Part shown: positions 1-64,000 of the stretch, piece by piece
Layout of the letters: each line of letters begins with the position of its first letter
Numbering within the stretch: the first letter of the stretch is position 1
NCBI RefSeq assembly: GCF_003399635.1
Contig: NZ_NBXB01000033.1
Span: 1 to 64,000 of the forward strand
Direction of reading: 5' to 3'
Source: Subtercola boreus
Lineage (GTDB): Bacteria; Actinomycetota; Actinomycetes; Actinomycetales; Microbacteriaceae
Length of the DNA: 64,000 nucleotides
Notes under the pieces: generated by a model
What the model was told of the DNA's origin: nothing
Seen by the model: the letters and a program-made list of their open reading frames with translations, nothing else
Databases searched by the model: none
Translations under genes and position numbers: made by a program

Positions 1-317
1 TTCCCGCGTCGTCGGTGGTGCGAGGCCTGCAACCGGGCGATCCTGGCGAGGCGCCATACCCGGTTTTCGCTCGCAGCGATCCCGGCATCAGCGAGCTCGT
101 CCGCGAGGAACCGGTAACCCAACGTCGAATCGTTTTCGTGGATCTGCCGCATCACGTCGATGACATGCGCGTCGTCCCAGTCCCGTTGGGAGACCGGATC
201 CCGCAACCATTTGTAATACCCCTGAGTTGAGAGCTTCAGGACCCTGCACGCCACCTTGACCGGAACCCTGACAGGGGCGCCGGTCGCGGCCATTTCGCGG
301 ACGAGCGGGAAGACTAT
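1..317 (-). CDS. IS3-family transposase OrfB, N-terminal part (cut by window edge)
   Basis: The minus strand is open in the -1 frame relative to the adjacent OrfA and runs off the left edge, so only about the first 105 residues are visible. They read like the start of an IS3 OrfB: a short helical region with ACRVLKLSTQGYYKW, then IHENDSTLGYRFLADEL, the usual region before the DDE integrase core. No catalytic D, D or E is in view because the core lies outside the window. As in other IS3 elements, OrfB is probably made as an OrfAB fusion by -1 frameshifting near the AAAA run at the OrfA stop. Whether the element is intact cannot be judged here. Confidence 0.8.
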   Translation of the reverse strand, partial: MVFPLVREMAATGAPVRVPVKVACRVLKLSTQGYYKWLRDPVSQRDWDDAHVIDVMRQIHENDSTLGYRFLADELADAGIAASENRVWRLARIARLQASHHRRRG

Positions 318-610
318 TTTCCCGGCAGGTTCGCCTGCGACAAATACGCGGCCGCCCGACGCAGAACCTCGTTCTCCTGCTCGAGCAACCGGATCCGTTT
401 GTTCGCCTCGCGCAGCTCTTTACGATCCGCGTCGGTAGCGCCTGGACGGTTGCCGTCCTCTATATCGGCTCGTTTCAGCCAGTTCGATAACGTGCCCTCG
501 GAGATCCCGAAGTCCCTCGCAATCTGCGCCGACTGGCCCTGGCCCTTCCGGGCCACCGCCACGACGTCATCACGGAACTCTTTCGGATATGCCTTTGCCA
601 TAACTGACAT
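314..610 (-). CDS. IS3-family transposase OrfA
   Basis: This 98-residue protein has an N-terminal helix-turn-helix (GQGQSAQIARDFGISEGTLSNWLKRA cut short here: core IARDFGISEGTL) and a C-terminal leucine-zipper-like coiled coil (ELREANKRIRLLEQENEVL). That is the standard IS3/IS911 OrfA layout for binding terminal repeats and dimerising. Two ATGs, at 610 and 601, are possible; GGAAGG lies next to the first and 9 nt from the second, so 601 may be the real start. OrfB overlaps in the -1 frame. The element's outer end may be near 641, where the minus strand begins TGATCT, but the other terminal repeat lies outside the window. Confidence 0.88.
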   Translation of the reverse strand: MSVMAKAYPKEFRDDVVAVARKGQGQSAQIARDFGISEGTLSNWLKRADIEDGNRPGATDADRKELREANKRIRLLEQENEVLRRAAAYLSQANLPGK

Positions 611-904
611 CCTTCCAGCGAGAATGAAATCTCACAGATCAGATGACAACCAAACCCTGGGCAGACCCCTGGCAGACCCCCTCGGTCAGAGCAGGCTGTG
701 CGTGCTCCCGAGATATATCGGTCCGGGCTCACTCTTGCGGGGGCCGGCGCGCTCTTCCAGGTGGCGCGGGGCACGATAGGCCGGTATCTTCGCAGGCGAG
801 GATTCACGCGTCGGCTTTACTTCGCGAGAGCGCGCTCGAATGTCATCTGACCTCGGTACTAGCCGGCAGGCAGACTCCACTCAATTTCTATACCTGGGCT
901 CTCC

Positions 905-2824
905 CTAACCATCAACCGGCTGCCATTTGTCGTTCAATGTCATGGTCTTGCTGTTCGGCTCGAAGGGCGGGGCTAGCGCCGAGACACCTACGACCACGGG
1001 GACCTGGGCCGATACGCCTGACAGGATGCAAGTGCCTGTGGGCAAGATCGGTAGGGATTCGAAGGAGACCTTATCGAGATAAGACACCGCCTTCTCGATG
1101 GCATGAATGTCGAGGTTGTTCACGAGGCGATGCAGGAAGTAGTTATGAAGTTGGGAGACGATCGTGTCTGAGATGTCGTGCGGTCGCTGGCTCGCAATCG
1201 TGAGGAACACCCCAAACTTTCGTCCCTCCTTCACGATTTCCTCGAATGTCTCGAGGCGGTAGTCCTTCCAGCTTTCGCTCTCTCTTGCTGAGGTTGTGGA
1301 AAGGATGTTGTGTGCTTCGTCGATGATGATATTGAGAAACTTGCCGTTGTCTGATTTCTTCTTCTTGCGATCGTAGAGCTGGCGGCACGGCAGTAGAGGG
1401 ATGACCTTCTTCATGTCGAGATTGACGTCGCGCAGAGAGATTACGGTCAGAGGCTTATGGATCAGACCCTTCTCGGAGACCTTGAGCAGTTTTCTGATGG
1501 CTGGCATCCGGGTTTCGAGGCGCTTGATGACAGGCCCAAGGTGTTCTCGGTTTGCGAAGCCTCGGAAAATGTCGCTGTAGTACTGGATGATCAGTTTGAA
1601 CCGGATGCGGTTCAAGTGTTTCACTAGGCCGAACTGAAGATCCAGGTTCTTGATCCGGGTGAATGTGAGTTCTCGGAAGAAGTCGTCGTTATTGGGGACG
1701 TTCGCGTAAACGTCCCCTCTCTGGTCATCGCGGTAGTAGAAAGTCCTCCCCACATTGTGGTAGCCGAGCTTCGCGTGTAAATGGTCGATGTAGTCCGTCA
1801 GCTCTTGAGGGGCCTTCTTGCCGAGTGCGAGCGCTACCTCCTTGAGGAAGTGGTTAATCGACGCCCGATCCTGGGCGGAGTCTCCGTTCTTGATGGCATT
1901 GTGGACGATGTATGCGATCTCGTGTTTGAGTGCGTCATCGTCTTCGAGCTTGTCGTCCCAGAAGGTGCTTTCAAGGGTTCTCTGGATGAAGGGGGCCTGT
2001 GTCTTCTCCGACGCGTCCAAGAGGACCGTCCAGAAGACAGGATCTTCAGCCGTCCTCTTGGATATGGGAAGGCGATCTTTTCCATTGCCTCGCGTCGAGA
2101 GTATGTACTCGCGCTTCAAACTGCTATCTGTAATAACGGACGTGGATCGGTTGTCGTCGGTCACCTCGGTGCTATTGACGTACTCGCCGTTGAAATCGAT
2201 GAGTACGAACTCGGCGTTCTGTTTGAACTCTGCGGAGTCCTTGTAGAGCTCGAAAAGCTGGTGGTAGATCGTCGCGAGCGTGTACGACTTGCCGCTCCCA
2301 GTGTTGCCGAAGATTCCGATGTGGCTGGCGAAGACGGCGTCGACGCCTATGTTGACGTTTTGACCCTTCTCCATGGCAAGCGTTCCAATGGTGAGCGCGG
2401 CATCGTCGGCGCTGACGAAGCTGTGTATTTCGTCGAACTCTTCCTGCGTGAGGAGGAAGCAATCGTTGTTGATGAGGGGCAGTTCGCGCACACCTCGTTG
2501 GAACTTGCCTTTTCTGTCGAAGAAGCCGAGCAGGCTAACTGTCAGTATCCGCTCGACATGTGATCGTTTGCTCCCGTAGGTCGAACGAGCCTCGGTGTCT
2601 TCGGAGACGGCTTCACCGTCGACTTTGGCGATGATGTCGTAGAATCCCTTTGCGATCTTGACGTATCCACCTACCGAAACGTTTCTGAGGATCTTGCCTT
2701 GATAGAGGAGGTGGGAGCCGTTTTTCGACTTGTCTACGCGGATGCGAACGCTCCGGCCGCTGACTTCGACGACGCTGCCGATTTTGAATACCGATAGCTC
2801 TTGTGCATCGGTAGCGCTACTCAT
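905..2824 (-). CDS. herA: HerA-like hexameric ATPase of a SIR2-HerA antiphage system
   Basis: This 639-residue FtsK/HerA-clade ATPase has an N-terminal beta-barrel-like region (about residues 10-70, FKIGSVVEVSGRSVRIRV), Walker A GNTGSGKS at about 173-180, a following FVLIDFNGEYV strand, a Walker B-type IIIDEAHNIL, and the C-terminal ASQRPHDIS motif typical of HerA. In SIR2-HerA (Nezha) systems the hexamer assembles with the SIR2 NADase and both are needed for defence. The ATG at 2824 overlaps the sir2 stop by 8 bp (ATGAGTAG), so the two are translationally coupled. A TTG three codons upstream is the alternative start. The gene looks visibly less GC-rich than the core genes to the right, which fits transfer. 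Confidence 0.88.
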   Translation of the reverse strand: MSSATDAQELSVFKIGSVVEVSGRSVRIRVDKSKNGSHLLYQGKILRNVSVGGYVKIAKGFYDIIAKVDGEAVSEDTEARSTYGSKRSHVERILTVSLLGFFDRKGKFQRGVRELPLINNDCFLLTQEEFDEIHSFVSADDAALTIGTLAMEKGQNVNIGVDAVFASHIGIFGNTGSGKSYTLATIYHQLFELYKDSAEFKQNAEFVLIDFNGEYVNSTEVTDDNRSTSVITDSSLKREYILSTRGNGKDRLPISKRTAEDPVFWTVLLDASEKTQAPFIQRTLESTFWDDKLEDDDALKHEIAYIVHNAIKNGDSAQDRASINHFLKEVALALGKKAPQELTDYIDHLHAKLGYHNVGRTFYYRDDQRGDVYANVPNNDDFFRELTFTRIKNLDLQFGLVKHLNRIRFKLIIQYYSDIFRGFANREHLGPVIKRLETRMPAIRKLLKVSEKGLIHKPLTVISLRDVNLDMKKVIPLLPCRQLYDRKKKKSDNGKFLNIIIDEAHNILSTTSARESESWKDYRLETFEEIVKEGRKFGVFLTIASQRPHDISDTIVSQLHNYFLHRLVNNLDIHAIEKAVSYLDKVSFESLPILPTGTCILSGVSAQVPVVVGVSALAPPFEPNSKTMTLNDKWQPVDG

Positions 2825-4058
2825 CGCCGTCAAGCTCCAGCGGTTGAGCGAGCTTTAGGCGAACATCCACGACGCTGTCGGGCCTACGAGGAGGTTTGGG
2901 CAGCAGGGGCTCGAAGAAGATCTCAGTGATCCGGCGCAGGCTGTACTTGTCTTGTTCGGCTTCGTCGTCTGTTTCCGGAGGGCCAACGACAAGTATGTTG
3001 CCGTTCGACGCGAGATCGGCGTCGAGTCGGTCTTTCAACGCTTGCACTTCGCCAGGGAGGTAGGCGAACACGATGACCTGAAGAGTCGGGTTGGTTCGGG
3101 CTGCCCTGATGATGAGCTCTCGGATATGTTCGTCTCGACACGAGAATCCGATGATGAACAGGACGCTGTTCTCCTTCTCTAGGCTGTTCGAAAAGAGTCG
3201 GAGCAGATCGTAGTAGTTCTGATTCAGCACGGTGACGCTAAACTTGTCCTTGTTGGGGTTGACGATCGCAAGCTCTTCATAGGCCGTCATGAAGTCGGCC
3301 AGCGTGGCCTCGTCATAGTCATCATCGGGGTCGCTCGTGGCGGTCAGGAGGATGTCGATGTCGGTGGCTCTGTCGATTTCGTAGAGGGCTTCGGTCGCGT
3401 TGGTGAGCTCCTCCTCGATCGCTTCGATGCGTTCCCTGTCCGAGTCAAAGGTGATGATGTTCTTTGACTCGCCGCCAGAGTCGATGGCTCGAGTAGCCCA
3501 GCTAGTCGAACCATGGAGCTTCAGCAGATTGAAAGTGGGAACCTCAGAGAGGTTGTCGTACTGAAGACTGCGCCGTGACTTGACCGTGCCGAAATTGCTG
3601 GTACTGAACAGAGGTAGGTATCGCCCTGAGAATCCATCGTTGAGTTCCAGTTGCAGCTCCTCTGCCGCCACCTCGACAGCGACGTCCACATTGGTTGTGA
3701 AGAGATTGACCTGCTTATCGAGAATCGAACTCCGGCGGCGGACAAGGAGCGTGTTTACAGTCCGGAGGAATTTTCTATAGGACTGCAGCACTGCGTCTGC
3801 ATCTGAGTCCTCTGCGAGGATGTTCTGGTTCGGAGCGATGACACCTTCAAAAAAGTACGCATATACGGAAGCCCTTACGCGATCTAGTCTGCTTCTCGCA
3901 GTCGCTTCGTCTCGCGAAAGCTGCGTGAGCCAGTCTTCGACCGCTCCGAGCGGTTTAAGCAGATCCGCTGACGCCCCGGCTCCTAGGAGGAAGTTCAGGT
4001 TTGCATCTTGAACGATGTCGCGAAGTTCTTCGACGGTGAGACGGTTCGCACCCTGCAT
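2817..4058 (-). CDS. SIR2-domain NADase of a SIR2-HerA antiphage system
   Basis: This is a 413-residue SIR2-fold protein. The NAD-binding glycine loop is LLGAGAS (about 24-30), TTNVD is at 121-125, LKLHGS with the catalytic-type His is at about 180-184, and FIIGFSCRDEHI near 310 matches the late Rossmann motif of SIR2-type defence NADases. In the known system the enzyme depletes NAD+ on phage infection in complex with HerA. The reading frame is open to a GTG at 4175, but the first 39 residues look non-coding, and an ATG at 4058 preceded by a purine-rich GAGACCGGAAAG stretch fits the family start. It is the first gene of the operon, and its promoter should lie in 4059-4255. Confidence 0.88.
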   Translation of the reverse strand: MQGANRLTVEELRDIVQDANLNFLLGAGASADLLKPLGAVEDWLTQLSRDEATARSRLDRVRASVYAYFFEGVIAPNQNILAEDSDADAVLQSYRKFLRTVNTLLVRRRSSILDKQVNLFTTNVDVAVEVAAEELQLELNDGFSGRYLPLFSTSNFGTVKSRRSLQYDNLSEVPTFNLLKLHGSTSWATRAIDSGGESKNIITFDSDRERIEAIEEELTNATEALYEIDRATDIDILLTATSDPDDDYDEATLADFMTAYEELAIVNPNKDKFSVTVLNQNYYDLLRLFSNSLEKENSVLFIIGFSCRDEHIRELIIRAARTNPTLQVIVFAYLPGEVQALKDRLDADLASNGNILVVGPPETDDEAEQDKYSLRRITEIFFEPLLPKPPRRPDSVVDVRLKLAQPLELDGDE

Positions 4059-4309
4059 CTTTCCGGTCTCGCTTTCCACGCCGCTGTGCTCCGATTGGGG
4101 CCGTGGCGAAACCTCACACGATCCGAACTGGGTTGCGCATCCCCTCAACGCACTTCCGGTTGAAATGCATAGCACAAGGATACCGTCGCCCGGTTACATC
4201 CATGCTCCGACATGATGTCCGACCCCACCGATAAACTCCGACCCATGCGTCGCAGTGAAGCGCCCTGGGTTTGTTGGAGGCTCCTGACCTTGGAAACGAG
4301 GATGGAGTC

Positions 4310-4654
4310 ATGGTGTCGAATCAGGGATCTGGGAAGCCGACGGCGCGTCGGTATTCACCGGAGGAGAAGGCTGCCGCGGTCCGGATGGTGCGGACGTTGC
4401 GGGCGGAACTCGGGACTGAGCACGGGACGGTTCATCGAGTCGCGACGCAGCTCGGATACGGCGTCGAGTCGGTGCGGATGTGGGTCAAGCAAGCCGATGT
4501 TGACGACGGTCACGTCGCCGGCGTGAGCACCGCCGAAGCCCGCCGGATGCGGGAGTTGGAGCAGGAGGTTCGCGAGTTGCGTCGGGCCAATGAGATTTTG
4601 AAGCGGGCTGCGAGTTTCTTGGGGGCGGAGCTCGACCGCCAACACCGGAAGTAG
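4310..4654 (+). CDS. IS3-family transposase OrfA
   Basis: This 114-residue protein has an N-terminal helix-turn-helix (ARRYSPEEKAAAVRMV, then VATQLGYGVESVRMWV) and a coiled-coil C-terminus (MRELEQEVRELRRANEILKR), the classical IS3 OrfA organisation. The ATG at 4310 was chosen over an in-frame upstream start at 4271 because the family begins shortly before the SPEEK segment. A run of five G (about 4620-4624) near the end is a possible slip site for the -1 fusion with OrfB. It is a different element from the one at the left window edge, since both proteins and termini differ. Confidence 0.9.
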   Translation: MVSNQGSGKPTARRYSPEEKAAAVRMVRTLRAELGTEHGTVHRVATQLGYGVESVRMWVKQADVDDGHVAGVSTAEARRMRELEQEVRELRRANEILKRAASFLGAELDRQHRK

Positions 4655-5574
4655 TTGCGTTCATCGACGCGAACAAAAACGAAGTCGTCGAGGGTCGCCC
4701 GCTCGGAGTCGAGCCCATCTGCGCGTTGCTGCACGTGGCTCCGAGCACCTATTACGCCGCCAAGGATCGGGTTCCCTCGGCCCGCGCGGTCAGCGACGCG
4801 GTACTCATCCCGGAGCTGGTCATGCTCTGGAACGCGAACTATTGCGTTTACGGGGTCCGCAAGCTCTGGAAGGCCGCCCGCCGCGCCGGGATCGACATCG
4901 GTCGAGACCAGACGGGTCGGCTGATGCGCGCAGCCGGAATCGAAGGGGCAACACGGTCGAAGCGCATCAAGACGACACGCCCTGATCCTGCCGCTGCGCG
5001 TCACCCGGATCTGGTGGAGCGGGAGTTCACCGCGACCGCCCCGAATCGGCTCTGGGTGACTGATCTGACGTTCGTGCCGACCTGGGCTGGCGTCGCGTAT
5101 GTCTGCTTCATCATCGACGCCTACTCGCGGATGATCGTGGGGTGGAGATGCGCGTCACACATGCGCACCGAGATGGTCCTCGACACGATCGAGATGGCGA
5201 GGTGGGGTCGCGACGCTCACCACGCCGACCTCCGGTGTCACAGCGACGCCGGGTCTCAATTCACGTCAATTCGCTACGGCGAACGACTCGCCGAGATCGG
5301 CGCAACACCCTCGATCGGAACGGTCGGTGACAGCTACGACAATGCCCTGGCCGAGACGGTGAACGGCTACTACAAGACAGAACTCGTCCGCGGACCCGCA
5401 CGACCAGGACCCTGGCGGACGGTCGAGGACCTCGAGCTTGCGACCCTCGGCTGGGTGCACCGGCACAACACCCAACGCCTCCACGGCTACCTCGGCGATA
5501 TCCCACCCGTCAAGTTAGAGCAGATCTTCTATGCTGACCAAACGCCCGGCAATCAGCTGGCGGGAATCAAATAG
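4651..5574 (+). CDS. IS3-family transposase OrfB (DDE integrase core)
   Basis: OrfB lies in the -1 frame relative to OrfA and is probably expressed as an OrfAB frameshift fusion. The first ATG (4726) falls inside conserved sequence, so the left boundary given is only the readable frame. The helical N-terminal region (HVAPSTYYA, YGVRKLWKAARRAGI) is followed by the rve core with all three acidic residues: D in WVTDLTFV, D in HSDAGSQFTS, and E in NALAETVNGYYKTEL. The C-terminal WVHRHNTQRLHGYLG is typical of IS3 family proteins. No internal stop is visible, so the transposase may be active. Confidence 0.9.
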   Translation, partial: VVAFIDANKNEVVEGRPLGVEPICALLHVAPSTYYAAKDRVPSARAVSDAVLIPELVMLWNANYCVYGVRKLWKAARRAGIDIGRDQTGRLMRAAGIEGATRSKRIKTTRPDPAAARHPDLVEREFTATAPNRLWVTDLTFVPTWAGVAYVCFIIDAYSRMIVGWRCASHMRTEMVLDTIEMARWGRDAHHADLRCHSDAGSQFTSIRYGERLAEIGATPSIGTVGDSYDNALAETVNGYYKTELVRGPARPGPWRTVEDLELATLGWVHRHNTQRLHGYLGDIPPVKLEQIFYADQTPGNQLAGIK

Positions 5575-5687
5575 CGCGAGTCTCCATCAGCCCCAGGGCG
5601 CTTCAAATGTCTCGGCTGACGCAGGCTGTCTTCAGCCGCGCTCGGCGCCAGAAGTTCGATGCATAGTAGAGATGCTCGTGTGAGTAT

Positions 5688-6190
5688 GTGCGCTCGGCAA
5701 GAGTTGATGTCGTGAATAACGAACTGTCCAAAGGTAGGTTGCGCGTCGCAGCGCTCATTCAACACCTCGAGTACACAGGCCAATGGTCACGGGCATCCGC
5801 CAAGGAGGAACGGCACCCCCAGAAACCAACACCAGTCCGGTCGGCGTCGAAACCCAAAAGGAAACGACCGCGCCCGACAGACCCCGAGACCGTTGATACG
5901 TCCCTAGACATGCAGCAGCTCGTACTGCAACTGCAGATAGTGGTCGCCTACTGCAATGGCTCCACTCAGGCCGAAATCGCAGCAGCATCCTGCTCGGCGG
6001 GAGCGAGTGCAGCCCGTGATACTTGCAGGTGCACACCTGTGTCGCGCAGTCGGGCACGGACCGTCTGCACGTGCATCCCAAGTCGGCACGCCGTTTGCAT
6101 CGACAAGGTCAGAGCGCGCGTCTGCTTGCGCGACGCTACGGTGTCGCGCACACGACGGTGCTCCGCATCCTCAAACGCAACTTCTGATAG
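5688..6190 (+). pseudogene. Decayed stretch with recombinase-like helix-turn-helix fragments
   Basis: The 744 bp between the IS3 element and tRNA-Arg holds no intact gene I can recognise. A plus-strand frame from 5688 reads plausibly at first (VVNNELSKGRLRVAALIQHL, then YCNGSTQAEIA) and degenerates into Cys/Arg-rich sequence. Another plus-strand frame ends with RLLARRYGVAHTTVLRILK at about 6110-6186. The minus strand shows CRLGMHVQTVRARLRDTGV at about 6030-6090. These resemble the C-terminal HTH tails of serine recombinases, which fits a degraded integrase beside a tRNA. Which strand was originally coding is unclear. It could also be chance, hence the low confidence. Confidence 0.3.
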
Positions 6191-6235
6191 GTACTGCAGC
6201 GGGGTTTGCATTCTGTACTTGCATACGTGCAACAC

Positions 6236-6285
6236 TCGCTAATGCGCACCATTGCGCCGCAGCACGGATCGCTAGTGCGCACCAT
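6236..6285. repeat. 17-bp direct repeat pair, 33-bp spacing
   Basis: TCGCTAATGCGCACCAT at 6236-6252 and TCGCTAGTGCGCACCAT at 6269-6285 differ at one base and start exactly 33 bp apart, close to three helical turns. They lie between the recombinase-like remnant and tRNA-Arg. A recombinase or regulator binding site is possible, but nothing in the sequence proves it. Confidence 0.7.
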
Positions 6286-6349
6286 CATAAACATGCTCTG
6301 ATCAGGTATTTATCTACATTTACACTGTGCAATAGGTTGCAATCAGCAG

Positions 6350-6421
6350 TGCCCCTGGAGGGACTCGAACCCCCAACCTAATCCTTAGGACGGACTTGCT
6401 CTTCCATTGAGCTACAGAGGC
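6350..6421 (-). tRNA. tRNA-Arg (anticodon CCT)
   Basis: The minus strand folds as a 72-nt cloverleaf. The acceptor GCCTCTG pairs with CAGGGGC plus discriminator A; the D-arm GCTC/GAGC and anticodon stem AGTCC/GGATT have a GTCCTAA loop, giving anticodon CCT; the T-arm GGGGG-TTCGAGT-CCCTC is present. CCA is not encoded. The gene separates the mobile island on the left from core genes on the right, and tRNA genes of this class are common integration targets. Confidence 0.95.
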
Positions 6422-6601
6422 TGACCGCACGAGTTTACAGCCTCCAGCGCCAGGCGGCTGCAGCGGCGAGGCGCCAAAGCAGGCGCACAGCAATCGTTCG
6501 GGTTGGTGAATCACCGGAGGGGCAGCATCCAACTGCGCACCGGCGATGTTAGACAAGGAGCGTGGACGTGCCCCTAGGGGTGCCCGAGCGCCCGAGGATC
6601 C

Positions 6602-8002
6602 ATGAACACTCCGTCACACCCCGCCCTCCGCGGCACTGCAGAGACCGATCGCGCCCGTCTGTATGGCACACGCCCGAGCGGCATGCGCCCGAGCAGGTTC
6701 CGGATGATCGCCACGGGCATCATTGTCTCCGCTCTCGCCATCGGCAGCACCATCCTCGGGCCGACCACTGCGGCGTTCGCCGACGACTATCCCTCGTGGG
6801 ACGACGTTCAGGCGGCCCGGAGCAGCGAGAGCGCCAAGGCGGCCGAGGTCGACCGCATCAATGCGATCATCAGCGACCTGCAGCAGAAGGCCGCCGCCGC
6901 GCAGGCTCTCGTCGAACAGCGGAGCGCCGAAGACGAGGCCGCGCAAGCCGCCCTGGCTGCGGGCCAGAGCAAGGCGGACTCCCTGGCGGCCAGCGCCTCG
7001 ACCTGGCAGACGAAAGCCGACACGTCGAGCAGGCAGGCAGCGCTGATCGCGGCGACGTTCGCCCGGTCGGCGGGCAGCCAGAACATCACGAGCCTCCTGC
7101 TCGGCAGCAACTCGAGCGAGGCCAGCGACCTGCTCTCCCAGCTGAGCTCGATGGGCAAGCTGAGCGAGACGATCTCGGGCATCTACGACCAGGCCAAGCA
7201 AGACGCGAACACAGCGGCCTCGGTCAGCGCGCAGGCGCAGGTCGCAAAGGATGCCCTGGCCGGCCTCGCCGCGGCAGCGCAGGCCGCGCTCGAGCAGGCC
7301 GCGGCCGCCCAGCGCGACCTGATCGCCGCGCTCAATGAACAGAGCGCGCACCAGGAGGTGCTGAACGCCCAGCTCGCCTCCCTGCAGAGCAATGTCGCAA
7401 CCACCGAAGCCCAGTACCAGGCGGGCGTGGAGGCGCGGGCCGCCGCCGCCAGGGCCCAAGCCGCAGCAGCTGCCGCAGCACGGGCAGCCAACCAGGGCGT
7501 CAGCGTCGGGCCCGTGTCGGACGACCAGCAGGCGCTCGCCCAGGAGCTCATGGACTATGTCGCAAGCGGCCAGTTCCGCGGGTCCTACCCCGACCACATC
7601 TTCGAGATCTCGTACATCGCTGCGGGCAGGTCGGTGCCGAACTGCGGCATCGACACCGTCATCCTGCAGGCCATGGTGACGGCGGTGCGTGCCTTCGGGA
7701 GCGCCGCGGTGAGCGACATCAGCCGCCGCTGCACGGGGCAGATCGAGGGCGCCGGCACGGCATCGGCCCACTACCGCAACGGAGGCGGCCACGCGGTCGA
7801 CTTCATTGCGGTCGGCGGTGTCGGGCTGAACGGCTCGAACAATGCATCGATCAATCTGATCAAGACGCTCGACCCGATCATGCCCTACGGATCGGGTCTC
7901 GGGCAGCGAAACTGCCGCACGTCGGCGGGCAGCGAACCGGGCCTGAAGAACTTCTCGGACTTCTACGACACCTGCGACCACCTGCACGTCGACGACTTCT
8001 AG
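6602..8002 (+). CDS. Secreted cell-wall hydrolase: coiled-coil module plus M15-like peptidase domain
   Basis: This 466-residue exported protein has a signal peptide (about 35-60, ending TTAAFADD), a long Ala-rich coiled coil of RipA/CwlO type (about 65-285), and a C-terminal domain of about 150 residues with SAHYRNGGGHAVDF and CDHLHVDDF. The spaced His/Asp and final HxH resemble zinc ligands of M15 (VanY-like) D,D- or L,D-peptidases. The domain has Cys residues that may form disulfides outside the cell. Its N-terminal module (YPSWDDVQAAR) matches the next gene (YPSWNDVVAAR), while its C-terminal domain matches the protein at 10386. The exact bond cleaved is inference. Confidence 0.75.
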   Translation: MNTPSHPALRGTAETDRARLYGTRPSGMRPSRFRMIATGIIVSALAIGSTILGPTTAAFADDYPSWDDVQAARSSESAKAAEVDRINAIISDLQQKAAAAQALVEQRSAEDEAAQAALAAGQSKADSLAASASTWQTKADTSSRQAALIAATFARSAGSQNITSLLLGSNSSEASDLLSQLSSMGKLSETISGIYDQAKQDANTAASVSAQAQVAKDALAGLAAAAQAALEQAAAAQRDLIAALNEQSAHQEVLNAQLASLQSNVATTEAQYQAGVEARAAAARAQAAAAAAARAANQGVSVGPVSDDQQALAQELMDYVASGQFRGSYPDHIFEISYIAAGRSVPNCGIDTVILQAMVTAVRAFGSAAVSDISRRCTGQIEGAGTASAHYRNGGGHAVDFIAVGGVGLNGSNNASINLIKTLDPIMPYGSGLGQRNCRTSAGSEPGLKNFSDFYDTCDHLHVDDF

Positions 8003-8141
8003 CCGCCTCGGCTACACCCGAAGGCGCAGATCTGGGCGAGCGACGCGCCGGGAATTCCGAGTGCAATCCAGCAAACTATAGGCAACACGACGGCGTGTTG
8101 CTACTGTGGACGCTGTTGTTGGTGTTATGGCTGTGACTCGT

Positions 8142-8155
8142 GTTACTCGAGTGAC
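8142..8155. promoter_or_regulatory. Palindromic site upstream of the NlpC/P60 gene
   Basis: GTTACTCGAGTGAC is a near-perfect 14-bp palindrome around ACTCGAGT. It lies 34 bp before the ATG at 8189 in a GTG/TGT-rich leader with further GTGAC copies at 8133 and 8160. It could be an operator or promoter-associated site. No regulator can be named. Confidence 0.3.
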
Positions 8156-8188
8156 TGTTGTGACAAACGTGAACAGTCTCGAGGATCC

Positions 8189-9535
8189 ATGTCGCCATCC
8201 CCCCGCCGCGCCGTTCCCCGCCGCGCTCCGTGGAGAACCCTCGTGGTGTCGCTCGCCGTCGCCGCCCTGGCCGTGACCGCGACCATCACCGGCGGCTCAC
8301 CGGTCTACGCCGACAACTACCCGAGCTGGAACGATGTCGTCGCAGCCCGGGCCAACGAATCGTCGAAGCAGGCCGAGATCGGTCGCCTGCAGGGGCTCAT
8401 CTCCGGGCTGCAGGGCCAGATCGCGGCAGCCCAGGCCGTGGCCGACGCCGCCTGGGCCGCGAACGAGGCCGCCCAGACCGCCCTCGCCGACGGCCAGTTG
8501 AAAGCCCAGCAGCTCCGCACCCAGGCCGCCGACGCGACCGCCAAGGCGGAGACGTCGCGCAAGCAGGCGGCGGCCCTGACCGCCCAGTTCGCCCGCTCGG
8601 CCGGAACAGACCTGTCGATGAAGCTGCTGGTCTCCGGCGAGAAGAGCGACAACCTGCTCTACCAGCTCGGCGCCATGTCGAAGCTCGGAGACACCTCGAA
8701 GAAGGTGTTCGAGGCCGCGACGCAGGATGGGAACAACGCCTCCTCGCTCAGCGCACAGGCCGATGATGCCGAGAAGGCGCTCACAACGCTCGCGGATGCG
8801 GCCGCAACGTCGCTCGCAGACGCCGTGAACGCGCAACAGGGGCTGAAGGCCGCGCTGCTCGAGCAGGAGGCCCACCAGGACGAGATGACGGTGCAGCTGG
8901 CCGCGCTCACCAGCAACGCGATCACCACCGAGGCGCAGTACAACGCCGGAGTGGTAGCCGAACAACAGCGGAAGCTGGCTGAGGAACAGGCACGCGCCGC
9001 GGCCCAGGCTGCGGCCGACGCACAGGCGGCTTCGGACGCAGCGGCGGCAGCTGCGGCAGCCGCGTCGAATCAGGGATCGGGCAACTCGGGCGGTGGCTCC
9101 TCGGGTGGTTCCAACGGCGGCGGGAGCACGGGCGGAAGCTCGCCCGCACCGGCCCCCAAACCCGCGCCGATTGTCGACTCCCCCAGCCAGCCCTTCGACG
9201 GCAACGCCGTCGTCGCCTACGCCCAGCAGTACGTCGGTGTGGTGCCCTACGGCTGGGGCGCGAACCCCAACGACAGCTTCGGCTGCGACGGCCTCACGCA
9301 GTGGGTCTATGGCCACTTCGGTGTCAAGCTGCCCCGCCTCGTGAGCGCCCAGACAGCCATGGGCGTGCGCGTCTCCTCCTCCCAGGTCCGGGCGGGCGAC
9401 CTGGTTGTCTGGCCGAACGCGCACGTCGGCATCTACGACGGCCACGGCGGAGTCATCCACTCCCCCGACTGGGGCCGCTACGTGACACACAACCCCGGTC
9501 TCTGGGGCAGCTACATCTTCATCCGCATCGTCTAG
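8189..9535 (+). CDS. Secreted NlpC/P60 peptidoglycan endopeptidase (RipA/CwlO-like)
   Basis: This is a 448-residue exported enzyme. It has an Arg-rich N-terminus with a signal peptide (cleavage near SPVYADN), a coiled coil (about 50-285), a Gly/Ser-rich linker with a Pro/Ala stretch (about 290-325), then an NlpC/P60 domain. The catalytic Cys is in SFGCDGLTQW, the His in NAHVGIYDG, and a further His in GGVIHSPDW. Such enzymes cut D-iGlu-mDAP-type or related peptide bonds and act in daughter-cell separation. The coiled coil may autoinhibit the enzyme, as in RipA-type proteins. It is a paralogue of the preceding gene by its N-terminus and of the gene at 11537 by its catalytic domain. Confidence 0.88.
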   Translation: MSPSPRRAVPRRAPWRTLVVSLAVAALAVTATITGGSPVYADNYPSWNDVVAARANESSKQAEIGRLQGLISGLQGQIAAAQAVADAAWAANEAAQTALADGQLKAQQLRTQAADATAKAETSRKQAAALTAQFARSAGTDLSMKLLVSGEKSDNLLYQLGAMSKLGDTSKKVFEAATQDGNNASSLSAQADDAEKALTTLADAAATSLADAVNAQQGLKAALLEQEAHQDEMTVQLAALTSNAITTEAQYNAGVVAEQQRKLAEEQARAAAQAAADAQAASDAAAAAAAAASNQGSGNSGGGSSGGSNGGGSTGGSSPAPAPKPAPIVDSPSQPFDGNAVVAYAQQYVGVVPYGWGANPNDSFGCDGLTQWVYGHFGVKLPRLVSAQTAMGVRVSSSQVRAGDLVVWPNAHVGIYDGHGGVIHSPDWGRYVTHNPGLWGSYIFIRIV

Positions 9536-9548
9536 GCCCCGTCGCAGC

Positions 9549-10049
9549 TCAGGCGGCGGGCTGCAGGTAGCCCTCCCACTCGGGCTCGGCCCGCTCGACC
9601 CCGCGCACGAACCATCCGGCGTGGTGCGGCATGCGCGGCTGGCCCCCTCGGAGCGACCAGCCCATCTCTGCCGGGGTGCGGTCGCTCTTGAGGTTGTTGC
9701 AGCGGAGGCAACACGCCACCAGGTTCTCCCAGGTGTCCTTGCCTCCCCGCGACCTCGGCTGGATGTGGTCGATCGTGGTCGCCGATTTGCCGCAGTAGGC
9801 GCAGCGCTGGTTGTCACGGCGCAGAACGCCGCGGCGGCTGACGGGCACCTGGCGCGAACTCGGGACTTTCACATACCGGGTCAAAAGTATGACCGACGGT
9901 CGTTCATACGCACCGGACGACGCCCAGACTGGCGAGCCCTCATCGCTCTCGACGATCTTGGCCTTGTCGTTCATGACGAGCACCAGCGCCCGTCGGAATG
10001 ACACAACACCCAGCGGTTCGTAGCCCGCGTTCAGTACCAGCGTTCGCAT
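9549..10049 (-). CDS. HNH endonuclease family protein
   Basis: This 166-residue protein belongs to a family widespread in Actinobacteria. The HNH core shows zinc-binding CAYCG (about 89-93), DHIQPRSRGG with the catalytic His, WENLVACCLRCNNLK with Asn and the second CxxC pair, and the N-terminal segment MRTLVLNAGYEPLG typical of this family. The start ATG at 10049 has GGGAG 5 nt upstream. It ends 13 bp from the convergent NlpC/P60 gene. The role of these chromosomal HNH proteins is not established; they are not clearly tied to a restriction or phage system here. Confidence 0.85.
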   Translation of the reverse strand: MRTLVLNAGYEPLGVVSFRRALVLVMNDKAKIVESDEGSPVWASSGAYERPSVILLTRYVKVPSSRQVPVSRRGVLRRDNQRCAYCGKSATTIDHIQPRSRGGKDTWENLVACCLRCNNLKSDRTPAEMGWSLRGGQPRMPHHAGWFVRGVERAEPEWEGYLQPAA

Positions 10050-10131
10050 TTTCTCCCTTTCGAGACCCCTGGTCGGCTACCAGGGATTCCATGGTGCTGA
10101 TATTCCGCTCAGTCGCCAGGCGAGCGGGCAC

Positions 10132-10163
10132 AAAAAAAGGCGTTGTCATGACGACAACGCCTT
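10132..10163 (-). terminator. Rho-independent terminator (minus strand)
   Basis: An 11-bp perfect stem AAGGCGTTGTC/GACAACGCCTT with a 5-nt loop (10137-10163) is followed on the minus strand by a run of seven T. It should end the cell-wall-hydrolase operon that reads leftwards from 12400. The 10164-10385 stretch would then be a 222-nt 3' untranslated region in which I see no gene. Confidence 0.85.
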
Positions 10164-10385
10164 ACCACGCAGCAGAACGCGTGTTATGTGGAAGCTGGTG
10201 AGTATTCGCACGCCGCGCAGGACGTCACCCGTGGTGGGGATGCTGCCTGCCTGATTCACGAACTCTCCCGATGGATCGAGGAATATCAGTGCGAGAAGGC
10301 TAACAAACTCTGGCCGGAAACCCTACGCTCTGGTCACGAGCATCAGCAATTCGTAACGGAGTGTTCACACGGGCAAGGCCCGCCA

Positions 10386-11528
10386 CTAGCTGAGCGTCGA
10401 GCCTCGGGCACTGATGAAGTCGACATGCAGGTGGCTGCAGGAGTCACTGAACTCGGAGAGATTCACGAAGCCGGAACCGGATGACCGGCAGCCGCTCTGT
10501 CCGACGTTGGTGTTCGGCGGTACCAGCGGGTCGAGCAGCCTGAGCAGCTTCATCGAATCCGAATCACCTCCGGTCAGGCTGTGGCCGTTCAGGATGTAGA
10601 AGTCGACGGCGTGACCGCCGCCCGACCGATAGTGCGGCGAATTGGTGCCGGCACCCTCGATCTGGCCGGTGCAGAGCCGGTTGATGTCGCTGACCCCGAC
10701 CTTCGAGAAGTTGTCGACCGCGACCTTGATGGTCTGGAGCACGCGGATGTCGACACCGCAGCCATCGACGACCTGGCCGGACGCGAGGTACCCGATCTCC
10801 TTGATGTGATCGGGCCGGGAGCCGACGAGCTTTCCCGACGCGACGGCATCCATCAGCTGCTGGGCGAGCGCCTGCACCGCAGGAGCGACGGTCGAGGGGT
10901 AGGCCGCCGCCGTGATCGCGGTGCTGGAGGAGAGTTTGAGCGCCGCAGCCTGTGAGGCGGCCTGGGCCGCAGCAGCGGCAGCCAGCTGCTGCGCCTTCAG
11001 CTCTTCCTGCGTCGGAGCCTGGTAGTCGTCGCGGGTCACAGCCAGCGCGGCCTGGTCGGCACTGCTCTGGATGCTCTGCTGTCCGGCCCCGAACGGAGCG
11101 GCGTCCGAGACGGGGCTGAACGCTCCCGACGTGGAGAACGCGTACGCCGGCAACGCCATGGTGGCAATCAGGCCGAATGCCGCCGTCATGACGGCGATGT
11201 TCGCAACACGGCGCTTCTTCGACGGGCGCGACCTGCCGGGCTTTCCGAGCAGCGGCCGGGCAGGCGAGACGGTGCGGACCGCCGGGAGGGGACGGCCGAC
11301 GGGTACGGCTTCTGCTGCTGGCGCCGGATTCACAGGCACGTCGGCAACCCGAGCGGGCGCCAGGTGCTCGAGGACCTGAGCCGGAACGATCGGAACGACC
11401 GGCCGCGCGCCGGTGAGGTGAGCAACGATCCCCGGCGGGATCTCGGTCGCCCGCCCACCATCCGCGCGCTCGCTCAGCAGGCGCTCGTGCTCACGGCGTG
11501 CACGCCTCGTCGATGGAACCTCTGACAT
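10386..11528 (-). CDS. Exported M15-like peptidase-domain protein
   Basis: The protein has 380 residues. An N-terminal cytoplasmic Arg/Pro-rich stretch of about 110 residues precedes a transmembrane or signal segment (NIAVMTAAFGLIATMALPAYAF). A short Gln/Ala helix follows, then a domain with SPHYRSGGGHAVDF and CSHLHVDF, the same putative zinc motifs as the protein at 6602. The reading frame is open further upstream to 11789, but that part overlaps the NlpC/P60 gene. The ATG at 11528 lies 8 bp after that gene's stop, so translation is probably coupled. The M15-like assignment rests on spacing of His/Asp residues and is not certain. Confidence 0.75.
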   Translation of the reverse strand: MSEVPSTRRARREHERLLSERADGGRATEIPPGIVAHLTGARPVVPIVPAQVLEHLAPARVADVPVNPAPAAEAVPVGRPLPAVRTVSPARPLLGKPGRSRPSKKRRVANIAVMTAAFGLIATMALPAYAFSTSGAFSPVSDAAPFGAGQQSIQSSADQAALAVTRDDYQAPTQEELKAQQLAAAAAAQAASQAAALKLSSSTAITAAAYPSTVAPAVQALAQQLMDAVASGKLVGSRPDHIKEIGYLASGQVVDGCGVDIRVLQTIKVAVDNFSKVGVSDINRLCTGQIEGAGTNSPHYRSGGGHAVDFYILNGHSLTGGDSDSMKLLRLLDPLVPPNTNVGQSGCRSSGSGFVNLSEFSDSCSHLHVDFISARGSTLS

Positions 11529-11536
11529 GGACGGGC

Positions 11537-12400
11537 TTAGATTCCCAGCCGCACGAAGTAGTAGCTGCCCCAGACGGGTCGGTGTTCGACATAGCGGCCC
11601 CAGTCGGGCGAGTCGATCATCGTGCCGTCGCCAGCGTAGATGCCGATGTGGCCGATCGGGTAGACCATCAGGTCGCCGGCCTGGGCGTCGGCGGCGGAGA
11701 TACGCGTGCCCATCGCCGCCTGGTTGCTGACGGTGCGCGGCAGCTTGATGCCGAACTGCCCGAAGACGTACTGGGTGAGGCCGTCGCATCCGAAGCTCGT
11801 GTCGGGGCTCGCACCGGCACCGTAGGGAACGACACCGACGAACTGCTGGGCGAAGGCGACCACAGCTTCACCACTGTAGGGGCCCGACGGCGGGTTCACC
11901 ACGAGACCGCTCTGCGACGATGTGCTGGCCTTCGACGTCACCGAGGTGCTCTGCGACGATGTGCTGGCCTTCGACGTCACCGAGGTGCTCGCCACCGTGG
12001 CGACCTGGAGTGCAGCGGCCTTCGCTGCGGCGGCTGCCGCCTCGGCCTCTACCTTCGCTTTGGCTGCGGCGAGGTCGTCCTTGCTGGGCGCGACGTAGGT
12101 GTCGCGGCTCACGGTCGAATCGACAGCGGCCGCATCGACCGCGAGGGTCTGCTGGCCGGTCTGCATCGACGTCGCCGATGAGCTCGGGTCGAACGCGCCA
12201 GCGGTGCTGAAAGCGTAGGCGGGGAGCGCCATTGTGGCGATCAGCCCGGCCGCGGCCGTCATGACCACGGTGCTGGCAATGCCGCGCTTCGTGACCTTGA
12301 GCGTCTTGCGGGGTTTTGCATGGGAGACCCTGGCTCGGGTCAGGTTCTTCGGGTTCCGCTTCGACTCGGGTGAGTCTTGCATTTCGCTCGAAAGGGGCAA
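11537..12400 (-). CDS. Exported NlpC/P60 peptidoglycan endopeptidase
   Basis: This is a 287-residue protein with a TTG start at 12400, chosen because GGAGG lies 8 nt upstream; an ATG at 12382 is the alternative. After a basic N-terminus comes a signal or anchor segment (TVVMTAAAGLIATMALPAYAF) nearly identical to that of the next gene. A short Ala/Lys helix follows, then a duplicated 13-residue Ser/Thr linker, then the NlpC/P60 domain. The catalytic Cys is in SFGCDGLTQY and the His in IGHIGIYAG. It probably cleaves peptidoglycan stem peptides and is first in a two-gene operon with the M15-like protein. The long leader may carry a riboswitch. Confidence 0.85.
   Translation of the reverse strand: MPLSSEMQDSPESKRNPKNLTRARVSHAKPRKTLKVTKRGIASTVVMTAAAGLIATMALPAYAFSTAGAFDPSSSATSMQTGQQTLAVDAAAVDSTVSRDTYVAPSKDDLAAAKAKVEAEAAAAAAKAAALQVATVASTSVTSKASTSSQSTSVTSKASTSSQSGLVVNPPSGPYSGEAVVAFAQQFVGVVPYGAGASPDTSFGCDGLTQYVFGQFGIKLPRTVSNQAAMGTRISAADAQAGDLMVYPIGHIGIYAGDGTMIDSPDWGRYVEHRPVWGSYYFVRLGI
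11909..11986. repeat. Perfect 39-bp tandem duplication inside the NlpC/P60 gene
   Basis: Two adjacent identical 39-bp units (11909-11947 and 11948-11986) encode two copies of STSVTSKASTSSQ in the linker before the NlpC/P60 domain. The length is a multiple of three, so the frame is kept and the linker can vary in length by slippage. Confidence 0.95.
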
Positions 12401-12404
12401 GATT

Positions 12405-12585
12405 ATTTCCTCCGGCACGCTGCGGTCAGGGTCGCAGCCCCGGTTCCCAGCCCTTTCTCCTACGTGAGAGAGCGGCGGAACTTCGGGTTTGTCTGTGTCT
12501 TTGATTGGTTGTCTTCGTCGTACCAGAGGCTGGTTCTCTGCCCCTTGGACTCGTCCGATGGTACGGGAGAGGCTCGGCTTTGTCA
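12405..12585 (-). promoter_or_regulatory. Candidate c-di-AMP (ydaO/yuaA) riboswitch leader
   Basis: The leader of the NlpC/P60 operon has pieces in the order of the ydaO motif: GCCGAGCC (12571-12578), an internal hairpin, GGTACGACGAAGACAACC (12507-12524), GGGAACCGGGG, and a 3' end with CAGCGTGCCGGAGGAAATAA in which GGAGG (12409-12413) is also the ribosome binding site. ydaO riboswitches commonly control cell-wall hydrolases and Rpf-type proteins in Actinobacteria, which fits. The closing helix is not clearly formed, so this is a candidate only. Confidence 0.45.
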
Positions 12586-12643
12586 CCTTGAAACATTCAA
12601 TTGCAACAAATTGGTAACGAAGATTGACCCTTGCGAACTAGTC

Positions 12644-14538
<1,895 letters not shown>

Positions 14539-14582
14539 TCCTTCCGGGGGCTCCCAGAGGCTATTCCGGGAGCGTCCGCTGG

Positions 14583-15431
14583 CTACTCCGGGCGCTCCTG
14601 GCCCTCGAGGTGTTCGATGTCGCCGGCGTCTGTGAAGTCGTCGGTGGCGTCGAAGGCCACTCCGGCGTCGGGGTCGATGCCCGTGTCATCCGACAGGATC
14701 AGGGGCCGAGGATCGGGTACCGGCGCCGCGGCGGCGTGCGCGTCGACGGTGCGGTAGTCGCCAGTGCGCTCGTCGCTGGCGTGGTCGTCAGCGGTGCTGC
14801 TCCCGAAGCCCGGGGCGTCGAGCCCCTCCTCTGCGATGATGTCGATGTCGATTCCGTCGCGATCCCGGTCGCGACCGATCGCCGAGGGGTCGTCGTCGAG
14901 GTCGTCGTCTGGGCCGTCGACATCGTCGTCCTCAGATTCGTCGTCGTCGGACTCGCCGTCATCGTCGTCGTCGGACTCGTCGTCGGCATAGTCACCCGCC
15001 GCACCGTCCTCCGGCCCGTCTACATCATCGTCATCGTCTTCGTCCTCGTCGAACTCGCTCTCCGAGTCGTCGATCAGCGGATCCGACGTGAGCCGGTCGG
15101 CCCACGGCACCCAGGCTGGCGAAAGCACAGAGGCCTCACCCGGTAGCAGTTCGACCTCCAACACCGACGGTTCAGCGGAGTCGCTGCTCCGCGCGAGGGT
15201 GGCGGTCCAGTGCCAGTCCGGGTAACCCGCGAGCTTCGAAGCGAAGAAGAGGCTCAGCACGTGCTCGCCCTCGACCTCGTGGCCGATGAACTCGCCGATG
15301 GTCTCGGCGGGTGTGATCTCGGCCAGCGCCGCCCTCGCCTGCTCGAGCGCACCGAGGAGAACCGGATCCGCCTCGGGGGCGATCTCGACTGTCAGGTCAC
15401 CCTGTTCGTCGGAGAACTCGTTCCCGGTCAA
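14583..15431 (-). CDS. DUF3027 family protein with acidic tail
   Basis: This 282-residue actinobacterial protein of unknown function resembles DUF3027 in its N-terminal half (about 25-115, FIGHEVEGEHVLSLFFASKL, PDWHWTATLAR). The C-terminal half is an extreme Asp/Glu/Ser low-complexity region (about 125-215), likely disordered. TTG at 15431 begins 2 bp after the stop of the cold-shock-domain gene, so the two form one transcript. The pairing of a Csp-domain protein with DUF3027 recurs in Actinobacteria, which suggests a role linked to nucleic acid binding. No function is established. Confidence 0.8.
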   Translation of the reverse strand: MTGNEFSDEQGDLTVEIAPEADPVLLGALEQARAALAEITPAETIGEFIGHEVEGEHVLSLFFASKLAGYPDWHWTATLARSSDSAEPSVLEVELLPGEASVLSPAWVPWADRLTSDPLIDDSESEFDEDEDDDDDVDGPEDGAAGDYADDESDDDDDGESDDDESEDDDVDGPDDDLDDDPSAIGRDRDRDGIDIDIIAEEGLDAPGFGSSTADDHASDERTGDYRTVDAHAAAAPVPDPRPLILSDDTGIDPDAGVAFDATDDFTDAGDIEHLEGQERPE

Positions 15432-15433
15432 CC

Positions 15434-15814
15434 TCAGGCGTCCAGCTCGTCGGCGACCTTGCGCAGCAGCGCAGCGATCTTGCGGCTGTGGCTGGCCTCG
15501 GGGTACCGGCCGCGCTTCAGGTTGGTGCCGATACCGTCCAGGACCTTCACGAGGTCTTCGACGATGACGGCCATGTCGTCGGCCGGCTTGCGGCTCAGCT
15601 TCACCATGCTCGGCGGAGCTTCGAGCACCCGCACCGAGAGCGCCTGCACTCCGCGCTTTCCGTCGGCGATGCCGAATTCGAGCTTCGTACCCGCTTTGAC
15701 GGTCGCGCCGGCGGGCAGGGCTGACGCGTGCAGGAAGACTTCTTGGCCATCGTCGGAACTGATGAAACCGAAGCCCTTCTCTTCGTCGTAGAACTTTACC
15801 TTGCCGGTTGGCAT
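15434..15814 (-). CDS. Cold-shock-domain protein with C-terminal extension
   Basis: The protein has 126 residues. Residues 1-66 are a cold-shock domain (GKVKFYDEEKGFGFIS with the RNP1-type KGFGFI, and EVFLHASAL as the RNP2-type segment), and a helical extension of about 60 residues follows (DMAVIVEDLVKVLDGIGTNL). Canonical CspA proteins have only about 67 residues, so this is the larger actinobacterial form. ATG at 15814 has GAGGAG 8 nt upstream. It probably binds single-stranded RNA or DNA. It is co-transcribed with the DUF3027 gene. Confidence 0.9.
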   Translation of the reverse strand: MPTGKVKFYDEEKGFGFISSDDGQEVFLHASALPAGATVKAGTKLEFGIADGKRGVQALSVRVLEAPPSMVKLSRKPADDMAVIVEDLVKVLDGIGTNLKRGRYPEASHSRKIAALLRKVADELDA

Positions 15815-15906
15815 GCGTGGATCTCCTCTAAGTCTTTTGCCGGTTTATTGCACTCCGGCCACCCCTAAGCCTATTCGCTCATCGCTGGGTGCGTATTATC
15901 AGGAGC

Positions 15907-16176
15907 GTGACCAAGACAGACACTCAACCCATTTCACGGGTCCAACGCATTCTCGCGTACATGGTCGCCAGCGCGATCGGCCTCTCCATCCTCGCTTTCC
16001 TTGCTGTCATCATCGGCACCGCCGCCGGCATGAAGGGCGACAGTTTCAGCCAGGGGGTCTGGCCCACGATCCTCGTGCTTCCGCTGTTCGGTCTCCCTCT
16101 CGCCATCGCGCTGTTCATCGCGCTCCTGGCGGTGAACCTCGTCAGACGATCCCGCGAGGCTCGTAGCTCCAGATGA
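15907..16176 (+). CDS. Small two-TM membrane protein
   Basis: This 89-residue protein has two hydrophobic segments, ILAYMVASAIGLSILAFLAV (about 14-33) and WPTILVLPLFGLPLAIALFI (about 51-70), and a basic C-terminus. GTG at 15907 is chosen because homologous small actinobacterial proteins begin with this MTKTDT-like segment. A GTG at 15889 is also in frame, and AGGAG sits unusually close to the chosen start. Its stop overlaps the start of the next gene (ATGA), so they are translationally coupled. Function unknown. Confidence 0.7.
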   Translation: MTKTDTQPISRVQRILAYMVASAIGLSILAFLAVIIGTAAGMKGDSFSQGVWPTILVLPLFGLPLAIALFIALLAVNLVRRSREARSSR

Positions 16177-17981
16177 GCGACACGCTCGCCCTGGCCAGCC
16201 GACTGCAGACCGAGAGCGACGACGCCCTGATCTCGCTGTTGGAGTCGCGTCACCTCTCCGGACGAGATCTGCGGGACTTCTTCGACCTGGCCGACGCGCT
16301 GCTCCGCCCGGAGTCGGTCATGGATGCCCTGTCCCACCTCGACCGGCCCACCCTCGCCTTGGTGGCCGCAGGCGGCACTCGAGTCGCTGATGCCGCAACT
16401 CCCCTGTTGGATGCAGCCGCTGCGATGCTGCTCGCAGACGTCGACGGCGTGCTTCAGCCCTACGACAGCGTCCGCACCGTGCTCGAGGGCTGGCCTGCCG
16501 CCGGTCTTCCCTCCGTCTCCGACCTCGCGGGTGTCGAGGCGCCGGCGGCTCCCCCGGCGCCATCCTCCGCAGAACGGAACGGCACCGACCGCATCGCTGC
16601 CGAAAGCGCTTTCGAGACCACCGTCGCCGTGACAGAGCTGACGAATGCCCTCGCCACCCTGCCCGCCCGCGAACTGGCCAAGGGCGGCCTCGCGGTGCCC
16701 GACGCCAAACGCCTGGCCGCCGCAACGGGCCAACCGCCCGAGACGATGAACGTCATTCTGCGGGTGGCCCGGATCGCGGGCCTGGCAGCTCGGGAGAATT
16801 CCTCGTGGTTCGCCACGCCGTACTCCCGCGAGTGGATGCTGCTGCCACTAGCCGAACGCTGGGGCCGCCTGTCATCGGCCTGGCTCAGCGCCCTCGACGA
16901 GAACGTGCGTGAGGTTCTCTGTCGGCGCATCGACAGCACCTGGGGTGAGAACCTCACCGAATACCTTCAGTGGCTCTACCCGGCGGGTGGCGAGGCTCTC
17001 TCCCGCCAGATCGCCGAGTTCACAGTGGATGCCGAGCGCCTCGGCATCGTCACGGCAGGCTTCGCGAGCTCCGCCGGCACCGCTCTGCTCTGCGAGAACG
17101 AGGCGGCCGCCATCCAATCGGTAGAGCTCCTGCTGCCGCCCGAGGTCGACACCGTCTACCTCCAGCACGATCTCACCATCGTCGCGCCGGGCCCCCTGAA
17201 GCCCGAGATCGACGCCACCCTCCGCCAGCTGGCCCAGGTCGAGTCCCACTCGATCGCCTCGTCGTACCGCATCTCGCAAGGCTCGATCGCGCGGGCGCTC
17301 AGTGCGGGATTCACAGCGGAGAGCATCCGGAGCTTCCTGGCGAGCATCGCGCCGGGGGGCATCCCGCAGCCGCTGGAATACCTCATCGCCGAATCGAGCG
17401 CGCGCTACGGTCTGCTGCGGGCCGGGGCCCTCGAGCAACTGGACGCCGAGCAGCCCAGGAGCTTCGTGCGCTCTGACGACATCTCTCTCCTGCACACGAT
17501 CGTCGTCGACGCCAACCTCACCAGCCTCGACCTCCTCTTCGAGGGCGCGAACCGCCTGACCAGTCGCTACGACCTCGACACGGTCTACTGGATGCTCGTG
17601 GATGCCCGCTACCCGGTGATCGCCGAGGGGGCCGACGGCAACCCCGTGGCCCTCAACCGCCTGCACGTTGCCGAACCTCGTCGCCACATCACCAATGAGG
17701 TCGCCGAACAGCTGGTGAACCGGCTCCGCGGCAGCGGCGTGCGGCCGGGTGCCGACACGGCAGAGGCCTGGCTCGTGCGCCAGCTCGACGTTGCGGTCAA
17801 GGGAAAGACGCCCGTCATCGTCACCGTCAGGTTGCCGAACGGCTCTGAGGTCAGTTTTCCCGTGGTTCCGACGAGCATCGGCAGCGGACGGATGCGCGGA
17901 ACCGACCAGAAGGCCGGCGTCGAACGCACCCTCCCCCTCGCCAGCATCACGCAGGTGCAGCTGGCCCCCGCCACGAGCTAG
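16173..17981 (+). CDS. Helicase-associated (XPB/Ssl2-like helicase partner) protein
   Basis: This 602-residue protein is of the actinobacterial helicase-associated (Helicase_C_3-like) family. It is mostly helical at the N-terminus, with winged-helix-like segments (GLAVPDAKRLAAATGQPPETMNVILRVARIAGL). The C-terminal half contains VDTVYLQHDLTIVAPGPL and SYRISQGSIARALSAGFTAESI, conserved in the family. In related genomes the gene typically lies directly before the XPB-type DNA helicase. Here the pair is split by a convergent Hsp90-like gene ending 17 bp downstream. It probably acts with XPB in DNA repair, but its biochemical role is not defined. Confidence 0.8.
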   Translation: MSDTLALASRLQTESDDALISLLESRHLSGRDLRDFFDLADALLRPESVMDALSHLDRPTLALVAAGGTRVADAATPLLDAAAAMLLADVDGVLQPYDSVRTVLEGWPAAGLPSVSDLAGVEAPAAPPAPSSAERNGTDRIAAESAFETTVAVTELTNALATLPARELAKGGLAVPDAKRLAAATGQPPETMNVILRVARIAGLAARENSSWFATPYSREWMLLPLAERWGRLSSAWLSALDENVREVLCRRIDSTWGENLTEYLQWLYPAGGEALSRQIAEFTVDAERLGIVTAGFASSAGTALLCENEAAAIQSVELLLPPEVDTVYLQHDLTIVAPGPLKPEIDATLRQLAQVESHSIASSYRISQGSIARALSAGFTAESIRSFLASIAPGGIPQPLEYLIAESSARYGLLRAGALEQLDAEQPRSFVRSDDISLLHTIVVDANLTSLDLLFEGANRLTSRYDLDTVYWMLVDARYPVIAEGADGNPVALNRLHVAEPRRHITNEVAEQLVNRLRGSGVRPGADTAEAWLVRQLDVAVKGKTPVIVTVRLPNGSEVSFPVVPTSIGSGRMRGTDQKAGVERTLPLASITQVQLAPATS

Positions 17982-17997
17982 GCACAGTGCCCGAGGC

Positions 17998-20523
17998 TCA
18001 TGGGGTGACAGGCCCGGGGCGCACGACCAGGAAGTCATCCGACGACGCATCGATGAGCAAACCCAGCCTCTGTGCGTCGACAAGCACCTTTTTCATCGAA
18101 CGCCCAGAACTTTGCGAGACCAGTGCAACCTCGAGGAGCGAGAGGGTGTCCCCCAGAGCACGCCACGGGCTACCTCCGTTGCCTCCTCGGTTGAGAAGCG
18201 CTCGATCGCGAGACTTGAGCTTGCCGAACGGGTTGGGTGCCGTGGTGTAGCCCAACCGCTCAAGCCGTCTGACGACCTTCTTCTCAGGCCGGCCCCACTC
18301 CTTCGCCCTCGACCAGACGTGTAGATAGGGGATCTCACTGGAACGCGGCCAGAAGATCCTGCGCACGTAGTCGAGCGCCGCAAGACTGACATCCTCTCGC
18401 GTCAGAGACATGGGCTCGATGGTCAACCGAGGATTGCCCTCGTCGTGCAGATGTTCCGCCAGTCGAGCGATGTCCTGGTCCCGACGACCGTCGATCCTAG
18501 ACAGTGTCTCAGGTATCTCCGGCCAGACCGGATGCCCCAGCCTGCCGAATCGGCGTCGCACCTCGTCTTCGGAGTGGTCAGTCTGGCTGACGCTCTTCTC
18601 CAGTCTCTTCTTCGAGATCGGATACGCTCTCTCCAGGAACGGGGCAAGGCCGTCCAGGTCCCGGCTCACGAGCAGCAGGTCCACGTGATCGAGCTCGAAC
18701 GGTTCGTAGTCGGAATTCACATCGACACGGAACCCGAGCCGACGTAGCCCTGCGGTCACCTCACCAACGGTGCTCTGCAGAACCATGGACGCCCGGAAGA
18801 CCGCGTCCATGCTCACGGCGGACTTTGCGAGGCGCCACGGCGCGACACCATCCGCGTTCTTGCTGGCCCAGACCAGTTCGAACGGGGTCGGCGGGGCATC
18901 CAGAATACTGCGCCACGTGGGCTGAACCTCGAGCTTTCTCGTCCGAAGAATCTCATCGGCCTCCTCGAAAGGAAGCTGGAGATCCCAAGCAGTGAGTATG
19001 ACATCGAAAGCCTTGAACTCGCGTGGCTCGTCGACGTTCCAGCTCGAGTTCCGATTGAGGAGCGCCCGGATGAAGTCATTCGAGGGCGGCAGCGACTCCG
19101 CTTCGGCCGGCACGGGCAGACCCAGCACTCGGGCGCGGGAGACGACGCGATCAATCGGCCAGCGCAGGTGGCGCTCAGCGTCGTAGATGGCGGTGGCGTC
19201 CGCATCCCACGGCGAGATCTCCTGGATCGTCAGCATCGAGCTGGTAGTCTGCGCCGTGGCAAGGAACACTGCATCTGTCGGAGATGCGCGAACCACCCCT
19301 GCGACCATATTCGAGGCCCTGTTGCCGAATCTCGGGTGCGCTCCGGCCACGATACGCCTGCTCATGGACCATCCGGCTGCCCGCATGGGCTCGGCAACTC
19401 TGTCGAAATCGCCATCACCCACCAGATACCCTGCCACAGCCACATTCAGGGGCTTCGGCTTCTGCTGTATGACCAGGTCCGCGCGTTCGGAAGCACTTTC
19501 CACAATTGCGTCAACGAGGGCCGGGTTGAACGGGAATGCACTGTCGAGCCAGAACTGGGTTCCGACGAACTGCCACGCCGCGCCGATTGCGGTGGGAATC
19601 GCCTCGAGGGTGACCCTGTCGCAGTACGCCTCGTCGAATTCGAGGATGCGCCGCCGGTCGATTGTCAGTTTCGGCAGCTGGTCGCCGGTCAGGTTGATGA
19701 TCGCGCCGTAGAGGAACGATTCGGCCCAGATTCCGTCCGACAACACCGGGCCCCAGCCGTCGACCCACCAGATACCCGTCGCTTCGTCCTCAACCGGCGA
19801 ACTACCGGAGCGGGTCCTGACGTGCCTCGACGAGATGTTCACATCCCCAGCACCCCACTCGTGTCTGAGACCCTTGTCATCATCCGCTGTCATCCCAAAC
19901 GGGCACAGAATCACCAGATCCCTCAGGGTCGAGAGCCCGGACACGCTCACCCCTGGTTTCAGCCGGAGCCGGATCGTCGTGCCCTGCTGGGTTCCTGGGC
20001 CGTCGTCGTGGATCTCGAACTCAGCACCCTGGTTCGGAATCACCACGCGCAGCTGCCTGCCCAGGGAACCGTTCCGCTCGTAGAGGGTGGTCGTGATGTC
20101 GACCCTCGTCGCCAGCATGAAGTAGGAGAGCACACCGACGCCGAACTGCGAGTTCGTCCAGAGCGAGACAGGCGGGTCTGCATGCCGATAGTCCTCGAGC
20201 TCCTCCAGGAAGTCTGCCCGGTCGGTCGAACGGATCCCGGCACGGCTGAAGGCCTGCTCCAACTCGCGCAACCCCATCCCCACTCCCGAATCCGAGCATT
20301 CGAGATAGCGCGCACCATCCGCATCCAACCCCTCAGAGAAACGGATGCGCTTCTCAGCACCCTCGTGGGCACCGACTCGGAGGTACTCCCGTCGAGCATC
20401 CAGGTGCCTACAGGCATCCACCGCATTCTGGTAGAGCTCGCGCACCGCCAGGGCAGGATCGCCGTAGAGCCGCTCGCCCATCAGCAGATCCCGTACTCGT
20501 GCGTCATCGAGTTCGAATTTCAT
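17998..20523 (-). CDS. Hsp90-like GHKL ATPase with winged-helix-like C-terminal repeats
   Basis: An 841-residue protein. The N-terminal 200 residues form a GHKL/Hsp90-type ATPase: VRELYQNAVDACRH (28-41, catalytic Glu and Mg-binding Asn), CSDSGVGMGLREL (76-88), NSQFGVGVLSYF (124-135) and GTTIRLRL near 180. The C-terminal 300 residues hold several degenerate helical units with RRLG/ERLG motifs that look like winged helix-turn-helix repeats. HtpG is shorter and lacks these. Proteins combining Hsp90-like ATPases with wHTH units have been predicted in prokaryotic conflict systems; function here is inference. ATG at 20523 has GAGAGG 7 nt upstream. It sits alone, opposite to and between two functionally linked helicase genes, as if inserted. 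Confidence 0.75.
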   Translation of the reverse strand: MKFELDDARVRDLLMGERLYGDPALAVRELYQNAVDACRHLDARREYLRVGAHEGAEKRIRFSEGLDADGARYLECSDSGVGMGLRELEQAFSRAGIRSTDRADFLEELEDYRHADPPVSLWTNSQFGVGVLSYFMLATRVDITTTLYERNGSLGRQLRVVIPNQGAEFEIHDDGPGTQQGTTIRLRLKPGVSVSGLSTLRDLVILCPFGMTADDDKGLRHEWGAGDVNISSRHVRTRSGSSPVEDEATGIWWVDGWGPVLSDGIWAESFLYGAIINLTGDQLPKLTIDRRRILEFDEAYCDRVTLEAIPTAIGAAWQFVGTQFWLDSAFPFNPALVDAIVESASERADLVIQQKPKPLNVAVAGYLVGDGDFDRVAEPMRAAGWSMSRRIVAGAHPRFGNRASNMVAGVVRASPTDAVFLATAQTTSSMLTIQEISPWDADATAIYDAERHLRWPIDRVVSRARVLGLPVPAEAESLPPSNDFIRALLNRNSSWNVDEPREFKAFDVILTAWDLQLPFEEADEILRTRKLEVQPTWRSILDAPPTPFELVWASKNADGVAPWRLAKSAVSMDAVFRASMVLQSTVGEVTAGLRRLGFRVDVNSDYEPFELDHVDLLLVSRDLDGLAPFLERAYPISKKRLEKSVSQTDHSEDEVRRRFGRLGHPVWPEIPETLSRIDGRRDQDIARLAEHLHDEGNPRLTIEPMSLTREDVSLAALDYVRRIFWPRSSEIPYLHVWSRAKEWGRPEKKVVRRLERLGYTTAPNPFGKLKSRDRALLNRGGNGGSPWRALGDTLSLLEVALVSQSSGRSMKKVLVDAQRLGLLIDASSDDFLVVRPGPVTP

Positions 20524-20541
20524 CGCATGACCTCTCTAATA

Positions 20542-20554
20542 TGACGAAATGTCA
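20542..20554. promoter_or_regulatory. Inverted repeat in the divergent promoter region
   Basis: TGAC-GAAAT-GTCA lies 19 bp upstream of the Hsp90-like ATG in the most AT-rich part of the 103-bp gap before XPB. It is placed where an operator or the core promoter of the Hsp90-like gene would be. No regulator is recognised. Confidence 0.3.
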
Positions 20555-20626
20555 CTATAAGGGGTGCCGGTGGGTGGTGGGCGCGAGGGGCAGCACGCTT
20601 ACTCGGGCCACGTAAGCTTGGCAGTT

Positions 20627-22261
20627 ATGCCAGACGGACCACTGATCGTTCAGAGCGACCGCACCGTGCTGCTCGAGGTCGCGCATCCACAGGCCGACAG
20701 CGCGCGCCACGAGCTCGCGGTGTTCGCTGAGCTCGAGCGGGCCCCCGAGCACATCCACACCTACCGCATCACGCGCCTCGGCCTCTGGAACGCCCGGGCG
20801 GCCGGCCACACAGCCGAGGAGATTCTGGGAACGCTCGAACGCTACTCGAAGTTCCAGGTGCCACAGTCTGTGTCGATCGACATCGCCGAGACCGTGGGTC
20901 GGTACGGCCGTCTCGTCATTGAGCGCCAACCCGACGGGGTACTGACGCTGCGTGCCACCGACACCGCTGTGCTGACGGAGATCGTGAAGGGGCGCCGCAT
21001 TGCTCCCCTACTGCCGTCGCGGCTGTCGGATGACACGTTCGTCATCGAGCCGTGGGCGCGCGGCCAACTGAAACAGGAGCTCGTCAAGCTCGGCTGGCCA
21101 GCGGAGGACTTTGCGGGCTATACCCCCGGCACACCGCACGAGATCACCCTCGACACGACCGACTGGCAGCTCCGCGGCTACCAGCAGGAAGCGATCGACA
21201 ACTTCTTCGAGCGCGGATCGGGTGTTGTCGTGCTTCCCTGCGGCGCAGGCAAGACGCTCGTCGGCGCCGGCGCCATGGCCACCGCGAAGACGAACACGCT
21301 CATCCTCGTCACGAATACCGTCTCGGCGCGCCAGTGGCGTTCGGAGCTGCTCCGCCGCACCTCTCTCACGGAGGACGAGATCGGTGAATACTCCGGCCAG
21401 GTCAAAGAGGTCAAGCCGGTGACGATCGCGACCTACCAGATCCTCACCGCAAAGCGAAAGGGCGCCTACGCGCATCTGGAACTCCTCGACGCGCTCGACT
21501 GGGGACTCGTCGTGTACGACGAAGTGCACCTGCTGCCCGCTCCGGTCTTCAAGCTGACCGCCGACCTCCAGGCACGCCGACGGCTCGGGCTCACCGCCAC
21601 GCTGGTGCGGGAGGACGGGCGCGAGGGCGACGTCTTCAGCCTCATCGGTCCGAAGCGCTTCGACGCCCCGTGGAAGGAGATCGAGGCCCAGGGCTACATC
21701 TCCCCCGCCGACTGCTTCGAGGTGCGGATCGACCTGCCGCAACAGGACAGGCTCGTCTACGCGGCGGCTTCGGATGACGAGCGGTACCGGCTCGCAGCGA
21801 CAGCCCCTGCCAAACTCGACGTCGTGAAGGCTCTCGTGGCCAAGCATGCCGGAGAACGCATACTCGTGATCGGCCAGTACCTCGACCAGCTCGAGGAACT
21901 CTCGGCCGAACTCGACGTGCCGCAACTCACCGGGTCGACCCCGATTCCGGAACGGGAACGGCTCTACCAGGCCTTCCGCGACGGGGACGAGCCCATCCTC
22001 GTGGTGAGCAAGGTCGCGAACTTCTCGGTCGATCTGCCGGAGGCGACCGTCGCGATCCAGGTCTCGGGATCGTTCGGCTCGCGCCAGGAGGAGGCCCAGC
22101 GTCTCGGCCGGCTGCTCCGTCCGAAGGAGTCCGGGCTCTCGGCGAACTTCTACACGCTTGTCGCCCGGGACACAGTGGACCAGGACTTCGCACAGAACCG
22201 GCAGCGGTTCCTCGCCGAACAGGGTTACAGCTACACGATCCTCGACGCTGCGTCGCTGTGA
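20627..22261 (+). CDS. XPB/Rad25-like DNA repair helicase
   Basis: This 544-residue superfamily 2 helicase has an N-terminal damage-recognition-like domain (1-170), QLRGYQQEAIDNFF (Q-motif region), Walker A PCGAGKTLVGA, DEVH (in VVYDEVHLLPAP), LTATLVREDG (motif III), and the C-terminal RecA lobe with SRQEEAQRLGRLLRP (motif VI). Bacterial XPB is typical of Actinobacteria and unwinds DNA 3'-5'. The frame is open to 20564, but ATG 20627 with PDGPLIVQSD matches the family start. Its usual partner is the gene at 16173. A two-component system starts 45 bp downstream. Confidence 0.92.
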   Translation: MPDGPLIVQSDRTVLLEVAHPQADSARHELAVFAELERAPEHIHTYRITRLGLWNARAAGHTAEEILGTLERYSKFQVPQSVSIDIAETVGRYGRLVIERQPDGVLTLRATDTAVLTEIVKGRRIAPLLPSRLSDDTFVIEPWARGQLKQELVKLGWPAEDFAGYTPGTPHEITLDTTDWQLRGYQQEAIDNFFERGSGVVVLPCGAGKTLVGAGAMATAKTNTLILVTNTVSARQWRSELLRRTSLTEDEIGEYSGQVKEVKPVTIATYQILTAKRKGAYAHLELLDALDWGLVVYDEVHLLPAPVFKLTADLQARRRLGLTATLVREDGREGDVFSLIGPKRFDAPWKEIEAQGYISPADCFEVRIDLPQQDRLVYAAASDDERYRLAATAPAKLDVVKALVAKHAGERILVIGQYLDQLEELSAELDVPQLTGSTPIPERERLYQAFRDGDEPILVVSKVANFSVDLPEATVAIQVSGSFGSRQEEAQRLGRLLRPKESGLSANFYTLVARDTVDQDFAQNRQRFLAEQGYSYTILDAASL

Positions 22262-22306
22262 CCAAGCTCACAGGAAGCGTACAGCGCACCCGCAGATAAT
22301 GAAGTC

Positions 22307-22996
22307 ATGACCGGACCCCGAATCCTCATCGTCGACGACGAACCCAACATCCGTGACCTGCTGACCACCAGCCTCCGATTCGCCGGCTTCGCCGTGCGCG
22401 CCGTGAGCAATGGCGCACAGACCATCTCGGCGGTTCTCGAAGAAGAGCCCGACCTCATCATCCTCGACGTGATGCTGCCCGATATGAACGGGTTCGGTGT
22501 CACCAAGCGTCTGCGCGCCGCGGGTTACACCGCGCCGATCCTCTTCCTGACGGCTAAGGACGACACCGAGGACAAGATCACCGGTCTCACCGTTGGCGGC
22601 GACGACTACGTCACTAAGCCATTCAGCCTCGATGAGATCGTCGCGCGCATCAAGGCGATCCTCCGCCGCACGATGCAGGCCGACGAGGATGCGATCATCC
22701 GGGCCGGCGAGCTGACGATGGACCAGGACACTCACGAGGTCTTCGTCGCCGACACTGCCATCGAGCTGAGCCCGACAGAGTTCAAGCTGCTGCGCTATCT
22801 CATGCTGAACCCGAACCGCGTGCTCTCGAAGGCGCAGATCCTCGACCACGTCTGGGAGTACGACTTCAACGGCGACGCGGGCATCGTGGAGTCGTACATC
22901 TCCTATCTCCGCCGCAAGCTCGACCAGTACTCCGACGAGTCGCTGATCCAGACGAAGCGCGGATTCGGCTACATGCTGAAGGTCAGCAAGGCATAA
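22307..22996 (+). CDS. OmpR/PhoB-family response regulator
   Basis: This is a 229-residue transcription factor with a receiver domain (1-118: DDE acidic pocket in ILIVDDEPNI, phospho-Asp in LIILDVMLPD, Lys in VTKPFSLDE) and a C-terminal winged helix (about 130-229, LSPTEFKLLRYLMLNPNRVLSK, RRKLD, GFGYML). It is of the MprA/TcrA-like group and is followed after 26 bp by its histidine kinase. The stimulus is unknown. No target site could be inferred. Confidence 0.92.
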   Translation: MTGPRILIVDDEPNIRDLLTTSLRFAGFAVRAVSNGAQTISAVLEEEPDLIILDVMLPDMNGFGVTKRLRAAGYTAPILFLTAKDDTEDKITGLTVGGDDYVTKPFSLDEIVARIKAILRRTMQADEDAIIRAGELTMDQDTHEVFVADTAIELSPTEFKLLRYLMLNPNRVLSKAQILDHVWEYDFNGDAGIVESYISYLRRKLDQYSDESLIQTKRGFGYMLKVSKA

Positions 22997-23022
22997 GGCG
23001 GGCCTTGTAGTCTTGCTCTGAA

Positions 23023-24780
23023 ATGGCTGTCACACCTGCGACCTTCTGGGGATCGATCTCCCTCCGCACAAAAATCACGGGCGTCACCGTGCTCCTGCTG
23101 ACGGTCGGCCTGATCGTCGCGGGCATCGGCACGATGACCGTTCTGAGGTCCTATCTGTTGCAGCAAGTCGACAAGGGACTCTCCGTCGGCTACGACGACG
23201 TGTCGACGTTTCTCAGCAAGGGTGCGACCAAGGATTCGTTCACGCTCGACACGGTGTCGTCGGCATCCACCGCCTACTACGTCGCCCTGCTCGGTCCCTC
23301 CGGCACCCTCACGACCAGCAACTGGGGCTCCCAGGCCTCATCGAAACAGCCGGACCTCGAGAGTCTCCCCCTGACCCCGGACGCGGGGGCCCAGGCCGAG
23401 AAACCCATCTACGAGATCTCGTCGACGGATGGCAAGGACCAGTGGCACGCCATCGTGCTCTCCATCGGCTACCAGGACCAGACCACCGGCACGATGGTGA
23501 TCGCGGCACCCCTGGACAAGACCGAGAGCATCACCACGACGTACCTCTCGATCTTCCTCGCCTTCAGTGTCGGCGTGGTGGTGCTGGGTGCGTTGCTGAC
23601 GCGCCTGCTGGTGACGAGCACCTTCGCTCCCCTCCGCGCCGTCGAGCGCACGGCCGCAGAGATCGCGAACGGGGACTTCAGCCAGCGCATGTCGAACGCG
23701 ACGCCGAACACCGAGGTGGGCCGACTCAACCGGTCGCTCAACACCATGCTGAGCCGCATCGACACGGCGTTCAGCGACAGGGCCAAGACCATCGACCAGA
23801 TGCGAAGGTTCGTGGGAGACGCCAGTCACGAACTCCGCACGCCCCTGGTGTCGGTGCGGGGCTACGCCGAGCTCTACCGGATGGGGGCTCTTCAGTCGCC
23901 CGAAGAAGTCGCCAAGGCTATGGATCGCATCGAGAAGGAGGCGATCCGGATGGGCGCCCTGGTCGAAGACCTCCTCGAACTTGCCCGCCTCGATGAGACC
24001 CGGCCGATGAACCTGGCTCGCCTCAATCTCGTTCCGATCGCTGTCGATGCAGCTCTGGATGCCCGGGCCTCCAGCCCTGAGCGGGTGGTGTCGATCATCC
24101 TCCCCCGCTCTTCCCAGCCGGTCTCGCTCGCCCCGGCCGCCGAAGCGGCGACGAACCCCTACGGCATGACGATGGAGCACATCGCGGCGGAACGCGATGC
24201 CCCTGACTCGGAGAAGGCTGCCGCTGCCAGCACACTGACCGGCCCGATCAGCTTCGCCGGCGCGACGCTGGCACGACTCCGCGGTCGCCGCAGGTCCGAC
24301 GGCACCGTGCAGATCACACCGACCGACGTCGCGCTGTCGAGCTTCGACGCCCAGGAGCACGACGGCGTCGCACCGGTCATCCTGGGAGACGAGAACAAGA
24401 TCCGCCAGGTCGTCGCCAACCTCATCGGCAACGCCCTTCGATTCACCAACAACGACAGCCCCATCGAGGTGTCGGTGCAGGTCGACGAAGCGAAGCGCCT
24501 CGCCGTGCTCGACGTGATCGACCACGGCGATGGCATCCCGCCCCAGATCCGCGAGAAGATCTTCCAGCGGTTCTGGCGAGCGGATTCGTCGCGCACTCGC
24601 GAAACCGGCGGCAGCGGCCTCGGGCTCGCCATCGTGGCGTCGATCATCGCAGCCCACAACGGCACAGTCGAAGCGGTCGAGACGACGGGTGGTGGCGCGA
24701 CGTTCCGCGTCAGTCTGCCTCTCGCTGCCCCCGAGGCTGCGGCCGCGAATAAGACAGGTGCGGGCGAGACCGACCGATAG
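23023..24780 (+). CDS. Sensor histidine kinase with an unusual interdomain insert
   Basis: The protein has 585 residues. TM1 (about 15-43) and TM2 (about 172-200) enclose an extracytoplasmic sensor of about 125 residues. Then come HAMP, HisKA with the phosphoaccepting His in DASHELRTPL, and HATPase_c with NLIGNALRF (N box), DHGDGIP (G1) and GSGLGLAIV (G2). Between HisKA and the N box lie about 90 extra residues rich in Ala, Ser and Pro with an Arg-rich patch (LARLRGRRRS), absent from ordinary kinases of this type. It pairs with the preceding response regulator. The signal sensed is unknown. Confidence 0.9.
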   Translation: MAVTPATFWGSISLRTKITGVTVLLLTVGLIVAGIGTMTVLRSYLLQQVDKGLSVGYDDVSTFLSKGATKDSFTLDTVSSASTAYYVALLGPSGTLTTSNWGSQASSKQPDLESLPLTPDAGAQAEKPIYEISSTDGKDQWHAIVLSIGYQDQTTGTMVIAAPLDKTESITTTYLSIFLAFSVGVVVLGALLTRLLVTSTFAPLRAVERTAAEIANGDFSQRMSNATPNTEVGRLNRSLNTMLSRIDTAFSDRAKTIDQMRRFVGDASHELRTPLVSVRGYAELYRMGALQSPEEVAKAMDRIEKEAIRMGALVEDLLELARLDETRPMNLARLNLVPIAVDAALDARASSPERVVSIILPRSSQPVSLAPAAEAATNPYGMTMEHIAAERDAPDSEKAAAASTLTGPISFAGATLARLRGRRRSDGTVQITPTDVALSSFDAQEHDGVAPVILGDENKIRQVVANLIGNALRFTNNDSPIEVSVQVDEAKRLAVLDVIDHGDGIPPQIREKIFQRFWRADSSRTRETGGSGLGLAIVASIIAAHNGTVEAVETTGGGATFRVSLPLAAPEAAAANKTGAGETDR

Positions 24781-24835
24781 GGCTGTCGATCTCGCCCGCA
24801 TGGGGCGGTCTCGCGGAGACATGCCGAGGCGAGGT

Positions 24836-25330
24836 TCACCGCGCGGCGAGCACGGCGGGGGTAGACGCTGGCACGTCGGCGGGAGTGCGGAGGGCCGCGG
24901 TGGTGCCGGCTTGGGCCGCAGCCTCACGGCGCCACGCGACCGCCTCCCGGGCGGCGGCATCCTGCTGCCAGCCACCGCCTGCCCCGATCACGACGACCGG
25001 GTCGAAGAGGGCGCCGGACGCCCGGAAGGCGCGGTGCGCAGACCGGATGAGCGCGGCACCCCAGAGCTCGGGGTAGGGCACACCAGCGGCGACGATGAGG
25101 CATCTGAGTTCGACCGGATGCACGGAGCCGGCCGGACCCCACCAGACCGCCCGGGCGACCGGAGTCGCACGCGGGTCGTCGTCGACGAAGGCCAGCCACG
25201 TCCATTCGCGGCGGAGACTGCCCGATGCGATACCGAGGCCGAACTGTTCGGAATCGACCCACTCAATGGGGTCACGGGTTGAGAACTGCAACAGCGACTG
25301 GTCGTCGCTGCGTTGGGATACACGGAACAC
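24836..25330 (-). CDS. Hypothetical protein
   Basis: This is a 164-residue soluble protein that I do not recognise. A conserved-looking core runs from EWTWLAFVDDDPRA through HPVELRCLIVAAGVPYPELWGAALIRSAHRAF, followed by an Ala-rich tail. The ordered part has the look of a GNAT-like fold, but the acetyl-CoA loop is not evident. GTG at 25330 has GAAGGA 9 nt upstream. It follows a 40-aa ORF on the same strand after 89 bp, so the two may share a transcript. Confidence 0.55.
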   Translation of the reverse strand: MFRVSQRSDDQSLLQFSTRDPIEWVDSEQFGLGIASGSLRREWTWLAFVDDDPRATPVARAVWWGPAGSVHPVELRCLIVAAGVPYPELWGAALIRSAHRAFRASGALFDPVVVIGAGGGWQQDAAAREAVAWRREAAAQAGTTAALRTPADVPASTPAVLAAR

Positions 25331-25419
25331 GGGAGAACGTCCTTCGGGGAGAGGTGATGAGCTGTTAAGGCTCTCTCTCGAAGTGGCCGTGGGGCCGCCG
25401 TGGTCGGAGGTGACCGGAG

Positions 25420-25542
25420 TCAGGCGGTGGCCGGGAGAAGAGCCGAGATGCGAACGGCACCTGCAGACAGTGCAGGGCTGACGGTGGATGCTTCGGTGCG
25501 GCGAAGGCGCAACGCACGAGCATCGTCTGCTGGGTTCTTCAT
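25420..25542 (-). CDS. Small ORF, 40 aa, with strong ribosome binding site
   Basis: ATG at 25542 is preceded 7 nt upstream by GGGGAGGTGAG, one of the best Shine-Dalgarno sequences in the window. The 40-residue product starts MKNPADDARALRLRRTEAS and ends in a hydrophobic ISALLPATA. It has no recognisable domain, no Cys and no clear membrane segment. It lies 89 bp upstream of the hypothetical gene at 25330 on the same strand. It could be a real small protein or a leader peptide; conservation would decide. Confidence 0.5.
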   Translation of the reverse strand: MKNPADDARALRLRRTEASTVSPALSAGAVRISALLPATA

Positions 25543-25680
25543 CTGACTCACCTCCCCGGTCTCTCGAAATCTGATCAGCAGCTGACTGCTGCAGTTGCCC
25601 ACACTAGCCTCCCGGCTCACCCCGGCGCAACACCCGACAGTTGGGCGGCGCCACCATGGCGGCACATATGCCTCTGCCGG

Positions 25681-25743
25681 CATACGCCGCAGAGGCGGCG
25701 GCGTATGGAGAAAGCGGGCCGGCCTCCAAAGAGGCCGACCCGC
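25681..25743 (-). terminator. Tandem hairpins downstream of groEL
   Basis: Two hairpins follow the groEL stop on the minus strand. The nearer one (25714-25743) pairs GCGGG-CGGCCTC with GAGGCCG-CCCGC with one mismatch; the farther (25681-25707) is a perfect 10-bp stem CATACGCCGC/GCGGCGTATG. No long T run follows. They probably end groEL transcription or stabilise its 3' end. Confidence 0.65.
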
Positions 25744-25765
25744 TCAGATCTGCGGAAAGGCGGGA

Positions 25766-27421
<1,656 letters not shown>

Positions 27422-27431
27422 TCATAAAGGT

Positions 27432-27458
27432 TTAGCACTCAGCATGCACGAGTGCTAA
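27432..27458 (-). promoter_or_regulatory. CIRCE operator (HrcA binding site)
   Basis: TTAGCACTC-N9-GAGTGCTAA is a perfect match to the CIRCE consensus upstream of groEL. HrcA repressor is known to bind this inverted repeat and release on heat shock. Confidence 0.97.
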
Positions 27459-27536
27459 ACCAATACTGGCACTCGGCAGGTGAGAGTGCAAGTGACGCCC
27501 AGAGGACGAAGGACAGATCGGATGCCCGGCCGGAGG

Positions 27537-27740
27537 TCAGGCCAGCCGCACCGCTTCGGCCTGCGGCCCCTTCGATCCGGTGCCGACCTCGAAGATCACC
27601 TGCTGGCCCTCTTCGAGCACCTTGTAGCCGCCCATGTCGATGGCGGAGTAGTGGACGAAGACGTCTTGCCCGCCCCCATCGACAGTGATGAAGCCGTAGC
27701 CCTTTTCAGCGTTGAACCACTTGACGGTTCCGTTCGCCAT
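27537..27740 (-). CDS. Cold-shock protein CspA-like
   Basis: A 67-residue single cold-shock domain with [16 protein letters not shown] (RNP1 KGYGFI), DVFVHYSAI (RNP2) and [15 protein letters not shown]. It binds single-stranded nucleic acid and acts as an RNA chaperone. The frame is open to 27752, but the ATG at 27740 gives the standard start MANGTVKWF. It is monocistronic, with a T-rich, relatively AT-rich leader upstream (27741-27870) as common for csp genes. Confidence 0.95.
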
Positions 27741-27876
27741 TGTTACTCCCATTTGCTGTGTTGCTCACCATCATTTCGGGTGAAATGATCCGTTTTCCCA
27801 GTAAATCGGTGCAACTGAGCAAACGCTCACTGTGTGATCACAACTCAACATGGATTAAACAATCCCGAAATATGAC

Positions 27877-27901
27877 GGGCACGGCACGGGCACGGCACGG
27901 G
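27877..27901. repeat. Short 11-bp tandem repeat
   Basis: GGGCACGGCAC occurs twice in tandem (27877-27887, 27888-27898) followed by a partial third copy, in the gap between the csp gene and the LytR_C gene. No function is apparent. Confidence 0.8.
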
Positions 27902-27909
27902 CGCGCGGA

Positions 27910-28470
27910 CTACCCGGCGGGATCCTTGTAGTCCGTTCCCAGCACCGCCGTGAGTGTGCCAGCCTCATACTGGTTGGAGACCGCGACCGCCACTCCCCCG
28001 AGCGTTTCGGCGAGGCCCTTGGCGGCGCCCTCCTGGGCGGCATCCGTGTAGTAGACGGTCGACGTGGTCACGTCGGACGCGCCGGCGTTCGCCTCCGTGC
28101 TGACAGCCCACCCGGCATCCGTCGCCTGACCGCCGGCCCGGGTCGCAAGCCCGGAGACACCCGTGCCGTTCAGGATCGTCACCGAGAGGGAGGGATCTAC
28201 CGTGGGAACGACTGTCGGGGTCGGCGTGACCGACGCCGGGTCGCTCGACGCCGAGCCGCCCGCCGATGCCGAGCCTGAGTCCGACCCGGGAAGACCGTTG
28301 TTGATGACGAGCAGACCGAGAGCCCCAGCCCCGACCAGAACGCCCGTCGCGAGGGCTGCCCAAGCGAACGCAACCCAGCCCCGCCCCCGGGGCCGTGCAC
28401 CACGGTGCACACCACGGCGCACGACATCTGCCGGCACGTTGTCGAAGGAGTCGGTGGGTTCTGAAGCCAT
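27910..28470 (-). CDS. LytR C-terminal domain membrane protein
   Basis: This 186-residue protein has a cytoplasmic basic N-terminus, one transmembrane helix (VAFAWAALATGVLVGAGALGL cut to about 33-53), a Ser/Thr/Pro-rich linker (about 60-95) and a LytR_C domain (about 95-180, SVTILNGTGVSGLATRAGG). LytR_C domains occur at the ends of LCP cell-wall glycopolymer ligases or as stand-alone membrane proteins such as this, and the exact role is unknown. It follows the DUF3263 gene after 19 bp and is probably co-transcribed. Confidence 0.85.
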   Translation of the reverse strand: MASEPTDSFDNVPADVVRRGVHRGARPRGRGWVAFAWAALATGVLVGAGALGLLVINNGLPGSDSGSASAGGSASSDPASVTPTPTVVPTVDPSLSVTILNGTGVSGLATRAGGQATDAGWAVSTEANAGASDVTTSTVYYTDAAQEGAAKGLAETLGGVAVAVSNQYEAGTLTAVLGTDYKDPAG

Positions 28471-28489
28471 TGGTTCGAAGGGACCGTTC

Positions 28490-28792
28490 TTATTCGCCGG
28501 GTGGGAGGAGACGGGCAGAGCGGGCTGCCGTTCGGGAATCTCTCACGCGCTGGAGTCGTCTGATGAGCATCGGGTCGAACATGAGCGCCGCCGGTGAGTC
28601 GAGCAACGCGTTCACGAGCTGGTAGTAGCGCGGAGCGGACAGACCGAAGTGCTCCCTGATGGCCTGCCCTTTGGCTCCGGCATGCGTGTACCAGGTGCGC
28701 TCGAACTCGAGGATGCGCTGCTCGCGCTCGTTCAGCCCGACGACACCGGTGCCGGGTGAGACGGGTGCGGGACCGCTGGTTGGTTCAGCCAT
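28490..28792 (-). CDS. DUF3263 family protein
   Basis: A 100-residue protein with the actinobacterial DUF3263 core ILEFERTWYTHAGAKGQAIREHFGLS and RYYQLVNALLDSPAAL. This reads as a helix-turn-helix-like fold, so DNA binding is possible but not shown. Two ATGs (28798 and 28792) follow GGGAG; the second has the better spacing of 9 nt. The gene begins a two-gene unit with the LytR_C protein, an arrangement common in the group. Confidence 0.85.
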   Translation of the reverse strand: MAEPTSGPAPVSPGTGVVGLNEREQRILEFERTWYTHAGAKGQAIREHFGLSAPRYYQLVNALLDSPAALMFDPMLIRRLQRVRDSRTAARSARLLPPGE

Positions 28793-28905
28793 CCTCATCC
28801 TCTCCCTGGCAGCCCCTTGCGGCTGATTCGGCCCAGTCTAGGGCGAGGCACCTTGGTGGCAGATGTACGGCGCGGCTCGAGGACGGCACCGATTTCTTCA
28901 CGGTC

Positions 28906-29367
28906 TCAGCGGATGCCGGGCCGGTACATCGTCGTGTGCAGGATGCCCGCCTCGCTGAACTCGGGCCCGAACGGCTCGAAACCGAACTTGGCGTAGAGCC
29001 CCGCGGCGTAGCTCTGGGAGTGCAGCAGCATCGCCTCGCCACCGAACCGCTCGACGACCCGCGCGAGGAGGACCTGCGCGAGGCCGCGGCCGCGCTGATC
29101 CGCCGCCACGACGACCCGCCCGATCACCCGTGCAGCGTCGAGATGCTCGGGCACGGCGTCTTCGAGCACGCGCAGGTAGGCGGTGACGCGGGGGCCGTCG
29201 GCGAGCCAGAGATGCTCGGTCGCCGGTTCGAGGTCACGGTCATCCAGTTCGCTCTCATCGACCTTCTGCTCGACATAGAACACATCGGTGCGGAGCTTCA
29301 GGAACGCGTAGAGCTCGGTTGTCGTGACCTCGCCGAACCGCTTCTGGATGATGGAATTGTCAGGCAC
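28906..29367 (-). CDS. GNAT acetyltransferase, ElaA-like
   Basis: This 153-residue protein has the ElaA arrangement: FGEVTTTELYAFLKLRTDVFYVEQ, DDRDLEPATEHLWL, and the acetyl-CoA loop VVVAADQRGRGLAQVLL, ending with FEPFGPEFSEAGILHTTM. The substrate is unknown. GTG at 29367 gives the family length. The frame is open to 29445, but that extension would overlap the divergent msrB start. The two genes share a divergent region of 76 bp. Confidence 0.85.
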   Translation of the reverse strand: MPDNSIIQKRFGEVTTTELYAFLKLRTDVFYVEQKVDESELDDRDLEPATEHLWLADGPRVTAYLRVLEDAVPEHLDAARVIGRVVVAADQRGRGLAQVLLARVVERFGGEAMLLHSQSYAAGLYAKFGFEPFGPEFSEAGILHTTMYRPGIR

Positions 29368-29443
29368 GGCCCCGAGTTTACTGTGAAGATGGTTGGCGGC
29401 CCGCTGCAGTCGGCGGCCCTGAATGACGAGAGAAGTATCCACC

Positions 29444-29845
29444 ATGAGCTATGACGTATCGAAGACCGACGAAGAGTGGCGGAGGAAGCTCGACAAAGAG
29501 GAGTACGCCGTGCTCCGCCAGGCCGCCACAGAGCGCCCGTGGACGGGTGAGCTCCTCGACGAGAAGCGCGAGGGCGTCTACAAATGCAAGGCGTGCGGGC
29601 AGGAGCTGTTCCGCAGCGACACCAAGTTCGACTCGCACTGCGGATGGCCGAGTTTCTACGCGCCGAAGGATTCCGATGCCGTCGAGCTGATCGAGGACAA
29701 AAGCCTCGGAATGGTGCGCACCGAGGTGCGCTGCTCGAACTGCGGATCCCACCTCGGCCACCTGTTCGACGATGCGCCGACGACTCCGACGGGCGACCGC
29801 TTCTGCATGAACTCGGTCTCGCTCTCGTTCGACACCGAGAACTGA
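29444..29845 (+). CDS. msrB: Peptide methionine-R-sulfoxide reductase
   Basis: A 133-residue MsrB that reduces methionine-R-sulfoxide in proteins using thioredoxin. Zinc ligands are CKACG (about 48-52) and CSNCGSHLGH (about 93-102). The catalytic Cys is in RFCMNSVSL (about 119-127), and CGWPSFY is the substrate-binding segment. ATG at 29444 gives the family start MSYDVSKTDEEWR; upstream in-frame codons to 29423 are unlikely. The nitroreductase gene begins 9 bp after its stop, so the two form an oxidative-stress-type unit. Confidence 0.95.
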   Translation: MSYDVSKTDEEWRRKLDKEEYAVLRQAATERPWTGELLDEKREGVYKCKACGQELFRSDTKFDSHCGWPSFYAPKDSDAVELIEDKSLGMVRTEVRCSNCGSHLGHLFDDAPTTPTGDRFCMNSVSLSFDTEN

Positions 29846-29854
29846 CCGGGAGCG

Positions 29855-30391
29855 ATGTCTGCACTGGAGAGCATGCTCCGCCGGCGTTCGCACTCGAAGG
29901 TCGGGCAGAACGCGCCCGACCACGCCGAACTGCTGCGGCTGGTCGAGGCCGCCGGGTCGGTTGCCGATCACAGCGCGCTTCGGCCCTGGCGGCTCGTCGA
30001 GCTCCGGGGCGATGTGCGCGACCGTCTGGGCGAAGCTCTCGCTGAGGCACAGGGCGGGGACGTCGCCAAGATGGTCGCGAAGGCCAGGCGCGCCCCTCTG
30101 CTCATCGCGATCGTCGCGACCTACCGGCCGAGCGAGAAGGTGCCGAACTGGGAGCAGGAGGCCGTGGCGTCCGGCGTCGCCCACGGGCTCTCCCTGCTGC
30201 TCGACGAGGCCGGCTGGGGTGTCTTCTGGCGCACCGGGCACCAGACACGCCACGAAGCGGTACGGCGCATGCACCAGCTCGCCGCCAACGAGCAGCTGCT
30301 GGGCTGGCTCTACGTCGGAGACGCGCCCCCCAGGCGACACGAGAAGCCTCGGAAGCTCGTGAACCCGGCCCATCACCTCACGGTGCTGTAA
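29855..30391 (+). CDS. Nitroreductase-family flavoprotein
   Basis: A 178-residue small nitroreductase with MLRRRSHSKVG and HSALRPWRLVELRGD (FMN-binding Arg region), then SGVAHGLSLLLDEAGWGVFWRTG and a C-terminal GWLYVGDAP. It resembles the YdjA-type minimal members, which reduce quinones or nitro compounds with NAD(P)H. The physiological substrate is unknown. It directly follows msrB. Confidence 0.85.
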   Translation: MSALESMLRRRSHSKVGQNAPDHAELLRLVEAAGSVADHSALRPWRLVELRGDVRDRLGEALAEAQGGDVAKMVAKARRAPLLIAIVATYRPSEKVPNWEQEAVASGVAHGLSLLLDEAGWGVFWRTGHQTRHEAVRRMHQLAANEQLLGWLYVGDAPPRRHEKPRKLVNPAHHLTVL

Positions 30392-30417
30392 CGCACCCTG
30401 TGGGGGGTGGGGTGGGC

Positions 30418-30765
30418 TCAGGCCTGGCGTCGTTCGTGCAGGCCGAGCGGATTGACCGGATCCGGCGCGAGCTGACGCGACTGTTCGAGCAGCTCCCGCA
30501 CGTGGAATCCCATGTACGCGGATGCTCGGGCAAGCGTCGTCTCCGACGCCACCCAGACGCGGAGCCCGCGCTCGTCGCAGCCGTAGGTGTAGACACCGAA
30601 GAGCTGTTTCTCGCCCTCTGCGTAGCGCAGGATCCAGCCGAGGCAGCGACCGTCGTGCGCCATGAACCACACCTCATCGCTCCACGGGGTGGGCGAGTAG
30701 ACGGCGTGCGGCTGCGTCTCTTCGATGGTCGGGCCGGGGCTCGCCGGGCCGATAGGGGCGGTCAC
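30418..30765 (-). CDS. Hypothetical protein
   Basis: A 115-residue soluble protein starting with GTG at 30765. The middle, SDEVWFMAHDGRCLGWILRYAEGEKQLF with YTYGCDERGLRVWVASE, reads as a compact beta-rich domain. The C-terminus is helical. No family is recognised. It lies between the convergent nitroreductase gene and the desaturase gene on the same strand. Confidence 0.6.
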   Translation of the reverse strand: MTAPIGPASPGPTIEETQPHAVYSPTPWSDEVWFMAHDGRCLGWILRYAEGEKQLFGVYTYGCDERGLRVWVASETTLARASAYMGFHVRELLEQSRQLAPDPVNPLGLHERRQA

Positions 30766-30841
30766 AGGATCAGATTATGCGCTTCAACTGGCAAATGCCT
30801 GCAGAGAACCCCGGTGTCGCCCAATCTTCACCTGCGCGAAA

Positions 30842-31972
30842 TCAGCGACCGTAGCCCGAGGCCACCGGGCACATGAATTCGTTCTTCGCGGCCGCGAGCC
30901 CCACACGGTTCATGTGGTTGACCACCGCTCCGTACGCCTCGAACAGCGTCGTCTCGGTGTAGAGGATGGTGTGGGTCTCGCAGTACTCCCGGGCGATCTG
31001 CTGTGCGTGCTTGAGGGCGGGCCTCGGCATGTTCGGGAAGAGGTGGTGCTCGACCTGGTAGTTGAGCCCGCCCATGAAGAAGTTCATGAACCAGCCGCCC
31101 GAGATGTTGCGGGAGGTGAGCACCTGGCGGCGCAGGAAGTCGACCTTCGAATCCCGCGGCAGCACCGGCATGCCGATGTGGTTCGGGGCGAACGACGAGC
31201 CCATGTAGACACCGAAGACGGCGAGCTGCACACCGACGAAGGCGAACGCCATGCCGAGCGGCAGAGCCAGAAAGACGATGGTGAGGTAGGCGCCGATCCG
31301 CGCGAGGAGCATCACGATCTCGACGGTGCGCTTGTCGACCTTGCCGCGGCCGAACACCGTGCGGAAGCCGTGCAGGTGGAGGTTCAGGCCCTCGAAGATG
31401 AGGATCGGAAAGAAGATGTAGCCCTGGCGCTTGGTCAGCCAGCGTGAGATGCCCGTGGTGGCAGCGGCATCCTCCTCTGTGAACGAGACGAAGTCCTTGT
31501 CGATGTCGGGGTCTTTGCCGACGATGTTCGGGTTGGCGTGGTGCCGGGAATGCTTCGTCATCCACCAGCTGTAGCTGATGCCGACGAACAGGTTCGCGAG
31601 CGTGCGGCCGGCGAGGTCGTTGGCTCTTCCCGACTCGAAGACCTGGCGGTGGGAGGCCTCGTGCGCCAGAAAGGCGAACTGGGTCAGGATGAGGCCGAGC
31701 GCCGCCGCCATCAGCAGCTGGAACCACGAGTCGCCGAGCAGCACGAAACCGGTCACGACACCGCCGAGCGCGGCGACGAGGATGCCGAACGTCAGAGCGT
31801 AGAAGCCGCGTCGGCGACGGAGCAGCCCGGCATCCCGAACCGTGCGGAGCAGCGCCGAGTACTCGGTTGTCGGGTTGACCCGGTTGCCGCCCGGCTTGGT
31901 GCGTGTGAACAGCACGTTCGGCGTGGGGGCGGGCAGTGCTGAAGGAACAGTTGCGCTCACGGTGAGCCTCAT
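30842..31972 (-). CDS. Membrane fatty-acid desaturase (acyl-CoA/phospholipid type)
   Basis: This 376-residue di-iron desaturase has the three His boxes HEASHRQ, HSRHHANPN and QVEHHLFP, plus four hydrophobic segments (for example TFGILVAALGGVVTGFVLLG and IVFLALPLGMAFAFVGVQL). QxxHH in the third box is typical of linoleoyl/delta-6-like and bacterial DesA3-like enzymes. It introduces double bonds into acyl chains and so adjusts membrane fluidity, for example in the cold. ATG at 31972 is chosen; a start at 32017 would run through the palindrome upstream. An operator-like site precedes the gene. Confidence 0.9.
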   Translation of the reverse strand: MRLTVSATVPSALPAPTPNVLFTRTKPGGNRVNPTTEYSALLRTVRDAGLLRRRRGFYALTFGILVAALGGVVTGFVLLGDSWFQLLMAAALGLILTQFAFLAHEASHRQVFESGRANDLAGRTLANLFVGISYSWWMTKHSRHHANPNIVGKDPDIDKDFVSFTEEDAAATTGISRWLTKRQGYIFFPILIFEGLNLHLHGFRTVFGRGKVDKRTVEIVMLLARIGAYLTIVFLALPLGMAFAFVGVQLAVFGVYMGSSFAPNHIGMPVLPRDSKVDFLRRQVLTSRNISGGWFMNFFMGGLNYQVEHHLFPNMPRPALKHAQQIAREYCETHTILYTETTLFEAYGAVVNHMNRVGLAAAKNEFMCPVASGYGR

Positions 31973-31987
31973 TTCGAGGTTGACGAG

Positions 31988-32025
31988 TGAGTGGTCTCCT
32001 GCAGACGAACCGACCACTCAGTGGT
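31988..32025. promoter_or_regulatory. Operator-like palindromes upstream of the desaturase
   Basis: ACCACTCAGTGGT (32013-32025) is a perfect 6-1-6 palindrome. TGAGTGGTC (31988-31996) is the inverted copy of GACCACTCA (32012-32020), giving three AGTGGT half-sites in 38 bp. They lie 16-53 bp before the desaturase ATG. The form is that of a TetR-type operator, as desaturase genes often have, but no regulator gene is adjacent. Confidence 0.5.
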
Positions 32026-32153
32026 GAATGGCGACCGTGGTCCGGGGCAACCTCTGCTGACGTTACGTCACTGGCTCCCCGCCGCGGGTGCCGGTACCGT
32101 CAGGAACCTCGGATGCTCAGCAGATTCTCACTCTGGGCCGAGGGGCGCGGAAG

Positions 32154-33734
32154 TCACCAACGGATGCGAGCGAACTCCCGTTCGAGACGCTCGGCCTTCG
32201 ACGGGTTGAGGTCGCGCGCCCAGGAGAGTCGGCCGAGGAGATGTGCGCGAAAATCGCTGTGCCCGTCGTGGTTCTGGGACTCCGGTCCGCGCTCGGCGCA
32301 GTTGTGGAGGATCGCCTTCAGCGCGTCGAACTCGACGCGGGGCAGCGCGGTGTGCTCGTTCACCACGATGCCGGTGACGCGCTGGCTGGTCGCCGCCGGT
32401 CGCACCCGCGTCTTCTGCCGGTTCACCAGGTGGCCCTCGTCCTCGACGATGCGGGTCACGCCGCGGATGAACGCATCGGCGCGTCGGCGAAGCGCCACGG
32501 GGCCGCTGAACGTGAGGTCGTCGGCATACCTCGTGTACGTGGCATCCGCGGCCTCTGCGTACCCGGCGAGCCGCGAATCGACGCGCCGGATGGCGAGATT
32601 CGCGAGCGCCGGCGACGTGGGCGCCCCCTGGGGAAGGTGCGCGGCGGCGAGGGCCTGCCTGAGCGCGAACCGCTCGTCGGGGTCACCCCCCGGCGGCATC
32701 GCTCCGATGATCCGCATGGGCACCCGGTTTGTGACGAGGCCGGTGAGCGCCAGCGCGACCCGCTCCGGTGTGTCCTCCTGCCGGAGCGCCCCGTAGACGC
32801 GGCCCGCGGTCACCCGGGTGAAGAAGGTGACGAGATCGAGGGCGATCACAACGTCTCTGCCGGTGTGCAGTCGGGCGGCCGTGAGAGCACTACGCCCCGG
32901 CACGAATCCATGCGCGGCATCGTGCAACGGCAGCAGCGCGAACACCTCGTGCAGCAGAATGCGCTGGGCGGCGCGCATCCGCTCGGTCGGAACCTCGAGC
33001 AGGCGTGGCACCCGCCCGGGCCGCGAGCGCCACTCGTAGCGGTAGTGGTGAAGCGGACCGGCCGGCGCACGACGATTCCAGCCGCCGGTGTCGGCGAGCC
33101 AGTCGAGCTCCCCCGGCGTGACCTCGAGGAGTGCGGCGAGCGCGGGGAGCGTGCGGGGCGGAGGTGCTGGCGTGGCGGAAGCGGGTGCGGGGGCGGGGGC
33201 GGGCTCCTGGCGATCCTCGCTGCCGGGCGAGACCGGATGGTGCGCGATCACGAGAGGGCGGCCCGCGACACGGGCCCGCTCGAGTGCGGCCGTCAGCGCT
33301 GTCGATCGACGGATGACCGCCGCGAGCTCCCGCGGAGCATCCTGCGGCGCCGTGCGGTACACCGCGCGAACCTCCCGCACGAGAGCAGGGAGAAAACGGT
33401 GCCGGCGGCCGAAGACGTCCTGCAGAACCCCGAGCATCCCGTCGGGCGACCAGTCGGTGGCGGCGAGGAGCGCGAGGGCGAGCGCCGTCGCGACCTGGCC
33501 CACTGAGGCCTTGGGCCGGCGTGCCAGTACCGCCGCGGCGGGGGTCGGAGCCGGCGCCGGGATAGTGCTGCGATGGCCTGCAGACGACCTGTGCGTCTGT
33601 GCGGGCGTGCGGCCGCTCGAAGTGCGGTGAGACGCCTGCGGCGAAGTGCCTGAATCGGTCTGCGTACCCCGGGGTGACCCCGGAGAGGACGGATCACATC
33701 GTGAACCGTCCACCTCGTCTGCAGACCATCGCAT
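32154..33734 (-). CDS. Retron-like reverse transcriptase
   Basis: A 526-residue RNA-directed DNA polymerase. An N-terminal region of about 190 residues (Pro/Ser-rich, then helical VATALALALLAATDW, and LPALAALLEVTPGELDWLAD) precedes the RT palm. Motifs seen: AHGFVPGRS, VIALDLVTFFTRV (motif A), LPQGAPTSPALANL (motif B), YADD (403-406, in YTRYADDLTFSG), and the retron-type RVTGIVVN near 452-459. The retron NAxxH motif reads AARLH. No adjacent effector and no msr/msd RNA could be found; only 78 bp separate it from the divergent methyltransferase. ATG 33734 is chosen over a start at 33827 overlapping that gene. It may be a domesticated or solo retron-clade RT. Confidence 0.82.
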   Translation of the reverse strand: MRWSADEVDGSRCDPSSPGSPRGTQTDSGTSPQASHRTSSGRTPAQTHRSSAGHRSTIPAPAPTPAAAVLARRPKASVGQVATALALALLAATDWSPDGMLGVLQDVFGRRHRFLPALVREVRAVYRTAPQDAPRELAAVIRRSTALTAALERARVAGRPLVIAHHPVSPGSEDRQEPAPAPAPASATPAPPPRTLPALAALLEVTPGELDWLADTGGWNRRAPAGPLHHYRYEWRSRPGRVPRLLEVPTERMRAAQRILLHEVFALLPLHDAAHGFVPGRSALTAARLHTGRDVVIALDLVTFFTRVTAGRVYGALRQEDTPERVALALTGLVTNRVPMRIIGAMPPGGDPDERFALRQALAAAHLPQGAPTSPALANLAIRRVDSRLAGYAEAADATYTRYADDLTFSGPVALRRRADAFIRGVTRIVEDEGHLVNRQKTRVRPAATSQRVTGIVVNEHTALPRVEFDALKAILHNCAERGPESQNHDGHSDFRAHLLGRLSWARDLNPSKAERLEREFARIRW

Positions 33735-33812
33735 CCACAGAACGCTAACCGTCGCGGTGCCGTTTCGGCAAACGGACTTGCATGGGGTCGGCCGGGCGCA
33801 GAGGATGGGCGG

Positions 33813-34493
33813 ATGACCCCTGAACACGCTCCGAGCCCGTCAGGGCATCCTTCGACCGAGACGTTCTGGAACGAGCACTACGGACAGCGCGAGCAGATCT
33901 GGAGCGGGCAGCCGAATGCCGTGCTGGTCGATGAGGCGTCGGGGCTGGCGGCCGGCCGCGCGCTCGACGTCGGCTGCGGCGAGGGTGCCGACGCGATCTG
34001 GCTCGCCGGGCGCGGTTGGCAGGTGACGGCGGTGGATGTCTCGGGGCTCGCCCTCGATCGGGCACGCGCTGCAGCAGAGGCGGCTGGGGTCGCCGGATCG
34101 ATCGACTGGCAGCAGCACGACCTCGGATCGAGCTTTCCCGCCGGCGAATTCGAGCTGGTGTCTGCGCAGTTCCTGCACTCGCCCGTGGAGCTGCCGCGGG
34201 TCGAGATCCTGAGTGCCGCAGCGGCCGCAGTGGCGCCGGGCGGCCGCTTGCTGGTCGTCGGTCACTCCGGCCTCCCGTCGTGGGTCGACCACGACCAGCC
34301 CGATGTTCACTTCGTGACGCCCGGGGAGGTGCTCGCGTCGCTCTCACTCGACCCGGCCGAGTGGAGGACGCTGAGCTGCGAGGCGCGAACGCGTGCTGTC
34401 AGAGATCCGCACGGCGACCACGCGACCCTCGACGACGCGGTCGTGCTGGTCGAACGGCTTGTGGTCACCCCCGACGGGAGCGACCGAGCGTGA
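33813..34493 (+). CDS. Class I SAM-dependent methyltransferase
   Basis: This 226-residue protein starts with FWNEHYGQREQIWSGQPN, then motif I LDVGCGEGADAIWLA (about 51-65), motif II VTAVDVSGLAL, and LVSAQFLHSP and GGRLLVVGHSG later in the Rossmann fold. The pattern resembles TehB/tellurite-resistance or thiopurine-type methyltransferases. The substrate is unknown. Its stop overlaps the GTG of the next gene (GTGA), so they are co-translated. It diverges from the reverse transcriptase. Confidence 0.85.
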   Translation: MTPEHAPSPSGHPSTETFWNEHYGQREQIWSGQPNAVLVDEASGLAAGRALDVGCGEGADAIWLAGRGWQVTAVDVSGLALDRARAAAEAAGVAGSIDWQQHDLGSSFPAGEFELVSAQFLHSPVELPRVEILSAAAAAVAPGGRLLVVGHSGLPSWVDHDQPDVHFVTPGEVLASLSLDPAEWRTLSCEARTRAVRDPHGDHATLDDAVVLVERLVVTPDGSDRA

Positions 34494-34909
34494 GCGCGGG
34501 CGTCCGGCTGACCGCCGAGGGATCGACCTTCGTCGCTGATCGGCACCTGGCCATCCTGACGACACTCGGCCCGACCGGTCGGCTGCACAGCGTTCCAGTG
34601 GGGTTCACGCTCGAAGACGGCATCGCTCGCATCATCACCTCCGATGGCACGCAGAAGGTGCGGAATGCCGAGCGGGGAGGCCAGGCATCCGTGGCACAGG
34701 TCGACGGGGCACGCTGGCTCAGCTTCCAGGGCGCCTCGACCATCAACAGGGATGCTGCCGCGGTGGAGCACGCCGTTGAGCTCTATGCCGGGCGATACCG
34801 GCAGCCCGGCGTGAACCCGCGGCGAGTAGTGATCGAGATCGCCGTCGAACGGGCACTCGGATCCTCGGGCCTGGTCGAAGCGAAGGGCGGTTCCGCAGAA
34901 GACCGGTGA
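34490..34909 (+). CDS. PPOX-class F420/FMN-dependent oxidoreductase
   Basis: A 139-residue split-barrel flavin/deazaflavin protein (pyridoxamine 5'-phosphate oxidase fold): FVADRHLAILTTLGPTGRLHSVPVGF, IITSDGTQKVRNAERGGQASVAQVDG, WLSFQGAS, and a C-terminal VNPRRVVIEIAVERAL. Actinobacterial members commonly use F420 to reduce unknown substrates. GTG at 34490 overlaps the methyltransferase stop. The reading frame extends far upstream but only as a shadow of that gene. Confidence 0.82.
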   Translation: MSAGVRLTAEGSTFVADRHLAILTTLGPTGRLHSVPVGFTLEDGIARIITSDGTQKVRNAERGGQASVAQVDGARWLSFQGASTINRDAAAVEHAVELYAGRYRQPGVNPRRVVIEIAVERALGSSGLVEAKGGSAEDR

Positions 34910-34941
34910 CGCCCGTCGAAGACGATGCCGGCGCCGGGCTC

Positions 34942-35496
34942 TCAGCCCCAGAGCATCGACGCGAGCGAGTCCAACAGGCCAGGGGTCGAGACGTTCGCCT
35001 GGCTGATGTGGATGTACGTGTCGCCTCGGAGGAAGGATGTGCTGCCGACGTCGACGGAGTACTTGGGGTCGGTCGTGGTGAGCTGGCAGGCCTCACCGGT
35101 GCCGGATGTCGCCGCAGCGCAGGTGTAGCCCAGGGCGGGCAGGCTCGCCAGATAATCTGACGCGTCGGCCGGATCCACCGTGGGGATCTCGATCGTCACC
35201 GAGGTGATGTCCGCCGAAGGATCGCGCCAGACACATCTGAGCTGGGTGGCCGCGTACAGCGTCTCGGCGAGGGTTGCGCCGACCGGCGGCGTGGTCGGCA
35301 CGATGGACCCGGCAGGATACGAATACGGAGTGCCGGGGGTTCCGACGTCGGCAGGATCGTTCAGGGGCCTGGCTCCGAACGTGGCGGTGAACGGGGACGA
35401 CGCGATGAGGTCGGAACACTCCGGCGAATTCGCACAGCCCGTCACGAACGCAGCAGACAGCACCACGGCAGTTGCACACCGGACCGGCACCTTCAT
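34942..35496 (-). CDS. Putative lipoprotein
   Basis: A 184-residue exported protein with a lipoprotein signal peptide (basic MKVPVR, hydrophobic TAVVLSAAFVTG, lipobox VTGC, so Cys near 21). The mature part contains three further Cys (in PECSDL, LRCVW, YTCAAA and EACQL), probably disulfide-bonded, and no recognised domain. ATG at 35496 gives the correct signal-peptide start; a start at 35526 is also in frame. The function is unknown. tRNA-Thr lies just upstream. Confidence 0.7.
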   Translation of the reverse strand: MKVPVRCATAVVLSAAFVTGCANSPECSDLIASSPFTATFGARPLNDPADVGTPGTPYSYPAGSIVPTTPPVGATLAETLYAATQLRCVWRDPSADITSVTIEIPTVDPADASDYLASLPALGYTCAAATSGTGEACQLTTTDPKYSVDVGSTSFLRGDTYIHISQANVSTPGLLDSLASMLWG

Positions 35497-35530
35497 GGTG
35501 CGCCTCCGTCGGCGATCGCGGAACACAGGG

Positions 35531-35603
35531 GGCCGGCGGCGGGACTTGAACCCGCAACCCCCGCTTTACAAGAGCGGTGCGCTACCAATTGCGCCACGCC
35601 GGC
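35531..35603 (-). tRNA. tRNA-Thr (anticodon TGT)
   Basis: The minus strand folds as a 73-nt cloverleaf. The acceptor GCCGGCG pairs with CGCCGGC; the D-arm is GCGC/GCGC-like; the anticodon stem CCGCT/AGCGG has a CTTGTAA loop, giving TGT; the T-arm is GCGGG-TTCAAGT-CCCGC. CCA is not encoded. It sits between a lipoprotein gene and the DsbA-like gene with no sign of integration. Confidence 0.95.
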
Positions 35604-35674
35604 AGATGGAACACCCCATTCTAGCCATGCCGACAACGCGTCTGCGCAGCAGCGGAGGGGTGCTCCGGTGACGC

Positions 35675-36580
35675 CTACGGCGCAGGCGTCGGGGTTGGTG
35701 TGGCGGTGGCGGCGGTCTGGCCCGACACCTGGAGCACGAAGTTCGCGAATGCGTTCGCGTCGGTCAATGAACCCTGGTACTGCTGTCCGTCGACCAGCAC
35801 GGTCGGCGTGCCGGTCACCTTGGCGAGCGTCGAACCCGGCAGGGGTTCGGTCGTGGCCCGGGTGGTGGAGTCGCTGACCCAGCCCTTGAACTCCTCATTC
35901 GTGATGCAGGTGTTGATCTGGTCGGCCGAGCCGACACCCGCCTGCTTCGCCAGATCCTGGAGCGTCGCGTCGTCGAGCCCGGCCGTGCTCTCCTGCGGCT
36001 GGTTCGAGAACAGCAGGGCGCTGAAGTCGTAGAAGTTGTTCGGCGAGTAGTTCGCGACGCAGGCAGCGGCGTTGGCCGAGCGACTCGAGTATCGTTTGCC
36101 CTGCGACGAGCGGTCGAGCAGAGCCAGGGGATGCACTTCGTACGTTGCCGCGCCGCTGTCGATCCACTTGCCGATCTGCGTCAGGTTCGTCGACTCGAAC
36201 TGGCCGCAGTAGGGGCACAGGTAATCGATGTAGACGCGGATGTCGATGACTCCGGCGGCGTTGGTGGCGCTCGGCGTGGGCTGCTGCCCGTCAGCCAGCG
36301 CGGCTGTCGTCTCGGCGACGTTGCCCTGGCTGATCTTGATGCCGTCGCTGGCCATGTTGAGCGGGCCGGGGCCGGCGGGCTTGGCGGAGCTCGCGACGAT
36401 CAGCACCACGCAGACGACGATGGCGATGACGACGACACCGAGGCCGCTGAAGAGGATCGCGCGGTTGCGGATGTCCTTACGACGCTGCTGCTCACGCAGC
36501 TGCTTCGCCTTCTCCCTGGCCGCTTCGCGACGCTGGTTCTTGTTCTGGCGGCTGTTGTCGTCGGGTCGGCCGATGGTCAT
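35675..36580 (-). CDS. Membrane-anchored DsbA-family thioredoxin-fold protein
   Basis: A 301-residue protein with a long basic cytoplasmic N-terminus (about 1-40), a transmembrane helix (AILFSGLGVVVIAIVVCVVL, about 42-61) and an extracytoplasmic thioredoxin-like domain. The active site is CPYC (in YIDYLCPYCGQFE), with LPGSTLAKVTGTPTVLVDG carrying the cis-Pro loop. The C-terminus is Thr/Pro-rich. It probably forms or isomerises disulfides in exported proteins. It stands alone, divergent from the ABC ATPase gene across 217 bp in which I see no certain motif. Confidence 0.88.
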   Translation of the reverse strand: MTIGRPDDNSRQNKNQRREAAREKAKQLREQQRRKDIRNRAILFSGLGVVVIAIVVCVVLIVASSAKPAGPGPLNMASDGIKISQGNVAETTAALADGQQPTPSATNAAGVIDIRVYIDYLCPYCGQFESTNLTQIGKWIDSGAATYEVHPLALLDRSSQGKRYSSRSANAAACVANYSPNNFYDFSALLFSNQPQESTAGLDDATLQDLAKQAGVGSADQINTCITNEEFKGWVSDSTTRATTEPLPGSTLAKVTGTPTVLVDGQQYQGSLTDANAFANFVLQVSGQTAATATPTPTPAP

Positions 36581-36797
36581 ACGTGGTGCTCCCGTGTTCG
36601 GGTCGTGGTTCTTCGAAGTGAGGTGCCACAGGCCGGGGGGTCACCGGCAGGCATCCATAGATAGTAATGAACCAGCCTGTGAATGCGGTAAACGGCTGGC
36701 GTGTCATACTGGGTGGCGGGTCACCGATGAAGTTGTCCCGCATCCATCACAACGGATCGTCCGGCACGTACCTGCCGGTGAAGGAAGAGAAGAAATC

Positions 36798-37901
<1,104 letters not shown>

Positions 37902-37930
37902 TACTGCACCACCCAACGAGACACACCGTG

Positions 37931-37964
37931 CTCGGGCCTGCTGCGTCACACCGGCAGGCCCGAG
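37931..37964 (+). terminator. Rho-independent terminator after the ABC ATPase gene
   Basis: CTCGGGCCTGC and GCAGGCCCGAG form a perfect 11-bp stem with a 12-nt loop, followed by TCGTTT. It lies 30 bp after the stop of the ATPase gene. Confidence 0.85.
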
Positions 37965-37998
37965 TCGTTTAACCGGCGCACTTCGACAAGGAGCATCC

Positions 37999-39342
37999 AT
38001 GAGCGGCTCACTGAACATCACCTCGGCGACGGCCGACCCCGCCCTGCTCGACCTGCCCTGGCAGTTGCCGCTCGACGAGTGGCCGGCCGCGAACATCGCG
38101 CTGCTGCCGAAGGGCATCTCCCGGCACCTCGTGCGGTTCGCCCACCTCAGCGGCCACGTGATCGCCATCAAGGAGACCACCGACGAGATGGCCAAGCGGG
38201 AGTATGCCATGCTCCGCACCCTGCAGAACCTCGAGATCCCCTGCGTCGATCCCCTCGCAGTGATCACGAACCGCACCGACGTGAACGGCCTCGAACTGAA
38301 CTCCGTCTTGGTCACCCGGCACCTGAAGTTCTCCCTCCCTTATCGCGCGCTCTTCTCGCAGACGCTCCGCCCCGACACCGCGACGCGGCTGGTGGATGCT
38401 CTGGCCGTGCTTCTGGTGCGCCTGCACATCATCGGGTTCTTCTGGGGCGACGTGTCGCTCTCGAACACCCTCTTCCGCCGGGACGCCGGATCCTTCGCTG
38501 CCTACCTGGTGGACGCGGAGACCGGGCAGCTCTATTCCACGGGCCTGTCGAACGGACAGCGCGAAAACGACCTCGAGATCGCCCGGGTCAACATCGCCGG
38601 CGAGCTGATGGACCTGGAGGCCGGCGGCCGGGTGGCCGACGAGCTCGACCCCATCCGCATCAGTGATGGGATCGTTGCCGCCTACCGTTCGCTCTGGAAG
38701 GAGCTGACCGGCAGCGAATCGTTCTCCTCGTCCGAACGCTGGCGAATCAATGAGCGGGTCGACCGCCTGAACGACCTCGGTTTCGACATCGAGGAACTCG
38801 CGATCAAGACCAATGACGACGGTGACACGGTGCGCATCCAGCCGAAGGTGGTGGATGCCGGACACCACCAGCGCCGACTCCTCCGCCTCACCGGGCTCGA
38901 CGCCGGCGAAAACCAGGCCCGGCGACTGCTCAACGACCTCGACTCCTACACCCTCAAGTTCGGGCGCCGCGACCACGACGAGGAGATGCTCGCCCACGAG
39001 TGGCTTGCGAAGGTGTTCGAGCCTGTGGTGCGGGCGATCCCCCGGGATCTGAAGGGCAAGCTGGAGCCGGCCGAGGTGTTCCACCAGCTGCTCGAGCACC
39101 GCTGGTTCATGAGCCAGCAGGAGAGCCGCGACGTGCCGCTGGCCGAGGCGCTGAACTCCTACATCAACGACATCCTGCGGCACCGCCGCGACGAGGCGAC
39201 CGTGGTCGGCCCGCCGACCGGCATGATCACGCTCCCGATCTCGGTTCAGAGCGGTGCGGTGCCCGATGACGAGGCGGCTGCTGCCACGGCGGCGGCGGAT
39301 GCCGCGTCCGAGCCCGAGGCCGACTGGCGCCTCACGGTCTGA
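37999..39342 (+). CDS. DUF4032 family protein (kinase-like)
   Basis: This 447-residue actinobacterial protein has a lipopolysaccharide-kinase/Rio-like N-terminal half: HVIAIKETTDEMAKREY contains a possible Lys and Glu pair, LHIIGFFWGDVSLSNTLFRR looks like the catalytic loop (GDxxxxN), and YLVDAETGQLY like the metal-binding Asp segment. The C-terminal half is the DUF4032 domain (about 220-390). Phosphotransfer is inference from these motifs. AAGGAG lies 7 nt before ATG 37999. It follows the MsiK-type gene in the same direction but after a terminator. Confidence 0.85.
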   Translation: MSGSLNITSATADPALLDLPWQLPLDEWPAANIALLPKGISRHLVRFAHLSGHVIAIKETTDEMAKREYAMLRTLQNLEIPCVDPLAVITNRTDVNGLELNSVLVTRHLKFSLPYRALFSQTLRPDTATRLVDALAVLLVRLHIIGFFWGDVSLSNTLFRRDAGSFAAYLVDAETGQLYSTGLSNGQRENDLEIARVNIAGELMDLEAGGRVADELDPIRISDGIVAAYRSLWKELTGSESFSSSERWRINERVDRLNDLGFDIEELAIKTNDDGDTVRIQPKVVDAGHHQRRLLRLTGLDAGENQARRLLNDLDSYTLKFGRRDHDEEMLAHEWLAKVFEPVVRAIPRDLKGKLEPAEVFHQLLEHRWFMSQQESRDVPLAEALNSYINDILRHRRDEATVVGPPTGMITLPISVQSGAVPDDEAAAATAAADAASEPEADWRLTV

Positions 39343-39360
39343 CCGCCCGGCCCGACGAAC

Positions 39361-39414
39361 GAAGGGACCCGAATCGCGGCAAGGCCGAAGCCTTGGCGCG
39401 ATTCAGGTCCCTTC
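39361..39414. terminator. Bidirectional terminator between DUF4032 and rlmB
   Basis: A long interrupted stem pairs GAAGGGACC with GGTCCCTTC, GAATCGCG with CGCGATTC and CAAGGC with GCCTTG around a CGAA loop. It lies 18 bp after the DUF4032 stop and 6 bp after the rlmB stop on the other strand, so it can end both transcripts. Confidence 0.8.
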
Positions 39415-39420
39415 GGTCTT

Positions 39421-40527
39421 CTACTTCTGCGCTCTGGTGCGCGAGATCTCGTAGAGGGTCACGGATGCCGCGATACCGGCATTCAGCGACTCGGTCGCCG
39501 CACTGATCGGGATCGACACGATGGCATCGCACGTCTCGGTGACGAGCCGAGAGAGACCCTTGCCCTCGCTGCCCACCACGATCACGATGGGGCCGCGCGC
39601 GAGTTCGAGGTCGGGGAGCGCCATGTCTCCCCCGCCGTCGAGCCCGATCACGAACGCACCCTTCGCCTTCAACGACTTCAGCGACTGCGTGAGGTTCGGG
39701 GCCATGGCGACGGGTGTGCGGGCGGCAGCGCCGGCCGAGGTCTTCCACGCCGACGCGGTGAGGCTGACGGAGCGACGGGCCGGAACGATGACACCCTGGC
39801 CGCCGAACGCAGCGGTCGAGCGGATGATCGCCCCGAGGTTCCGCGGATCCGTGATGCCGTCGAGCGCCACCAGCAGCGGCACTTCCTTGCGGGCGACGAT
39901 CTGGTCGTAGAGGTCGTCGGGGTGGGCGTACTCGTACGGCGGCACCTTCAGCGCGACGCCCTGGTGCACCGAGTCGAACCCGGCGAGGCGGTCGAGCTCC
40001 GGACGCATCACTTCGAGGATCGGGATCTGGCGTGACGTCGCGAGCTGCAGCAGCTCCTTCACACGCTCGTCGTACTCGATGCGCGTCGCGATGTAGAGCG
40101 CTGTGGCGGGGATCTTCGCGCGGAGCGCCTCGACCACGGAGTTGCGACCGGTCACCACCTCGCTCTCTTCACCGCGGCTGAGCGGGCGACGCTGGGGACG
40201 CGCCGGCTCCTGCGGGCCACCACGGCTCGCGCCGGAGACGGCGCCCCGGGCAGACCCGTTGCGGGCGGCAGGGCCACCCCGACCCGCGATCTTCGGCTCG
40301 TTCGTGCGCCGCTCGGGCGCGGCCTTGGCCTTGCCGCCGGCAGCGGCGTAGCGCTCCTTGGCAGCCTTCGCCTTTCCCGCGGGGTGGTACGGGCGATCCT
40401 CTGCCTTGGGCGTGGGCTTCTTGCCCTCGAGGGCCTGGCGGCCCTGGCCGCCCGATCCGACGGCCGGCCCTCTGCTGGTGCGCCGGACGGCGCCGGGGCG
40501 GCCGGGCTTCTTGCCTGAACTAGCCAT
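39421..40527 (-). CDS. rlmB: 23S rRNA 2'-O-ribose methyltransferase, TrmH/RlmB family
   Basis: A 368-residue SPOUT methyltransferase. A basic low-complexity N-terminus (about 1-120, Lys/Arg/Gly-rich, likely RNA-binding) precedes the substrate-binding domain ([15 protein letters not shown]). Then comes the catalytic knot: [20 protein letters not shown] (motif 1), [14 protein letters not shown] (motif 2) and [22 protein letters not shown] (motif 3). The family methylates G2251 or a nearby residue of 23S rRNA. ATG at 40527 overlaps the cysS stop by 8 bp (ATGGCTAG). The cysS-rlmB arrangement is standard in Actinobacteria. Confidence 0.92.
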
Positions 40528-41938
40528 CAAAACTCCAATGTGCACCCGTTGAGGTGTCTTCTATCGTGATGCCGGCCTGCCCCAGCTCGTCGCGGATGCG
40601 ATCGGCGGTGGCGAAGTCGCGGGCCTTGCGTGCGGTCTGTCGGTCGTCGAGCAGCTGCTCGACGAGGGCTTTGAGAGCGGTGCCCGTGGAACTCTGGTCG
40701 GCGCTCGCCCAGACGGGGTCGTGCGGATTGATGCCGAGGATGCTCGTCATGGCGAGCACGAGCCCGAGCAGCCTCGCGGCCTCGCTGAAGTCTTCCGCGT
40801 CGAGAGCGGTGTTGCCGTCGCGCACAGCCTCGTGCAGCACGCCGAGCGCCTGGGGCACACCGAGGTCGTCATCCATCGCCGTACGGAATTCGGCGGGAAC
40901 GACCTCGACGGTCGACGACGCGAAGCGGGTGCCCTCGAGCCGTCGCACGGCACGGTCGAGAAAGCCCTCGATGCGCCCGAGAGCGGCCTCCGCCTCGGCG
41001 AGCGAGCCGTCCTGGTATTCGAGGTTCGAGCGGTAGTGGGCCGAGCCCAGGTAGTAGCGCACGACAAGCGGGCGCGCGGCGGCGAGCAGGTCGGCGGCGT
41101 AGACCGAGTTGCCGAGCGACTTCGACATCTTCTGGCCGTTCACCGAGACCAGCCCGTTGTGCAGCCAGTAGTTCGCGAACGCGTCACCCGCGGCGCGCGA
41201 CTGGGCGAGCTCGTTCTCGTGGTGCGGGAAGCGCAGGTCGAGGCCGCCGCCGTGGATGTCGAACTGCGTGCCGAGGTAGCGCGTGCTCATCGCCGAGCAC
41301 TCGATGTGCCAGCCGGGCCGGCCGGCGCCCCAGGGGCTCTGCCACGATGCGGTGGCGGGTTCGCCCTCCTTGTGGCCCTTCCAGAGGGCGAAGTCCCGCA
41401 CGTCGTGCTTGCCCCGCGGATCTGAGTCTTCTGCCGAGGCCATGTCGGCGAGCTTCTGGTGCGTCAGCTCGCCGTAGGACGGCCACGACACCGTGTCGAA
41501 GTAGACGTCGCCGGAGCCGTCTTCTGCGGCATAGGCGTGCCCGGCATCCACCAGCCTCCGGATGATCTGCTGCATCTCGGGGATGCTCGCGGTCGCACGG
41601 GGTTCGTAGGTGGGCGGCAGGATGCCGATCGTGTTGTAGGCGGCGGTGAACTCCAGCTCGGTGCGGTAGGCGAGGGCCCACCACGGTTCACCCGACGCTG
41701 CGGCGTTGACCAGCACTTTGTCGTCGATGTCCGTGACGTTCCGCACGAGGGTGACGTCGAGCCCGGAGTAGTTGAGCCAACGACGCAACTGGTCGTAGGC
41801 GAGAGCCGAACGCAGGTGACCGATGTGCGGGGACGACTGCACCGTCGGCCCGCAGACGTAGACGCCGGCACGCCCCTGCACCAGGGGCTCGAAGTCCCTG
41901 AGGGTACGTGCTTGAGAATCGTAGAGGCGAAGAGTCAC
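40520..41938 (-). CDS. cysS: Cysteinyl-tRNA synthetase
   Basis: This 472-residue class I synthetase charges tRNA-Cys. The HIGH-type motif is [13 protein letters not shown] (about 36-48). Zinc ligands include the Cys in YVCGPTVQ and the WHIECSAMS segment, [15 protein letters not shown] is present, and KMSKSLGNS (about 267-275) is the KMSKS loop. It is of the long bacterial CysRS type, not the mycothiol ligase MshC, because it has the full C-terminal anticodon domain. GTG at 41938 starts it, 31 bp after ispDF on the same strand. Confidence 0.95.
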
Positions 41939-41968
41939 TGCGCTAGTTTACGAGGGTCTGCCGCTTCG

Positions 41969-43156
41969 TTACGCGGGGTACACCAGCGCAGTGGCGATCG
42001 CGACCACTCCTTCGCTTCGCCCGGTGAAGCCGAGGCCGTCGGTGGTGGTCGCCGAGATGCTCACCGGAGCGCCGAGGATGCCCGCCAGGACGCTCTGGGC
42101 CTCGAGGCGCCGGGCGGCGAAACGCGGGCGGTTGGCGATGAGCTGCACGGCGACGTTCCCCACCCGGAGACCTGCGGCCGTGAGCATCCGGAGCGTCTCG
42201 GTGAGGAACACCTCGCCGCGGGCACCGGAGAAGCGGGGATCGTCTGTTCCGAAGGTGCTGCCGATGTCGCCGAGACCGCTGGCCGAGAGCAGGGCGTCGC
42301 AGATCGCATGCGCCACCGCATCGCCGTCGCTGTGGCCCGAGAGTCCCTGCTCACCCGGCCAGTGCAGGCCGGCGAGCCACAGAGGCTGCTCATCGGCGGC
42401 CGGCGCGAAGGCGTGCGAGTCGACGCCCACGCCGGTGCGCGGCAGCACCAGCCCGGGGGCCGGCTGCAGTTCCTGTTCGGCGCGTCGCAGGTCCCAGGCG
42501 GTGGTGATCTTGAACGCGAGCGGGTCGCCGTGGATGATCGTGACCGGGTAACCCGCCTCAGCGACGAGTGCGGCGTCGTCGGTCGCATCGTGCCCAGCCT
42601 CCGCGTAGGCGCGTTCGAGCTGTTCGCGCGGGAAACCCTGCGGGGTCTGCACCGCACTCAGTTCCGCACGGTCGACCGTCTCGAGCGCGAGACCGAACGG
42701 ATCTGTGCGCTTGATCGTGTCGCTCACCGGCAGGCCGGGCACCGCTCCCCGGCCGGATGCCACCACGGCGTCGATCACCGCCTCGAACTGGGCCACCGGG
42801 GTGAGCGCGCGAGCGGCGTCGTGCACAAGAACCGTCTGCACCGAATCAACCAGCACGGCCAGTCCGCGTGCCACCGACTCCTGCCGGGTCTCCCCGCCCG
42901 CCACCGCGGTCACGTACGCGGATGCCGCACCGGCGACATCCGCTCCGATCTGCTGCGCTTCGCCGACGCGGTCGGCGGGGGCGACGATCACGATCTGTGC
43001 CTCGCCCGCGAGCGCGAAGACCGGGTCGAGGGAGCGGGAGAGAATCGTTCGGCCGGCCAGCGAGACGAAAGCCTTCGCCTGACCGTGGCCGAGGCGGGTG
43101 CCGTTGCCTGCCGCGACGATGATGACGGCGACAAGGGGCTGTGCGGAGCTGTTCAC
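41969..43156 (-). CDS. ispDF: Bifunctional IspD/IspF isoprenoid enzyme
   Basis: A 395-residue fusion in the MEP pathway. The IspD part (1-225, [12 protein letters not shown] nucleotide loop, HDAARALTP) makes CDP-methylerythritol. The IspF part (about 232-395, [11 protein letters not shown] with zinc-binding Asp/His, [35 protein letters not shown]) makes the cyclic diphosphate. Fusion of the two is known in many bacteria including some Microbacteriaceae. GTG at 43156 follows GGGGAGG closely. It lies 44 bp downstream of carD. Confidence 0.94.
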
Positions 43157-43200
43157 CCTCCCCAGCCTAGGGTCAGGAGCGAACGGGCCGGGGGCCGGGC

Positions 43201-43683
43201 TCAGGAGGCCAGCACCTCATCGAGCATCAGGGACGCCTTCTCCTCGTCGGTCTTCTCGGCGAGAGCCAGTTCGGAGACGAGGATCTGCCGGGCCTTGGCG
43301 AGCATGCTCTTCTCCCCCGCCGACAGCCCTTTGTCGTTGTCGCGCCGCCACAGGTCGCGAACCACCTCGCTGACCCTGATGACGTCGCCCGAGGCGAGCT
43401 TCTCGCCGTTCGCCTTGAACCGGCGCGACCAGTTTGTGGGTTCTTCGGTGAACGGGGTGCGGAGCACCTCGAACACCCGGTCGACACCGTCGTGCCCGAT
43501 CACGTCGCGGACGCCCACCAGCTCGACGTTCTGGGCCGGCACCTTGATGACCAGGTCGCCCTGGTTGACCTGCAGGGTGAGGTAGACCCGCTCCTCACCC
43601 TTGATGGTGCGAGTCGTCACCTCCGTGATCGTCGCTGCGCCGTGATGGGGGTAGACAACTGTCTCGCCGACCTCGAAGAGCAT
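43201..43683 (-). CDS. carD: CarD-family RNA polymerase-binding regulator
   Basis: A 160-residue protein with the N-terminal RNA polymerase interaction domain ([19 protein letters not shown], about 1-65) and a helical DNA-binding C-terminus with a conserved Trp ([20 protein letters not shown]). In Actinobacteria CarD stabilises the open promoter complex, notably at rRNA promoters, and is essential. ATG 43683 is chosen; the frame is open to 43764 but only through non-conserved sequence. It leads the carD-ispDF-cysS-rlmB cluster typical of the group. Confidence 0.94.
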
Positions 43684-43857
43684 GGGAACCCGTCCTTTCC
43701 AGACGGACCAATTTACCACAGCGGGTGTCCGGCACCCCGGGTCGACGAACCCTCTCTGCGACACGGGCCGGGCTCGCCGGTAGGCTAAACTCAGCAGGGT
43801 TCACCGCCCGATTTCGCTTGTGTGATGACGGCGAACGGGTACTTCTGGAGGGTTTTT

Positions 43858-44439
43858 GTGAGAACACGCTACGCGGCATCCATTCTCGTCGCCGCACTCG
43901 TCGGCGTCAGCGCAACGGGCTGCGCCTTCATCACCCCCCAGGCGACGACGTCGATCGGCCAGGTCACCGACGGTGTCGACGGCAGTGTCTCGCCCGACCT
44001 CAAGATCCGGAACGCCACGTTGATCAGCGACGACAAGACCTCGGCCAGCCTGATCGTGTCGCTGGTGAACACCGGCGACGAAGACCACCAGGTCGTCGTG
44101 CAGTACGAGGACAGCACGGGCAAGAGCGTCGACGCTGTCGCTCTGGTCGGTGCCCGCAGCACACTCACCGTCGGGGGAAGCACCGACGAGAGGCTTGTGC
44201 TCGAGAACGTCGACCTCACGGTCGGCCAGCTCTTCCCCATCTTCTTCCAGTACGGCGGCCAGACCGGCACCAAGCTCCTCGTCCCTGTGCTCTCGAGCGA
44301 CTGGGAGCAGTTCGATGGGCTCGAGCCGACTGCGGCCCCGACACCCACTCCGACCGCGACCGCGGTTCCGCTGCCGGTGCCCACGTCGACCTCGACGCTC
44401 GCGCCTGAGGCGACCGTCACCCCGACGCCCGCCCCGTAG
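43858..44439 (+). CDS. Putative lipoprotein
   Basis: A 193-residue exported protein. GTG at 43858 has GGAGGG 5 nt upstream. The lipoprotein signal peptide (VRTRYAASILVAALVG, lipobox SATGC) is followed by a beta-rich domain (VSPDLKIRNATLISDDKTSASLIVS, then LVGARSTLTVGG) and a Thr/Pro-rich C-terminal tail. The central domain resembles the secreted copper-chaperone/DUF-type lipoproteins of Actinobacteria but lacks a clear Met/His metal motif. Function unknown. It is divergent from carD and converges with regX3. Confidence 0.75.
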   Translation: MRTRYAASILVAALVGVSATGCAFITPQATTSIGQVTDGVDGSVSPDLKIRNATLISDDKTSASLIVSLVNTGDEDHQVVVQYEDSTGKSVDAVALVGARSTLTVGGSTDERLVLENVDLTVGQLFPIFFQYGGQTGTKLLVPVLSSDWEQFDGLEPTAAPTPTPTATAVPLPVPTSTSTLAPEATVTPTPAP

Positions 44440-44482
44440 GCCCGCCGAGGGCGGCATCCCCGGTCATCCCGGAGATCGCCCG

Positions 44483-45163
44483 CTACGCCTCGAAGCGGTA
44501 GCCGAGCCCCCGCACGGTCACCAGCAACACAGGCTCCGACGGGGCCGTCTCGATCTTCGAGCGGAGGCGCTTGATGTGCACGTCGAGCGTCTTGGTGTCT
44601 CCGAAGTAGTCCGACCCCCAGACGCGGTCGATCAACTGGCCCCGGGTCAGTACGCGGCCGGCGTTCCGCAGCAGCATCTCGAGGAGCTCGAACTCCTTGA
44701 GCGGCATGGGCGTGTCACGGCCGTTCACGGCGACGGTGTGCCGTTCGACATCCATCCGCACCGGGCCGGCCTCCAGCACCGGCTCGCCCAGCTCTCCCGA
44801 CTCGCTGCGGCGTCGCATGACGGCACGGATGCGCGCCAGAAGCTCCCTCGACGAGTACGGCTTCGTGACATAGTCGTCGGCCCCGAGCTCGAGCCCCACC
44901 ACGATGTCGATCTCGCTGTCCTTGGCGGTGAGCATGATGATCGGCACCTGCGACTTCGTGCGGATCTCGCGGCACACCTCGGTGCCCGGGATGCCCGGGA
45001 TCATCAGGTCGAGAAGCACCAGTTCGACACCGCCCCTGTTGAACTCGGCGATGGCGGTCGGACCGTCGGCCGCAACCGTGACGGCATAGCCCTCGCGCTG
45101 CAGCAGGTAGGCGAGAGGTTCGCTGAGCGCGATCTCGTCTTCGACCAAGAGGATCTGGATCAC
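44483..45163 (-). CDS. regX3: Phosphate-responsive response regulator RegX3
   Basis: This 226-residue OmpR-family regulator has an acidic pocket in ILLVEDEIALS, phospho-Asp in LVLLDLMIPG, Lys in VTKPYSSRE, and a C-terminal winged helix with MPLKEFELLEMLLRNAGRVLTR and RLRSKIE. It matches RegX3/PhoP-type regulators by sequence and by being directly coupled to SenX3 (GTGA overlap), with phoU and gpm adjacent. It is expected to activate the pst and ppk genes further right, where PHO-box-like repeats are seen. Confidence 0.92.
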   Translation of the reverse strand: MIQILLVEDEIALSEPLAYLLQREGYAVTVAADGPTAIAEFNRGGVELVLLDLMIPGIPGTEVCREIRTKSQVPIIMLTAKDSEIDIVVGLELGADDYVTKPYSSRELLARIRAVMRRRSESGELGEPVLEAGPVRMDVERHTVAVNGRDTPMPLKEFELLEMLLRNAGRVLTRGQLIDRVWGSDYFGDTKTLDVHIKRLRSKIETAPSEPVLLVTVRGLGYRFEA

Positions 45164-46314
45164 TGTGGTTCTCCTAACGAGGCTGTCGCAGCGTGTGATG
45201 CCGCAGGCAGCCGGATGGTGAATGTCGACCCGAGACCGGGCTGGGACCAGACACGGATGTCGCCGCCGTGGTTCTCGATGACGTGTTTGACGATGCTGAG
45301 GCCGAGACCGGTTCCGCCGGTGTTGCGGGAGCGCGCCTGGTCGACGCGGAAGAACCGTTCGAACACGCGGCCGAGTTCTTCTTCGGGGATGCCGATCCCC
45401 TGGTCGGTGACCGCGATCTCGACGACGCCCTCGTTCAGGCGCACGCCCACCCCGACCCGCGTACCCGACTGGGAGTACTGCACGGCGTTCGCGATCAGAT
45501 TGTGGAGGGCGAGCACGAGCAGCCCCTCGTCTCCGTAGACCTGAGCTCCCTGCTCGCCGCCGCTGACAATCGTGACGTTGTGCGTGTCGAGCTGCACGTG
45601 GTTCTGGTCGACGGCACTGGCGACGATCGAGTCGACGTCGAGCAGTGTCGCATCGGTGAGCACGTCAGCCGCCTGCAGGCGCGAGAGTTCGATGATCTCG
45701 CGGGTTATGCGACCGAGGCGGTGCGCCTCCGTCTCCATCCGTTTCGCGAACCGCCGCACCTGCGCGGGGTCGTCCGCCGCGGGTTCGAGAGCCTCCGCGA
45801 GCAGTGAGATCGCGCCGATCGGCGTCTTCAGTTCGTGGCTGATGTTGGCGATGAAGTCACGCCGCACCTCTTCGAGGCGATGGGCTTCGGTGCGATCATC
45901 CGCCAGCAGGAGAAGGTAACGACTGCCGAGCCGCGCGACCCGCACGAGGAGGTGGATGGTCGCGTCGCCGAACGGTCCCCGGGCAAGGCTCAGGTCACGA
46001 GACGCGGGAACACCGGTGCGCCTGACGGAGTCGACCATCCTGATGAGCTCCGGATGCACGAGGGTCTGGTTCCACACGAGGCCGAAGGCCAGCGCTGCCG
46101 GCGACACCTTCACCACATTGTTCGAGGCATCGAGCACCACGCCGGCCGACTCGATCGCGTCGATGACCTGGTCGACCCCATCCGGAACCGACGGATCGAC
46201 GATGGTGGCGGCATGGTCGCCTCGCCTCGCAGCAGCGAAGAGAACGAAGACGAAACCCGAGCCGACGGTGAGGCCGAGTGCCACAGAGAGCAGCACCAAC
46301 AAGCCTGAATCCAT
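45160..46314 (-). CDS. senX3: Sensor histidine kinase SenX3
   Basis: A 384-residue kinase with an N-terminal transmembrane segment (LLVLLSVALGLTVGSGFVFVLF), a PAS-like domain (about 45-140), HisKA with the phospho-His in NISHELKTPIGAI, and HATPase_c with NLIANAVQYS, DQGIGIP and GTGLGLSIV. SenX3 senses phosphate status together with PstSCAB and PhoU. ATG at 46314 is chosen; the frame opens to 46392 through non-conserved sequence. The divergent phoU gene begins 212 bp away. Confidence 0.92.
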   Translation of the reverse strand: MDSGLLVLLSVALGLTVGSGFVFVLFAAARRGDHAATIVDPSVPDGVDQVIDAIESAGVVLDASNNVVKVSPAALAFGLVWNQTLVHPELIRMVDSVRRTGVPASRDLSLARGPFGDATIHLLVRVARLGSRYLLLLADDRTEAHRLEEVRRDFIANISHELKTPIGAISLLAEALEPAADDPAQVRRFAKRMETEAHRLGRITREIIELSRLQAADVLTDATLLDVDSIVASAVDQNHVQLDTHNVTIVSGGEQGAQVYGDEGLLVLALHNLIANAVQYSQSGTRVGVGVRLNEGVVEIAVTDQGIGIPEEELGRVFERFFRVDQARSRNTGGTGLGLSIVKHVIENHGGDIRVWSQPGLGSTFTIRLPAASHAATASLGEPQ

Positions 46315-46397
46315 AACGACTACACTAATGACTCCGGTGGCAGGCGTTCTCTCCGAAGCCTCCTCAACGGCAGCAGGTCGCACGAAGTTCAACGGAT

Positions 46398-46415
46398 GGG
46401 CACCATCTGTTAACC
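46398..46415 (+). promoter_or_regulatory. Weak PHO-box-like repeat between senX3 and phoU
   Basis: GGGCACC (46398-46404) and GTTAACC (46409-46415) are two degenerate copies of GTTCACC with the 11-bp period seen before ppk and pstS. They lie in the 212-bp divergent region. The match is poor, so this is a suggestion only. Confidence 0.25.
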
Positions 46416-46526
46416 TCGTGTCGGCAGAATGGCGTCGTCGGTTCTGGCCACTCGTCGTGGTCGGCCGTCACTGTTCGGTGCGACCGCGCCAGATCACAGC
46501 GAAGCACCGCAGAAAGGTTCGAACAC

Positions 46527-47183
46527 ATGCGCGAGGTTTTCCAGCAGGAACTCCGTGAAGTCCAGGAGCGACTGGTCGAGATCAGCCGTCTCGTAGTCGT
46601 CGCCATCACGAACGCGACGACCGCGTTCAACGAGTCGGATGTGGCTCTGGCAGAGCAGGTCATCGCTCAGGACTCCAAGATCGACGCCCTCGCGTCGGAT
46701 CTCGATGAGCTCGCGATCAGCATCATGGCGCTGCAGCAGCCGGTCGCCCGCGACCTCCGCATCGTCGTGAGCGCTCTTCGCATGAGCGCGTCGCTCGAGC
46801 GGATGGGCGACATCGCCGAGCACATCGCCCAGCTCGCCCGCTACCGCTACCCCGACAAGGTCGCCAAGGACAGCCTGCTCGGCGTGTTCAGCGAGATGGG
46901 CGCCCTCGACGTGGAGGTGGCCGAGATGCTCAGCCGCCTGATCGAGACCGAAGACCTGGCGCTGGCCGACGAGATCCGCGACACCGACGACCGCATCGAC
47001 GAGCTGCACCTCAGCGTTTTCGAGGCCGTGCTGAGCGAGACCTGGGCGGGCACCTCGGTGAACACGGTCGACGTGACGCTGGCGTCGCGCTACCACGAAC
47101 GCTTCGCCGACCACGCGGTCAGCATCGCCAAGAAGGTCAAGTACCTCGCAACCGGCGAGTGGACCGGTTCGGGCGTGCGCTGA
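46527..47183 (+). CDS. phoU: Phosphate transport regulator PhoU
   Basis: A 218-residue all-helical protein with two PhoU repeats (about 7-95 and 110-205), starting MREVFQQELREVQERL and containing IDALASDLDELAISIMALQQPVARDLR in two parts around the metal-binding Glu/Asp. It restrains SenX3 when phosphate is plentiful and also affects Pst. It is divergent from senX3-regX3, with gpm convergent downstream across a terminator, the classical actinobacterial neighbourhood. Confidence 0.94.
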   Translation: MREVFQQELREVQERLVEISRLVVVAITNATTAFNESDVALAEQVIAQDSKIDALASDLDELAISIMALQQPVARDLRIVVSALRMSASLERMGDIAEHIAQLARYRYPDKVAKDSLLGVFSEMGALDVEVAEMLSRLIETEDLALADEIRDTDDRIDELHLSVFEAVLSETWAGTSVNTVDVTLASRYHERFADHAVSIAKKVKYLATGEWTGSGVR

Positions 47184-47201
47184 GCCGCACCCGCCAACGG
47201 A

Positions 47202-47236
47202 AGAAGCCCCCGGCCTCACGGCTCGGGGGCTTCTTG
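47202..47236. terminator. Bidirectional terminator between phoU and gpm
   Basis: AAGAAGCCCCCG and CGGGGGCTTCTT form a perfect 12-bp stem around an 11-nt loop, just after the phoU stop and just before the gpm stop on the opposite strand. Confidence 0.88.
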
Positions 47237-47247
47237 CGTTCTTCAGC

Positions 47248-47997
47248 CTATTTCTTGCCCTGCGACGCAACGGCCGCGGCACCGGCGGCGGCGGCCTCGG
47301 GGTCGAGATAGACGGCGGGCTCGATGGGCACGAAGTCCTCGTCGAGCCTGTACACGAGCGGGATGCCCGTGGGGATGTTGAGCTCGGCGATGTCGTCGTC
47401 CGAGATGGTGTCGAGGTGCTTCACGAGGGCCCGCAGCGAGTTGCCGTGCGCCGTGACCAGCACGGTCTTGCCCGCCGTGAGATCGACCGTGATGTCGCTG
47501 AACCAGTAGGGCAGCATCCGGTCGACGACGTCCTTCAGGCACTCGGTGCGGGGCACCGCGTCACCGAGGTCGGCGTAGCGCGGGTCGCCCACCTGCGAGA
47601 ACTCGTCGTCGTCGGCGATGGGGGGCGGCGGCACGTCGTACGAGCGGCGCCAGGTCTGGAACTGCTCGGGGCCGTACTCTGCGAGGGTCTGCGCTTTGTC
47701 CTTGCCCTGCAGGGCGCCGTAGTGGCGTTCGTTGAGGCGCCAGGAGCGCTTCACGTCGATCCAGAGGCGACCGGCCACGCCGAGGGCGAGGTTGGCGGTG
47801 TCGATCGCGCGGACGAGCCGCGAGGTGTAGAGCACGTCGGGCGCGAGGCCCGACTCGGCCAGCAATTCGCCCGCACGCTTCGCCTCGCCGACACCCTGTT
47901 CGCTCAACCCCACGTCGACCCAGCCGGTGAAGAGGTTCTTCTGGTTCCAGTCGCTGTTACCGTGGCGCAGCAGGATCAAGGTGTAGGGCTCAGTCAT
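47248..47997 (-). CDS. gpmA: 2,3-bisphosphoglycerate-dependent phosphoglycerate mutase
   Basis: A 249-residue glycolytic mutase interconverting 3- and 2-phosphoglycerate. The catalytic His is in [18 protein letters not shown] (about 9-26). [17 protein letters not shown] (about 88-104) and the second His in [16 protein letters not shown] (about 184-199) complete the active site. The C-terminal Ala-rich tail ([15 protein letters not shown]) is non-conserved. It neighbours senX3-regX3 and phoU as in many Actinobacteria. Confidence 0.95.
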
Positions 47998-48014
47998 GGA
48001 ATTAGTCTAGAACC

Positions 48015-48845
48015 ATGCCCATCGGCGAAATCACGCGCGGAACGACGAACACGAACCGCCTGCGCCGCGTCGACCGGTGGATCGCCGCACTGCCTGCGCT
48101 CCGCCGTGCGGCCGCACCGTTGGTCGTCGACCTCGGCTACGGCGCCAGCGGTGTGACGGCCTTCGAACTGCAGCGGCGCCTCGCGCGGGTGCGCCCCGAG
48201 GTGGAGGTGGTGGGGCTCGAGATCTCCCCGTCACGCGTCTCGACGGCGGTGGCGCAGCTGGCCGCGGTGCGCGCCGGTACGTCGGGCTCCGGTTTCGCTC
48301 CCGACGCGCGGGTCGGGTTCGCGCTCGGCGGGTTCGAGGTGCCCCTGCAGGGCGGGCGTGGGGCCACGGTCATCCGCGCGTTCAACGTGCTCCGGCAGTA
48401 CGACGAGGCGGAGGTCGCTGCGGCCTGGCACCGGATGACCGGGCGGCTCACTCCCGGAGGCGTGCTGGTGGAGGGCACCTGCGACGAGATCGGCCGCGTG
48501 TCGAGCTGGGTGGCACTGGATGCTCGAGGGCCGGTGTCGTTCACACTCTCACTCCGCCTCGCGGGACTCGATCGGCCGTCGATCGTGGCGGAGCGTCTGC
48601 CGAAGGTGCTGATCCACCGGAATGTGGAGGGTGAGAGCATCCACTCACTGCTGGTCGCGCTCGACCGCGCCTGGCAACACAACGCGCCGCTCTCGGTGTA
48701 CGGGCCGCGGCAGCGCTGGGTGGCTGCGGTGGGTGCCCTCGTCGCGGAGGGCTGGCCCGTGCTGGGCCCGGCCGCGCGCTGGCGCCTCGGCGAGCTGACG
48801 CTGCCCTGGGCATCCGTCGCGCCCCGCGGCTTCGCCTGGTCCTGA
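48015..48845 (+). CDS. SAM-dependent methyltransferase-like protein
   Basis: A 276-residue protein with a class I Rossmann core: VVDLGYGASGVTAFEL as motif I (about 36-51), VVGLEISPSRV as motif II, and FNVLRQYDEAEV and TPGGVLVEGTCDEIGR in the second half. Motif I has an aromatic in place of the first Gly-rich position, as in a conserved actinobacterial group. The substrate is unknown. It starts 17 bp from the divergent gpm start, so they share a promoter region. Confidence 0.75.
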   Translation: MPIGEITRGTTNTNRLRRVDRWIAALPALRRAAAPLVVDLGYGASGVTAFELQRRLARVRPEVEVVGLEISPSRVSTAVAQLAAVRAGTSGSGFAPDARVGFALGGFEVPLQGGRGATVIRAFNVLRQYDEAEVAAAWHRMTGRLTPGGVLVEGTCDEIGRVSSWVALDARGPVSFTLSLRLAGLDRPSIVAERLPKVLIHRNVEGESIHSLLVALDRAWQHNAPLSVYGPRQRWVAAVGALVAEGWPVLGPAARWRLGELTLPWASVAPRGFAWS

Positions 48846-48942
48846 GACGCCTACGGACACGTGAGACGTGCATGCCGGTCTCACGTGTCCGCGAGGGTCT
48901 CACATGAGGGGGCGGTGCGGCTGGGGATGTCGGAGGGGCGCG

Positions 48943-50037
48943 TCAGAGTGGGGGGAGGGCGGCTCGGGCATCGTCGGGGGTCAGGCCCGTTGCTGTGAGG
49001 AGATCCATCACGAGGGGGCGGAGCTCCATCACGACCGACCCCTCCGCCACACTCGAACCGGGGACGAGCATCCCGGGGTCGAGGCGCACGGCGACGAGGA
49101 TCAGGTTCTGGCGCACGAGGGGGTGCACCAGCGGGTCATCGAGGCTCTGCCCGAGCAGGTTGACCGCGCTCACCAGCCCGTTCAGCAGGTCGGCGAGTTC
49201 GTTCCGCGGGCGGCCGTCGCGCATCACCACGCTGAGCCGACGCGTCACCACCCGCAGGTCGCGGAGCGCCAGGTCCACCCCCGCCAGCAGCACGTCCTGG
49301 CGCTCGAGTTCGGGCAGGCCCCGCCGAAGGAACGGAGAGATCTTGGCGATGCCGATGGCCGAGTCGAGGGAGACGCGCCACTGGTCCATCAGTGGCTGGG
49401 TCGACCGAGCGAGGTCGAGCACAGAGCCGATGTCGCTCTCCTCGCCGCGCCGGAGTTCCTCCACCAGTCGCTCCAGGATGCGCGAGAAGGTGCCGAGCAT
49501 CCTCTTCGCGTCCGCATGGGCAACCCGGCGGGCATCCCGGGGAACCAGCGCCGTGAGCAGCAGCGCGACCACTCCCCCGATGACGCCGTCGACCGAGCGC
49601 GTGAATGGCCCGCTCGCCACCACCGGAAGGATGGCGACCAGCGCTGACTGCGACGCCGCGATGATTGCGAACCCGGGCGCTGGCGAGAAGAAGCGGGCCG
49701 CGAAGAGCGTGATCACGACGGCGAGGGCGAGCTGCGAGATCCCCTGCCCGGCGACCAGCAGGATGACCTCACTCAGCGTGATGCCGAGCGTCACCCCGAT
49801 CGCGGTCTCGAGCACACGGAGCGGTCGGGCATCCCGCACGAAGCCGAGGCTCGAGAGCGTCACTGTGGCGGCCGTCACGGGCGTGAGATGCCCGAACAGG
49901 TAGTAGGCGATGGCGTACGACACGACAACTGCGATGACGAGCTGGATGATCGGCAGCGCCGATCCCGCGGAGCGGTTTGCGCCGACCCGCGCGATCACCT
50001 GCAGGCGGGTGGCCCAGCGCCGTGGAGGTCGACTCAT
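48943..50037 (-). CDS. FUSC/aromatic-acid-exporter-like membrane protein
   Basis: A 364-residue protein. The N-terminal half has about six transmembrane helices (for example LPIIQLVIAVVVSYAIAYYL and GVIGGVVALLLTALVP), and the C-terminal half is a long helical cytoplasmic domain (about 175-364). This matches the FUSC/ArAE family, proposed exporters of aromatic or other small acids. The frame is open to 51507, but that extension is a shadow of the YgfZ gene. ATG at 50037 lies 11 bp after that gene's stop, so they are probably co-transcribed. Confidence 0.85.
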   Translation of the reverse strand: MSRPPRRWATRLQVIARVGANRSAGSALPIIQLVIAVVVSYAIAYYLFGHLTPVTAATVTLSSLGFVRDARPLRVLETAIGVTLGITLSEVILLVAGQGISQLALAVVITLFAARFFSPAPGFAIIAASQSALVAILPVVASGPFTRSVDGVIGGVVALLLTALVPRDARRVAHADAKRMLGTFSRILERLVEELRRGEESDIGSVLDLARSTQPLMDQWRVSLDSAIGIAKISPFLRRGLPELERQDVLLAGVDLALRDLRVVTRRLSVVMRDGRPRNELADLLNGLVSAVNLLGQSLDDPLVHPLVRQNLILVAVRLDPGMLVPGSSVAEGSVVMELRPLVMDLLTATGLTPDDARAALPPL

Positions 50038-50048
50038 GTGGGGCGGGG

Positions 50049-51311
50049 TCAGCGGCGGACGGCGCCGAGGCGGGGCAGGCGCGGGATGCGGCCGACGGCG
50101 GCGCCGGCCGCGGGGGGCACGATGACCTCCTGGGTGGCGGCCACGAGGATGCCTTCGCTCCGTACGGCGAGGGCGGCATCGACGGGGGTGCTGCGGCGCA
50201 CGATGGCCAGGGCGATCGGGCCGAGCTCGAAGTGCAGGGCGCTGGCTGTGACCTGGCCGACGGCGGCCGAAGCCAGGGCCGCCGTCGCCGCGTCGGTGGG
50301 CGTCACAGCGTCCGGCGAAGCGCTGGCGGGGGCTGGGGCCTCCGCGGTGGGGCTTACCAGGGCTTCGCCACCCTGCACGATGACGTCGTCGCCGGGCGCA
50401 GGCAGCACTGCGTCGGAACCGTCGAGGTGCAACATCACGAGGCGACGGGGTGGATGCCCGAGGTTGTGCACCTTGGCGACGGTCTCCTGGCCTCGGTAGC
50501 AGCCCTTGCTCAGGTGCACGGCCGAGCGAATCCAGTCGACCTCGTGCGGGATGAGCCTTTCGTCGGCCTCTGTGCTGAAGCGGGGGCGCCAGGCCGCGAT
50601 GCGGAGTGCCTCGAACGCCAGCAGACCGGCGACCTCGAGCTCGCCGCGGCGGGCGGCGTCGACGACGGCGACCAGCGAGGAGCGCGGCACCAGCGACTCG
50701 CGCCACGGGAAGTCGGCACCCGGATGCTCGTCGATGTCGGCGTACTGGTGGCCACCGGCCACGACCTCCGTCCACGGGTCGACCCAGGTGAGGGCGACAT
50801 CGTTCGGGGCTGCGACGAACGCCTCGATCGCGGCGGCAGAGGTGACGCCATTGGCACTCCCCGTGAGAGCAGCGTCGGCCCCGGGCATCCAGCCGACCGT
50901 CGAGAACTCGTCGCTGCGGTCGGCGACCTCCACGCGCAGCATGAAACGCATGCGGTCGAGCCACGCCGCGAGCGGTGCCGCCTCGGGCCCGTCCACGAGC
51001 AGCCACGCCGTGACGCCGTCGTCGAAGACGCGGATGGCGTGCTCGACGCGGCCGGACGGGTCGAGCAATAGGGTCTCGGCAGAGTCGCCGGGCATGAGGC
51101 GTTTGAGCGCCTGACTGGTGACTGAGTCGAGCCAGCTCAGGCGGTCGGGGCCGGTCACCGAGATGACCCCGCGCGACGAGAGGTCGACGATCGCGCCGCC
51201 GACGAGCATCCGCTGCTCGCGGAGCGGGTTGCCGTAGTGCGAGGCGACGCCGGCGTCGGCTCCGGATGACTCGACGGCGCCCGGGAGGCTGAGGAACTGT
51301 GACGGGGTCAT
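50049..51311 (-). CDS. ygfZ: YgfZ/GcvT-like folate-binding protein
   Basis: This 420-residue protein has a GcvT-like fold and the YgfZ signature KGCYRGQETVAKVHN (about 254-268) with the conserved Cys. YgfZ proteins bind tetrahydrofolate and help assemble or repair Fe-S clusters. The C-terminal 130 residues are Ala-rich and end RIPRLPRLGAVRR. ATG 51311 is chosen over an in-frame start at 51341. It lies between the FABP-like gene (95 bp upstream) and the FUSC gene on the same strand. Confidence 0.9.
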   Translation of the reverse strand: MTPSQFLSLPGAVESSGADAGVASHYGNPLREQRMLVGGAIVDLSSRGVISVTGPDRLSWLDSVTSQALKRLMPGDSAETLLLDPSGRVEHAIRVFDDGVTAWLLVDGPEAAPLAAWLDRMRFMLRVEVADRSDEFSTVGWMPGADAALTGSANGVTSAAAIEAFVAAPNDVALTWVDPWTEVVAGGHQYADIDEHPGADFPWRESLVPRSSLVAVVDAARRGELEVAGLLAFEALRIAAWRPRFSTEADERLIPHEVDWIRSAVHLSKGCYRGQETVAKVHNLGHPPRRLVMLHLDGSDAVLPAPGDDVIVQGGEALVSPTAEAPAPASASPDAVTPTDAATAALASAAVGQVTASALHFELGPIALAIVRRSTPVDAALAVRSEGILVAATQEVIVPPAAGAAVGRIPRLPRLGAVRR

Positions 51312-51406
51312 GAGGTGCCGATCTGTCGGGGTGGCCAGCATCGGAGCGGGTGTTGGTCGGAGGGGGTGGCTGCCGGGAGCCGGGAGGGAGCGAAAGGGAG
51401 AGGAGG

Positions 51407-52003
51407 TCAGTCCGTCTTGGCGAGGCGGGCCGAGGCGTGCGTGCGGAGATCCTGCCCGAGGGCCGCGATGTCCCAGGCCCAGAGCAGGTGCCCGCCGACG
51501 AGGCCATAGATGCGGGTGGCCGCCGTGTACTCCTTGGCAGAATGCGAGCGCATCACGGCGTCGGTGGCGAGGTCGATACGGGCCGCCTTCACCTGGCCGA
51601 TGTAGAGCTCGTCGACCCCGCCGGGGTGCAGGAGCGAGACCTCGACGTCGAAGCCGTCGTCGGCGTTCCGGAGCGTCTCGACCGACTCGGTCGTGGAGTA
51701 CGGACGGGGATCTGCGCCCGGCAGCATCCCGGGACCCGGGTCGCCCTCGACCGAGGGACGCGACAGACGCCAGTAACCCATCTCGGTGACAAGCGGAGTG
51801 AGCTTGTCGTCGAGCAGCCAGGCATACGAGCTGTAGTTGAGGTAGGGCAGGCCGTCATTGCTGAAGCTGACGCGCTGGCCGAATTCGTGCGACACCTTCT
51901 CGTCACCGATGGTGTAGTCGATGACTCCGGTGCCCTCCCAGACCCCGATCAGCCAGGACAGGGGGACGATCTCGGCAGGCAGGCCGGTGGGGATCTCGAT
52001 CAT
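51407..52003 (-). CDS. FABP/nitrobindin-like beta-barrel protein
   Basis: This 198-residue protein has LIGVWEGTG (the GxWxGxG-type nitrobindin/DUF1794 motif, about 19-26) and a ten-stranded-barrel-like pattern ending GGHLLWAWDIAALG. Actinobacterial members include heme-binding nitrobindins and lipid-binding-like proteins. The His expected for heme ligation near the C-terminus is not clear. It is on the same strand as ygfZ and may share its transcript. Confidence 0.85.
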   Translation of the reverse strand: MIEIPTGLPAEIVPLSWLIGVWEGTGVIDYTIGDEKVSHEFGQRVSFSNDGLPYLNYSSYAWLLDDKLTPLVTEMGYWRLSRPSVEGDPGPGMLPGADPRPYSTTESVETLRNADDGFDVEVSLLHPGGVDELYIGQVKAARIDLATDAVMRSHSAKEYTAATRIYGLVGGHLLWAWDIAALGQDLRTHASARLAKTD

Positions 52004-52017
52004 GGGGCGCCGAACGG

Positions 52018-52131
52018 TCAGCGCTGGCCGCGGAACAGCCTCAGGATGACCACGATCGAGGTGAAGGCGATGCCGACACCGGCCAGACCGAGCAACCCGA
52101 GGTAGAAGATTTCGAGGGGCACATAGTTCAT
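52018..52131 (-). CDS. Small single-TM membrane protein, 37 aa
   Basis: ATG at 52131 to TGA at 52018 encodes MNYVPLEIFYLGLLGLAGVG (first part) followed by another hydrophobic stretch and a basic RLFRGQR end, consistent with one transmembrane helix and a cytoplasmic C-terminus. It ends 14 bp before the FABP-like gene on the same strand and starts 11 bp after the preceding 85-aa membrane protein gene, filling the gap neatly. GGGGG lies just before the ATG. No function is known. Confidence 0.65.
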   Translation of the reverse strand: MNYVPLEIFYLGLLGLAGVGIAFTSIVVILRLFRGQR

Positions 52132-52141
52132 ACCCCCGATT

Positions 52142-52399
52142 CTATTGGCTAAAGCCCAGCGCGAGCGTCGCCACGGCGAGAATGACCACCGAACCGGCGA
52201 TGCTGGCGGAGCACCGGTCGACGAAACCCTCGGGCCGGGACAGACCGAGCTGAACGACGAACGTCAGGATGACCACCCCGCCGAGGATCACCGCGAGAAA
52301 GACGAGGTGAGAGGCCGGATCGGCCAGCACGCCGGTGATGACCGCCCCGACGAGTGCGAGCAGCCAGACGGGGGCGGCACTTTTCACGAGGAGGTTCAT
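52142..52399 (-). CDS. Small membrane protein
   Basis: An 85-residue protein with three hydrophobic segments ([53 protein letters not shown]). No motif is recognised. ATG at 52399. It leads a same-strand run with the 37-aa ORF, the FABP-like gene and ygfZ, and diverges from glnR. Confidence 0.75.
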
Positions 52400-52476
52400 C
52401 AGGCCATTCTGCCCGATGCCATGGGCTCCGAGGTCGAGCCGCTAGTATTGCCCTAAGCATTATCTGGAGGATCTCT

Positions 52477-53169
52477 GTGGCGCAGTTGTTGATCCTGACC
52501 TCTGCGGTCGACAAAGAGGTGCTGCCCGCGCTCTCCCTCCTGAGTCATCGCACCCGGCAGATCCCGGCCGAGGCCGCCCAATTGGTGAACACCCCCAACT
52601 GCGACCTGATCTTCATCGATGCCCGGCGCGACCTCGCCAGTGCCCGGTCGCTCTGCAAGATCCTGAAGACCACGGGCATCGGCGTGCCCATCGTGCTGAT
52701 CCTCACCGAGGGTGGGCTGACGGCGGTGAGCGCTGAGTGGGGCGCGGCCGATGTGCTGCTCGAGTCGGCCGGCCCGGCCGAGGTCGACACGCGCATCAGG
52801 CTCGCCATCGGCCGCCAGGTGCAGGAGCAGTCGTCCTCGAAGATCCAGGCCTCCGGCGTCGTGATCGACGAGGCCAGCTACTCGGCCCGCGTGCACGGTC
52901 GCCCGCTCGATCTCACCTTCAAGGAGTTCGAGCTGCTGCGCTTCTTCGCACTCAACCCGTCGAGGGTCTTCACTCGCGAGCAGCTCCTCAGCGAAGTCTG
53001 GGGCTACGACTACTTCGGCGGCACCCGCACTGTCGACGTGCACGTCAGGCGCCTCCGTGCCAAGCTCGGCGACCTCGAATCCCTGATCGGCACCGTGCGG
53101 AACGTCGGCTACCGGTTCAACTTCTTCGAAGACGAGAATGAGCGCCTCGCGCAGGCTCGAAACGCTTGA
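52477..53169 (+). CDS. glnR: Nitrogen regulator GlnR (atypical OmpR-type)
   Basis: A 230-residue orphan regulator that matches actinobacterial GlnR throughout: [19 protein letters not shown], the altered receiver [41 protein letters not shown], and a C-terminal winged helix [22 protein letters not shown] with [17 protein letters not shown]. GlnR acts without a kinase and controls nitrogen assimilation, often interacting with phosphate control. GTG at 52477 has GGAGG 6 nt upstream. The mshD gene overlaps its end by 32 bp. Confidence 0.93.
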
Positions 53170-54076
53170 CCCCTCCGACGCGGCGTCGATCGCCGCGGTG
53201 GAGGTTCTGGTCGAGCGCGCCGGCGAGGTGGATGGCCAGCCGGCCTTCAACGACCAGACCCGTCTGGAGCTGAAGTCGGGCACCACCCACGTGGTTCTCG
53301 CACGCGACGCCGACCGCCTGGTCGGGGCCGCAGCGGTCGCCGACGACACGCTCGAACTGGTCGTCGCCCCGGATGCCCGGGGCCACGGTGTCGGCGGCGC
53401 GCTGGTCGAGCACGTGCTGACGTCGCGCACCGGCTCGCTGCTGCTGCGCGTGCTGGAGCCGTTCGTGGGCGCGTTCCCGGCCCCGACCCTCGCCTGGGCG
53501 CACGGCGATCACCCCGGCGCACGCCGCCTCGCCGAGCAGCACAGTTTCGAGCCGGTGCGGAGGCTGCTGCAGCTGCGGATGCCGCTGGCCGCGATTCCGG
53601 ATGCCCGCACCCCCGAATCGGCGCCCGGGATCACCTTCGACACCTTCGACGCCGCGCGCGACAGCGCACCGTGGGTCGCCCTGAATGCGCGAGTGTTCGC
53701 CGGTCATCCGGAGCAGGGAAGACTGACCGAGGCCGACCTCGCCGCCCGCCGCGCCGAGCCGTGGTTCGACGCCGGAGACTTCCTCCTCGCGCGGGACGAC
53801 GACGGTGTCATGGTCGGCTACAACTGGCTGAAGGTCGAGCCCGCAGACGCCGACGGCGAGCGCATCGGCGAGATCTACGTGATCGGTGTCGACAGCACCC
53901 ATGCGGGCCGTGGGCTCGGCCGGGCCCTGATGCGGCAGGGTCTCCGGCGTCTCGCAGAACGCGGATGCACGGTGGCGGCCCTCTACGTGGAGGAGGACAA
54001 CGGGCCCGCCGTCCCGCTCTACCGCAGCCTCGGTTTCGCCGATCACACGGTCGACGTGCAGTACGCGAAGCGCTGA
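53138..54076 (+). CDS. mshD: Mycothiol acetyltransferase MshD
   Basis: A 312-residue protein with two GNAT domains (about 15-135 and 155-312). It catalyses the last step of mycothiol synthesis, acetylating Cys-GlcN-Ins. [18 protein letters not shown] is the N-terminal acetyl-CoA loop, and [20 protein letters not shown] the C-terminal one. [15 protein letters not shown] at the end is family-typical. It overlaps glnR by 32 bp, the usual actinobacterial order. The presence of mycothiol synthesis supports placement in Actinomycetota. Confidence 0.92.
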
Positions 54077-54092
54077 CCGCAGCCACGACCCC

Positions 54093-54110
54093 GTTCACCT
54101 CTCGTTTACC
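54093..54110 (+). promoter_or_regulatory. PHO-box-like repeat upstream of ppk
   Basis: GTTCACC (54093-54099) and GTTTACC (54104-54110) are direct repeats with an 11-bp period, 35 bp before the ppk ATG. The form matches the GTTCACC PHO box bound by PhoP/RegX3-type regulators in Actinobacteria. Confidence 0.7.
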
Positions 54111-54144
54111 CTCGCCGGACTCCCACGGGTGACATGATGAGTGA

Positions 54145-56325
54145 ATGGATGACGACAACATCACCCTCGACGCTGGCGTGGGTGCGGACTACCTCGACGA
54201 CGACTTCGAGCTCATCGAAGACCCCAACGACCCAGCCCTTCCCGAGGGCCGTTACCTCGACCGCGAGCTGAGCTGGCTCGCTTTCAACCGGCGGGTGCTC
54301 GAGCTTGCCGAAGACCCGACGCTGCCGGTCATCGAGCGGGCGAACTTCCTCGCCATCTTCGCCTCGAACCTCGACGAGTTCTTCATGGTGCGGGTCGCAG
54401 GGCTCAAGCGCCGCATCGTCACCGGCCTCGCGGTTCCGACCAACATCGGGCGCGGCCCGCAAGACGTGCTGAACGACATCTCCGTCGCCGTTCACGAACT
54501 CCAGGCGCGGCACGCTGCCGCCTACCAGAAGCTCGTGAAGCCGGCACTGGATGACGCGGGCATCCACATCGTGCAGTGGGAGTCGCTCGGCCAGTCCGAT
54601 CGCGACCGTCTCACCGAGGTGTTCAGCGACGAGATCTTCCCCGTTCTGATGCCGCTCGCCGTCGACCCCGCGCATCCGTTCCCCTACATCTCCGGTCTCT
54701 CGCTGAACCTCTCGGTGCGCGTGCGCAACCCGAAGAGCGACCGCCAGGAGTTCGCCCGCCTGAAGGTGCCGCAGGTGCTGCCGCGGTTCGTGCGCGTCGA
54801 CCCGAAGGAACGCACGAGGGACGTGCGATTCATCAGCCTCGAAGACCTGATGGCGAATCACCTCGGCCACCTCTTCCCGGGTATGGAGGTGCTGGAGCAC
54901 CACGTGTTCCGCGTCACCCGCAACGAAGACGTCGAGATCGAGGAGGATGAGACCGAGAACCTCATCCAGGCCCTCGAGAAGGAGCTGCTGAAGCGACGCT
55001 TCGGTCCGCCGATCCGGCTTGAAATCACTGAGGAGATGGATGATGTGACCCTCGGTCTCATTGTGCGGGAGCTCGACGTGACCGAGCAGGAGGTGTACCG
55101 CCTGGCGGGGCCGCTCGACCTCGGCGGGCTCTTCGAGCTGAGCAAGATCGACCGACCCGACCTGAAGTACCCGAAGCACGTTCCGACGACGAACGTCTAC
55201 CTGCTGCCACCCGAGCCGAACGCCCGGCCCGACATCTTCAAGGCGATCGCCCGGCAGGACATCCTGGTGCATCACCCGTACGAGTCGTTCGCGACCAGCG
55301 TGCAGGCGTTCCTGGAGCAGGCCGCAGCCGATCCCGACGTGCTGGCGATCAAGCAGACGCTCTACCGCACGTCGGGTGACAGCCCGATCGTCGAGGCCCT
55401 CATCGACGCGGCCGAGGCCGGCAAGCAGGTGCTCGCGCTCGTGGAGATCAAGGCGCGCTTCGACGAGCAGAACAACATCTCCTGGGCCCGCAAGCTCGAA
55501 AAGGCCGGCGTGCACGTCGTCTATGGCCTCGTCGGGCTGAAGACGCACTGCAAGCTCGCGCTCGTGGTGCGCCGCGAGAAGGGCAAGCTGAAGCACTACA
55601 GCCACATCGGAACCGGCAACTACAACCCGAAGACATCGCGGATCTACGAGGACTTCGGGCTGTTCACCGCCGACGACCAGGTGGGCAAGGACCTGACCCG
55701 GCTGTTCAACGAGCTGAGCGGCTACGCGATCGAGAAGAAGTTCAAGCGGCTGCTCGTCGCACCGCTCCACCTCCGCAAGGGCCTGCTCAAGCGCATCGCC
55801 CAGGAGGCGACGAACGCGCAGAACGGTCTGCCCTCGGGCATCAAGATCAAGCTGAACTCGATCGTCGACGAAGCCATCATCGACGGGCTCTACCGTGCCA
55901 GCCAGGCCGGCGTGCCGATCGATATCTGGGTTCGCGGCATCTGCGCGATCAAACCCGGCGTGCCGGGGCTCAGCGAGAACATCCGGGTGCGCTCGACCCT
56001 CGGGCGTTACCTGGAGCACTCGCGCATCTTCTGTTTCGAGAACGACGGTGACCGCCAGGTCTACATCGGCTCGAGCGACATGATGCACCGGAACCTCGAT
56101 CGCCGCGTCGAAGCGCTGGTGCGTCTCGTGGCTCCGGATCACCTCAAGGAGATCGCCGCGATGTTCGAGCTGGCGATGTCGGACACGGTCACCTCGTGGT
56201 GGCTCGACGGCGACGGCGGCTGGACGAGGCATACGCTGAAAGACGACGGCGAGAAGCTGATCGACCTGCAGGATCGCCTGATGTACCTCACTTCCCGTCG
56301 CAAGCGCCCGAGCATCCTCCGGTGA
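54145..56325 (+). CDS. ppk: Polyphosphate kinase 1
   Basis: This 726-residue PPK1 makes inorganic polyphosphate from ATP. N-terminal domain: [19 protein letters not shown] (about 32-50). PLD-like catalytic domains: [22 protein letters not shown] cut to its core, [15 protein letters not shown] with the autophosphorylated His, [18 protein letters not shown], and [21 protein letters not shown] in the last part. Length and motifs are normal. A PHO-box-like repeat lies upstream, and mutT1 overlaps its stop, so phosphate limitation probably induces the unit. Confidence 0.96.
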
Positions 56326-57254
56326 CCGTCTACGCTGCCGGTGCCGTCTGTTGGCGCCTCGACGGTGACAGGGTGCGAGTACTGGTGATCCATCGGACGA
56401 TGCGGAACGACATCTCGCTGCCCAAGGGAAAGGTCGAACCCGGCGAGACCCTTCCCGAGACGGCGGTTCGCGAAGTTCTGGAGGAGACCGGGCTGGCCAT
56501 CGACCTGGGGGTGCCGCTCGGCGTCACCAGTTACACGATGCCGAACAACCGCGACAAAGTCGTGTACTACTGGGCAGCGGAGGTTCCCGCCGGGCTCTAC
56601 GCCACGGCGGAGTTCCAGCCGAACGAAGAAGTCACCGCGCTCGAATGGCTCTCGCTTCGCAAGGCAAAGAAGATGCTGACCTACGAACGAGACGTCGAAG
56701 TGCTCGAACGCTTCCAGTTGCTCGTCGACCAGGGCGTGTCCCGCACCTTCGCGCTGATCGCCCTCCGGCACGCGAAGACCATTCCGGGTTCCGAGTTCGA
56801 CGGTCCCGACACCGACAGACCGCTCACGCACCGGGGCCGCACGGAGGCGAACGTGATCGTTCCCGCGCTCAGCGCCTTCGGGCCGGATGTGGTGATCGCA
56901 AGCGACGCCAGGCGCTGCCTCGAGACGGTGACCCCGTTCTCGGAAGCAGCTGAGGTGCGCGTGCGGAGCACCCACCTGATCAGCCAGGACGCCTTCGAAG
57001 ACGGCACCAGCGACGTGCGGCGGGTGGTTGCCAAGCGGGTGCGCAAACTCCGCAGCGCCATCCTCTGCGCCCACGGACCTGTGCTGCCCGAGATCGTGCG
57101 CGAGGTCGGCCTCGCAGCCGGCGGCACCCGCCAGGCGTCGCTCGCGCGCGCCGGCGACCTGCCCGTTGCCGGTTTCTCGGTGCTGCATCTCTCGCTCGAC
57201 CAGCCGGGCTCGGGCATCATCGCCATCGAGACGCACGTTCCGCAACTGGGCTGA
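56322..57254 (+). CDS. mutT1: MutT1-like Nudix hydrolase/histidine phosphatase fusion
   Basis: This 310-residue protein starts GTG at 56322, overlapping the ppk stop (GTGA). The Nudix domain (1-135) has the box [20 protein letters not shown] extended by TG. The C-terminal histidine-phosphatase domain (about 150-310) has [20 protein letters not shown]. MutT1 in mycobacteria sanitises 8-oxo-dGTP and hydrolyses Ap4A-type compounds. Coupling to ppk is common in Actinobacteria. The frame is open to 56196, but that is inside ppk. Confidence 0.92.
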
Positions 57255-57282
57255 CCCGGGCATCCGCCAGCCCGACGCTGCT

Positions 57283-57311
57283 GTCCACCTTTTGTTCACC
57301 TCCCGTTCACC
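57283..57311 (+). promoter_or_regulatory. PHO box upstream of pstS: three 11-bp-periodic repeats
   Basis: GTCCACC (57283), GTTCACC (57294) and GTTCACC (57305) are spaced exactly 11 bp apart, 125-153 bp before pstS. This is the canonical direct-repeat PHO box of PhoP/RegX3-type regulators, placed to control pstSCAB under phosphate starvation. Confidence 0.88.
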
Positions 57312-57435
57312 CTGCGGGGGCGTCGTGGTTACGGCAGCGCCGTACCTTCGACAAGGGCCTGCACCGGCCCCATCAGCGCTTGCACCCGAATCACTTCCGC
57401 GGCGCTGGAGGACTACCCCAATTGAAGGGAACACA

Positions 57436-58560
57436 GTGAAGTTCAAGAATGTGGCCGCGACAGGAGCTGTCTTCATGGCAGCCGCACTCGCGCTCTCCGC
57501 CTGCTCGTCGAGCAGCACCGGCACCGCGAGCACCACCCCCGCAACGAGCTCGGCAGCGGCCGAAGCGACCTCAGCTCCCCTCGACGCCAGCCTGACCGGC
57601 ACGATCACGGCCGGTGGCTCGAGCGCCCAGGCCAACGCGGAGACCGCATGGATCACCGCCTACAACGCCCAGGTCAAGGGTGTCACCGTCAACTACGACA
57701 AGTCGCAGGGCTCCGGCGGCGGCGTCACGAACTGGCTCGCCGGAAGCTACGACTTCGCCGGCAGCGACTCCCCCCTGAAGCCCGACCAGGTCACCGCAGC
57801 CGCGGCCCAGTGCGGCACCGGTGGAGCCCTCAACCTCCCCGTCTACCTCGACGGCGTGGCGATCATCTACAAGCTCGACGGCGTCACCACCCTGAACCTG
57901 TCGACCGAGACCATCGCGAAGATCTTCTCGCTCGCGATCACCACCTGGAACGACCCGGCCATCGTCGCCGACAACCCCGGTGTGACCCTTCCCGCGACGC
58001 CCATCACCACGGTCGCCCGCTCTGACGGCTCCGGCACCACGCAGACGTTCACCAACTTCCTGAGCGAGGCCGCACCGTCGGCCTGGGCCTTCCCGGCCAG
58101 CAACGCGTGGCCCGTCACCGGCAACGTGTCGTCGCAGAAGGGTGGCTCTGGCGTCGTCCAGGCCGTCGGCGCCGGCAGCGGAACCATCGGTTACGCCGAC
58201 CACAGCGCGATCGGTGACGCCACCGCCGCGACGATCAACAAGGTCGAGTTCAGCGCGGATGCAGCCACTGCGGCCTTCGCAGCAGCAGCGACCACGGTTC
58301 CCACCGGAACCGGCGACCTGTCGCAGAAGATCGACTACTCGAAGCTGACCGGCACCGACGTGTACCCGATCCCGCTGGTCTCGTACCAGATCGTCTGCAC
58401 CACGTTCAAGGACGCCAAGCAGGCCGAGCTGGCCAAGTCGTTCATCGGCTTCGTCGCCTCGAGTGTCGGCCAGAAGGTCGCTGCGAAGAACGCCGGCTCC
58501 GCACCGATCCCCGACGCGACGCTGACTGAGGTTCTCGCCTCGCTGGCCACCGTCAAATAA
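57436..58560 (+). CDS. pstS: Phosphate ABC transporter substrate-binding lipoprotein PstS
   Basis: A 374-residue lipoprotein. GTG start at 57436; the signal peptide has lipobox LSAC followed by a Ser/Thr-rich linker (about 26-50). The mature protein has the PstS pattern GTITAGGSSAQ (phosphate loop), DFAGSDSPLK, PVYLDGVAIIYKLDG, ARSDGSGTTQTF and a C-terminal YPIPLVSYQIVC. It binds phosphate outside the cell for PstCAB. The frame is open to 57028, but the signal peptide fixes the start. It is the first gene of pstSCAB and lies behind a PHO box. Confidence 0.95.
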   Translation: MKFKNVAATGAVFMAAALALSACSSSSTGTASTTPATSSAAAEATSAPLDASLTGTITAGGSSAQANAETAWITAYNAQVKGVTVNYDKSQGSGGGVTNWLAGSYDFAGSDSPLKPDQVTAAAAQCGTGGALNLPVYLDGVAIIYKLDGVTTLNLSTETIAKIFSLAITTWNDPAIVADNPGVTLPATPITTVARSDGSGTTQTFTNFLSEAAPSAWAFPASNAWPVTGNVSSQKGGSGVVQAVGAGSGTIGYADHSAIGDATAATINKVEFSADAATAAFAAAATTVPTGTGDLSQKIDYSKLTGTDVYPIPLVSYQIVCTTFKDAKQAELAKSFIGFVASSVGQKVAAKNAGSAPIPDATLTEVLASLATVK

Positions 58561-58598
58561 GTCACCAACCGCCGTCAGATCTCTCGAGAAAGAACGCA

Positions 58599-59813
58599 GT
58601 GAGCGACAAGATCTCAGTTCAATCTGCTCCCCCGAGCTCAGCCGGCGGTTTCGGTTCAACCAGCACCAAGACCCCGGGAGGCAGCCCGCAGAACGCGGCT
58701 GCCTCTCGGGGCGGTACCCGGGTTCGCCCGGGTGACTTCATCTTCCGCTTCCTGAGCACCGGCTCTGCGGTGCTCATCATGATCATCCTGGCGGGCGTCG
58801 CCCTCTTCCTGATCATCTCCGCCATCCCGGCCATCACCGCCGACTGGGGATCGAACGACCAACTCAACACCGGTCCGACGGCCGCCTTCCCGAACTTCTG
58901 GGCCTATGTCGGCCCGCTGATCTGGGGAACGCTCTGGTCGGCTGCGATCGCGCTTCTGTTCGGTGCCCCCATCGGCATCGGGATCGCCCTCTTCATCTCG
59001 CACTACGCCCCCCGCCGCCTCGCGTCGGTCCTCGGCTACCTCGTGGATCTGCTCGCCGCCGTGCCGTCCATCGTCTTCGGTCTCTGGGGCATCATCGTCA
59101 TCCGCCCCTTCCTGATCCCGCTCTCCGACTGGCTGGGCGCGAACCTCGGCTGGATCCCCATCTTCGGTGGCCCCGTCACCACCACCGGCTCGACGATCCT
59201 CGCTGGCGCCCTGGTGCTCGCCGTCATGATCCTGCCGATCATCACCTCGATCTCCCGGGAGATCTTCCTGCAGACCCCGCGCCTGCATGAAGAGGCCGCT
59301 CTCGCCCTCGGCGCGACCCGCTGGGAGATGATCCGGATGGCCGTCTTCCCCTACGCCAAGTCGGGAATCGTCAGCGCCACCCTCCTCGGCCTCGGCCGCG
59401 CACTCGGTGAGACAATGGCCATCGCGCTGATCATCTCGCCCGCCATCCTGGTCTCGGTCAAGCTGATCACCGAGGGCCAGAACTCGCAGACGATCGCCGC
59501 GAACATCGCGCTGAACTTTCCGATCGCGACCACCCTGCAGCGCGACGCCCTGATCGGCACGGGCCTCATGCTGTTCGTGATCTCGCTGGTGGTCAACTCC
59601 ATCGCCCGCATCATCGTCAACGGCAAGCCGCTCGGGCGAAAGAAGAAGTCCAAGCCTGCCGGTCCTCGTACACCGAGCCCCCTGAGCCGCGTTCCCGCCG
59701 GCGACTTCGCATCGGCGACCGCGCTCGATGTGGTCTCCGGATCGTCCCGCGCCGGCAATCCCGGTGACGAAGGCCCCACCCCCGAAGAAGATATCGAAGG
59801 AGCGAGATATTGA
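58599..59813 (+). CDS. pstC: Phosphate ABC transporter permease PstC
   Basis: A 404-residue permease. A non-conserved N-terminus of about 50 residues is followed by six transmembrane helices, with the EAA-type cytoplasmic loop EEAALALGATRWEMI (about 228-242) that contacts PstB. A basic/Pro-rich tail of about 70 residues extends the C-terminus, longer than in most PstC. GTG start at 58599; the TGA stop overlaps the TTG of pstA. Confidence 0.94.
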   Translation: MSDKISVQSAPPSSAGGFGSTSTKTPGGSPQNAAASRGGTRVRPGDFIFRFLSTGSAVLIMIILAGVALFLIISAIPAITADWGSNDQLNTGPTAAFPNFWAYVGPLIWGTLWSAAIALLFGAPIGIGIALFISHYAPRRLASVLGYLVDLLAAVPSIVFGLWGIIVIRPFLIPLSDWLGANLGWIPIFGGPVTTTGSTILAGALVLAVMILPIITSISREIFLQTPRLHEEAALALGATRWEMIRMAVFPYAKSGIVSATLLGLGRALGETMAIALIISPAILVSVKLITEGQNSQTIAANIALNFPIATTLQRDALIGTGLMLFVISLVVNSIARIIVNGKPLGRKKKSKPAGPRTPSPLSRVPAGDFASATALDVVSGSSRAGNPGDEGPTPEEDIEGARY

Positions 59814-60910
59814 CCGCCCTCAGCCAGCGCACGAAGCCCACCGGACCGGTCGGCAACTCGCTGACCACCGGCCAGCTGCCCCGCTTCGCCGAGCTCTACG
59901 TGCTGGCGGGCAGTGCGGTTGTCAGCGGCCTCCTGCTGCTACTCGCCGGCTTCAATGTCGTCGGGTGGCTCGTGCTCACCGCGGTGGTCTACCTGATCGC
60001 CCTCAGCATCCTCTCCCTCGTCGTCGAGAACCGCCGGAAGGCCACCGACCGCCTCGTGCGGGGCCTCGTGACCGTCGCGTTCCTCCTGGCGCTCATCCCG
60101 CTCGTCTCGACACTGTCGACCGTGGTCATCCAGGGCGCAGGTGAACTGAGCTGGAGCTTCATCACCCAGACCGGCGCCTCGACCTTCGACCCCGACACCC
60201 TCGAGGTCAAGCAGACTCCCGGCGCGTTGCAGGCCATCGTCGGAACGCTGATCATCACCGGTATCGCAGCACTGATCTCGATCCCGATCGGTCTCTTCAC
60301 GTCGATCTACCTCGTCGAGTACGCACTGCCGAAGCAGTGGCTCGCCCGAACCGTGACGTTCCTGGTCGACGTCATGACGGGCATCCCGTCGATCGTCGCC
60401 GGTCTGTTCGCGTTCTCGCTCTTCTCGATCCTCGTCGGACCCAAGGCATTCAGCGGGTTCTCCGCCTCTATCGCACTCTCGGTGCTGATGATTCCGACCG
60501 TCGTGCGTGCCTGCGAGGAGATGCTGCGCCTCGTGCCCGGCGACCTCCGCGAGGCGTCGTACGCACTCGGTGTGTCGAAGTTCGCGACCATCGTCAAGAT
60601 CGTGCTGCCGACCGCGATCGCCGGGCTCATCACCGGCATCATGCTGGCCGTGGCCCGCGTCATCGGTGAGACCGCGCCGATCTTCCTGGCCGCGAGCTTC
60701 ACCGACAACTTCAACTCGAACCCGTTCGACGGGCCGATGCAGACCCTGCCGGTGCTCGCGTACACCGGGTACGCCTTCCCGGGCTCGGACATCGCCGCGT
60801 CGAACGCCTCCGCCTGGGGCGCTGCCCTCCTGCTGGTCATCCTCGTGGTCATCCTGAACCTCATCGCGCGCGTCATCGCGAAGATCTTCGCCCCCAAGGG
60901 CGCGCGCTAG
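59810..60910 (+). CDS. pstA: Phosphate ABC transporter permease PstA
   Basis: A 366-residue permease starting at TTG 59810, with AAGGAG 8 nt upstream and a TTGA overlap with pstC. Membrane helices include [39 protein letters not shown] in part and a final [17 protein letters not shown]. The EAA loop [20 protein letters not shown] contacts PstB. It forms the transmembrane pore with PstC. Confidence 0.94.
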
Positions 60911-60971
60911 ACGCGGCGCAGCCTCCTCTCTTCTCCTCTTCTTCCCGAACCGCTCCTCGCAAAGGAAACCA

Positions 60972-61751
60972 GTGTCAAAGCGAATCGAAGTCAACGACCT
61001 CAACGTGTTCTACAGCGATTTCCTCGCTGTGGAAGGTGTCACGATCACCATCGAACCCCGTACGGTCACCGCCTTCATCGGCCCGTCGGGCTGCGGCAAG
61101 TCGACCTTCCTGCGAACGCTCAACCGCATGCACGAAGTCATCCCCGGCGCCCACGTCGAAGGTGAGGTGCTGATCGATGGCAACAACCTCTATGCCGCCG
61201 GCGTCGACCCCGTCATGGTGCGCCGCCAGGTCGGGATGGTGTTCCAGCGCGCGAACCCATTCCCCACGATGTCGATCCGTGACAACGTGCTGGCGGGCCT
61301 GAAGCTCAACAACCGCCGCCTCTCGAAGGCCGACGGCGACGACCTGGTCGAGAAGGGCCTCCGCGGAGCGAACCTCTGGAACGAGGTCAAGGATCGCCTG
61401 GGTCTGCCCGGCGGCGGCCTCTCGGGCGGCCAGCAGCAGCGCCTCTGCATCGCCCGCGCCATCACCGTCGAGCCCGACGTGCTGCTGATGGACGAGCCCT
61501 GCTCCGCTCTCGACCCGATCTCCACGCTCGCGATCGAAGACCTCATCACCGAGCTCAAAGAGGACTACACGATCGTGATCGTGACCCACAACATGCAGCA
61601 GGCCAGCCGCGTCTCCGACAAGACGGCCTTCTTCAACATCGCGGGCACCGGCAAGCCCGGCAAGCTGATCGAGTACAACGACACGACGGCGATCTTCGGC
61701 AGCCCCACCAAGAAGGAGACCGAGGACTACGTGAGTGGTCGCTTCGGATAG
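60972..61751 (+). CDS. pstB: Phosphate ABC transporter ATP-binding protein PstB
   Basis: A 259-residue ATPase with Walker [10 protein letters not shown] (about 37-45), Q-loop [12 protein letters not shown], signature [15 protein letters not shown] (about 150-164), Walker [14 protein letters not shown], and H-loop [11 protein letters not shown] at 60972 follows AAAGGAAACCA. It energises the PstSCA importer. The length is the family norm. A 20-bp terminator stem follows. Confidence 0.96.
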
Positions 61752-61779
61752 GCAGCACCTGCGCCATCTGGCGTCTGCA

Positions 61780-61825
61780 ACGACAGAAGCCCCGCCGGTT
61801 GGATGACCGGCGGGGCTTCTGTCGT
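61780..61825. terminator. Bidirectional terminator after pstB
   Basis: A perfect 20-bp stem (61780-61799 pairing with 61806-61825, core AAGCCCCGCCGG/CCGGCGGGGCTT) has a 6-nt loop. It lies 28 bp after pstB and 9 bp before the end of the convergent rskA-like gene. Confidence 0.9.
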
Positions 61826-61834
61826 TCTGATGGG

Positions 61835-62698
61835 CTACGAGGCCACCGTCAGGATCGGCGTTGTCGTGGGTGCCTGTGAGCCACCCGCCGGCTCCACCGT
61901 CACGCCGACGACGTCGCCCGTCCTCATGCTTCCGGTGAGCACGTGCCACGTCGTCGCGTCTCCACCCGGGGTGAACGTGCCAGCCGGAGTGACCGTCGTG
62001 CCATTGATGTACCAGGCTTCGTAGGTCTTGCCGGCAGGAAGGGACGGCATGCCCTGAGCCACGACAGCGGCCTTGCCGACCGTCGCCGACCAGAGAACTG
62101 TCGCCTCTCCCCCGCCCGTGATCGTGCTGTGCGCGGTCTGCACGTCGGATGCAGCGTAGATGGCCGCCAGCGAACTCGCTGAGGCCTGCTGCGAACTCGA
62201 CGAGGAGTTGTTCTGCAGGAACTGGGTGGCGACAGCGCCGCCGCCCACGAAGATGGCCACGGCCGCGGCTGCAGCCACCAAGGCGCCGACCGGGCGGGAG
62301 AACCACCGGGAGCGGGCCTTGTCCTCGGCGGCCGTGCGAGGCACGAACGCCGAAACGTCGACCACCTCCGGAGCGGCCGCGGTGGCAGGAGCGTCATCGG
62401 GAGCTGCAGCGAGGGTGTGCTGCGGAGCATCCTGAACCGGCGTCTTCGGCACGACAGGCGTGTCGAAACCCTGCGGAGTCTGGGCGATCTGCGCCATCAG
62501 CCGACTCTTCAGGTCGGCCGACGGTTCAACCGGTGTCGCGGCGAGGGCCAGCAGCAGCGCCGTGGCCCGCAGCTCGTCGACCTCGGTGGCAAGTTCGGGC
62601 GAATCGACCAGAGCACGCTCGAAGTCGACCTGCTCGGCAGGGGTCAGAGCGTCGAGTGCGTAGGCACCCGACTGGAGGTATTGCTCTTCTTTCGTCAT
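61835..62698 (-). CDS. rskA: Anti-sigma-K factor, RskA family
   Basis: A 287-residue protein. The N-terminal cytoplasmic anti-sigma domain (1-95, with YALDALTPAEQVDFERALVDS) precedes an Ala/Pro-rich linker, a transmembrane helix (GALVAAAAAVAIFVGGGAVA, about 146-165) and the extracytoplasmic RskA domain (YEAWYINGTTVTPAGTF, VGVTVEPAGGSQAPT). It holds SigK inactive until proteolysis in response to an envelope or redox signal. Its ATG overlaps the sigK stop (ATGA). Confidence 0.92.
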   Translation of the reverse strand: MTKEEQYLQSGAYALDALTPAEQVDFERALVDSPELATEVDELRATALLLALAATPVEPSADLKSRLMAQIAQTPQGFDTPVVPKTPVQDAPQHTLAAAPDDAPATAAAPEVVDVSAFVPRTAAEDKARSRWFSRPVGALVAAAAAVAIFVGGGAVATQFLQNNSSSSSQQASASSLAAIYAASDVQTAHSTITGGGEATVLWSATVGKAAVVAQGMPSLPAGKTYEAWYINGTTVTPAGTFTPGGDATTWHVLTGSMRTGDVVGVTVEPAGGSQAPTTTPILTVAS

Positions 62699-63288
62699 TT
62701 CGTCACCCCCATCTCATCTCTCAGGCGAATCATTCCATCGCGTAGTCGTGTCTTCACCGTGCCGATCGGCACGTGAAGGAGTTCTGCCACCTCGGAGTGG
62801 CTGTAACCGCCGTAGTAGGCCAGCGAGATGGCCTGGCGTTGAAGCTCAGTCAGTTGGCCCATGGCCTTCTTCACCCTCTCGTGCTCGATGCGGATCTCGA
62901 CGGTCTCAGCGGTCTGGTCGTATTCACGTTCCAGATCCCTGATGCCGATCTTGGTGTCGCGATCGTGGCCGGCCTGGGAGGCGCGAACACGGTCGACTGC
63001 ACGGCGGTGAGCCATCGTGAGGATCCACGACATGGCCGCACCCCTGCCCGTGTCGAAGCGATCGGCGGTCTTCCAGATTTCAAGGAAGACCTCCTGCGCC
63101 ACTTCTTCGGACTGTGCAAAGTCAACAAGAAGACGCCTGATCAGACCCAGCACTCGAGGGGCGACCCTGTCGTACAGCTCGGAAAATGCGCGTTGGTCGG
63201 CGACAGCAACCTTGTGAAGAAGAGAGTCGAGACTCTCTTCCTGGTCGGTGTCGTCACGTTCGATGTGTTGGGTCACAAGTTTAAGCAT
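62695..63288 (-). CDS. sigK: ECF RNA polymerase sigma factor SigK
   Basis: A 197-residue sigma factor. Region 2 (about 30-100) shows AFSELYDRVAPRVLGLIRRLL, EEVAQEVFLEIWKTADRFDT in part, and the -10 recognition helix SWILTMAHRRAVDRVR. Region 4 (about 140-195) shows LTELQRQAISLAYYGGYSHS and VPIGTVKTRLRDGMIRLR. It pairs with RskA in the same operon. ATG at 63288 is preferred to the upstream start at 63306. The 297 bp upstream (63289-63585) contain no gene I can see. Confidence 0.92.
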   Translation of the reverse strand: MLKLVTQHIERDDTDQEESLDSLLHKVAVADQRAFSELYDRVAPRVLGLIRRLLVDFAQSEEVAQEVFLEIWKTADRFDTGRGAAMSWILTMAHRRAVDRVRASQAGHDRDTKIGIRDLEREYDQTAETVEIRIEHERVKKAMGQLTELQRQAISLAYYGGYSHSEVAELLHVPIGTVKTRLRDGMIRLRDEMGVTK

Positions 63289-63585
63289 CTCAGGTCTGTG
63301 CCTCAATCGGTCGAACGCGGGGTTTCTCTTGACACCGGTTGTTCGGAACGATGAGCCAAATGGATTGCCGATGCCCTCATCGGCACAGACAAACGGGCGA
63401 AAAGCGTCAGACGGGGACCGGGCCCGACACGGCTGAACAGGAGCTGAGGTGCTGGGCCGCAGAAACGCCTCTCGGCGCGAGGCCGCTCGGAGCGGCTAAA
63501 TTTGGAGCCCGGGGTTACTGCGGCCCGGCTCGAACAGTTTACCAGCTTGCGGGGCCGGCCTCCCCGTCGGGGTTTCGCGCTCGAC

Positions 63586-64000
63586 TCAGTCGAGGCTCTC
63601 GCGGCGCCAGAGCGTCGCGCAGGCCGCGAGCTCGGCGGCGATCGACTGGAACCGCAGCGCGCGTGTCGTCAATTCGCTGGCCCTGGCCGGATCGAGTGCC
63701 TCCGCGTCGTCGGCGAGGCTTGCGCATCCACTCGCCATCAACCGGCAGAAGGCCGCCGCCCGATCCAGCGCCACCGCGAAGTCGCCCTCGAACAGCCCGC
63801 GGAGGATCTGGTCGGCGAGTGCCGTGATCTCCTCCGGCCCCGTGGGCGTCGACGCCCCCGCCACCACAGGGTCGATGGTCGACGACAGCTCCGCGCCGCG
63901 CTGGAAGACGAAGCTCGACTGCTCGGGATCCTGCCGTGTCAGCGCGCGCAGCAGATAGATGCGCCAGAGCGCCCCCGGCAGGCTGCGGGCGGATGCTCGT
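63586..64000 (-). CDS. Hypothetical protein, 3' part (cut by window edge)
   Basis: A frame on the minus strand is open from the right edge to TGA at 63586, giving the last 137 residues of a soluble, all-helical protein (LPGALWRIYLLRALTRQDPE, ALDRAAAFCRLMASGCASLA, ALRFQSIAAELAACATLWR). It may continue well beyond the window, so the start is not visible. The Leu/Ala-rich helical look resembles actinobacterial conserved proteins of unknown function. No motif supports a specific assignment. Confidence 0.7.
   Translation of the reverse strand, partial: RASARSLPGALWRIYLLRALTRQDPEQSSFVFQRGAELSSTIDPVVAGASTPTGPEEITALADQILRGLFEGDFAVALDRAAAFCRLMASGCASLADDAEALDPARASELTTRALRFQSIAAELAACATLWRRESLD

Follow-up and report, generated by a model that had tools for sequence, protein, structure and literature searches.

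In the window, by which is meant the whole 64,000-nucleotide stretch of DNA that was analysed, an Hsp90-like gene was found between the genes for a Helicase_C_3 partner protein (HelC3) and the DNA repair helicase XPB (Table 1). The strand, coordinates and 841-residue length of the open reading frame (ORF) were as first noted. Pfam analysis of the protein gave no iHD-CE match and no N-terminal caspase or TIR domain, the ORF starting at the Hsp90 domain itself. In the long relative L055 iHD-CE ends at residue 604 and the Hsp90 domain begins at residue 617, and the window protein starts at that junction; because its start coincides with the iHD/Hsp90 junction of the long forms, it is referred to here as headless. 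A sigma-70 consensus scan of the putative promoter interval (20524-20626) detected no site.

Table 1. Features of the window, in order of position.
Feature	Position	Strand	Remarks
HerA	905-2833	-	PADLOC 5.8e-172
SIR2	2817-4175	-	PADLOC 1.3e-54
Helicase_C_3 partner gene (HelC3)	16173-17981	+	Flank, outside the system
Headless Hsp90-wHTH protein (P0001)	17998-20523	-	841 aa, ATG start, single open frame
wHTH-like repeat unit 5	18046-18240	-	Residues 762-826; HMM 1e-6
wHTH-like repeat unit 4	18235-18483	-	Residues 681-763; HMM 4e-10; PF24410 at 18247-18402
wHTH-like repeat unit 3	18520-18726	-	Residues 600-668; HMM 1e-11; PF24410 at 18535-18693
wHTH-like repeat unit 2	18718-19014	-	Residues 504-602; HMM 7e-12; PF24410 at 18730-18894
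wHTH-like repeat unit 1	19105-19329	-	Residues 399-473; HMM made here, 2e-6
Hsp90-like middle domain	19489-19923	-	Residues 201-345, ends approximate
Hsp90-like N-terminal ATPase domain	19924-20523	-	Residues 1-200, ends approximate
Putative promoter of the Hsp90 gene	20524-20626		Intergenic, between divergent starts; TATAGT-like hexamer and AGAGAGG before the ATG, by eye
DNA repair helicase XPB	20564-22261	+	Flank; likely start ATG 20627, from conservation in relatives

A SIR2-HerA pair was also present in the window (905-4175, minus strand), approximately 14 kb from the headless gene. Transposase ORFs flanked the pair at 314-610 (minus strand) and at 4271-4654 and 4726-5574 (plus strand), with a tRNA-Arg at 6349-6421. 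The two genes are a defence pair of a familiar type, and the segment on which they lie looks like a mobile insert. A further ORF, at 10386-11789 on the minus strand, had no match in Pfam or NCBIfam and matched at least one neighbouring stretch in related Subtercola genomes; it may be a gene, or a piece of one, that was duplicated locally.

The initial annotation had claimed a set of N-terminal GHKL motifs and an architecture in which an Hsp90-like part is followed by repeats, and both claims were borne out. In an alignment of 37 rows, residues E29, N33, D36, D78, G80, G82, G128, G130 and T182 were invariant, and the motif set of the window protein is therefore not due to chance. R290 of the middle domain was invariant as well; it is a candidate catalytic arginine, matched to the Hsp90 arginine by eye, the automatic alignment having left the two unpaired. 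An AlphaFold2 model based on the same alignment (mean pLDDT 85.6, pTM 0.82) was compared with the PDB using Foldseek; the best 50 of the 847 matches were all Hsp90-family chains or Hsp90 complexes (best E 5e-12), and by this comparison of the predicted structure the N-terminal and middle domain fold of the HtpG/Hsp90 chaperones was present. A phmmer search of PDB sequences returned Hsp90-family N domains (best 1.6e-7), HATPase_c gave a weak Pfam match, and the NCBIfam HtpG model matched residues 14-190 only (54.4 bits, 7.6e-15), far under its cut-off of 371. Of the Hsp90-like core we are sure. The protein shares with HtpG, TRAP1 and Hsp90 the fold and motifs of the N-terminal ATPase and middle domains; unlike them, it has a repeat array instead of a recognisable Hsp90 C-terminal domain.

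Phage RIIA proteins accounted for many of the best 50 viral-structure (BFVD) matches to the model of the window protein (m69287e83c074), with fold similarity over 350-480 columns. Unlike RIIA, which is phage-encoded, the window protein had no sequence match in phage records, and no relative of it was detected in viral contigs. A GHKL ATPase module is also found in VcSduA, a GHKL-containing Shedu protein that, in the consulted excerpts of its source (PMC12137116), is reported to be anti-phage and to carry a DUF4263 nuclease; in contrast to that description, no DUF4263 or other nuclease domain was matched in the window protein (Pfam, E <= 1).

The remainder of the protein matched PF24410 (wHTH-HSP90_Na-assoc) in four stretches (E 8e-27, 93.8 bits against a cut-off of 23), and five units were recognised by an HMM that was built here from the units of the family. 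Across 80 scored proteins, the window protein included, the number of units ranged from 2 to 14, with at least six in 55 of the 80. The consensus of the unit was D-L-x-L-L-S-x-D-L-D-G-x-x-P-W-L, then two helices ending in V-A-x-R-L-x-x-L-G, and its predicted secondary structure (helix, short strand, two helices, short strand) was as would be expected for a minimal winged helix. When the array was modelled alone (pLDDT 83.9, pTM 0.58) Foldseek gave no PDB match at E <= 0.001, the insignificant matches including some HTH proteins. The winged-helix fold of the units, suggested by the Pfam name and the predicted secondary structure, is less certain. The structure predictions used 37 rows for the whole protein and 30 rows for the array, chosen from the loci.

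Relatives of the window protein were sought in a scan in which each species was represented by a single genome. Of the 326 that were confirmed the best 80 were kept and analysed, and any short forms in the remaining 246 would escape this analysis. The hosts of these 80 were actinobacteria, cyanobacteria, an acidobacterium, a planctomycete and a methanosarcinal archaeon. Most of the ORFs of the relatives, which were called mechanically, were 1,100-2,300 residues long, and the Hsp90 core mostly began 325-956 residues into the protein. All nine non-headless proteins that were scanned full-length with Pfam had iHD-CE (PF24401) before the Hsp90-repeat core, in L049 as a partial match. At the N-termini of 18 long relatives Pfam recognised a caspase in 13, a TIR domain in one and no effector in four, namely L043, L091, L117 and L049. 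The first three of these, with iHD-CE and no effector recognised by Pfam, are possible steps between the caspase-headed and the headless forms. Pepco was encoded by all five of the small upstream ORFs that were scanned at the loci of long relatives, and the ORF cluster containing these ORFs touched 34 of 84 loci, a count that includes spurious ORFs among the mechanical calls. PADLOC analysis of two long relatives matched only a caspase model.

The long relatives are caspase/TIR-iHD-Hsp90-wHTH proteins (PF00656/PF13676, PF24401 and PF24410), some of which have a Pepco neighbour (PF24393), and the large members look like immune machines. Reportedly, in silico work, probably from the Aravind group, has put such proteins forward as conflict systems. 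The window protein resembles them in having an Hsp90-like core, its ATP site intact, ahead of PF24410 repeats, and it can be aligned with them throughout; unlike them it has no effector, iHD-CE or Pepco neighbour, and its repeats are fewer than in most. The link to conflict systems that had been suggested at the outset is supported by the long relatives with caspase or TIR, iHD-CE and Pepco. The claim of an undescribed, stand-alone form was upheld in part: no effector or adaptor accompanied the protein, which is, however, a truncated member of a family modelled in Pfam and has a second copy in its genome. In the literature search no experimental work on caspase/TIR-iHD-Hsp90 proteins was found, nor a source of PF24410 or PF24401, nor anything on the headless protein; nothing bearing on the latter was contained in the excerpts consulted of PMC7159879, PMC8195603, PMC3710099, PMC11090510 and PMC10907252.

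A search of 396 genomes of the phylum with PF24410, in which 16 candidates were scored per genome among the matches listed, gave matches in eight, including the genome of the window (G000). Two of the other seven had multi-unit genes, both with iHD-CE in the same long frame, and in each of the remaining five a single weak unit was found, which exceeded the cut-off in two. None of the 159 plasmid records with a match spanned 80% of the query; among the 40 best plasmid matches the top one was a partial match of 41% to a Streptomyces plasmid, and the rest had 17-26% coverage, many being annotated as htpG. One genome of the family Microbacteriaceae (G307) was seen to encode a 1,050-residue protein (L143:2282-5434) in which, by eye, an HD-type domain is followed by an Hsp90-like domain; it is a possible cousin with another head.

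Eight headless copies were found: two each in G000 and in S. boreus (G002), and one each in G001, G009 and two genomes of the Herbiconiux group. Among 398 Microbacteriaceae genomes, for each of which up to two candidates were scored, 21 had any match, six of them of the headless kind and 15 with partial weak matches. Thirteen of these 15 lay in open frames of 598-697 residues, and the five that were examined aligned in the manner of HtpG. Seven headless rows, from the two genera Subtercola and Herbiconiux, formed a single clade, with an SH-aLRT of 98 in a tree of 83 rows, from which L116 (located at the edge of a contig) and rows failing the start or length filter were omitted, and with support of 100/99 in a more careful tree of 17 of those 83 rows. 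The sister of the headless clade was L049, from a Micrococcales MAG, which retains only iHD-CE positions 241-318. The S. boreus row had a long branch because its longest open frame, probably including a misread stretch, was used as is.

The HelC3 and XPB genes were present in all 12 Subtercola genomes and were adjacent in nine; in the other three (G000, G002 and G009) the headless gene lay between them on the other strand, which confirmed its insertion between genes that are usually neighbours. The empty sites included those of G003 and G001, in which HelC3 was 96 and 89% identical to that of the window. With nine of 12 sites empty and six of 398 family genomes positive, the gene is variably present rather than conserved across the Microbacteriaceae. 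The three copies at the XPB site formed a subclade (98/95).

The second headless copy of the window's genome was located near valS, and the other headless copies outside the XPB site likewise lay between valS and the PEP carboxykinase gene; these names, and those of clpX, the HlyD-like gene and the permease gene, are what we take the genes to be from the look of their sequences. The valS interval was occupied in three of the 12 Subtercola genomes (G000, G001 and G002) and at both Herbiconiux loci, the Subtercola copies lying on either side of a HlyD-like/permease pair. It was gene-free in eight other Subtercola genomes, and in G007 the valS side alone was seen, and was empty. No shared partner gene was seen by eye among the ORFs at the valS site, and beside the headless gene at the XPB and valS sites no partner or effector gene and no adjoining defence gene was recognised. 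Carriage on a mobile element was considered; no transposase or integrase was present among the identified immediate neighbours, of which those at the valS site fell outside the family-library scan. Upstream of all five valS-site copies (L013, L015, L017, L041 and L141) a TANNNT-like hexamer was seen by eye exactly six bases 5' of the ATG or GTG, a spacing like that of leaderless mRNAs that was absent at the three XPB-site copies.

Evolutionary rates were estimated by simple Nei-Gojobori counts. Between G000 and G009 the dS of the headless gene was 2.04, compared to 1.03 for HelC3, 1.24 for XPB and 0.86 for serC. In the G000-G001 comparison of the valS-site copies it was 1.35, compared to 0.30 for valS, 0.47 for the HlyD-like gene and 0.38 for PEP carboxykinase; HelC3, elsewhere in the genome, gave 0.66 for this pair. 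Since the dS of the headless copies exceeds that of the flanking genes, these values suggest that divergent alleles may have been exchanged at fixed sites rather than passed on by plain descent; nearness of dS to saturation and differences in codon bias among the genes could both contribute to the excess. The G001 copy was not significantly nearer to Herbiconiux than to G000, as exchange between genera would have it (AU p 0.066). The dN/dS ratio rose from 0.23-0.30 in the Hsp90 part to 0.39-0.44 in the C-terminal part; for the G000-G009 pair the headless gene gave 0.316 and HelC3 0.275 (0.10 for G000-G001), and by this measure the headless protein is not exceptional, the two G000-G009 values being close. 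Identity to the window protein was 45-55% in the Hsp90 part and 28-34% in the remainder. A constrained gene whose recognition part changes faster fits a role in conflict.

The explanation that we favour, and to which we assign about even confidence, is that the product of the headless gene corresponds to the recognising and switching half of a caspase/TIR-iHD-Hsp90-wHTH conflict protein and works as a switch without a dedicated effector. The effector and the iHD adaptor would have been lost in a lineage ancestral to the copies of Subtercola and Herbiconiux. In favour of this explanation are the domain content with its intact ATP site, the lack of a head in cis and of iHD-CE, caspase and Pepco matches in the 12 Subtercola genomes, the patchy presence of the gene at two sites and the faster change of its repeats. 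Against it count the failure to find an effector, a partner gene or an adjoining defence gene, the lack of a PADLOC match to the window protein and the lack of relatives in phage records and viral contigs.

An unlikely alternative, to be weighed before the others, is that the system is split, so that the headless protein drives an effector encoded elsewhere and unrelated to the caspase/TIR-iHD heads. The retained ATP-site residues and the persistence of the repeats, as if a signal were still made, agree with such an arrangement, as does the lack of a recognised effector in cis at either site. Evidence for the known partners in trans was not obtained: none of the 12 Subtercola genomes matched the caspase or the Pepco model or had iHD-CE over the cut-off, these three being the models with which the genomes were searched. 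iHD-CE over the cut-off was likewise found in none of the 398 Microbacteriaceae genomes, four of which had sub-threshold matches. The same search detected iHD-CE in five of six genomes reached through relatives, the sixth being a Herbiconiux. No head remnant was detected when eight head sequences were compared by tblastn with the window and the seven other headless loci.

It is doubtful, and somewhat more so, that the gene is the decaying remnant of a lost system, under weak constraint and with no present function. In S. boreus both copies contain frame breaks, for which decay, turnover or an error of the draft assembly could each account; the gene is absent from most species, and the five units of the window protein fall below the number seen in most of the scored proteins. 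Against decay, the other six of the eight headless copies are open frames, the GHKL residues are invariant, dN/dS is well below 1 and the clade covers two genera.

We regard as improbable an ATP-gated DNA clamp of the MORC/GHKL kind, in which the repeats would bind DNA and the closed dimer would block or compact foreign DNA with no need of a toxic effector. The combination of GHKL domain, middle domain and HTH-like units would suit such a clamp, and the final two units of the window protein have basic pI values (9.3 and 10.9). The repeats of the family, however, are net acidic, with a median charge of -3.25 per 100 residues (range -8.4 to +0.5), the window protein having the least acidic repeats at +0.5, and the PDB search with the array, as described above, returned insignificant matches only. 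Because the repeats are acidic to neutral, recognition of protein seems likelier than binding of DNA. A housekeeping role, as an accessory to the XPB-HelC3 pair in DNA repair or as a chaperone, is prompted by the position of the gene; it is very improbable and at that locus was rejected because of the empty sites, the gene also having a second copy at an unrelated locus, an orientation opposite to that of the pair and a protein identity of 41-46%, compared to 91-94% for XPB.

If the headless protein is the recognition-and-switch half of a conflict protein, ATP would drive closure of the Hsp90-like clamp, with a target bound by the wHTH-like repeats. In the long relatives this movement would pass via the iHD to the caspase or TIR domain; the headless form would most likely act by holding on to the bound target itself or by remodelling it, in a conflict setting that is probably phage infection. 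In its boldest form, which we advance tentatively and to which belongs less than half of the confidence placed in the whole, the protein would be an NLR-like sensor-switch, stripped of its killing enzyme and adaptor, that acts directly to neutralise its target and confers immunity without suicide of the cell. The anti-phage activity of the headless protein is putative. At 841 residues, this natural pairing of an ATPase with a recognition array is of a size suited to expression and purification, and it allows the action of the Hsp90 switch and of the repeats to be studied apart from a toxic head, which makes it worth an experiment. If it is true that the headless protein protects cells alone, clamps of the Hsp90 type would count among the direct immune effectors of bacteria.
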